Part shown: positions 1 through 33,464 of the stretch, piece after piece
How the letters are laid out: each line of letters begins with the position of its first letter
How positions within the stretch are numbered: position 1 is the first letter of the stretch
Source: Acidobacteriota bacterium
Lineage (GTDB): Bacteria > Acidobacteriota > Terriglobia > Bryobacterales > Bryobacteraceae
DNA length: 33,464 nt
Reading direction: 5' to 3'
Assembly (NCBI GenBank): GCA_026394075.1
Contig: JAPKYX010000027.1
Span: 1 to 33,464, forward strand
Notes under the pieces: model-generated
Told to the model about the DNA's origin: nothing
Database searches by the model: none
Seen by the model: only the letters and a program-made list of their open reading frames with translations
Program-made: the position numbers and the translations under genes

Positions 1-441
1 CCGGGCTTGCGCGTCGGCCTTGGCTTGCATCTCATTCTTGAAGCTGTTGGCGACATCCTGCAAGTCCAGGCGGATCTCTTCGGCGGGGCGGGAGAACCAG
101 CGCAGCAGGTTGAAGTTCAGCACCTGGACGCTGAACAGCACCAGAAACAGGACGGGCAGAAAGCTCAAAGCCAGCGCGCCCACCACTAGCTTGGTGCGCA
201 TGCGCGACCCTTCTCGGTTGCTCTGCCGGTCAATGTAGAGCTTCAGCCCGGTCCGGAAGAGCATGAAGCCCAAGATCACGGTCAGTACGAAGACCAGTGA
301 CTGAACCGCCCAGTAGAGGAAGATCTGGCTTAAGCTCTCCGGATCATAGGAGCCGGTGGAGAAAGAACCCTGCCAAACGACAAAGGTGACGCACAGGACC
401 AGGAGCAGGGCGGCTGCGCCATACAGCAAACGTTTCTTCAT
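1..441 (-). CDS. NtrY-like sensor histidine kinase, N-terminal fragment (cut by window edge)
   Basis: Reading the minus strand from the ATG at 441 gives 147 uninterrupted codons that run off the window, so the kinase core is not visible. The fragment starts MKKRLLYGAAALLLVL and has three hydrophobic segments, at about residues 7-22, 40-57 and 75-95. A loop with SYDPESLSQIFLYWAVQS separates the first two. The third segment is followed by LNFNLLRWFSRPAEEIRLDL and a charged helix, the pattern that precedes the HAMP region in NtrY-type kinases of nitrogen/redox two-component systems. The signal it senses cannot be told. It lies 82 bp behind the IPT-like gene on the same strand and is probably co-transcribed with it. 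Assignment to the NtrY type is by recalled family resemblance of the membrane part only; kinase activity is inferred. Confidence 0.6.
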   Translation of the reverse strand, partial: MKKRLLYGAAALLLVLCVTFVVWQGSFSTGSYDPESLSQIFLYWAVQSLVFVLTVILGFMLFRTGLKLYIDRQSNREGSRMRTKLVVGALALSFLPVLFLVLFSVQVLNFNLLRWFSRPAEEIRLDLQDVANSFKNEMQAKADAQAR

Positions 442-523
442 GCGTCTACTTCAGCCTACACAAAGCGGGCGAACGAAGTGGAGGGTCGCGTCCCCCGTTG
501 GCGGGCCGCCCTCGCCGGGCTGC

Positions 524-913
524 CTATTGCGCTGTGCGGGAGACCCACAGAAACACCGGTTGATCGACCAATTGCGGCTTCATTCCGCCGGTCAAGATGC
601 GCAACTGGTAACGGCCCAGCGCGGCTGCTTCCGGTACTTGGAAGACGAGTTGGGTGTTGGTCTGCCGGATGATGGTTGCCACAACCTCCTGGCTGCCGTT
701 TACCAGGATGAGCCCGGCGGCGGAACGGCGGTCGAGAAAATCTCCGGTGGCGGCGACGGCTTCTCCAGTGTTGGCATAGCAGCGGTCCAGCATGCGGACG
801 GAAGGCGGCGGCGCGTTCGGACCGTCTCCGCGGGCCACCATCGGGAACAGCAGCATCAGTGTGGCGACGGCCAAGGCCACCCACATCCAGTGAACTTCAT
901 GGGTTCGGGTCAT
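524..913 (-). CDS. Small membrane-anchored IPT/TIG-like protein
   Basis: A 129-residue protein if translation starts at the ATG at 913, which has a GAGG Shine-Dalgarno core 9 nt upstream; the frame is open further upstream to 1009 but without a better start. Residues about 10-30 (WMWVALAVATLMLLFPMVARG) form one membrane segment or uncleaved signal. The rest is a compact beta-rich domain with features of IPT/TIG immunoglobulin-like folds: a turn YANTGEAVAATGDFLD, then AGLILVNGSQEV, TQLVFQVPEAAALGRYQLRI and a closing LFVWVS-like strand. Such domains usually mediate protein or carbohydrate contacts outside the cytoplasm. The next gene on the strand is a sensor kinase, so a role in presenting or sensing an external signal is possible but is inference. 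The family call is moderate. Confidence 0.6.
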   Translation of the reverse strand: MTRTHEVHWMWVALAVATLMLLFPMVARGDGPNAPPPSVRMLDRCYANTGEAVAATGDFLDRRSAAGLILVNGSQEVVATIIRQTNTQLVFQVPEAAALGRYQLRILTGGMKPQLVDQPVFLWVSRTAQ

Positions 914-1037
914 TGCTTTGTACCTCGCTGAATACTGATGCACGCTGGCTGCCAAGCGGAAGTCCCATGATTGCAACAAGGGATTTTCTGGACGGGTGAA
1001 AGCACGCAATGGTTGGGTGGGGCAAAAGGCCGGTGCG

Positions 1038-1046
1038 TGCTAACCT
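1038..1046 (+). promoter_or_regulatory. Extended -10 promoter of the SRP RNA gene
   Basis: The sequence TGCTAACCT is an extended -10 element (TGn followed by TAACCT). Its distance to 1054, where the RNA's terminal helix begins, is right for a transcription start there. No convincing -35 hexamer lies 16-18 nt upstream, which is common for extended -10 promoters. Confidence 0.5.
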
Positions 1047-1053
1047 AGAGGCT

Positions 1054-1157
1054 CAGGCTCCGGGCTTCGTGCAACGCTCGAGTCCGAAAACCCCGCCAGG
1101 TCCGGAAGGAAGCAACGGTATTGGGATCAGCGTGTGCCGCGGATCACCCGGAGTCTG
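1054..1157 (+). ncRNA. ffs: Signal recognition particle RNA, small bacterial (4.5S) type
   Basis: The RNA component of the signal recognition particle, which binds Ffh and directs nascent membrane and secreted proteins to the translocon. The apical loop region CAGGTCCGGAAGGAAGCA (1097-1114) is the near-invariant Ffh-binding domain, with the GGAA tetraloop at 1104-1107. The ends close an 11-bp helix: 1054-1064 pairs with 1147-1157 with a single G-U pair. GCAACGCT on the 5' side and GTGTGCC on the 3' side match the positions of the same words in E. coli 4.5S RNA. The length of about 104 nt and absence of an Alu domain fit the short Gram-negative form. The ends are set from the helix, so a few nucleotides of uncertainty remain. 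Confidence 0.93.
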
Positions 1158-1219
1158 TAACCCCCCTAGTTTTCATCACCGCGCCCAAGGTCTCGGGCAT
1201 TCGCTATAGAATCTCAAGC

Positions 1220-2494
1220 ATGAGTGATTTATTCGGTCTGGGCGTCGCCCGGCGAGATGTCTTACGGGCCAGCGCCCTGGCGGTTCCCGCAGTGTTGTCG
1301 GCGGCGCAGGCGTCGAATGCCTTGAAGGTGGGACTGGTCGGTTGCGGTGGCCGGGGAACGGGCGCGGCGGCGCAGGCGCTGAAGGCGGACGATTTTGCCG
1401 AACTGACGGCGGTGGCGGACATCGACCTGGAGCGGATTGACGCAAGCCTGGCGACGCTCACCAAGGTGGCGGGGGCCAAGGTGAAGGTGGACCCGGCCAA
1501 GAAGTTTGTCGGTCTGGATGCCTTTGAGAAGGTGATCAGCTCCGGTGTCGATGTCGTGCTGCTGGCGACGCCGCCCGGCTTCCGGCCCCAACATTTACGC
1601 CGCTGCATCGAGGCGGGCAAGCACGTATTCTGCGAGAAGCCGGTGGCGACCGATGCGCCCGGCATCCGCAGCGTGCTCGAGACCGCCAAGCTGGCCAAGG
1701 AAAAGAATTTGTCGCTGGTGGCCGGATTCTGCTGGCGGTACCACAACGTCATCAAGGCGGCGTTTGACCAAGTGGCCGCCGGGGCGATTGGCAACATCAT
1801 GGCCTACTACGCCACCTACTACACCAGCCCGGTGAAGCCTATGCCGCCCGCGAACACGCGCCCGGCCGGGATGAGCGACGTCGAATGGCAGATCCGCAAC
1901 TGGTACAACTTTGGCTGGTTGAGCGGCGACGGCCTGGTGGAGCAAGCGGTCCACAGCGTCGACAAGATCGCCTGGGCGATGAAGGACAAGCCACCAGTGA
2001 GCTGCACGGCCGTGGGTGGCCGCCAGATTCCGGCGCACGGCGGCAACATCTTCGACCACATTGAAGTGAACTACCTCTATCCGGATGGCGTGCGGGCCTT
2101 CATGGGCTGCCGTCAGATCGAGCAGTGCTACAACGAGAACGCCGACTACATCCTGGGCACCGAAGGCGTCTGCACCATCGGGCGTGGCGCGCGGCCCAAG
2201 ATCACGGGCAAGACCACATGGAGCTTTGAGGGCACCCCCTACGACATGTATCAGGCCGAGCATGACGCTCTGTTTGCCAGCATCCGGCAAGGTAAGCCGC
2301 TGAACGACGGCGAGCGGATGACCACTTCGACGATGCTGGCGATCATGGGCCGCATGGCCGCCTACACGGGCCAGCAGTTGACGTGGGAGCAGGCCCTGAA
2401 CTCGCAGGAGAAGCTGGTGCCGGACACGATTGACTGGGGCGGCAGCTTGCCGGAACTGCCGCTGGCGCGCCCGGGGATCACGAAGTTTGTCTAG
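1220..2494 (+). CDS. Tat-exported Gfo/Idh/MocA-family oxidoreductase
   Basis: A 424-residue NAD(P)-dependent oxidoreductase of the Gfo/Idh/MocA family, whose members oxidise or rearrange sugars, inositols and related polyols. A twin-arginine signal is visible (ARRDVLRAS, R11-R12, then a hydrophobic stretch to about residue 31), so it is predicted to be exported already folded with its cofactor. The Rossmann motif GLVGCGGRG is at 38-46, the family signature EKP at 139-141, and a VHSVDK segment carries the probable active-site histidine at about 245. The ATG at 1220 is chosen because the Tat signal begins there; the frame is open to 1121 but that part lies in the SRP RNA. There is no Shine-Dalgarno; TAGAAT ends 7 nt before the ATG, suggesting a leaderless mRNA. 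The substrate is unknown. The next gene starts within or just after its end. Confidence 0.88.
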   Translation: MSDLFGLGVARRDVLRASALAVPAVLSAAQASNALKVGLVGCGGRGTGAAAQALKADDFAELTAVADIDLERIDASLATLTKVAGAKVKVDPAKKFVGLDAFEKVISSGVDVVLLATPPGFRPQHLRRCIEAGKHVFCEKPVATDAPGIRSVLETAKLAKEKNLSLVAGFCWRYHNVIKAAFDQVAAGAIGNIMAYYATYYTSPVKPMPPANTRPAGMSDVEWQIRNWYNFGWLSGDGLVEQAVHSVDKIAWAMKDKPPVSCTAVGGRQIPAHGGNIFDHIEVNYLYPDGVRAFMGCRQIEQCYNENADYILGTEGVCTIGRGARPKITGKTTWSFEGTPYDMYQAEHDALFASIRQGKPLNDGERMTTSTMLAIMGRMAAYTGQQLTWEQALNSQEKLVPDTIDWGGSLPELPLARPGITKFV

Positions 2495-3881
2495 GGTAGA
2501 ACATCCCGCTCCGCAGGCGGCGCAGGCTTTGGCCTGCAGGCGGAATTCATTCCGCCCGCTGGGCCTGCTGCTGGCGGTCTATGGCACCTCCGCGTGGGCC
2601 GCGGTCGATTTCAATGCGCAGGTGCGGCCCATCATTGAGAGCCGCTGCATTGGGTGCCACGGGTCGGAGCGAGCACTGGGCGGGTTGCGTCTGGATTCAT
2701 CCGCCGGGGCCGCCAAGGCGATTCGCGCCGGAGACCCTGAGGCCAGCCCATTGATCCGGTCGATCGCGCTGGCCCCCACGGTGCGCGGCGCGATGCCCCC
2801 GGGCGGTCCGGCGTTGAGTGCCGAGCAGGTGGCCGTGATCCGCCAGTGGGTCTCTGAGGGCGCGTCCTGGCCCGCCGGGCTCACCCTGGCGAGCGCCCGC
2901 AAAGCAGCCAAGGACGACTTGGCGCTGGTGGAAAAGCTCCGAGCGAAGATCGTCGCCAACTCACCCGAGAAGTCGGCGGCGGAGATGAAGGCGTATGAGA
3001 AGCCGATTCCGGGCAGCACGGTGAACTACCAGATGGTACCGATCCCGGGCGGTACGTTCACGATGGGTTCACCCGAGGGCGAGCGTGGCCGGAAAAAGGA
3101 TGAAGGGCCGCTGCACAGCGTTGCGGTTGAGCCGTTTTGGATGGAGAAGTTCGAGGTGACCTGGGACGAGTACCGGCTGTTCATGTTCGCCGAACGTGAT
3201 CCGGCCACTCAGGGGGCCAACCCGGAAGTGGATGCCGTCAGCCGCCCCACGCGGCCCTACGTTGAGATGAGCTTTGGCATGGGCATCAATGGCTACCCGG
3301 CGATCAGCATGACCCAGCACGCCGCCAACAAGTACGCGCAATGGCTGAGCGCCAAGACCGGCCACTTCTACCGGCTGCCCACCGAAGCGGAATGGGAGTA
3401 TGCTTGCCGCGCCGGTTCCACTACCGCCTATTCGTTCGGCGACAATCCATCGGCCCTGGGCGAGTATGCGTGGTTTGCCTCCAATAGTGAAGAGAAGTAT
3501 CAGAAGGTGGGCACGAAGAAGGCCAATGCCTGGGGTCTGCACGACATGCACGGCAACGTCGCGGAATGGACGCTGGACCAGTACGACCCGGGCTTCTACG
3601 CCAAGCCGGAGGCCGCCGGAGTTTCGCCGCTGAACCGCCCGACCCAGCCTTACCCGCATGCCGCCCGTGGTGGCGGCTGGAGCGATGACCCGGCTCAACT
3701 GCGCTGTGCGGCGCGGGTGGGCTCCGATGCGTCGTGGAAGATGCAGGACCCACAGCTGCCCAAGAGCATCTGGTATCTGACCGATGCCCAGTTTCTGGGC
3801 TTCCGCCTGGTCCGCCCGCTGAAGGTGCCCACGGCGGCGGAGATGTTCAAGCTGTGGAACAGTGGCACGGAACGGGATTAG
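2487..3881 (+). CDS. Planctomycete-type cytochrome c domain fused to an FGE-sulfatase (SUMF1-like) domain
   Basis: An exported two-domain protein. With the TTG at 2487 (overlapping the stop of the preceding gene) it has 464 residues; a second TTG at 2529 gives 450 residues and a more typical signal peptide (ACRRNSFRPLGLLLAV, cleavage after SAWA). Numbering from 2487, the haem motif CIGCH is at 54-58 within a PSCyt1-like domain (FNAQVRPIIESRCIGCHGSE, later AMPPGGPALS). From about residue 183 a formylglycine-generating-enzyme-like fold follows: MVPIPGGTFTMGSPEGE, YRLPTEAEWEYACRAGS, GLHDMHGNVAEWTLD and FRLVRP. The FGE fold also includes EgtB/PvdO-type iron enzymes, so the reaction cannot be named. 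Fusion to a c-type haem suggests a periplasmic redox partner or substrate anchoring (inference). The start region is formed by a REP-like repeat. Confidence 0.85.
   Translation: MSRVEHPAPQAAQALACRRNSFRPLGLLLAVYGTSAWAAVDFNAQVRPIIESRCIGCHGSERALGGLRLDSSAGAAKAIRAGDPEASPLIRSIALAPTVRGAMPPGGPALSAEQVAVIRQWVSEGASWPAGLTLASARKAAKDDLALVEKLRAKIVANSPEKSAAEMKAYEKPIPGSTVNYQMVPIPGGTFTMGSPEGERGRKKDEGPLHSVAVEPFWMEKFEVTWDEYRLFMFAERDPATQGANPEVDAVSRPTRPYVEMSFGMGINGYPAISMTQHAANKYAQWLSAKTGHFYRLPTEAEWEYACRAGSTTAYSFGDNPSALGEYAWFASNSEEKYQKVGTKKANAWGLHDMHGNVAEWTLDQYDPGFYAKPEAAGVSPLNRPTQPYPHAARGGGWSDDPAQLRCAARVGSDASWKMQDPQLPKSIWYLTDAQFLGFRLVRPLKVPTAAEMFKLWNSGTERD
2511..2558 (-). repeat. Twin-hairpin REP-like repeat, copy B, inside a gene start
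   Basis: Read on the minus strand: GGCGGAAT-GA-ATTCCGCC (2556-2539), one T, a second palindrome GCAGGCCAAAGCCTGC (2537-2522), then GCCGCCTGC. The same arrangement occurs at 23935-23982 with other stem bases but preserved pairing. It covers the possible TTG start at 2529 and part of the signal-peptide coding region of the cytochrome/FGE gene. Confidence 0.7.
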
Positions 3882-3897
3882 AGTTTCCAGAACTACT

Positions 3898-4578
3898 ATG
3901 AGTGACCCTCGGATCATCGTCGCGCTAGACGTCGCCAGCGCCCAGGAAGCCGCCCAACTGGTGGACCAACTGGGCGACAGCGTTTCATTCTACAAGGTCG
4001 GCCTGGAGCTTTACACCGCCGCCGGGATGGGCTTCGTCCAGAGTTTGATCGCCCAGGGCAAGCAGGTTTTTCTGGACCTGAAGTTGTACGACATCGGGGA
4101 GACAGTGAAGCGGGCCGTGGCGGTGGCGGCCCAGTCCGGCGTCAGTTTGTTGACCGTCCATGCCGTGCCCCAAGTGATGCGGTCGGCGGTTGAAGGTCGC
4201 GGCGATTCGAAATTGAGAATTCTGGGCGTAACGGTACTGACGAGCCTGGATGACGCCGATCTGAAGGCCGACGGTCACCACTTGACGGCGGGTGAACTGG
4301 TGGACCTGCGGGTCCGCAACGCGGTGGCGGCGGGCATCGATGGCATCGTTTGCTCGCCTTTGGAGACCGCGCGGGTGCGGGCGATCACGGGTCCAGGCAT
4401 GTTGATTGTGACTCCTGGCGTGCGGCCCGCCTCTGCTGAAGTGGGTGATCAGAAGCGTGTCGCCACGCCTGCGCAAGCGCTCGCCAATGGTGCCTCCCAC
4501 CTGGTGATCGGGCGGCCGATCACCCGCGCCAGCGACCCTCGAGCCACGGCCCAGGCGATCCTGGCCGAGATTTCGTAG
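3898..4578 (+). CDS. pyrF: Orotidine-5'-phosphate decarboxylase
   Basis: Converts orotidine monophosphate to UMP, the last step of de novo pyrimidine synthesis, in the cytoplasm. The 226-residue protein opens with the first beta strand IIVALDV and carries the catalytic motif LDLKLYDI, with D60, K62 and D65 as the charged triad residues. The phosphate-binding end GASHLVIGRPITRASDP is also typical, as is the TVHA strand. Length fits the group I enzymes of about 230-240 residues. The ATG at 3898 is preferred over the open frame from 3862, which overlaps the previous gene; it lies 16 nt after that gene's stop. It probably shares the transcript of the two upstream genes. A hairpin follows at 4624. 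Confidence 0.96.
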   Translation: MSDPRIIVALDVASAQEAAQLVDQLGDSVSFYKVGLELYTAAGMGFVQSLIAQGKQVFLDLKLYDIGETVKRAVAVAAQSGVSLLTVHAVPQVMRSAVEGRGDSKLRILGVTVLTSLDDADLKADGHHLTAGELVDLRVRNAVAAGIDGIVCSPLETARVRAITGPGMLIVTPGVRPASAEVGDQKRVATPAQALANGASHLVIGRPITRASDPRATAQAILAEIS

Positions 4579-4623
4579 TACTACCCGGGGCCGACTCGTC
4601 CCCGTCCAGCAGCAACTCACCCC

Positions 4624-4663
4624 GGAGAAATGGGTGTTCACCCAGGGGCATTTCCTCCTTTTC
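4624..4663 (+). terminator. Hairpin with a short T-rich tail after pyrF
   Basis: GGAGAAATG (4624-4632) pairs with CATTTCCTCC (4649-4658) with one bulged C, and encloses a smaller GGGT/ACCC hairpin. The tail CCTCCTTTTC is only weakly T-rich. It could end the pyrF transcript, but the call is tentative. Confidence 0.35.
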
Positions 4664-4665
4664 AG

Positions 4666-4694
4666 TTGCGATTCGGTCACCAGTCTGCTAAACC
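4666..4694 (+). promoter_or_regulatory. Putative promoter of the TonB-dependent receptor gene
   Basis: TTGCGA at 4666-4671 and TAAACC at 4689-4694 are spaced by 17 nt, and the -10 is extended by TGC at 4686-4688. This would give a leader of about 48 nt containing the AGGGAG ribosome binding site. The hexamers match the sigma-70 consensus only partly. Confidence 0.4.
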
Positions 4695-4748
4695 GGAATG
4701 AATAGAGTTGAATCGTTCAGCTCTCAAGCGGGAAAGGGAGTTCTTCCA

Positions 4749-7700
4749 ATGGTCAAAATTTTGGCCAGCATGGTCATGCTGGTTCTGGTTGCATTATCAT
4801 CTTTCGGTCAATCGCTGACGTCCTTGGTCGGATCAGTCGCTGATCCCACGGGCGCGGCTGTGCCCGGTACCAATGTCGTCGTCACCAATGCCGACACCAA
4901 CGAGCGGCGCGAGGCCACCTCGGATGCGTCTGGCCGGTTTGCCTTCCAGGCCATGCCGCCCGGCAAGTACCGGATGGTCGCCAAGAAGGCTGGCTTCTCG
5001 GACGTGATTGTCCAGAACATCCGCCTGCTGGTGAACACGCCGTCTACCCTGAACATCGTGTTTGAGAACGTCGGTGCGGTCACCCAGACCATCGAAGTCT
5101 CGGCCGAAGCGATTCAGTTGAACACCACCGACGCGACGCTGGGCAATTCGTTCGGCACCAAGCCGATCACGCAGCTGCCGTTTGAAGGCCGCCGCGCGGA
5201 CCGCATTCTGTCGCTGCAACCCGGTATCAGCTACATCGGCGATTCCGATAGCGTCAACGGCGGTTCCAACGTCGGTACGGATCGTGGCGGCGTCGTCAAC
5301 GGCGGTCGTAGCGACCAATCGAACATTACCCTCGATGGCGTGGACATCAACAATCAGCAGACCCGTGAGCCGTTCAACGGCGCGCTGCGCGTCACGCTTG
5401 ATTCCGTGCAGGAATTCCGCGTCACCACCACCAACGCCAACGCTGACAGCAGCCGCGGCTCCGGTGCCCAGATTTCGCTGGTTACCCGCAGCGGCACCAA
5501 CGACATCCATGGCGCGGGCTACTGGTATGTGCGCAACAAGGCGTTCAATGCGAACACCTTCTTCAACAACTCAACGCTAGACGCCTCCGGTCGGGGCTTG
5601 CCGACGCCGAAGCTGAACCGCAATATCTATGGCGGCCGCATCGGCGGCCCGATCAAGAAGGACAAGCTGTTCTACTTCTTGAACTTTGAAGGCCAGCAGG
5701 ACAAGCTGGAGCAGTCCGTGATCCGCACGGTGCCCCGCGAGAACATGCGCAACGGCACGGTGGACTACTTGAGCGTTGGTGGCGCGCGCGTCTCGGTGCC
5801 CGGCTCGGAACTGGTGAACAAGATCGCGGGCGCGGGCCAGGTCAACCAGGCTGCGCTGGCGGCCCTGCGCGCGTTCCCGCTGCCGAACGACTTCACCACC
5901 GGTGACGGCATCAACACGGCTGGCTTCCGGTTCAATTCGCCGCTGGCTCGCCGCTACAACACCTACGTCGCCAAGATCGACTACGTGGTCAATGACAAGA
6001 ACCGCGCGTTTGTGCGTGGCCAGTTGCAGAACGACAACGAAGCGGGTGCGCCGCAGTTTCCTGGCATGGCCCCCAATTTTGTGGATCTGAACAACTCGAA
6101 GGGTCTGGCGGTCGGTTGGGATTCAGTGATCAACAACTCGCTGATCTCGTCCTCGCGCTTTGGCTTCACCCGCCAAGGTGTCGAGACGTCCGGCGTCGGT
6201 ACCTACGCCCTCACCACTTTCCGTGGCTTGGACAATCCGGTGGGCCTGACCCGTTCGTTCCGGCGCTTCTCGCCCACCACGAACTTCACGCAGGATTTCA
6301 CCTGGACCAAGTCCAAGCACACCATCCAGTTTGGCGGCAGCATCCGCGTCTACCAGAATGACCGCGCGAACTACGCCAACAGCTTCTTTGCCTCGACAAT
6401 CAATTCGTCGTGGATGACCGCCTCCGGTGCGGTTTTGAGCAATCCCTGGAACGACGCGGCGCTTGGCACCAGCCGCATCAACGCTGGATCCCGCACCTCG
6501 TTTAACGATGCGACGGCTGCCATTCTGGGTTTGGTGACGCAGGTGACCAGCCGCTATAACTATGTGCCGTCCGGTGGCAACGTGACGGCGCAAGCGCCCG
6601 GCACCCCGGTGCTGCGCAAGTTCCAAGGTGAGGAAGCGGAAATGTACATCCAGGACACCTGGAAGGCCACCCGCAACCTGACCATCACCGCTGGCCTGCG
6701 GTACATGTATTGGCCGGCGATCTATGAGGTGAACGGTGTCCAGACCAGCCCGGCTATTCCGCTCAGCCAGTGGTTTGATACTCGTGTGGCGAACGCAGGG
6801 AATGGTTTGGCGGGCAACACGGGCCTGCAGCCAGTCTCCTTTCAGTTGGCCAACCAGCCGGGTGGCCGTCCGCTTTATGACAATCTGAAGAACTGGTCGC
6901 CGCGTTTCGGTTTAGCTTACGCCCCTGAGGGCAAGAGCGGCCTCTCGAAGTTCCTCTTTGGTGGCCCCGGCAAGAGCGTCATCCGCGCCGGCTTCGGCAT
7001 CTACTACGACGTGTTCGGCTCCGGTCTGATCCGCGAGTTTGACGCCTCGGCGTTGGGTTTGTCGACGTCGCTCAATAACACCTCCGGCCGCTTGACGGTG
7101 GCTGAGGCGCCGCGCTTCACTGGCATCTTCAACTATCCTCAGTCCCTGGTGTCGGCCCCTCCGCCGGCCCAGTTCCCGGTGGTGCAACCGAATAACTTCG
7201 CCATCACGAACTCGCTGGATGACAAACTGCGCGCACCTTACACGATGCGCTACAACGTGTCGTTCACGCGCGAGTTTGGCCGGGGTTTGGTGATCACCGG
7301 CAGCTACGTGGCCAGCGCTGGCAAGCGCACCATGACGTCGGAAGATTTGGCGACTCCGCTGAATATCCGTGACCCGCAATCCGGACAGGACTACTTCGCG
7401 GCCGCGACCGCCCTGACCAGCCTGATCCGGAAGAACACGCCTGTCTCGCAGGTGCCGAGGATGCCGTTCTGGGAGAACATGTTCCCGGGCATCGCGGGCG
7501 GCGGGTTGACCGCCACCCAACAGGCCTACAACGTCTATAACGACTACTTCCCGGATGCCACTGGTGCCCTGGAATCGCTGGACCGCTTCAGCGACCCCGG
7601 CCCGTCCAAGCTGGGTCCGTTCGCCTTCTACAGCCGCCAGTTCTCCTATCTGCGCGCGCTGCGTTCGGTGGGCTTCTCGACGTATCACTCCATGCAGTGG

Positions 7701-8456
7701 ACGGTACAGAAGAGGTTTACCAACGGCGACCAGATCGGCTTCAACTGGACTTGGGCGCACGCCATCGACATGGGTTCTACGTCGGAAGACAACGCCACGG
7801 CTGGCCGCGGCATTTTGATCAACCCCTACAACCGCTATCAGATGCGCGGTTCGGCGGACTTTGACCAGCGGCATAGCTACAACGCCAACTGGGTCTACGG
7901 CTTGCCGTGGGGCAAGGGCAAGCGCTGGATGTCCAGCCCGAGTGGCTTCGCCAATGCGGTATTGGGCGGTTGGCAGCTGGGTGGTATCTGGCGTCAGACG
8001 ACGGGCTTGCCCGTTTCTGTCGGTCACAACCGCACCTGGCCGACCAACTACAACCTGACCGGCTGGGCGACCCAGACGGGTTCGTTTGTGGATGGCACCA
8101 ACAAGAATGCCCCGGCGCCTCCTGGCGGCCGCAGCGGCCCCAACGTGTTTGCTGATCCGGCGGCTGCTCTGAAGGCGTTTGACTTCACCAACCCCGGCGA
8201 AATCGGCACCCGCAACTCGGTTCGCGGCGATGGTTTGTTCAACATCGACATGAGCTTGGCTAAGAGCTTCGAGATTCCGAAGCTGGAAGGCCACACGGTG
8301 CAATTCCGTTGGGAAGCGTTCAACGTCACCAACTCGGTGCGGTTTGACCCGCTGAACACCAACCTGGCGCTCTCGAACCCCTCCGCTTTCGGCCGCTACG
8401 CCGGAACGCTGGGTGGACCTCGCGTGATGCAGTTCGCGCTGCGTTACGAGTTCTAA
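4749..8456 (+). CDS. TonB-dependent receptor, Oar-like, with N-terminal carboxypeptidase-regulatory domain
   Basis: A 1235-residue outer-membrane protein of the large receptor family that is expanded in Acidobacteria. The ATG at 4749 is chosen over 4698 because AGGGAG lies 8 nt upstream and a signal peptide starts there (MVKILASMVMLVLVALSSFG). Mature residues up to about 95 form a CarboxypepD_reg beta sandwich (VADPTGAAVPGTNVVVTN, then FQAMPPGKYRMVAKKAGF). The plug region follows with NGGRSDQSNITLDGVDINN at about 180-200. The rest is a long beta barrel rich in alternating aromatic strands, ending FALRYEF, with the terminal aromatic residue expected for BAM-dependent insertion. The ligand is unknown; polysaccharide or peptide uptake, or adhesion as for Oar, are possibilities. 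No TonB box was clearly seen. A putative promoter lies upstream and a strong terminator downstream, so it is probably a single-gene unit. Confidence 0.92.
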   Translation: MVKILASMVMLVLVALSSFGQSLTSLVGSVADPTGAAVPGTNVVVTNADTNERREATSDASGRFAFQAMPPGKYRMVAKKAGFSDVIVQNIRLLVNTPSTLNIVFENVGAVTQTIEVSAEAIQLNTTDATLGNSFGTKPITQLPFEGRRADRILSLQPGISYIGDSDSVNGGSNVGTDRGGVVNGGRSDQSNITLDGVDINNQQTREPFNGALRVTLDSVQEFRVTTTNANADSSRGSGAQISLVTRSGTNDIHGAGYWYVRNKAFNANTFFNNSTLDASGRGLPTPKLNRNIYGGRIGGPIKKDKLFYFLNFEGQQDKLEQSVIRTVPRENMRNGTVDYLSVGGARVSVPGSELVNKIAGAGQVNQAALAALRAFPLPNDFTTGDGINTAGFRFNSPLARRYNTYVAKIDYVVNDKNRAFVRGQLQNDNEAGAPQFPGMAPNFVDLNNSKGLAVGWDSVINNSLISSSRFGFTRQGVETSGVGTYALTTFRGLDNPVGLTRSFRRFSPTTNFTQDFTWTKSKHTIQFGGSIRVYQNDRANYANSFFASTINSSWMTASGAVLSNPWNDAALGTSRINAGSRTSFNDATAAILGLVTQVTSRYNYVPSGGNVTAQAPGTPVLRKFQGEEAEMYIQDTWKATRNLTITAGLRYMYWPAIYEVNGVQTSPAIPLSQWFDTRVANAGNGLAGNTGLQPVSFQLANQPGGRPLYDNLKNWSPRFGLAYAPEGKSGLSKFLFGGPGKSVIRAGFGIYYDVFGSGLIREFDASALGLSTSLNNTSGRLTVAEAPRFTGIFNYPQSLVSAPPPAQFPVVQPNNFAITNSLDDKLRAPYTMRYNVSFTREFGRGLVITGSYVASAGKRTMTSEDLATPLNIRDPQSGQDYFAAATALTSLIRKNTPVSQVPRMPFWENMFPGIAGGGLTATQQAYNVYNDYFPDATGALESLDRFSDPGPSKLGPFAFYSRQFSYLRALRSVGFSTYHSMQWTVQKRFTNGDQIGFNWTWAHAIDMGSTSEDNATAGRGILINPYNRYQMRGSADFDQRHSYNANWVYGLPWGKGKRWMSSPSGFANAVLGGWQLGGIWRQTTGLPVSVGHNRTWPTNYNLTGWATQTGSFVDGTNKNAPAPPGGRSGPNVFADPAAALKAFDFTNPGEIGTRNSVRGDGLFNIDMSLAKSFEIPKLEGHTVQFRWEAFNVTNSVRFDPLNTNLALSNPSAFGRYAGTLGGPRVMQFALRYEF

Positions 8457-8483
8457 GCGGCAGCTGCAGTAGTTTCGATCATC

Positions 8484-8515
8484 AATGGCGGGCCTTCGGG
8501 TCCGCCATTTTTGTT
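8484..8515 (+). terminator. Rho-independent terminator of the receptor gene
   Basis: An 11-bp stem, 8484-8494 with 8499-8509 (one G-U pair), is closed by a TTCG tetraloop and followed by TTTGTTT. It lies 28 bp after the receptor stop codon, a textbook intrinsic terminator. Confidence 0.92.
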
Positions 8516-8523
8516 TGTGCTGA

Positions 8524-8553
8524 TCTCGTTTAGCCTTGTCTCGTTTATCCTTG
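8524..8553 (+). repeat. 15-bp tandem duplication carrying a TANNNT element in each copy
   Basis: TCTCGTTTAGCCTTG (8524-8538) is followed directly by TCTCGTTTATCCTTG (8539-8553), 14 of 15 identical. Each unit holds a -10-like hexamer, TAGCCT and TATCCT; the second ends 6 nt before the ATG of the Uma2-type gene. Confidence 0.8.
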
Positions 8554-8557
8554 TGCT

Positions 8558-9052
8558 ATGGCCACTCAAGCAGCGATCCCGGTGGAAGAGTACCTGCGGT
8601 CGAGCTACGAGCATGATCGCGAATACGTTCATGGGGAGGTGGTGGAACGAGCCATGCCAACCAAGAAGCACGGTCGGACGCAGACGCTGTTGGCGCGCTG
8701 TCTGGCCACAGTTGAGCAGACCCACGCGGCCTACGTTGTAACTGAGACGCGCGCGAAACTCGACGAAGATCTGTTCAGAATACCGGACGTCTCCGTCTAT
8801 TGGCCACCGCCGGCCGGCGAGGTTCCCTCCGTACCGCCACTGGTGGCCATCGAGATCCTTTCGCCGGACGACCCTTTCTCCGCCGTCATGAAGAAGTGCG
8901 CAGAGTACCGCCGTTGGGGCGTGAAGCATGTCTGGGTCACCGATCCGGACGAACGGAAGTTGATGGTCTACGACGATGGCCTGCGTCCGGTGGGCGAGAT
9001 CATCATCCCCGAATTCAACCTCACCATCACGCCCGCCCAAATCTTCGAATAG
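8558..9052 (+). CDS. Uma2 family (DUF820) PD-(D/E)XK nuclease-like protein
   Basis: A 164-residue protein of the Uma2/DUF820 family, a restriction-endonuclease-fold family found in many copies in cyanobacteria, Planctomycetes and Acidobacteria; its biological role is not established. Visible family marks are the N-terminal PVEEYL and YVHGEVVERAMP, then RIPDVSVYWPP with a conserved Asp, VAIEILSPDDP with the Glu of the nuclease core, and MKKCAEYRRWGVKHVWVTDPDER. All presumed core residues are present, so the protein is probably intact. It stands alone between the receptor terminator and alaS. No Shine-Dalgarno is seen; TATCCT ends 6 nt before the ATG, pointing to a leaderless message, and is duplicated in the tandem repeat just upstream. 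Length is slightly shorter than the usual 180-190 residues. Confidence 0.88.
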   Translation: MATQAAIPVEEYLRSSYEHDREYVHGEVVERAMPTKKHGRTQTLLARCLATVEQTHAAYVVTETRAKLDEDLFRIPDVSVYWPPPAGEVPSVPPLVAIEILSPDDPFSAVMKKCAEYRRWGVKHVWVTDPDERKLMVYDDGLRPVGEIIIPEFNLTITPAQIFE

Positions 9053-9091
9053 CCTCCACTTGGAAGGTCATGGGACAATAGGAGTTTCCCC

Positions 9092-11626
9092 ATGACCGGC
9101 CACGAAATTCGCCAAACTTTCCTCGACTACTTTGCTGACCGCGGCCACCGCGTGGTCCGCTCCTCCTCACTGGTGCCCGCCAACGACCCGACGCTGTTGT
9201 TTACCAACGCGGGCATGAACCAGTTCAAGGACATCTTCCTGGGTGAGGAGAAGCGCGACTACAACCGGGCGGCGACATCGCAGAAGTGTGTTCGCGCTGG
9301 CGGCAAGCACAACGATCTCGAGAACGTCGGCTACACGCGCCGCCACCACACATTCTTCGAGATGCTGGGCAACTTCAGCTTTGGCGACTACTTCAAAGCC
9401 GAAGCGATCGACTTTGCCTGGGAGCTGATCACCAAGGTCTACGGCATCGACAAAGAGAAGCTCTACGTCACCGTGTTCCGCGAAGACGACGATGCGGAAC
9501 TGTTGTGGCAGAAGGTGACCGGCATCCCCAAGAGCCGCATCTTCCGGCTGGATGAGAAGGACAACTTCTGGCAGATGGGCGAGACGGGTCCCTGTGGCCC
9601 GTGCAGTGAGATCCACTACGACCTGGGGCCGGAAGCGGCCGAACCGGGCCGGGAGCATGAAGTGTTTCCGCTGGATGGTGGCGGGCGCTTTATGGAGATC
9701 TGGAATCTGGTCTTCATGCAGTTTGACCGCTCAGCTGAAGGCGTGCTGACGCCGCTGCCGAGGCCGTCGATCGACACCGGCATGGGCCTCGAACGCATCG
9801 CGGCCGTGCTGCAAGGGAAGCTCTCAAACTATGAGACCGACCTGCTGCAGCCCATCCGCGAACGGGCCAACCAACTGCTGGGCGGCAAGGCGTTGCCCGC
9901 CACGCTGAACATCGCGGCTGATCACGCGCGCGCCACCGCCTTCCTGATCCACGACGGCGTCGTGCCGGCCAATGAGGGCCGCGGCTATGTGCTGCGCAAG
10001 ATCATGCGCCGGGCCATTCGGCATGCCCGCCGCGAAGGCTGCACGGGTGAGTTTCTGCATCAGCTGACGGCCTTTGTGGCGGACTTCATGAAGCCCGCTT
10101 ATCCGGAACTGCTGGAATCCGTGGACCGTGTTTCGCGCATTGTGCGCGATGAAGAGCACCGCTACGCGACGACGTTCGCGATTGCGGAAAAGATCTTCCA
10201 GGACGAAGCGAAATCGGCGGCGGGTGGTGTGCTGCCGGGTCCGGCGGCGTTCAAGCTTTACGACACCTACGGGTTGGGCTTGGATGAGCAGGCCGACATG
10301 GCGCGCGAGCTTTCGCTCACAATCGACATGGACGGTTTCAACGAAGCCATGGAAGCGCAACGGACGCGCGCCCGGGCGTCGTGGAAGGGTGCGGAGAAGG
10401 GCACCGTCAATCCGGTGCATGCGGCGTGGTTGGCCAAGGGCACCACGGCCTTCCTGGGTTACGACACGCTGGAAGCGGACGCGCTGGTGGTGGGTTTGGG
10501 TGACGGTGAGCTGGTGCTGGACCAGACGCCGTTCTATGCCGAATCGGGCGGGCAGGTGGGTGACCGTGGCGCGCTCTATTCAAAGGAGACCGGCGAGAAG
10601 GTGGCGGAAGTGACCGGTTGTTCGAAGCCAGTGCCGGGGCTCTTTGTGCATAAGGTGACGCTGCTCGGTCCAGTGAAAGAGGGCGACATCCTGACTGCGC
10701 GTGTTGATGGCGATTTGCGCGCGGCCACCATGCGCAATCACACCTCGACCCACTTGTTGCAGGCGGCGCTGCAGCGCGTATTGGGCAAGCATGTGAAGCA
10801 GGCCGGCTCCACCGTGGACCCGACGCGGTTGCGTTTCGACTTCAGTCATTATGCGGGGCTCTCTGCTGATGAGCGGACCGAGATTGAGCGGCTGGTGAAC
10901 GAAGAGATCCTGAAGAACGTCGCGGTGACGACGGACGTGATGGATCTGGATCAGGCGCTCGACACCGGGGCGATGGCGCTGTTCGGCGAAAAGTACGGCG
11001 ACAAGGTGCGTGTGGTGACGGTGACCGACGGCTTCAGCCGCGAACTGTGTGGCGGCACGCACGTGAAGCGCACGGGCGATATCGGCATGGCGCGGATCAC
11101 CTATGAAGGCTCCATCTCCGCCGGTGTCCGCCGCATTGAAGCGGTGACGGGTGCGGCCGTGGTGGAGCACATCGAGGGGGAAAAGGCCCACATTGCGGCG
11201 GAGCTCGATCGGGCCAAGAACCAGTTGAAGGACGCCGAGCGGCAGATTGAGCAGTTGAAAGCCAAGCTGGCGCATGCGGCCTCGGGCGGCCTGGCAGTGA
11301 AGCCGGTGGGCAAGTTCCGGGTGGTCATCTCGGCGGTCGAGGGCATGGACCGGGCGCAGATGCGCGCGATTTCGGACGACTTCCTGAACAAGGGCGCGGC
11401 TGATGTGGTGGTGCTGGGTACGGCGACGGCGGCGGGTACGGTGGAGTTTACCACTGCTGTCCGCAAGGAACTGGCGGGGGAAGTGCACGCCGGCAAATTG
11501 GTGGGTGTGGCTTCGGCGGCGGCGGGTGGCAAGGGCGGTGGACGTCCGGATCGGGCCGAAGGCGGCGGCAAGGACCCGGCCAAGCTGGGCGAAGCGCTGC
11601 AGGCCGTTGAACAGATGCTGCAATGA
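9092..11626 (+). CDS. alaS: Alanine--tRNA ligase
   Basis: Charges tRNA-Ala in the cytoplasm. The 844-residue protein has the class II catalytic core at the N-terminus (FLDYFADRGH, NAGMNQFKDIFLG, TSQKCVRAGGKHNDLENVG, and motif 3 SIDTGMGLERIAAVLQG). The editing domain shows the zinc-binding residues H550 and H554 (HTSTH) and C653 and H657 (CGGTH). A coiled-coil linker (AELDRAKNQLKDAERQIEQLKAKL) leads to a C-terminal DHHA1-like domain with glycine-rich GGKGGGRPDRAEGGG. The length agrees with bacterial AlaRS of 840-880 residues. AGGAG lies 8-9 nt before the ATG at 9092. Its stop overlaps the ypdA start by 4 nt (ATGA), so the two are translationally coupled. Confidence 0.98.
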   Translation: MTGHEIRQTFLDYFADRGHRVVRSSSLVPANDPTLLFTNAGMNQFKDIFLGEEKRDYNRAATSQKCVRAGGKHNDLENVGYTRRHHTFFEMLGNFSFGDYFKAEAIDFAWELITKVYGIDKEKLYVTVFREDDDAELLWQKVTGIPKSRIFRLDEKDNFWQMGETGPCGPCSEIHYDLGPEAAEPGREHEVFPLDGGGRFMEIWNLVFMQFDRSAEGVLTPLPRPSIDTGMGLERIAAVLQGKLSNYETDLLQPIRERANQLLGGKALPATLNIAADHARATAFLIHDGVVPANEGRGYVLRKIMRRAIRHARREGCTGEFLHQLTAFVADFMKPAYPELLESVDRVSRIVRDEEHRYATTFAIAEKIFQDEAKSAAGGVLPGPAAFKLYDTYGLGLDEQADMARELSLTIDMDGFNEAMEAQRTRARASWKGAEKGTVNPVHAAWLAKGTTAFLGYDTLEADALVVGLGDGELVLDQTPFYAESGGQVGDRGALYSKETGEKVAEVTGCSKPVPGLFVHKVTLLGPVKEGDILTARVDGDLRAATMRNHTSTHLLQAALQRVLGKHVKQAGSTVDPTRLRFDFSHYAGLSADERTEIERLVNEEILKNVAVTTDVMDLDQALDTGAMALFGEKYGDKVRVVTVTDGFSRELCGGTHVKRTGDIGMARITYEGSISAGVRRIEAVTGAAVVEHIEGEKAHIAAELDRAKNQLKDAERQIEQLKAKLAHAASGGLAVKPVGKFRVVISAVEGMDRAQMRAISDDFLNKGAADVVVLGTATAAGTVEFTTAVRKELAGEVHAGKLVGVASAAAGGKGGGRPDRAEGGGKDPAKLGEALQAVEQMLQ

Positions 11627-12576
11627 TCGATGCCGTCATCGTGGGGGCAGGGCCGACGGGTCTGGCTTGTGGCATTGAGCTGACCAAGAGGGGTCTCAAG
11701 TCCGTCTTGATCGATAAGGGTTGCGTGGTGAACTCGCTTTACCACTACCCGACGAACATGACGTTCTTCACGACGCCGGAACTGCTCGAAATCGGCGGAC
11801 TGCCGATGACGTCATTGAACGACAAGCCGGGCCGCGTGGAGGCGCTGAAGTATTACCGGCGCTGTGCGGAGCACTTCAAGCTGGACGTGCGGCAGTATGA
11901 GCGGGTGCTGGGCATTGAAGGGTCCGACGGTGACTTTGTGGTGCCCACCGACAAGGGCGAATACCGGGCCCGCAAAGTGATCCTTGCCACCGGCTACTAC
12001 GACGTCCCGAACTTACTGAATGTGCCGGGCGAGGATCTGCCCAAGGTGATCCACTATTACAAGGAAGCGCACCCGTATTACAACCACGATGTGCTGGTGG
12101 TGGGCGCGAAGAATTCCGCCGCCATTGCGGCGCTGGAATTGTGGTGGACTGGCGCCCGCGTCACCATGGTCCACCGCGGCCCCGGCGTCCACCAGAACGT
12201 GAAGTACTGGATCAAGCCCAACATCGAGAACCGCATCAAGAACGGCGAGATCCCGGCTTACTTTAACTCCCGCGTCATCGCCATTCGGGACAAGGAGGTG
12301 GATCTCGAAACTCCCGATGGGCCCAAGACGATCAAGAATGATTTCGTGATGGCCATGACCGGGTACCGCCCGGACTTCGCCTTCCTGGCGGCCAACGGCG
12401 TCCACCTGGACCCGGCCACGCAGCGGCCACATGTGAAACCTGACAGCTACGAGAGTGAGCGGGCAGGCGTCTATCTGGCGGGCGTGATCGTCGCGGGTGT
12501 TTTCACCAATGAGATTTTCATTGAGAACGGTCGCTTCCATGGTGAGGCCATCGCGAAGGCGATCGAAGCCGCGTGA
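11623..12576 (+). CDS. ypdA: YpdA-family bacillithiol disulfide reductase
   Basis: A 317-residue FAD/NAD(P)H flavoprotein. In Firmicutes YpdA reduces oxidised bacillithiol disulfide, keeping the thiol pool reduced. Seen here: the FAD-binding GAGPTG at 8-13, NSLYHYPTNMTFFTTPELLEIGG, the ATGYYDVPN segment, the second dinucleotide site GAKNSA at 161-166, and the C-terminal YLAGVIVAGVFTNEIFIENGR with HGE that closes the FAD site. The length matches the family (about 320-330). No CXXC redox pair is present, as expected for YpdA, which distinguishes it from thioredoxin reductase. The start overlaps alaS by 4 nt. Whether this organism makes bacillithiol cannot be judged from the window; the role is inferred from family membership. 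Confidence 0.87.
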   Translation: MIDAVIVGAGPTGLACGIELTKRGLKSVLIDKGCVVNSLYHYPTNMTFFTTPELLEIGGLPMTSLNDKPGRVEALKYYRRCAEHFKLDVRQYERVLGIEGSDGDFVVPTDKGEYRARKVILATGYYDVPNLLNVPGEDLPKVIHYYKEAHPYYNHDVLVVGAKNSAAIAALELWWTGARVTMVHRGPGVHQNVKYWIKPNIENRIKNGEIPAYFNSRVIAIRDKEVDLETPDGPKTIKNDFVMAMTGYRPDFAFLAANGVHLDPATQRPHVKPDSYESERAGVYLAGVIVAGVFTNEIFIENGRFHGEAIAKAIEAA

Positions 12577-12622
12577 GGGCTAGCCGTTATCGCGGTTCCC
12601 ATTACCTAAGGCTGCACACATT

Positions 12623-12664
12623 ACTGGAGGAGGAAGACCGGCATAACGATCTTCCTCCTCCAGT
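12623..12664. terminator. Perfect 15-bp hairpin between convergent genes
   Basis: ACTGGAGGAGGAAGA (12623-12637) is exactly complementary to 12650-12664, with a 12-nt loop. It lies between the ends of ypdA (plus) and the PEP-CTERM gene (minus). Only the plus side has a weak T tail (CTCTTT), so it is probably a shared terminator or 3' stabiliser. Confidence 0.6.
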
Positions 12665-12706
12665 CTCTTTGGTATGCTCTCAGGGCCATCCAAAATAGCA
12701 CGCAGG

Positions 12707-13285
12707 TTAAGCGGTGACGGCTTTACGCCGGGCGACAGCTCGGCGCGTCAGCAGTGCCGTCACGCCCAAGGCAATCAGCCCAATCGAAGCCGGTTCCGGG
12801 ACCCCGGCCGCCGTCCCGATCACTTCATTCCCACTGTATCCTGACGTTTGACGGGCTGTGTTAAAGATAACCAAGAGGCCTTCGCCCGTAAAACTGCCGG
12901 GAACGCACACCGCCCCACCGGCTTGCATGCACCAATAGTTTATTGAAGACCCAATATACGGGTTCTGAAACATCACTCCACCCTCGGGGCCGCCGAAGTT
13001 GAACAACAACTGGGTAACCGTTGCAGTTAGATTAGTTGTGCTGAGGAATAAGAGTTTCGAGTTATCGCCACTCAACGGTCCCAAGTTGTTGAACGAGCCA
13101 AAGCCGTCGTCAAGGATAAGGTTCCAGTCCAGAATATTGCCCGATCCCAGGATCCCGGTCGTCCCATCCGTCTGGATGGTGCCCACAACGCTGCCAGCTC
13201 CGATGGTGCGATTCACAGTATAGGAAATGGGCCCGCAAAGTGCGCTCATTGCTCCCAACAGGGTAGAAATTATCAGTAGTCTCAC
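12707..13285 (-). CDS. PEP-CTERM sorting domain protein
   Basis: A 192-residue secreted protein with a C-terminal exosortase sorting signal: VPEPASIG at 162-169, a hydrophobic helix LIALGVTALL, and a basic tail TRRAVARRK. In known systems exosortase/EpsH recognises this tail and processes such proteins at the cell surface, often with exopolysaccharide. The N-terminus MRLLIISTLLGAMSALC is a signal peptide. The body is low in charge and rich in Gly, Ser, Thr and Asn, typical for this group, and shows no known enzymatic motif. Two cysteines occur in NYWCMQAGGAVCVP and may form a disulfide. The start is a GTG with GGAGG 6 nt upstream. A sigma-70-like promoter lies at 13333-13362. No exosortase is in the window. 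Confidence 0.88.
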   Translation of the reverse strand: MRLLIISTLLGAMSALCGPISYTVNRTIGAGSVVGTIQTDGTTGILGSGNILDWNLILDDGFGSFNNLGPLSGDNSKLLFLSTTNLTATVTQLLFNFGGPEGGVMFQNPYIGSSINYWCMQAGGAVCVPGSFTGEGLLVIFNTARQTSGYSGNEVIGTAAGVPEPASIGLIALGVTALLTRRAVARRKAVTA

Positions 13286-13332
13286 TAAGTCCTCCGTCGG
13301 GCGCGATTCCCGGTTTCCGGTCGCGCTCTCGA

Positions 13333-13362
13333 AGGATAAATCTAGATCCGCCTCGACGTCAA
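13333..13362 (-). promoter_or_regulatory. Putative promoter of the PEP-CTERM gene
   Basis: On the minus strand TTGACG (13362-13357) and TATCCT (13338-13333) are separated by 18 nt. This predicts a leader of about 40 nt that contains the GGAGG ribosome binding site. Confidence 0.45.
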
Positions 13363-13664
13363 CAGGTCTGGGCTCATGGGCATCGACTTTGCACGCTCAA
13401 ATGTACCAGTACCCTTGAGAAGGTAGGAGCACCCATTGCTGCGGGGCGTTACGGGATCACCGTAGTGCGTCACGGCCCGATGCCCGGACGCCCGGCCATC
13501 CCTTCTTCCTGTACTTCATCGATCTCTCGCCTTGGCTTGCGACGAGCCGTTTCTATCCCGTCCCCGATACGCGGTCGGGGACAGGAGCTAGATCCCATTG
13601 CTACAAATCAGGCTAGCAACGCTGGCTGGGTAATGCTCGAATGCGCCCACATGGCGACAGCCTG
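13363..13664. other. Non-coding stretch with a stable hairpin
   Basis: About 300 bp between the PEP-CTERM promoter and the end of the oligopeptidase gene hold no convincing gene. Two inverted repeats are visible: GTCCCCGA (13560-13567) with TCGGGGAC (13575-13582), and TTGCTA with TAGCAA around 13599-13620. Both lie downstream of the oligopeptidase gene on its strand and could end its transcript, although neither has a T tail. Confidence 0.4.
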
Positions 13665-15770
13665 CTAAAACTTCGGCTGCACGACCAAGATCTGGAATAG
13701 GAACGCCTGCACGTCGGTTTCCTGCTCTAGGCGCTTGGCGGTACTGCTGGCGCCGTGGCCGGAGTTGGTGTCGATGCGGATCAGTACCGGTTTCACGCGG
13801 GCGGCCATCTCCTGCATGACGGCGGCGTACTTGAAGGAGTGGGCGGGGACGACGCGGTCGTCATGGTCGGCGGTGGTGATGAAGATGGCCGGATACCGGG
13901 CGCCGTCTTTGGCGTTGTGTATCGGCGAGTAGGCCTTCAGATAGGCGAAGTCCGCCGCATTGTCGCTGGAGCCATATTCGGCCACCCAGTTCCAGCCAAT
14001 GGTGAATTTCTGGAACCGGAGCATGTCCATCACGCCGGCATGGGGCGCGGCGGCGGCAAACAGGTCGGGGCGCTGGTTGATGACGGCGCCGACCAGCAGA
14101 CCGCCGTTCGAGGCACCGCGGGCGGCCAGTTTGCCGGGTGAGGTGTACTTTTCCTTGATGAGATACTCGGCGGCGGCGATGAAGTCGTCAAAGACGTTCT
14201 GCTTCTTTTCGCGCATGCCGGCGCGGTGCCAGGCTTCGCCATATTCAAGACCGCCGCGTAGGCAGACGCTGGCGTAGACTACACCTTGTTCCAGCAGCGA
14301 GATCCGGTCCGCCGAGAAGTTCGGCAGGTTGCTGAGCGTGAAGCCGCCATAGCCATAGACCACTACGGGGTTGGAGCCATCCAGCTTGAGACCCTTCTTG
14401 TGCGCCAGGAACATGGGCACGCGCGTGCCGTCTTTGCTCGAAAAGAATACCCGGCGGGTTTCGAACTGGCTGGCGGCGAACTCCACCTTGGGCGACCAGT
14501 AGCGGGTGGTTTGATTGGTGGCGGGGTTGAAGCGGTAGATGCTGCCGGGTTCCAGCATCGAGTTGAAGGTGTAGTGCACGACCGCGTCCTGCTCGCCGCC
14601 CTCCAGGCCGGTGACATTGCCCGGGCCGGGCAGGGTGAGTTCCCGCTCCAGCTTCCCTTGGGGTTGATAGACGGCGATGCGGCTGGCGGCGTCATGCAGG
14701 TAGTGCGCAAAGAGGCGCCCGGCGGCGAAAGAGGCCCAGGTGAGCGAGTCCTTGCTTTCCGGAATGATGGTGACCCAGTTCTCCGGTGCGGGCTTGGCCG
14801 GGTCGATGGCGACGACGCGACCGTTGGGTGCGCCGTTGTCCGTAAAGACCAGCACCTTGCCGCCGACGTAGCCGGAAAAGTTGTACTTCGTATCGCCGAT
14901 CTCAGGGATCAGCGGACGGAAGGCCTTGTCGCCTTTGGCCTCATCCTTCACCCACAGCGCATTGCCGAGCGCGGCCCGGCCCCGCTCCGAGATGCTAAGG
15001 ACTGCTATCTTCTCATCTTCCGAGACCAGCACGCGATGGAACCGCTGGCCGTGGAGCTTGTCTTCGTAGGCCAACTCATCGTCGCTTTGGGGGGTGCCCA
15101 GGCGGTGATAGTAGACGGTGTGAAACTCATTTTTCGAGGTCAGCTCCTTGCCCTTTTCGGGGGCCGGGTAGCGGCTGTAGTAGAAGCCGGAGCGGCGCCA
15201 GGAGATGGCGCTGGCTTTTACCCATTCGACACGGTCCGGACGATCCGCCAGTGTCGTCAGATCGCGGACGCGGATTTCAGACCAGTCGGACCCGCCCACC
15301 GATACGCCGTAGGCGGCATACTTGCCGTCCTTGGAGAGGGCAAAGCCCGCTAGCCGCGTTGTGCCGGTGGCCGATAGCTTGTTGGGGTCCAGGACTAACT
15401 CCGGAGTGCCCGTGTCGCCCTTGCGGCGATACCAGATGGCCTGGTTCTGGAGGCCCGAGTTGTGGGTGTAGTAGAGATAGTCGCCGCGGCGCATGGGCGC
15501 GGACTGCTTCTCGTAGTTATTGAGCTGCTCCAGTCGCCGCTTGAGCGCTGGCCGGTAGGGGATGGCGGAGAGGTAATGGAAGGTGGCCTCGTTTTGCCGC
15601 GTCACCCAGTCGGCCGCGTCGGCGGACCGGTCGTCTTCCAGCCACCGGTAGGGGTCCGCCACTTTGACGCCCTGATAGTTGTCGACGTGGTCCACTTTGC
15701 GCGTGGCGGGGTAGTTGATGTCGGCGGCGTGTAGGGTGGTCACGATTAGGGCGAGGGCGGTGAAGGGCAT
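13665..15770 (-). CDS. Prolyl oligopeptidase (S9A family)
   Basis: A serine peptidase that cleaves short peptides after proline. The 701-residue protein has a seven-blade propeller in the first two thirds, beginning YPATRKVDHVDNYQGVKVADPYRWLED, and a C-terminal alpha/beta hydrolase domain from YGYGGF. The catalytic triad is visible: S554 in GASNGG, D638 in DHDDRV and H672 in NSGHG; spacing is close to the porcine enzyme. The start MPFTALALIVTTLHA is a signal peptide, so it is probably periplasmic. The frame continues upstream to 16115, but that part overlaps the divergent gene and crosses the promoter, so the ATG at 15770 is used. A TATACT -10 with a 16-nt spacer lies just upstream. No strong Shine-Dalgarno is present. 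Confidence 0.93.
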   Translation of the reverse strand: MPFTALALIVTTLHAADINYPATRKVDHVDNYQGVKVADPYRWLEDDRSADAADWVTRQNEATFHYLSAIPYRPALKRRLEQLNNYEKQSAPMRRGDYLYYTHNSGLQNQAIWYRRKGDTGTPELVLDPNKLSATGTTRLAGFALSKDGKYAAYGVSVGGSDWSEIRVRDLTTLADRPDRVEWVKASAISWRRSGFYYSRYPAPEKGKELTSKNEFHTVYYHRLGTPQSDDELAYEDKLHGQRFHRVLVSEDEKIAVLSISERGRAALGNALWVKDEAKGDKAFRPLIPEIGDTKYNFSGYVGGKVLVFTDNGAPNGRVVAIDPAKPAPENWVTIIPESKDSLTWASFAAGRLFAHYLHDAASRIAVYQPQGKLERELTLPGPGNVTGLEGGEQDAVVHYTFNSMLEPGSIYRFNPATNQTTRYWSPKVEFAASQFETRRVFFSSKDGTRVPMFLAHKKGLKLDGSNPVVVYGYGGFTLSNLPNFSADRISLLEQGVVYASVCLRGGLEYGEAWHRAGMREKKQNVFDDFIAAAEYLIKEKYTSPGKLAARGASNGGLLVGAVINQRPDLFAAAAPHAGVMDMLRFQKFTIGWNWVAEYGSSDNAADFAYLKAYSPIHNAKDGARYPAIFITTADHDDRVVPAHSFKYAAVMQEMAARVKPVLIRIDTNSGHGASSTAKRLEQETDVQAFLFQILVVQPKF

Positions 15771-15793
15771 GGGGGCGGACACTCTTAGGGTTG

Positions 15794-15821
15794 AGTATAG
15801 TTGATCGGCCTTGAAGCCCAA
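15794..15821 (-). promoter_or_regulatory. Putative promoter of the oligopeptidase gene
   Basis: On the minus strand TTGGGC (15821-15816) and TATACT (15799-15794) are spaced by 16 nt, giving a leader of about 17 nt. The -10 matches 5 of 6 consensus bases; the -35 matches 3. Confidence 0.5.
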
Positions 15822-15920
15822 GTGGGAGGCGGCATCAGCCGGCACCAGAAAAGTGGCTGGCGGGCGAGGGCCGGGCAGCAGGCTGAGATTTGCGCGGCGG
15901 CAATCCGCTAAAATTACAGA

Positions 15921-16784
15921 ATGATCACTCGAAGAGAAGCAATCCTTGGCGCAGCCGCCGCTGCCGCCGCCAGCGCCGCGGCGCGCGTTAATTCCGTGGT
16001 GAGTGGGGTGGCCCTGGGTGCCCAGAGCTATAGCTTCCGGGATCGCGACCTGGATGGCGCGCTGGCGGCCATGAAAGAGATCGGGATTGGGTACTGCGAG
16101 CTGTTTAGCGGCCATGTGGAGCCGCGGTTCAACTTCCGGGAGGAAGGCGCGCGGGAGAAGGCCAAGGCGTGGCGGCTGTCCCAGGAAGCGCTGGACAAGT
16201 CAGCCGAGGTGAAGAAGAAGTTTGACGCGGCGGGCATTGAGTTGCATGCGTTCAACTACTCCTTCCGCGAAGACTTTACCGATGCCGAGATTGAGCGTGG
16301 CTTTGAGATGGGCAAAATCATGGGCGTCAAGAAGCTGACGGCGTCATCGAATGTCTCTACCGCCAAGCGCGTCGATCCGTTCGCCAAGAAGTACAAGATC
16401 TTTGCTGGCATGCACAACCATTCCCGCATTGTGGCCAATGAGTTCGCCACGCCCGAGGATTTCACCGCGGCCATGAACGGCATGTCGAAGTACATCGCCG
16501 TCAACCTGGACATCGGCCACTTCTGGGCCGCCAACTTCAATCCGGTGGAGTACTTGAAGCAGAATCACGAGCGGATCGTGACGCTCCACATCAAGGACCG
16601 GCGCAAGAACCAGGGGCCCAATGTGGTGTTCGGCGAAGGCGATACGCCCATCAAGGCCGTCTTGCAGGAACTGAAGGCGAACAAGTGGAAGATCCCCGCC
16701 ATGATCGAGTACGAGTACAAGGGCGAGGACACGGTGGCCGAAGTGCGGAAATGCTTCAACTACATGAAGCAAGCACTGGCTTAA
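15921..16784 (+). CDS. Tat-exported sugar phosphate isomerase/epimerase-like TIM-barrel protein
   Basis: A 287-residue protein of the xylose-isomerase-like (AP endonuclease 2) TIM-barrel superfamily, which includes sugar isomerases and epimerases using a divalent metal. It begins with a twin-arginine signal ([19 protein letters not shown]). Barrel segments with likely metal ligands are [33 protein letters not shown] and [22 protein letters not shown], and the C-terminal [10 protein letters not shown]. Acidobacteria and Planctomycetes often carry Tat-exported isomerases of this kind together with Tat-exported Gfo/Idh/MocA proteins, such as the one at 1220. The substrate is unknown. There is no Shine-Dalgarno; TAAAAT ends 6 nt before the ATG, suggesting a leaderless transcript. 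It diverges from the oligopeptidase gene across 150 bp. Confidence 0.87.
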
Positions 16785-16901
16785 CTGCCGATATGGTTTT
16801 TAGAGCGTAAAGCCAGTTCTGGCAACCTCGCGCAGCTTATGGAGTAGCGCAGGTGCGTTCTGAAACATATGAAACTTTGTTAATCATCTGAACATCAGTA
16901 C

Positions 16902-17618
16902 ATGTGCATGCGATTTTTCGGATGGCTAGGGGCTTTTCTCGTCCCACTCAGCCTGTCAGCCCAGAGTTTGATTGTTGGCATCCCCAGTACGGAAGCCGTT
17001 CATAAAAAGGAGCTTATGCTGGCCTTTGAAGGCCAAGTGAACCGTTTTCGAGCGGGCAACTACTTCAACAGTTTCACCTTTTCCGCCTACGGACTCGGCC
17101 ATGGAACCGAGTTGGCGGCCAGCCTTTATGGATTCTCGAATCCGGGGTCTGGTAACAGGTCTATTGGACTTGGTGGAAAGAAGGTGTTCGGTTGGAACCG
17201 GACGGGGGACCGCTGGGAGAAGAAGGTGTTTGTCGGTGGCATGGTGCCGTTCTCCTTCGACGGCCAGGGCGTCGGCTATTGGGCCTACGGCGGAGTGTCG
17301 GCCCGTGTTCCGGTCTGGAAAACGCGCCTCACTGCGGGTCCCAGCATTGGTACCAAACAAATTTTCGGTACCGCTGGTGGGCGAAATAACCTGCACGCCA
17401 TGGTGGGCATCGAGCAGCCGCTGAACAAGAAGTGGTCGATTGTCTCGGATTGGTTCACCGGCACTCATGACCTGGCCGCGGGTATTTTCGCTCTCTCCTA
17501 CCAGCCGGACAAGAAGACCCTGATCATCTTTGGCTGGAAGGCGGCCAACAATGGCCAGAGCGGCAAGCCGGCCTTCATGATTGAAGTCACGCGACTCTTC
17601 AATAGCCCCAAACATTGA
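16902..17618 (+). CDS. Exported hypothetical protein, probably an outer-membrane beta barrel
   Basis: A 238-residue protein I do not recognise. The N-terminus (MCMRFFGWLGAFLVPLSLSA) is a clear signal peptide; the start may be the first ATG at 16902 or the second at 16908. The remainder consists of alternating short beta-like strands with Gly and aromatic residues: FNSFTFSAYGLGHGTELAASLYGF, KKVFVGGMVPFSFDG, GYWAYGGVSARVP, RLTAGPSIGTKQIF, WSIVSDWFTG and LIIFGWKAANN, ending FMIEVTRLF. This pattern suggests a 10-12 strand outer-membrane barrel. No catalytic motif is seen. It sits between a sugar isomerase-like gene and an RDD protein gene and may be expressed alone. Structure prediction would be the useful test. 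Confidence 0.7.
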   Translation: MCMRFFGWLGAFLVPLSLSAQSLIVGIPSTEAVHKKELMLAFEGQVNRFRAGNYFNSFTFSAYGLGHGTELAASLYGFSNPGSGNRSIGLGGKKVFGWNRTGDRWEKKVFVGGMVPFSFDGQGVGYWAYGGVSARVPVWKTRLTAGPSIGTKQIFGTAGGRNNLHAMVGIEQPLNKKWSIVSDWFTGTHDLAAGIFALSYQPDKKTLIIFGWKAANNGQSGKPAFMIEVTRLFNSPKH

Positions 17619-17673
17619 GTAGTCTGAAATGGACTCACTTGGCTCTCAGGCCGTGAGGGCGGAGGAGTGGTCC

Positions 17674-18123
17674 ATGAGGTATGCCGGGTTTGGGCGCCGT
17701 TTGGCGGCGCACGTAATCGATCACGTGATTGTGGCCGTCGCGGCGGTTCTGGTGTTGGCGCCGGTGACGGGGGCCACCTTGCTGTTTGGCGTGATCGAGA
17801 CCGTTCGCGAATCACCCACCGCCCTGATCGGGCTGGTCTTTTCCGCGATCGGGATCGTTGCCGCCGCGGCTGCGGGTGTGTGGGTTTATGCGGCCGGCTT
17901 TGAGAGCTCCAGTTGGCAAGCCACGCCCGGCAAACGCCTGATGGGCTTGATCGTCACTGACGAGCAGGGCCGGCGGATCACGTTTTCGCGGGCCAGTGTC
18001 CGTTACTTCGCAAAGTGGATTTCGGCACTGGCTCTATATTTGGGCTACATCATCGCGCTGTTCACGGCCCGTAAACAGGCTTTGCATGATCTACTGGCGT
18101 CGACTCTGGTGCTGGAGCGGTAG
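17674..18123 (+). CDS. RDD family integral membrane protein
   Basis: A 149-residue protein of the RDD family, small membrane proteins proposed to act in transport. The ATG at 17674 is chosen over 17629 because GGAGGAG lies just upstream and the domain begins directly with YAGFGRRLAAHVIDHVI, the first helix with the Arg and Asp that give the family its name. Three hydrophobic segments are visible, at about residues 14-38, 45-75 and 114-132. Between the second and third lies the conserved cytoplasmic loop SSWQATPGKRLMGLIVTDEQGRRITF, and RASVRYFAKW precedes the last helix. The end TARKQALHDLLASTLVL is also typical. The function in this organism is unknown. It converges with the HemQ operon across a 181-bp gap. 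Confidence 0.88.
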   Translation: MRYAGFGRRLAAHVIDHVIVAVAAVLVLAPVTGATLLFGVIETVRESPTALIGLVFSAIGIVAAAAAGVWVYAAGFESSSWQATPGKRLMGLIVTDEQGRRITFSRASVRYFAKWISALALYLGYIIALFTARKQALHDLLASTLVLER

Positions 18124-18304
18124 TCTCCTGACCCCGAAGTTCGTTGAGGACTAGATTGGGGCCAGGGCGGCTGGTGGGCAAGAGAGCAGACCGCTCCTGC
18201 TGGTCGCGGCTCGGCACGGCTGCGGCCTACGTTTGGGGCAGTTGCGCGCTTTTTGGGCGCGCGGGGACCAGATTGCTGTGGGTCCGAACTTTGGGATCAG
18301 GACC
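18124..18304. other. Intergenic hairpins between convergent genes
   Basis: This 181-bp gap contains GCGCGC (18244-18249) pairing with 18257-18262 around a T-rich loop, and GGACC (18265-18269) pairing with 18281-18285. Near its start CCTG-CCCC can pair with GGGG-CAGG across one mismatch. They may act as terminators for the two converging units, but none has a T tail. Confidence 0.35.
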
Positions 18305-19081
18305 CTACTCGAATAGTGAGGGCAGATCTTCCGCCTTCTGCTGGACGCCGACGTAGAAGTTGCCGAACTCGGCGTAGACGGCGCTGACTTCGTCGTAGCG
18401 CATCTCGTAGATCAACCGCTTGAAGTCCAGCGGGTCGTTGGCGAAGAGGTCCACGCCCCACTCCCAATCGTCCCAACCAATGGAGCCGGAGATGACCTGC
18501 TTCACCTTGCCGGCATAGCGGCGGCCATTCAGGCCATGTTCGTGCATCAGGCGAGCGCGGGTATCCATGGGGACGGTGTACCAGTTGTCCTGCTCACCGC
18601 GCTTGCGATCCATGGGGTAGAAGCAGGCGTACTTGGTATCGGGGATTTCGGGGTAGAGGCGCACCGCCATGGCCTTGCGCTGCCGTTCCAGCGTTTCACC
18701 GGCGGCGGCGTCCCATTCGGGCGAATAGGGCGCGATGCCTTTCTCCCTCATTTCGGCATAGAACTTCGCGGTCGATTCATAGAGGCCCAGTTCCACTACC
18801 GAGACGTAGCTGTCCACCACTTCAAATGATGAATAGAGCCCGGCTCGGCCCAGTGCATGCTCCACCTGGTTCAGCGCTTCCAGGCTTTCGCGGAAGTGGA
18901 TCAGCATGATGTCGCCCTTGTGGCCCACCATGGTGAAGACGCCGGTGTGCGGGCGCATGGAGGCCAGCAGCTCAATCGCGTCGGGCGAGATGGGGACGCC
19001 CCAATCAATGCGCAGCATCTGGTGGAGCACCGCCGAACCTTCCAGTGTCAGCGGGGCGGGTGGAAACTGTTGTTCACTCAC
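18305..19081 (-). CDS. hemQ: Coproheme decarboxylase / HemQ (chlorite dismutase fold)
   Basis: Oxidatively decarboxylates iron-coproporphyrin III to protohaem b, the last step of the coproporphyrin-dependent haem pathway. The 258-residue protein has the HemQ pattern: HTGVFTMVGHKGDIMLIHFRE, YSSFEVVDSYVSVVELGLYE, CFYPMDRKRGEQDNWY and SIGWDDWEWGVDLF, with YEMRYDEVSAVYAEFG near the end. The residue equivalent to the redox-active tyrosine of Gram-positive HemQ is Y155 in FYPMDRKR, and the haem ligand is H182 in MHEHGLNGR; their 27-residue spacing matches S. aureus HemQ. The start is a GTG 9 nt after the stop of the acyltransferase gene, so it is the third gene of an operon. Other haem genes are not in the window. 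Confidence 0.92.
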   Translation of the reverse strand: MSEQQFPPAPLTLEGSAVLHQMLRIDWGVPISPDAIELLASMRPHTGVFTMVGHKGDIMLIHFRESLEALNQVEHALGRAGLYSSFEVVDSYVSVVELGLYESTAKFYAEMREKGIAPYSPEWDAAAGETLERQRKAMAVRLYPEIPDTKYACFYPMDRKRGEQDNWYTVPMDTRARLMHEHGLNGRRYAGKVKQVISGSIGWDDWEWGVDLFANDPLDFKRLIYEMRYDEVSAVYAEFGNFYVGVQQKAEDLPSLFE

Positions 19082-19090
19082 ACTACTAGG

Positions 19091-19798
19091 TTAGTCGGAT
19101 GTGGCCAGCAATGCGGCGACGGCGGCATGAGCCTCTTCGGTCAGGTCCGCGCGAGTGCGTCCTTCGCTGGGAATGGGGCGCCCGATCCGCAGTTGCACAT
19201 CCGCTGGCTTCAGCACCACGCCTTTGGCGGGCAGCACGTTGTCGGTGCCCACGACGGCCACCGGCAGCAGCGCCAGCCCGGACTTCACCGCCAGCATGGC
19301 CGCGCCATCTTTGAACTCCTGCAACTGCCCGTTCATGGAGCGGGTGCCCTCCGGGTAGATCAACACGCTCTTGTCGCCGCCCCGCAGCAGCTTCGCCGCT
19401 TCAGCCACGGAGGTGACGGCGGCCCGGGGGTTCGACCGGTCAATCGGGATATGCCCGGTCCGCCCCATGTAGCCGCCCATCACCGGCACGCTGAACAGTT
19501 CCTTCTTGGCCAGGAACCGCACCGACAGCGGCAGGTAGAGCACCAGCAAGGGCGAATCGATCAAGCTGAGGTGGTTGGACACCACAATGTAGGGCTGCGA
19601 AGTGTCGAGACCTTCCAGGCCGCGCACGGAGTGCCGTGCCCCAACGGCCCGCAGCACGGCGCGCGCCCAGAAGCGGAACATCGGGTCCACCTTTCGCCGG
19701 TCGAACAGAGTCAACAGGTAGGAAACCCAGATCAGGACCGCGGTCGTCGAGAACGCCAGCGGGATGGTGAAGAGAATGGATCGCAGGTAGCTGAACAT
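19091..19798 (-). CDS. plsC: 1-acyl-sn-glycerol-3-phosphate acyltransferase
   Basis: Transfers an acyl chain to lysophosphatidic acid to make phosphatidic acid at the cytoplasmic membrane. The 235-residue protein has an N-terminal membrane helix (residues about 8-32) and the two PlsC motifs: HLSLID at 76-81 (the HX4D catalytic pair) and PEGTRS at 149-154. The segment FLAKKELFSVPVMGGYMGRTGHIPIDR between them is also characteristic. Length is normal for PlsC. It lies 6 bp behind the aminotransferase gene and 9 bp ahead of hemQ, all on the minus strand, so the three are almost certainly co-transcribed. A related lyso-lipid substrate such as an aminoacyl lipid cannot be excluded. Confidence 0.9.
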   Translation of the reverse strand: MFSYLRSILFTIPLAFSTTAVLIWVSYLLTLFDRRKVDPMFRFWARAVLRAVGARHSVRGLEGLDTSQPYIVVSNHLSLIDSPLLVLYLPLSVRFLAKKELFSVPVMGGYMGRTGHIPIDRSNPRAAVTSVAEAAKLLRGGDKSVLIYPEGTRSMNGQLQEFKDGAAMLAVKSGLALLPVAVVGTDNVLPAKGVVLKPADVQLRIGRPIPSEGRTRADLTEEAHAAVAALLATSD

Positions 19799-19804
19799 GC
19801 GCGG

Positions 19805-20881
19805 TTAGCCGATGGTGTCCACGATACGCCGGACGCCCTCTTCGAGGATATCCGGTCGCGTCAGCAGGCTGATAACGATGTAGGCTTCACGCGGGAAATC
19901 ATAGAAGTAGCCGGGCTGCACCAACACCTGATGCTCTTCGAGCAGGCTGCAGACAACGTCTTCCTCACCGCGGAGTTGCGGGATCTCCACGGGGATGGTC
20001 CAGCCGCCGTCAATGCGCAGCGGCGTCAGGGCGGTGCCGCGCAGGCGCGCCCGTAGCCACGCCTCGTTGACGCGGCAGCGTTCGCGGATCTGTTCCTGCA
20101 ACGCGTCGGCTTGGGGAAGCCACTGGAGGGACGCATACTGCACGGGCGCGCTGACTGACAGATACGTGTCGGCAATCAGCTCCAGCGCATCGCGGTGCTG
20201 TTCCGGGTAGACGATCCAGCCCAGCTTCATCTGTGGCAGCCCGGCGATCTTCGAAAGGCCATTCAGGTAGAAGGCGTCCTCCACCATGGCTGCCCGTGGC
20301 GCGTAGTCCGCAAATACCTCATCGACGATCAGCGGTAGTCCCGGGGCGCGCAGCCGGTCGAGATCGGCCAGGGAGCCGGTGGGGTTGTTGGGGCTGACCG
20401 CGATGATGGCTCGGCTGCGTTGGGTGACCGGCAGTTGGTCGATGGTCCAGTGGCCGTCGTAGAACATCGAATAGTGCGCCACCTGCACAGCGTCCAGGTT
20501 GGCCAGAAACTCGAACAGCGGGTAGGAAGGGCGGGGGACCAGCACTTCGTCGCCAGGGTCGCAGAAGAGCTTGAACAGGTACGAATAGGCTTCCGAGGTC
20601 GAGGCGGTGAGCAGGATACGCTCCGGGTCCACTTGCGCGCCGCGACGGGCATAGTAGGCGCTGACAGCTTCGCGCGCCAGGCGCAGTCCGGCAGCGGCGG
20701 GCTCATAGGTGAGCATGCGCGGGTCACGCAGTGCGTCAAGCAAATCGGCCGGGTAGTGCAGGCCGGCGTGCGTGGGGTTCGAAACTGTCAGGTCCAGATA
20801 GCCCGCGTGCTGCTCGCGCAGGAGGGCCAAACGGTTGGCGGGCGTGTGCCAGGGGAGCCTTGAAGAGTACAATCGCTTCAT
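19805..20881 (-). CDS. PLP-dependent aminotransferase, class I/II (fold type I)
   Basis: A 358-residue pyridoxal-phosphate enzyme that moves amino groups between amino acids and keto acids; the exact substrate is not evident. Residues seen: TASTSEAY for phosphate/cofactor contact at about 92-99, the SPNNPTG loop at 163-169 with N165 or N166 near the cofactor, D187 in IVDEVFADY, and the Schiff-base lysine K211 in NGLSKIAGLPQMKLGW. The C-terminal Arg that binds the substrate carboxylate is probably in YIVISLLTRPD. It is shorter at the N-terminus than typical 390-residue AspC-like enzymes. Its ATG overlaps the ATG of the divergent amidohydrolase in a shared CATG. It is the first gene of the operon with plsC and hemQ. 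Confidence 0.88.
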   Translation of the reverse strand: MKRLYSSRLPWHTPANRLALLREQHAGYLDLTVSNPTHAGLHYPADLLDALRDPRMLTYEPAAAGLRLAREAVSAYYARRGAQVDPERILLTASTSEAYSYLFKLFCDPGDEVLVPRPSYPLFEFLANLDAVQVAHYSMFYDGHWTIDQLPVTQRSRAIIAVSPNNPTGSLADLDRLRAPGLPLIVDEVFADYAPRAAMVEDAFYLNGLSKIAGLPQMKLGWIVYPEQHRDALELIADTYLSVSAPVQYASLQWLPQADALQEQIRERCRVNEAWLRARLRGTALTPLRIDGGWTIPVEIPQLRGEEDVVCSLLEEHQVLVQPGYFYDFPREAYIVISLLTRPDILEEGVRRIVDTIG

Positions 20882-22457
20882 GTCTCAGCGACTCATCGCT
20901 TGTCTATTGACCCTAGGCTTGGCCGCGCAAGCGCAGCAGGCTCCACCGTTGGCCGATCTGAAAAAAGAAGCTCTGGCGGAGATCGACAAACGCCAGAAGC
21001 TGGTCCAGGAAATGGTGGACATGATCTTCAGTTTCGCCGAGCTGGGGTTCCAAGAGTTTGAGACATCGCGCTATCTGGTAAAAATTCTGCGCGACAACGG
21101 CTTCACCGTGCAAGAGGGCGTCGCGGGGATGCCCACCGCCTGGGTGGCCACCTGGTCCAATGGCGGCAAGCCGACGATCGGCTTTATCACCGATATCGAT
21201 TGCATTCCGCGCGCTTCGCAGAAGCCGGGCGTGGCCTATCATGACCCGATCATCGAGAACGCTCCGGGCCACGGCGAAGGCCACAACTCCGGCATGGCGG
21301 TGAATGTCGCGGCGGCCATCACGCTGAAGCAGTTGATGCAGAAGCACAACCTGAAGGGCACGCTGAAGATTTATCCGGGCGTGGCGGAGGAACTGGTGGC
21401 CACCAAAGCGTTCTTCATCCGGGCGGGCCTGATGAAGGATGTGGACATCATGCTGGGCGTCCATGTGGGCAGCGAGTTTGGGACCAGTTGGGGCGAAGGT
21501 GCGATGAACACTGGGTTGGTGTCGGTCCAGTACACCTTCAAGGGCGAAGCAGCGCACGCCGCCGGTGCCCCCTGGCGGGGCCGTAGCGCGCTGGACGCGG
21601 TGGAGCTGATGAACACCGGCTGGAACTTTAAGCGTGAGCACCTGCGCACGCAGCAGCGTTCGCACTACGTGATCTCAAACGGCGGCGATCAGCCGAACGT
21701 CGTCCCCAGTGAAGCGACCGTCTGGTATTACTTCCGCGAGCTCGACTACCTGCACATTCGCGAACTGATGGAACTGGGCGACACGATGGCCAAGGGGGCG
21801 ACCTTGATGACCGGCACGACGATGTCGAAGCGCATTGTCGGCTCCGCCTGGAACACCCACTTCAACAAGCCGCTGGCCGAGGTGCAGTACAAGAACATCG
21901 AGATGGTGGGCATGCCGCAATGGTCAGAAGCGGACCAGGCGCTGGCCAAGGCGCTGCAGAAGGAGATCAACGCTCCGAAGAAGGAAGGGCTGAGTTCGAA
22001 GATCGAGAACTTGACCGATCCGCCCAAGGAAGACCAGCGCAAGGGCGGCGGCAGTGATGACGTGGGCGACATCTCCTGGGTGATGCCGATGGTCTACATG
22101 CGCTATCCGGCCAACATTCCGGGTTTGCCGGGTCATCACTGGGCGAATGCCATTGCGATGGCGACGCCGATTGCGCATAAGGGCTCAACGGCTGGGGCGA
22201 AGGTGCAGGCGCTGACGGCGCTCGATTATCTGACGCAGCCCAAGCTGGTCGATGATGCCTGGAAGTACTTCCGCGAAGTGCAGACCAAGGAGCAGAAATA
22301 CATGCCCCTGATCGCGGCGGAAGACCAGCCCGCGGTTGAGTTGAACAAAGAGAAGATGGACAAGTTCCGCGACCAGATGAAGAAGTTCTACTATGATCCG
22401 TCCAAGTACGGCACTTATCTGGAACAGCTGGGCATCAAGTATCCGACGGTTCGCTAA
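20880..22457 (+). CDS. Exported M20-family amidohydrolase, AbgB-like
   Basis: A 525-residue metallopeptidase of the M20 family, similar in layout to AbgB, which cleaves p-aminobenzoyl-glutamate. The signal peptide MSQRLIACLLTLGLAAQA starts at 20880; the open frame from 20835 lies inside the opposite gene. Family marks are FSFAELGFQEFETS, TDIDCIP, GHGEGHNSG at 130-138, YPGVAEELVATK with the catalytic Glu pair, HAAGAPWRGRSALDAVELM for dimerisation, and a late GDISWVMPMV and PGHHWA. The usual HxCGH(D/N) motif has Glu133 where Cys is expected. A substrate such as an N-acyl amino acid or aminobenzoyl-glutamate is possible. TACAAT ends 6 nt before the ATG, consistent with leaderless translation. 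The following gene starts 1 nt after its stop. Confidence 0.88.
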   Translation: MSQRLIACLLTLGLAAQAQQAPPLADLKKEALAEIDKRQKLVQEMVDMIFSFAELGFQEFETSRYLVKILRDNGFTVQEGVAGMPTAWVATWSNGGKPTIGFITDIDCIPRASQKPGVAYHDPIIENAPGHGEGHNSGMAVNVAAAITLKQLMQKHNLKGTLKIYPGVAEELVATKAFFIRAGLMKDVDIMLGVHVGSEFGTSWGEGAMNTGLVSVQYTFKGEAAHAAGAPWRGRSALDAVELMNTGWNFKREHLRTQQRSHYVISNGGDQPNVVPSEATVWYYFRELDYLHIRELMELGDTMAKGATLMTGTTMSKRIVGSAWNTHFNKPLAEVQYKNIEMVGMPQWSEADQALAKALQKEINAPKKEGLSSKIENLTDPPKEDQRKGGGSDDVGDISWVMPMVYMRYPANIPGLPGHHWANAIAMATPIAHKGSTAGAKVQALTALDYLTQPKLVDDAWKYFREVQTKEQKYMPLIAAEDQPAVELNKEKMDKFRDQMKKFYYDPSKYGTYLEQLGIKYPTVR

Positions 22458-22458
22458 G

Positions 22459-23847
22459 ATGAAACAATATATGACGCCCAGTTTGCGCCCGCTCGCCCTG
22501 ATTTTGTTGAGTGCCACGGCCTTTGCGCAGTCCAGGACCGCGCTGGACCGCTACGTCGCCGCGCCGGACCCCAACTACAGTTGGTCGTTGGTCAGCACGG
22601 TCGATGGTGGTAAGTACCGCGCCTATGTGCTGGAGATGACTTCGCAGCAATGGCTGACGGATAAGGAGATCGATAAGCCGGTGTGGAAGCACTGGCTGAC
22701 TATCATCCGTCCATCGCAAGTGGTGGGAACCACCGGGTTCCTGTTTATCACGGGCGGCAGCAATGCATCCAAGCCGCCATCGAACACCGATGTGCCGCTG
22801 GCCGAGATGGCGGTGACCAGCAACTCCGTGGTGGCGGAGCTCCGCATGGTGCCGAATCAGCCGGTGAAGTTTGCGGATGCTGAGAAGGCAACTTCTGAAG
22901 ATGCCACCATCGCCTACACCTGGGACAAGTTTCTCAAGACGGGCGATGAGAAGTGGCCGCTCCGTTTGCCGATGACCAAGGCGGCGGTGCGGGCGATGGA
23001 TGCCGTCACGGCCTTCATCGCGACCGATGCCGGAGGCCGGGCGACGGTGGACAAGTTTGTGGTGGCCGGTGGCTCCAAGCGTGGCTGGACCACCTGGACG
23101 GCGGCTGTGGTTGACAAGCGCGTGGTGGCCATAGTCCCGCTGGTGATCGACATGCTGAACCTGGAGAAGTCGTTCGTTCATCACTGGCGTGCCTACGGGT
23201 TCTGGGCGCCCGCCGTGGGTGACTACGTCAACAAGGATCTGATGTCCTGGATGGGCACGCCGCAATACCGGGCGCTGATGAAGATCGAGGAGCCGTATGA
23301 GTATCGCGACAGGCTGACCATGCCCAAGTACATCGTCAACGCGGCGGGTGACCAGTTCTTCCTGCCGGATTCGTCGCAGTTCTACTGGGATGATCTGACT
23401 GGCGAGAAGCACCTGCGCTATGTGCCGAATGCCGACCATTCGCTGCGCGGCAGCGATGCGGCGGCATCCATGGGTGCGTTCTATGACATGGTGCTGGCGG
23501 GACGGCCGAGGCCCAAGTATTCCTGGAAGATCGAGGGTGATCAGATCACGGTGGAATGCACCGATCTGCCCACGGAAGTGAAGCTGTGGCAGGCCACCAA
23601 TGAGAAGGCTCGCGACTTCCGTCTGATGACGATTGGCCCGGCCTACAAGGCTACAACGCTGCAACCCGTGGGTGGTGGCAAGTATGTGGCCAAGCTGGCG
23701 GCACCGGAGAAGGGCTTCACGGCTTCATTTGTGGAACTCACTTATCCCAGCGGGATGAAGTATCCGATGAAGGTGACCACCGGGGTCAAAGTGATGCCGG
23801 ACACCTATCCGTTCCCCGCGCCCAATATGCGCGGAGCTGGGAATTAG
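22459..23847 (+). CDS. Exported PhoPQ-activated pathogenicity-related (PqaA-like) alpha/beta hydrolase
   Basis: A 462-residue protein of the PhoPQ_related family, named after Salmonella PqaA, with an alpha/beta-hydrolase fold; the biochemical role is not established. A signal peptide (MTPSLRPLALILLSATAFA) starts at the second Met (22471); the first ATG at 22459 lies 1 nt after the amidohydrolase stop, so translation is coupled. Typical features are YVAAPDPNYSWSLVST, TSQQWLT, WKHWLTIIRP and FITGGSN in the first half, VVAGGSKRGWTTW with the nucleophile-like S206, the loop VPLVIDMLNLEKSFVHHW, and NAAGDQFFLPDSS and NADHSLRG, which hold the probable Asp and His. All three triad candidates are present. 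With the M20 neighbour it may act on an external amide or ester substrate (inference). Confidence 0.9.
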   Translation: MKQYMTPSLRPLALILLSATAFAQSRTALDRYVAAPDPNYSWSLVSTVDGGKYRAYVLEMTSQQWLTDKEIDKPVWKHWLTIIRPSQVVGTTGFLFITGGSNASKPPSNTDVPLAEMAVTSNSVVAELRMVPNQPVKFADAEKATSEDATIAYTWDKFLKTGDEKWPLRLPMTKAAVRAMDAVTAFIATDAGGRATVDKFVVAGGSKRGWTTWTAAVVDKRVVAIVPLVIDMLNLEKSFVHHWRAYGFWAPAVGDYVNKDLMSWMGTPQYRALMKIEEPYEYRDRLTMPKYIVNAAGDQFFLPDSSQFYWDDLTGEKHLRYVPNADHSLRGSDAAASMGAFYDMVLAGRPRPKYSWKIEGDQITVECTDLPTEVKLWQATNEKARDFRLMTIGPAYKATTLQPVGGGKYVAKLAAPEKGFTASFVELTYPSGMKYPMKVTTGVKVMPDTYPFPAPNMRGAGN

Positions 23848-23934
23848 TACCGGCAGAGGGCGTCATTTGGCGTAGGAAAGCGGCCGGGCAGGCGGACCAA
23901 TCCCCTATCCCAGCTTGATGCGGAGAATCCATCC

Positions 23935-23982
23935 GGGCGGGACTGAAGTCCCGCTGCAGGCTGAGAGCCTGCGCCACCTGCC
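23935..23982 (+). repeat. Twin-hairpin REP-like repeat, copy A, between convergent genes
   Basis: Palindrome GCGGGACTGAAGTCCCGC (23937-23954), one T, palindrome GCAGGCTGAGAGCCTGC (23956-23972), then GCCACCTGC. The order, the loop GA and the single-T spacer equal those of copy B at 2511-2558, while stem bases differ in a compensating way. It directly follows the kdsA stop codon on the other strand. Confidence 0.75.
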
Positions 23983-23983
23983 A

Positions 23984-24781
23984 TCAACGCGCGGCCGCAT
24001 GGATTGCGCGGACCTTGGCCAGCAAACCACTCAGCAAGTCCAACCGCAACGCGTTTGCTCCGTCGGACAGGGCGCGGGCTGGCTCTTCGTGGACTTCGAC
24101 GAACAGGCCGTCAATGCCCGCGCCTGCTGCGGCGCCGGCCAGCGTGGGGATGAACTGTGGTTGGCCGCCGGAGGCGCTGCCGGACGCTCCGGGCAGTTGG
24201 ACGCTGTGCGTGGCGTCGAAGACCACCGGATAGCCTAGGTCCCGCATGATTTTCAGGCCGCGCATGTCGACGACGAGGTTGTTGTAGCCGAAGGTGGTGC
24301 CGCGTTCGGTGAGGACGATGCGGTGATTGCCGGTGGCGGCCACTTTTTCGGCGGCATGGGCGATGTCGTGAGGGGCGACAAACTGCCCCTTCTTGATGTT
24401 GACCACCCGGCCCGTTTTGCCCGCTTCAACCAGTAAGTCGGTTTGGCGGCAAAGGAATGCTGGGATTTGCAGGATGTCGACGTGTTCGGCGGCCACGGCT
24501 GCTTGGGCTGGTTCATGGATGTCGGTCAACACGGGAATCCCCAGTGCCCGCACCTGTGCCAGGATCCGCAAACCTTCGGTGAGGCCCGGACCTCGATAAG
24601 AAGCGGCACTGGAGCGGTTGGCTTTGTCGAAGGAAGCCTTGAAGATGTAGGGCCCGGCCACTACTCGAATGGCTGCGGCCAAGTAGAGTGCGTGGGCTTC
24701 ACTTTCGATGACGCAGGGGCCCGCGATCAAGGCCAGTTGATCGCCGCCGAAGCTGATTCCCGGTGCGACGTCCACCGTCAT
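23984..24781 (-). CDS. kdsA: 3-deoxy-8-phosphooctulonate (KDO-8-phosphate) synthase
   Basis: Condenses phosphoenolpyruvate and arabinose 5-phosphate to KDO-8-phosphate, a precursor of the inner core of lipopolysaccharide; its presence implies a Gram-negative envelope. The 265-residue protein has the family landmarks LIAGPCVIESE, FKASFDKANRSS, YRGPGL, VLTDIHEPAQAA, QIPAFLCRQTDLL, KKGQFVAPHD, LTERGTTFGYNNLVVDMRG and FDATHSVQLPG, and ends with the substrate loop GLFVEVHEEPARALSDGAN. Cys26-like and His residues of the metal-dependent subtype may be present: the Cys in AGPCV and the His in VEVHEEP are both seen. Its ATG overlaps the pyrG stop by 4 nt (ATGA). The pyrG-kdsA order is common in many bacteria. 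Confidence 0.97.
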   Translation of the reverse strand: MTVDVAPGISFGGDQLALIAGPCVIESEAHALYLAAAIRVVAGPYIFKASFDKANRSSAASYRGPGLTEGLRILAQVRALGIPVLTDIHEPAQAAVAAEHVDILQIPAFLCRQTDLLVEAGKTGRVVNIKKGQFVAPHDIAHAAEKVAATGNHRIVLTERGTTFGYNNLVVDMRGLKIMRDLGYPVVFDATHSVQLPGASGSASGGQPQFIPTLAGAAAGAGIDGLFVEVHEEPARALSDGANALRLDLLSGLLAKVRAIHAAAR

Positions 24782-26445
24782 TGCGGCTCGACACCACCAT
24801 CGCCGCCGTCGCCGTCGCCAAACGACGGCTGTTCCTGCCGGGCGAGGCGTTTCTGGCGGTTCTTGTACGCGGCGCCGATGAACGCTTCAAACAGGGGATG
24901 CGGCTCCAAGGGCTTCGACTTGAATTCGGGGTGGAACTGGCAACCCAGATACCAGGGGTGGTTGGCGATCTCACAGATCTCGACGTAGGTGCCATCGGGC
25001 GTGGTGCCGGTGATGCGGAGGCCGTTGCTGGTGAGGACCTTTTCGTACTCGCGGTTGAACTCGAAGCGATGGCGATGGCGCTCCGAGATGTTTTCGGCGT
25101 GATAGGCCGCCGCCGCGAAGCTTTTGGGCATCAGGTGGCAGGGGTAGGCCCCTAAGCGCATGGTGCCTCCCAGTGCATCGACGCCCTTCAATTCACGCAG
25201 CTTGTAGATCACCCGGTGGGGGGTGTCGGGGTGGAACTCAGTGGAGTCCGCCAGGTCCAGGCCGCAGACGTTGCGGGCGAACTCGATCACCATGGTCTGC
25301 ATCCCCAGGCAGATGCCGAAGTAGGGCGTTTTCGATTCGCGGGCGTAGCGGATGGCGTGCAGCATGCCTTCGATGCCGCGTTTGCCGAAGCCGCCGGGTA
25401 CCAGGATGGCGTCGTAGCGCTCCAGTTCGTTCTGACAGTCGGGCCACTCCATGTTGGCGGCCTCAATCCAGGAGATCTTGCACTTCAGGTTGTGGGCCAG
25501 CGCTCCGTGGAGCAACGCTTCCTTGAGGCTCTTGTAGCTGTCCTCGTATTCGACGTACTTGCCGACGAGGCCGATTTCGACGACGTCGGCCGGGTTCTTA
25601 ATGCGCTCCACCATCGCGGCCCAGCGCGTCAGGTCCCGGTCACCCGCGGGCAGGTGGAGCAAGCGCAGAACGATCTCATCTACCTTCTGGTCGGCAAAGA
25701 CCAGCGGGATCTCGTAGACGCTGGCCACGTCCTGAGCAGTGATCACGGAGTCCTGATCGACGTCGCAGAAGAGGGCGATCTTGCTTTTGACTTCGTCGGC
25801 CAGCGGCTTCTCGCTGCGGCACAACAGGATGTCGGGCTGGATACCGAGGGCGCGGAGTTCCTTGACAGAGTGCTGCGTCGGCTTGGTCTTCAGCTCTTGC
25901 GCGGCGGCGATCCAGGGCACCAGCGTGACGTGCACGAAGATGGCGTTCTCGCGGCCCACTTCATGCCGCATCTGGCGGATGGCTTCGAGGAAGGGAAGTG
26001 ACTCAATGTCACCCACGGTGCCGCCGATTTCGGCGATCACGACATCGACGCCGGGTGTCACTTTGCGCAGTCCGGCCTTGATTTCGTCGGTGACGTGCGG
26101 AATCACCTGGACGGTCTTGCCCAGATAATCGCCGCGCCGCTCACGGGCGATGATCGACTCGTAAATGCGGCCGCTGGTCAGGTTGTTGGCCTGCGAAAGA
26201 TGGGCGTGGGTGAAACGTTCGTAGTGGCCCAGGTCCAGGTCGGTTTCGGCGCCGTCGTCGGTGACGAAGACTTCACCGTGCTGGAAGGGGCTCATGGTGC
26301 CGGGGTCGACGTTCAGGTAGGGGTCGAACTTCAGCATCGCCACCTTCAACCCGCGGCTCTCCAGCAGGCAGCCAATCGATGCGCCGGCAATGCCCTTTCC
26401 AAGACTCGAAACCACACCACCAGTGACAAAGATGTATTTAGCCAT
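24778..26445 (-). CDS. pyrG: CTP synthase
   Basis: Makes CTP from UTP, ATP and glutamine. The 555-residue protein has the N-terminal synthetase domain beginning YIFVTGGVVSSLGKG, with LKFDPYLNVDPGTM, GEVFVTDDGAETDLDLGHYE and the UTP/CTP-binding strands around AEIGGTVGDIES. The C-terminal class I glutamine amidotransferase domain contains the nucleophile C379 in FGICLGMQ (the same number as in E. coli) and the HPEF motif for the His-Glu pair. The C-terminal tail is rich in Gly and Asp (GDGDGGDGGV). The ATG at 26445 has no strong Shine-Dalgarno. It is the first gene of a pair with kdsA, and diverges from the pseudouridine synthase gene across 275 bp. Confidence 0.98.
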   Translation of the reverse strand: MAKYIFVTGGVVSSLGKGIAGASIGCLLESRGLKVAMLKFDPYLNVDPGTMSPFQHGEVFVTDDGAETDLDLGHYERFTHAHLSQANNLTSGRIYESIIARERRGDYLGKTVQVIPHVTDEIKAGLRKVTPGVDVVIAEIGGTVGDIESLPFLEAIRQMRHEVGRENAIFVHVTLVPWIAAAQELKTKPTQHSVKELRALGIQPDILLCRSEKPLADEVKSKIALFCDVDQDSVITAQDVASVYEIPLVFADQKVDEIVLRLLHLPAGDRDLTRWAAMVERIKNPADVVEIGLVGKYVEYEDSYKSLKEALLHGALAHNLKCKISWIEAANMEWPDCQNELERYDAILVPGGFGKRGIEGMLHAIRYARESKTPYFGICLGMQTMVIEFARNVCGLDLADSTEFHPDTPHRVIYKLRELKGVDALGGTMRLGAYPCHLMPKSFAAAAYHAENISERHRHRFEFNREYEKVLTSNGLRITGTTPDGTYVEICEIANHPWYLGCQFHPEFKSKPLEPHPLFEAFIGAAYKNRQKRLARQEQPSFGDGDGGDGGVEPQ

Positions 26446-26644
26446 TCAAGATTTCCGGGCCGGTCAGGCCGATAGAACTTTCGCGAGGGACGCCGCCACC
26501 GGCTTCGCACGAACACACGTCCAGTAGAGACAGTGAGGCGGAAGGGGGAACGGCAAGCGAACGCTGTGAGGGGGTACCGGGCGCGTGGCCCAGAACTGTA
26601 TCCGGCACGTTCGAGTGTAGCATGGGCAAAGGGCTATTTTCGAC
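26446..26644. other. Divergent intergenic region of pyrG and the pseudouridine synthase
   Basis: About 200 bp with no supported gene. It must hold the promoters for pyrG (minus) and for the plus-strand gene. The clearest candidate is TATTTT at 26635-26640, 4 nt before the ATG at 26645, but without a good -35. I see no clear pyrimidine attenuator such as a C-rich initial transcript. Confidence 0.35.
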
Positions 26645-26716
26645 ATGATCCAGCCAAATCCCTCCACTTCCGCTGCCCCGAACGAGACGCCTCAGCCCGC
26701 GCCGGGGACCCGGTAG
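26645..26716 (+). other. Short 23-codon ORF: leader peptide or displaced N-terminus of the pseudouridine synthase
   Basis: ATG at 26645 opens a proline-rich peptide (MIQPNPSTSAAPNETPQPAP, then GTR) ending at TAG 26714-26716, 4 nt before the GTG start of the next gene. TATTTT lies 4 nt upstream of the ATG. The last part, GCGCCGGGGACC (26699-26710), recurs as GTGCCGGGGACC at 26721-26732, and both are read in the same phase (A/V-P-G-T). Removing the 22 nt between the repeat starts would fuse the peptide in frame to the downstream protein. Confidence 0.4.
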
Positions 26717-26720
26717 CGCG

Positions 26721-27482
26721 GTGCCGGGGACCGATTGGGGCTGGCTGATCACGCCCACGGAGTTCACCTCCTGGTTGCTGGAGGATGGGCCGGAGGTGGC
26801 GGTATTGAACAAGCCGCCGCTGGTGGTGTGTCACCCGTCCAAGCAAGGCCCGTGGTCCAGCTTGATCGGGGCGGCCCGGGAGTTTTATGGGCTGCCCACG
26901 TTGCACATGCCCTTTCGCCTTGATCGCGAGACCAGTGGCGTCTGGCTGCTGGCCAAGACACGGGAAGAGGGCCAGCGGCTGCAGCGTGCGGTCCAGGCGC
27001 GGCAGGTGGAGAAGAGCTACCTGGCGATCGTGGAAGGCGAAATGACCGCGGCGGTGACGGTGGACCGGCCGATTGGCCGCACGGAAACGTCCGTGGTCCG
27101 CATCAAGCAGGAGGTCCGCGACGACGGGCAAAGCGCGGTGACGCACTTTACTCCGCTGTCAACGGCCCGGCTATCGAGCGGCAGCCCCGGCTATTCGCTG
27201 GTGCGTGTGGTGACCGAGACCGGGCGGCTGCACCAGATCCGGGTGCATGCGGCCTTTCTGGGACATCCGCTGGTGGGCGACAAGATGTACGGCCCCGATG
27301 AGACGCTGTTTGTCGATTTCCTGGAGCATGGCTGGGTTGGTCGGCTGCCCGAAATGCTGGCTCTGCCCCGGCAGGCGCTGCACTGCGATTCGGTCCGGTT
27401 TCCGCAGTTGGGGTTGAGCTATTCGGCGGCGCTCACCCCGGACCTAGCGGAGTTCTGCCGCCGGGAGGGGTTGAGCGTGTAA
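26721..27482 (+). CDS. RluA-family pseudouridine synthase
   Basis: Isomerises specific uridines to pseudouridine in rRNA or tRNA. The 253-residue protein (from the GTG at 26721) contains EVAVLNKPPLVVCHPS, the catalytic motif PFRLDRETSGVWLLAK with D68, SYLAIVEG, the segment GRLHQIRVHAAFLGHPLVGDKMYG and LHCDSVRFP. In most relatives the motif reads HRLDxxTSG; here Phe stands in the His position, but the Asp is intact. No S4 RNA-binding domain precedes the core. A weak ribosome site and the short ORF ending 4 nt upstream leave the true start uncertain: it may be translationally coupled, or the natural N-terminus may begin at 26645. Its end converges with glnA with only 7 bp between the stops. Confidence 0.88.
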   Translation: MPGTDWGWLITPTEFTSWLLEDGPEVAVLNKPPLVVCHPSKQGPWSSLIGAAREFYGLPTLHMPFRLDRETSGVWLLAKTREEGQRLQRAVQARQVEKSYLAIVEGEMTAAVTVDRPIGRTETSVVRIKQEVRDDGQSAVTHFTPLSTARLSSGSPGYSLVRVVTETGRLHQIRVHAAFLGHPLVGDKMYGPDETLFVDFLEHGWVGRLPEMLALPRQALHCDSVRFPQLGLSYSAALTPDLAEFCRREGLSV

Positions 27483-27489
27483 GGGACGA

Positions 27490-28899
27490 CTAAATGTCGT
27501 AGTAGAGCGAAAACTCATGCGGGTGCGGACGCAGGCGGACGGCGTCGGCTTCATGTTTGCGCTTGTAGCTGATGAAGGTCTCGATCAGGTCTTCGGTGAA
27601 GACGTCGCCCTTCAGCAGGAAGTTGTGATCCTCTTCGAGGCAGTCGAGGGCTTCTTCGAGGGAGGCGGGCATCGAGGGGACCGCTTTCATCTCTTCCGGC
27701 GACAAGTCATAGATGTCCTTGTCGAGCGATTCGCCTGGGTCCACTTTGTTCAAGACGCCATCCAGACCGGCCATCATCATCGCCGCAAAGGCCAGGTAAG
27801 GATTGCACGACGGGTCCGGCGGGCGGAATTCGACGCGCTTGGCCTTGGGTGAGGCCGAGTACATCGGAATGCGCACGGCGGCGGAGCGGTTGCGGCGGGA
27901 GTAGGCCAAGTTCACGGGTGCCTCATAGCCCGGCACGAGGCGCTTGTAGCTGTTGGTGGTGGGGGCGATGATGGCGGAGAGTGCGCGGGCGTGCTTCAAC
28001 AGGCCGCCGATGTAATAGAGCGCCATCTGCGAGAGGCCGGCATAGAGGTCGCCGGCAAACAGCGGGTGGCCGGTCTTCCACAGGGACTGGTGGCAGTGCA
28101 TGCCGCTGCCGTTGTCGCCATACAGCGGCTTCGGCATAAAGGTGACCGTCTTGCCGTACTGGTAGGCGACGTTGCGCACGACGTACTTATACAGCATCAT
28201 GTTGTCGGCGGACTTTACCAGCGTGTCGAACTTTTGGTCGATTTCGCACTGGCCGCCGGTGGCCACTTCGTGGTGGTGGCATTCGACGTTCAGCCCGCAG
28301 GCGATCATCACCTCCACCATCTCGCTGCGGAGGTCCATGTAGTGGTCGGTGGGCGGGACGGGGAAGTAGCCTTCCTTGACGCGCGGCCTGTAGCCCAAAT
28401 TGTCTGTCCGGCGACCGGAGTTCCAGCGGCCTTCTTCGGCGTCGATGAAATAGAACCCGGAGTTCTGGGTCTGGTCGAAGCTGACGTTGTCGAAGATGAA
28501 GAACTCGGCTTCCGCGCCAAAGTAGGCGGTATCGGCCAAGCCAGTGGAGGCGAGGTAACGCTCGGCTTTCTGGGCGATCCAGCGCGGGTCCCGTTCGTAG
28601 TGCTGTTTGGTGAGCGGATCGATGACGTTGCCGTTCATCACCATGGTCGGCACTTCGCGGAATGGGTCGATGTAGGCGGTGGAGGGGTCCGGAATCAGGA
28701 GCATGTCCGATTCGTTGATGGCCGCCCAGCCGCGGATGGAACTGCCGTCAATGCCGAAGCCCTCGGTGAACGAATCTTCGTCCAACTGAGATATGGGATA
28801 GCTGATGTGGTGCGACAGTCCAGGGATGTCGGTGAAGCGGAGGTCGATCTGCCGGACCTCGTTCTCAGTGGCGTAGGCCAAAACTTCAGTAGGGGTCAT
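27490..28899 (-). CDS. glnA: Glutamine synthetase, type I
   Basis: Makes glutamine from glutamate, ammonia and ATP; central to nitrogen assimilation, cytoplasmic dodecamer. The 469-residue protein shows the N-terminal [40 protein letters not shown] with metal-binding Glu, [27 protein letters not shown] and the NRSAAVRIP loop, with [19 protein letters not shown]. The adenylylation site Y397 in IYDLSPEE is present at the E. coli position, so it is a GS-I-beta-type enzyme that may be controlled by adenylylation. GGAG lies 5-6 nt before the ATG. The 77-nt leader predicted from the promoter at 28983-29012 contains a 6-bp hairpin. Confidence 0.97.
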
Positions 28900-28933
28900 C
28901 GATCTCCGTCCAAATCAAATCACGAGCATGAGA

Positions 28934-28949
28934 GCAGGGTTCGCCCTGC
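28934..28949. other. Hairpin in the glnA leader
   Basis: GCAGGG (28934-28939) and CCCTGC (28944-28949) form a 6-bp stem with a 4-nt loop, CGAA on the transcribed minus strand. It falls inside the predicted glnA 5' leader, about 35-50 nt before the start codon. Its function is unknown. Confidence 0.5.
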
Positions 28950-28982
28950 CAGGTGCCGTGCCATATCAGCAAAGCCACCCTG

Positions 28983-29012
28983 AGAATAGGCCAGCGGGCT
29001 GGGGGCCGTCAA
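28983..29012 (-). promoter_or_regulatory. Sigma-70-like promoter of glnA
   Basis: On the minus strand TTGACG (29012-29007) and TATTCT (28988-28983) are separated by 18 nt. Both hexamers are close to consensus. The predicted start of transcription is near 28976. Confidence 0.6.
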
Positions 29013-29064
29013 ATCGATCCGTTCGCGGGCTGAGACGAATCCGCCTTGCGTCCGGTTGCCCGGC

Positions 29065-29826
29065 TTAAGTGATCCCCAGCGGCTTACGCAATTGGCACAT
29101 CACGTTGGAACGGTACTTGGCGAAGTTCTCCCGTTGCAACACCCACCGGAGGAGTACTTCCGCCACGCCCACCGGACCCAGGCGAGCAAAGGCACCCTTG
29201 GAATTGACCAGTTCCAAACGCTCAATCTGAAAACCGGACAGTGTGGCGGCTTGCTGGATGTCAGCCGGTTGGTTCAGCTTGTAATGTGTCGGGAACACGT
29301 CATCCGCTTCGCGCCGCTCCAGAATCCACACGATCTGGTTCTTCAGGTCTTGCGGAACGACGGCAGCGATGCGGGTGAGATAGTAATCGAGATTGGGAGT
29401 GACAAAGGCAAAGACTCCGCCTGGCTTCAGGCAGCGTTTCACCTCACTCAATAACTGTGCCGGATCGTCAATATGCTCAATCACCATATTGGCTGTGATC
29501 AGGTCAAAAGACTCGGACTGAAAAGGCAGCCCATATCCGGACGCGATCACGCGGTGATGCAGGTGCGGGTGGTCCAGGATGGCCTTGTCGAAATCGATGC
29601 CAACGATCTGTGCGGCGCGCGAAACGATCTGCGTCTGTTCCGCCGCGGGCAGTGCCCAGTCTGGAATCAGCTGGCGTCCGCAGCCGATGTCCAGCCAGTG
29701 TGCTCCTGGTTGAATCAGCCCGCGGAGCAGGTTTCCGTAGCGTGTTTGAACATGTATCCATTCAACCCCCATCGTCGCGGATGTGGCGACGATAGCCCGT
29801 TCCCAGAATGAGTGCCAGTTGCCCAT
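29065..29826 (-). CDS. Class I SAM-dependent methyltransferase
   Basis: A 253-residue methyltransferase of the class I Rossmann-like fold. Motif I is WLDIGCGRQLIPDW, motif II the acidic strand IVGIDFDKAILD, and motif IV FDLITANMVIEHIDDPAQLL, followed by CLKPGGVFAFVTPNLDYY. These are the marks of the Methyltransf_11/UbiE-like group. The substrate cannot be told; the extended C-terminus (about residues 150-253) with LERREADDVFPTHYKLN is typical of enzymes acting on polysaccharide or lipid intermediates, but this is a weak hint. TACTCT lies 9 nt before the ATG and no Shine-Dalgarno is seen, so its leader may be very short. It lies between the DUF1501 gene and glnA on the same strand. Confidence 0.85.
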   Translation of the reverse strand: MGNWHSFWERAIVATSATMGVEWIHVQTRYGNLLRGLIQPGAHWLDIGCGRQLIPDWALPAAEQTQIVSRAAQIVGIDFDKAILDHPHLHHRVIASGYGLPFQSESFDLITANMVIEHIDDPAQLLSEVKRCLKPGGVFAFVTPNLDYYLTRIAAVVPQDLKNQIVWILERREADDVFPTHYKLNQPADIQQAATLSGFQIERLELVNSKGAFARLGPVGVAEVLLRWVLQRENFAKYRSNVMCQLRKPLGIT

Positions 29827-29845
29827 CTAACTGGTAGAGTAACAG

Positions 29846-31248
29846 CTAAGAGAGCAGCCGGGCGGCGAACTCATGCTCGCCGTGGACATCGGTCAACCGT
29901 TGGTCGCGGCCCTGGTAGAAATAAGTCAGCTTCAAGTGATCCATACCGAGCAGCCCCAGGATGGTGCCGTTGACGTCGTGGCAGTCCACTTTATCGTCCT
30001 GCGCCCGTAACCCGAAATCGTCGGAGCTACCTATTACGCGGCCGCCTTTCACGCCGCCGCCCGCGAACCAGTTGGAGAAGGCGTAAGGGTGATGATCGCG
30101 CCCGTTCTTACCTTCGGCCAAGGGCGTGCGGCCAAACTCGCTACCCCACACCACCAGTGTTTCATCCAGTAAGCCACGTGCTTCCAGGTCGCGCAGCAGC
30201 CCGGCGATGGGCTTGTCGGTGCGCTTGCACATCTTGCCCAGTGCTCCCACCAGGTCATTGTGGGCGTCGTCCCAATCGTCACCCAGGTTGGTGCCGGAGA
30301 ACAGTTGAATGAAGCGGACGCCGCGTTCGACCAGCCGCCGCGCCAGCAGGCACTTGCGGCCAAAGTCGTCGGTGAACGGCTCATCAATGCCGTAGAGCTT
30401 TTTGGTGGCCTCAGATTCTTTGCTTAAGTCCACCGCGTCGGGCGCGTGGGCCTGCATTCGGAAGGCGAGCTCGTATGCGGCGATGCGGGCTTCGAGAGTG
30501 GAATCACCTTCGCGCGCAGCCAGGTGGCGGCGGTCCATTTCTCCGATGTCTCGGTTGTCACACCGGCCGGGGAATCGAGGTGCAGCACCGGGCTGGCCCC
30601 TTTGCGGAAGACCGTGCCCTGGTAGACGGTGGGCAGGTAGCCGGCGTTGTAGGGCAGGTTGCCGCTCTTCATCGCGCCATCGGACATCACGACGAAGGAG
30701 GGCAGATTCTGGTTTTCGGTGCCGAGTCCGTACACGGTCCAGGATCCAAGCGAGGGGCGCCCAGGGAACTGCGAACCGGTGGCCCGCAAGTTGATCGCCG
30801 GGGCATGGTCAAACGCATCGCCGTAGCAGGACCGGACCACCGCCAGCTTGTCCACTAGTTGCGCCGTATGCGGCAACAGCTCGCCATTGACCGGAATGCC
30901 GGACTGGCCATAGGGCGTGATCTTCCACGGCGTGCCGCGGATCAGCGCCTTCGTGAAATCGATACGCGACGTCTTGAGGCCTTTGGCGAAGCTTTCGGGA
31001 AGCGTCTGGCCGCTGCGCTTGTTCAACTCCGGCTTGGGGTCCCAGGTGTCGACGTGGCTGACGCCGCCGTGCATGCACAGGTAGATGACGCTTTTGGCCT
31101 TGGCCGGAAAGTGCGAGCGCTTGGGGGCCAAAGGATTATTCGCCGTCGTGGCTGCGAGCAATCGTTCCGGCAGCATGCTGGACAACGCCGCTGAACCAAA
31201 TCCGGCACCGAGCCGGAATAACAAATCACGCCGCCGGGGATCCATCAT
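29846..31248 (-). pseudogene. DUF1501 family Tat-exported protein, disrupted by a frameshift
   Basis: DUF1501 proteins have a sulfatase/alkaline-phosphatase-like fold, are exported by Tat, and occur mostly in Planctomycetes and Acidobacteria; their role is unknown. Here the gene is split. The first part (start at the ATG at 31248, GGAGG upstream) has the Tat signal RRRDLLFRLGAGFGSAAL and IYLCMHGGVSHVDTWDPKPELN, and continues in frame to [11 protein letters not shown] near 30545. The second part is in another frame from about 30560 and holds [66 protein letters not shown] and [14 protein letters not shown]. The frames are offset by one missing base (or a loss of 1 mod 3); a base lost near 30545 restores the protein of about 467 residues. 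It may be real or a sequencing error. It follows the PSD1 gene by 36 bp. Confidence 0.85.
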
Positions 31249-31284
31249 TGTGCCTCCACTGCCTTGCCCATCTGGCAAATCTTA

Positions 31285-33464
31285 CTAATCGACATATAGG
31301 AACTCGTTCAAGTTGAAAAGGCCACGCGCCAGTTCGACGACGGCTGCCTCCATTGACCCGGTGCGCTCCCGCTGCTTTTCGAGGAACGCCAGCGCCAGTT
31401 GCTGCTCCTCGGGCTTGGCTGCCCGCGAGAGCGCCTCTTTGAATGCTGCGGCGACAATGGCGGCGGGCGAGCCCTGCTTGGACAGACGCGCCGCAAAGGC
31501 GCGGGCCTGGCCATAAGCGAAATCGCTGTTCATCAAAGTTAACGACTGGGGCGCCACGGTCGATTCGTCGCGGCGGGCACAATGGAGCGTGCCATCCAAG
31601 CCGTCGAACGCCTCGGTCAGTGGCGGCCGGTAGCTGCGGCGGACCAGTGAGTAAACGGTGCGGCGCGTGTGGTCGTCCTTGTTCCAGGAGACCGGCCAGA
31701 AGGTGTCGGGTGACTGCGACATGCCGTACAGCTCTTCCTTCGTCTGCGGCGGCACCACCGGGCGGCCGCCCATCTTCAGGTTCAAGGTGCCAGCGGCTTG
31801 CAGCACGCCGTCGCGAACTTCTTCCGCCGTCAGCCGCCGCCGGGAGAATGACGAAAGCCAGATGTTCTGCGGGTCCTTCTCGCGCGCCTCGGGTGAAGGG
31901 TGGGCGGCACGTTGATAGGTTTCTGACGTCATGATCAGCCGGTGCATCGACTTGATGGACCATTGGCCTTCCACCAGGCGCCCGGCCAACATGTCCAGCA
32001 GTTCGGGGTGGGACGGCGCTTGGCCGCGGGTACCGTAGTCGGACGGGGTAGCCACCAGGCCACGCCCAAAGTGGAACTGCCAGATGCGGTTGGCCATCAC
32101 GCGGGCGGTGAGCGGATGCTTCGGGTCGGCAATCCATTCGGCCAACGCTTTGCGGCGGTAGGTGGTGGTGGCCTCCGGAGGCGGTTCCGGGATGTCGGCT
32201 CCACCCAGCGCGGTGAGCAGTCCGGCTGGTACTTTGACGCCTAGCCCGCTTTGGCCGCGCAACGGCATGTAGGTGTCCGGCGCGACGCGGTCGGGGTCCA
32301 TGACACCGGGCGCGATGGGGCCGGAGGTGTGGTTGGCGTACATGCCCACCAGGCGACGCCCCAGCAGGTCCAAGCGGGCTCGGTCATCCGCGGAAAGATC
32401 CTTGAAAATCTCATCCTGCGAGATCTTGAGCGCCGCCGGATTGGAATCGGCGAGAATCGACTGCTCCTGGGTGCGCTTGCTCTCTTCGGCCTCAAATGCC
32501 TCGCGCAGATCCTTGGGCAGGGCCGCAAGTTTGCGTTTGCGAATGGCCTCGCGGTAGGGCTTCTGGATCGTGTCGATCTCATTGCCGATGTCGCGTAGCT
32601 TGAACTCGCGATAGTTCAGACCGATGTCGTAGCCGCGGGCGGCGTTGTACTCAAGGAAGATCCGGTTCTTCACCGCGGGCGTGAAGATGGCCTGCAGGCG
32701 GTAATAATCGCGCTGCGGGATGGGGTCAAACTTATGGTCGTGGCAGCGGGCGCAGCCGACGGTGAGGCCCAGAAAGACGCTGGAGGTGGTGTCGACAAAG
32801 TCGGTGAGGGATTCAATGCGGTTGATGTCCTCCACCTTGTAGAGCATGTCGCGGTTGGTGCCGACGGTGAAGTAACCCGTGCCCATGCGGGCCTTCGGAT
32901 CATCGGGCCACAGCTCATCCCCGGCCAACTGTTCCTTGATGAACCGGTCGTAGGGCTTGTCCGCGTTGAAGCTGTCGATCACGTAGTCGCGATAGCGCCA
33001 AGCATCCAGCAGATAGGGGTCCTGCTCAAACCCGGCGGTGTCGCCATAGCGGACCAGGTCCAGCCAGTGGCGGCCCCACTTTTCGCCATAGCGCGGCGAA
33101 GCGAGCAGTTGATCGATCAGCTTCGGCCAGGCATCCGGCGACTTGTCGTTGATGAACTGCTGCGCCTGCTCAAAGGTGGGCGGCAGTCCGTGCAGATCCA
33201 GATAGGCTCGACGGACCAGTGCCATCCGGTCCGCCGGTGGCGCGGGTTTCAGGCCATTCGCTGCCAGCTTGGCGGCAATGAAAGAATCGATCCGCGCACT
33301 GGCTGACGTGGGCGGCAGGGGCTGAAAAGACCACCAGGTGGGTGGCTTGATCTCGGGCGCGGAACCCGCATCCGGCCACGCTGCACCGCCATCGATCCAG
33401 CTGCGCAATGTCGCGATGTCGGCATCGGCCAACTTCTTGCCCGGCGGCATTGCGGGCTGGGCGG
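31285..33464 (-). CDS. PSD1-domain planctomycete-type cytochrome c protein (DUF1549/DUF1553), 5' end beyond window
   Basis: The C-terminal 726 codons of a large exported protein; reading continues without a stop through 33464 (AQPAMPPGKKLADADIATLRSWI is the end of an N-terminal PSCyt1 cytochrome domain). Next is the PSCyt2/DUF1549 region with RRAYLDLHGLPPT, SPRYGEKWGRHWLDLVRYGD, DVNRIESLTDFVDTT-like DINRIESLTDFVD and a CARCHDHKFDPI segment, where CARCH is a c-type haem motif. The last third is the PSD1/DUF1553 domain: TARVMANRIWQFHFGRGLVATPSDYG, LDMLAGRLVEGQWSIKSMHRLIMTSETYQ, SFSRRRLTAEEVRDGVLQAAGTLN and a final LFNLNEFLYVD. This family is typical of Planctomycetes and Acidobacteria; its function is unknown. 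DUF1501 follows 36 bp downstream, the usual partner. Confidence 0.92.
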   Translation of the reverse strand, partial: AQPAMPPGKKLADADIATLRSWIDGGAAWPDAGSAPEIKPPTWWSFQPLPPTSASARIDSFIAAKLAANGLKPAPPADRMALVRRAYLDLHGLPPTFEQAQQFINDKSPDAWPKLIDQLLASPRYGEKWGRHWLDLVRYGDTAGFEQDPYLLDAWRYRDYVIDSFNADKPYDRFIKEQLAGDELWPDDPKARMGTGYFTVGTNRDMLYKVEDINRIESLTDFVDTTSSVFLGLTVGCARCHDHKFDPIPQRDYYRLQAIFTPAVKNRIFLEYNAARGYDIGLNYREFKLRDIGNEIDTIQKPYREAIRKRKLAALPKDLREAFEAEESKRTQEQSILADSNPAALKISQDEIFKDLSADDRARLDLLGRRLVGMYANHTSGPIAPGVMDPDRVAPDTYMPLRGQSGLGVKVPAGLLTALGGADIPEPPPEATTTYRRKALAEWIADPKHPLTARVMANRIWQFHFGRGLVATPSDYGTRGQAPSHPELLDMLAGRLVEGQWSIKSMHRLIMTSETYQRAAHPSPEAREKDPQNIWLSSFSRRRLTAEEVRDGVLQAAGTLNLKMGGRPVVPPQTKEELYGMSQSPDTFWPVSWNKDDHTRRTVYSLVRRSYRPPLTEAFDGLDGTLHCARRDESTVAPQSLTLMNSDFAYGQARAFAARLSKQGSPAAIVAAAFKEALSRAAKPEEQQLALAFLEKQRERTGSMEAAVVELARGLFNLNEFLYVD

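Follow-up and report, generated by a model that had tools for sequence, protein, structure and literature searches.

Where does an exported protein begin when a palindromic repeat lies in front of its signal peptide, and is the repeat read as part of the protein? This question is raised by a gene in the 33,464-nucleotide stretch of DNA analyzed here (the window), whose host appears to be a member of the Acidobacteriota, perhaps near Bryobacterales. The gene lies directly 3' of a Gfo/Idh/MocA oxidoreductase gene (1220..2494, plus strand; identified by Pfam PF01408 at 1.3e-16 and by its translation), which ends with a TAG at 2492-2494 and whose N terminus, RRDVLR, we take to be twin-arginine-like. 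A small bacterial SRP RNA (Rfam RF00169, 64.1 bits) is found upstream of both, at 1058-1156; a plasmid search with this segment gave no match. The exported protein, here called cytochrome/FGE, combines a PSCyt1 domain (2646..2801, plus strand; PF07635, 5.5e-10) with an FGE-sulfatase domain (3030..3746, plus strand; PF03781, 2.3e-45). Its reading frame is open from a TTG at 2430 through 3881, and from the start codon favored below the gene would span 2487..3881 on the plus strand.

Judging from the family, a protein with a PSCyt1 domain has to be exported for heme attachment. The mature part of cytochrome/FGE begins at about AVDF (2601), and SAWA precedes AVDF and the PSCyt1 domain at a putative AxA-like cleavage site that we judged by eye. 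Positions 2559..2600 (plus strand) encode the hydrophobic core and the end of the signal peptide, LGLLLAVYGTSAWA, which align with LGLLLTVYGASAWA in a relative from the same genus, G001. The h-region reads LGLLLAVYG, and the charge of the n-region is +4. Between the TAG ending at 2494 and the mature part there is no in-frame ATG or GTG. A sequence-only reading of this DNA had already pointed to the missing ATG and to two candidate starts, TTG 2487 and TTG 2529. Both codons are available in frame, and CTG 2559, downstream of the repeat, is a further near-start. A gene starting at TTG 2487 would overlap the Gfo/Idh stop by 8 nucleotides (2487-2494).

The repeat, which we call copy B, occupies 2514..2557 on the plus strand. 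A 76-nucleotide query (2490-2565) matched nine other places in its own genome at 81-91% identity over about 40-48 nucleotides (E values from 2.2e-10 to 3.7e-4), so the repeat copy that had been proposed to separate the Gfo/Idh stop from the mature part is real. Copy B forms two predicted stem-loops on the plus strand. The first (2522..2537, GCAGGC-TTTG-GCCTGC) folds at -12.1 kcal/mol, as well as 5 of 200 shuffles and better than the remaining 195, and the second (2539..2556, GGCGGAA-TTCA-TTCCGCC) folds at -11.2 kcal/mol, equaled by none of 200. A third hairpin predicted around copy B, at 2506-2520, comes first in order and consists mostly of flank. Consistent with the sequence-only reading, TTG 2529-2531 is a loop codon of the middle hairpin of these three (2522-2537).

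Folding also supplies what can be said for a fortuitous resemblance, in which 2514-2557 would simply be ordinary signal-peptide coding sequence. Given its base composition, the 86-nucleotide region as a whole folds ordinarily (15 of 200 shuffles do as well; z -1.5), and the first-stem pattern with up to three mismatches is not rare by chance (three sites, a count matched by 5 of 100 shuffled windows). Structure alone makes a weaker case for copy B than the sequence matches do. Copy B matches another copy at E 2.2e-10, and G001 carries both halves of an inverted pair at the orthologous site, so we reject chance resemblance as having next to no probability.

Copy B belongs to a dispersed family. 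A typical half in its own genome (G000) reads GTGGCGCAGGCTGTCAGCCTGCAGGCGGACTTCAGTCCGCC; the loop and second stem vary, and a second copy often stands opposed to the first about 100-116 nucleotides away. An exact core pattern finds 23 sites in G000, 53 in G001 and 17 in another relative, G002, and none in the reversed control of each. The G000 sites resolve into 16 places: nine inverted pairs, six single copies and one doubtful place (C120). Sixteen of the 23 sites sit in inverted pairs. The count of nine pairs took partners with up to four substitutions, a loose pattern that also matches three times in the reversed 33-kb window. Across 121 genomes of the bacterial family, 36 have at least one core site (these three included); 8 of the 36 have at least 12 and 28 have fewer. 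The reversed control gave one or two matches in 6 of the 121 genomes, so single core sites may be due to chance. A GTGG foot is present at all nine loci of the repeat family that were inspected for it and is absent from the doubtful place. In copy B the foot is GCGG (2517-2520) and the loop is TTTG. Copy B is a worn half, the left one, of a REP-type element, and it is missed by the exact core pattern. The window holds another copy, single, at 23936..23978 on the minus strand, which lies between genes according to a rough ORF filter (GC content by codon position, no gene caller).

Judged by its sequence, the repeat is built like the GTAG/GTGG-type REPs and the dimers that they form: it is a short dispersed palindrome with a GTAG-like terminal tetranucleotide that forms dimers in opposite orientation. 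In the text of the 2013 REP survey available to us, GTAG-tagged REPs include singletons, dimers and intragenic copies, and a GTGG foot is noted in the majority of the O. species given (PMC3733652). The likeness is the short palindrome with a conserved GTGG foot, family identity being a comparison with the text of that survey; the difference is that we found no transposase flanked by copy B's REP. Four spellings of the core were absent from the running text of the papers searched.

REPs of this type are often, though not in every species, associated with a RAYT transposase that the same REP flanks. The search for a transposase covered G000, G001 and G002. There is one Y1_Tnp ORF in G000, one in G001 and none in G002. 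The G000 ORF scores 30.8 bits against NCBIfam REP_Tyr_transpos (cut-off 80) and 32.5 bits against transpos_IS200 (cut-off 55). This RAYT-like Y1 transposase ORF (L048, 497-1078, minus strand) lies between 62-nucleotide direct repeats (418-479 and 1045-1106) unrelated to copy B, and the similar G001 ORF (L238, 1357-1851, minus strand) lies between 39-nucleotide repeats. A 10-nucleotide foot-like match near the G001 ORF is no REP copy. With both Y1 ORFs flanked by other direct repeats, none of the three genomes yielded a RAYT transposase flanked by copy B's REP, and no link between the repeat and such a transposase was found.

We also matched REP places between genomes by their flanks, covering all 23 loci of G000, all 17 of G002 and 30 of the 53 in G001. 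Of the 16 places in G000, four have an exact-pattern partner in G002 and one in the covered part of G001. At the intergenic pair C42:51765, neither a clean empty site nor a target duplication could be read, as the alignment with G001 and G002 stops at the element and the sequence beyond differs.

The mature cytochrome/FGE protein has matches at E ≤1e-60 in 49 of the 121 family genomes. We translated the upstream side for 15 loci of other genera and aligned 12 of these with the three genus members; in the other three (L054, L063 and L064), one frame was read each and no Gfo/Idh end was seen. Comparison of orthologous 5' ends, which the sequence-only reading had suggested as a check, bore out an insertion: all 12 aligned loci have an in-frame ATG or GTG that overlaps the Gfo/Idh stop or lies at most 8 nucleotides behind it, followed by a short signal peptide, and none of the 12 carries a repeat insert.

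Within the genus, the three sisters show three states. G001 (90% identical) has a full inverted pair of 124 nucleotides (L047 2258-2381) between the Gfo/Idh stop and the h-region, in frame and free of stop codons. The window has the single copy B at this orthologous site. G002, the closest relative (96% identical), has no repeat and reads LSRVEHRWDGARALVRAVLLVGGASAAWA directly before AVDF from the equivalent of TTG 2487. An alternative start in G002 is a GTG three codons after its TTG, where the window has GTA (2496-2498), possibly a start codon behind the Gfo/Idh stop that the window has lost. Beyond the insert, the window and G001 have the h-region LGLLLxVYGxSAWA in common. The earlier suggestion that a mobile palindrome replaced or extended the original 5' end is thus upheld for extension, given the 12 outgroups without insert, the pair in G001 and its absence from G002, and fails for replacement of the signal core, since the h-region is shared with G001.

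To order these states we compared divergence along the locus. In the signal region up to the AVDF codons, the window and G001 differ at 10 of 54 nucleotides, none of them at codon position 2, and in the mature gene at 184 of 1150. Against G002, the window differs at 15 of 54 nucleotides in the signal region, further than from G001 despite the closer mature gene (104 of 1150). The left half of the element retains 26 identical nucleotides at its 3' side between the window and G001. Independent insertions in the window and G001 are disfavored by the shared position, these 26 nucleotides and an h-region that has diverged about as much as the rest of the gene. Similarly, it is disfavored that a G001-like strain recently donated the segment, with h-region divergence about that of the mature gene. 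With both alternatives disfavored, the simplest order has the element already in the genus ancestor and lost from G002. The pair was probably present in that ancestor, halved in the window's line by a net 87 nucleotides and lost with some replacement in G002; this reading draws on three genomes, and other orders are possible. Behind the FGE gene, ahead of its downstream neighbor, both sister species carry another inverted repeat (ending in CCCCAAGCTTACGCATGGGGC or similar; L046 at about 3715-3790, L047 at about 3744-3812), and the window does not have it.

Taken together with the start codons, these states suggest an explanation that we hold with moderate confidence as the best one. A complete inverted REP pair would have inserted just behind the cytochrome/FGE start, between a stop-coupled start codon and the hydrophobic core. 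In the window's lineage, the right half would then have been lost by a net in-frame deletion of 87 nucleotides and the left half kept. Ribosomes terminating at the Gfo/Idh stop would reinitiate on the overlapping TTG 2487, and the translated repeat would supply 15 residues of a 24-residue n-region, including 3 of its 4 arginines. The in-frame peptide QAAQALACRRNSFRP does lie within the repeat, so the basic n-region sequence is encoded there, as the sequence-only reading had it. If translated, the repeat would give the in-frame peptides VEHPAPQAAQALACR and also NSFRPLG.

That this codon is the start, that the repeat is translated and that the extended signal peptide works are inferences. TTG 2487 is present in the window, G001 and G002, lying 120, 207 and 93 nucleotides from the D-F codon, all multiples of three. 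Frame openness alone is weak evidence of translation, as 36 of 126 frames are open in 21 genomic REP pairs (drawn from all 23 loci of G000, all 17 of G002 and 30 of the 53 in G001). By our own estimate, an open, in-phase G001 together with an in-phase G002 has a joint chance of 0.29 x 1/3 x 1/3, or about 1 in 30; it falls to about 1 in 100 if the window's own phase is counted, but that phase is what first drew attention. Some points count against TTG 2487. Pairing resembling that of a Shine-Dalgarno sequence reaches -5.7 kcal/mol there, no better than the -5.8 kcal/mol for TTG 2529, with an average of -3.9 for 500 random 20-mers. TTG 2487 is partly maintained by the Gfo/Idh codons for F-V, and G001 would need a 51-residue n-region from its own TTG. 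Unless CTG serves as the start, however, the window must begin the exported heme protein before 2559, and the outgroup genes start at or just behind the stop, so TTG 2487 with coupling is favored.

The other TTG that had been put forward is the less supported of the two. Were translation to start at TTG 2529, the repeat would provide the start codon as well as the basic n-region, and the hairpin could modulate initiation. The codon is in frame in a four-base loop, and the resulting MACRRNSFRPLGLLLAVYGTSAWA has ordinary signal-peptide proportions, with an n-region of 10 residues and a charge of +4. However, TTG 2529 is private to the window among the three species (TCA in G001, absent in G002), its upstream ribosome-pairing bases lie partly within the predicted first hairpin of the element, and an overlapping TTG is available 42 nucleotides upstream at the Gfo/Idh stop. 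We consider a start at TTG 2529 decidedly unlikely.

Most REPs are untranslated and intercistronic, and copy B might be no different. The gene would then start after the repeat, the window using CTG 2559 and G001 a TTG that aligns with it, with a short uncharged signal peptide, and the hairpins would act, if at all, on the mRNA. The TTG of G001 stands exactly at the h-region, G002 has an in-frame GTG two codons past the aligned codon, and orthologues L050, L052 and L055 have equally short uncharged signal peptides. The 2013 survey, in its available text, records NH2-terminal REPs for several species and cautions about just this, in that the true starts may be downstream (PMC3733652). On the other hand, CTG is a rare start codon, which the window would have to use for want of an ATG, GTG or TTG at that place, and all three species keep the frame in phase. 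Predicted ribosome pairing is weak before the downstream TTG of G001 (-0.9 kcal/mol) and reaches -4.8 kcal/mol before CTG 2559.

Substitutions by codon position also bear on whether the repeat is left untranslated. Between TTG 2487 and the end of the left half, the window and G001 differ at 13 of 71 nucleotides, distributed 3/7/3 over codon positions 1/2/3 (3/7/4 over 72 nucleotides, the last base being at the deletion junction), compared with 35/16/140 in the mature gene. This deficit of third-position changes (P 0.0002, or 0.0006 for 72 nucleotides) means that the stretch from 2487 to the repeat end has no coding-like substitution pattern, as an untranslated repeat would predict. Nine of the 13 differences fall between the Gfo/Idh stop and the repeat, and three fall in the repeat.

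A control for this test is provided by another copy of the same family. The REP copy at C77:17538 forms part of the linker that joins a glycosyltransferase to a methyltransferase domain in a single ORF of 677 residues (L163 / L185-L187), encodes GGTEVPLQAEACAT, and is in frame in G001 and G002 too. It is certainly translated and is the only clear case of translation. Differences between its own genome and G001 are distributed 6/11/13 in the linker, whereas the gene shows 49/31/197; P is 0.001 in each of two comparisons. Since this certainly coding linker also lacks third-position bias, the codon-position test cannot decide translation. The pattern from 2487 to the repeat end fits either a leader that is not translated or an n-region in which most residues are tolerated. 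Weighing these points, we regard an untranslated REP with a downstream start as unlikely, though deserving serious consideration, and translation of copy B in some form as probable.

Further copies of the family lie in or against ORFs. At C95:11545, a PTPS-family ORF (L169 / L179-L181) overlaps the preceding ORF through its ATGA, and the REP starts within its codon 8. The N-terminal extension of this ORF measures 144, 153 and 147 nucleotides in the three species, with the REP kept in all of them and changed in G002. Third-position bias is weaker in the extension than in the core (4/6/8 compared with 7/5/24 between the own genome and G001; P 0.04), and PTPS may in truth start at a GTG further downstream. 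An in-frame REP is probable both in the PTPS N terminus and in the cytochrome/FGE gene. The C152 REP place touches the 3' end of an ORF. We suggest tentatively, at somewhat less than even probability, that the family repeatedly became coding in this genus, as an n-region, a two-domain linker and an N-terminal extension in three unrelated genes and three different frames, with the G001 pair translated as a signal-peptide insert of about 41 residues.

Unusual as a palindrome in a signal-peptide region is, events of this kind have been described before. Rickettsia palindromic elements (RPEs), as the available text of two papers describes them, are protein-coding, 105-146 bp long and in frame in protein genes (PMC3733652, PMC2229807). 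The family analyzed here resembles them as a palindrome in frame in protein genes, clearly in the glycosyltransferase-methyltransferase linker and probably in the PTPS and cytochrome/FGE genes. However, RPEs of 105-146 bp are Rickettsia-specific as far as those texts go, whereas our element is from another organism, has a half unit of about 40 nucleotides and is known from sequence alone. We do not file it as an RPE. In Yersinia, a palindromic MITE partly forms the signal peptide of YPO1552 (Delihas 2007, via the available text of PMC2229807). There too, part of a predicted signal peptide comes from a small mobile palindrome, but the hydrophobic MITE peptide is thought, according to that account, to create a new exported protein. 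In cytochrome/FGE, by contrast, an existing exported protein would have its n-region extended, with the h-region outside the repeat. Beyond the 2013 survey and the 2007 review, we recognized no like case among titles and abstract beginnings on REPs in Acidobacteria or intragenic REPs.

At sites such as this one, annotation that simply chooses a single one of the possible starts would be unreliable. If the repeat is translated, the cytochrome/FGE locus would add a case of a REP family in coding sequence. The full pair, the half and the empty state at one gene in three sisters would then form a natural series of palindrome uptake and trimming with the frame kept, and the n-region of a signal peptide may tolerate much.
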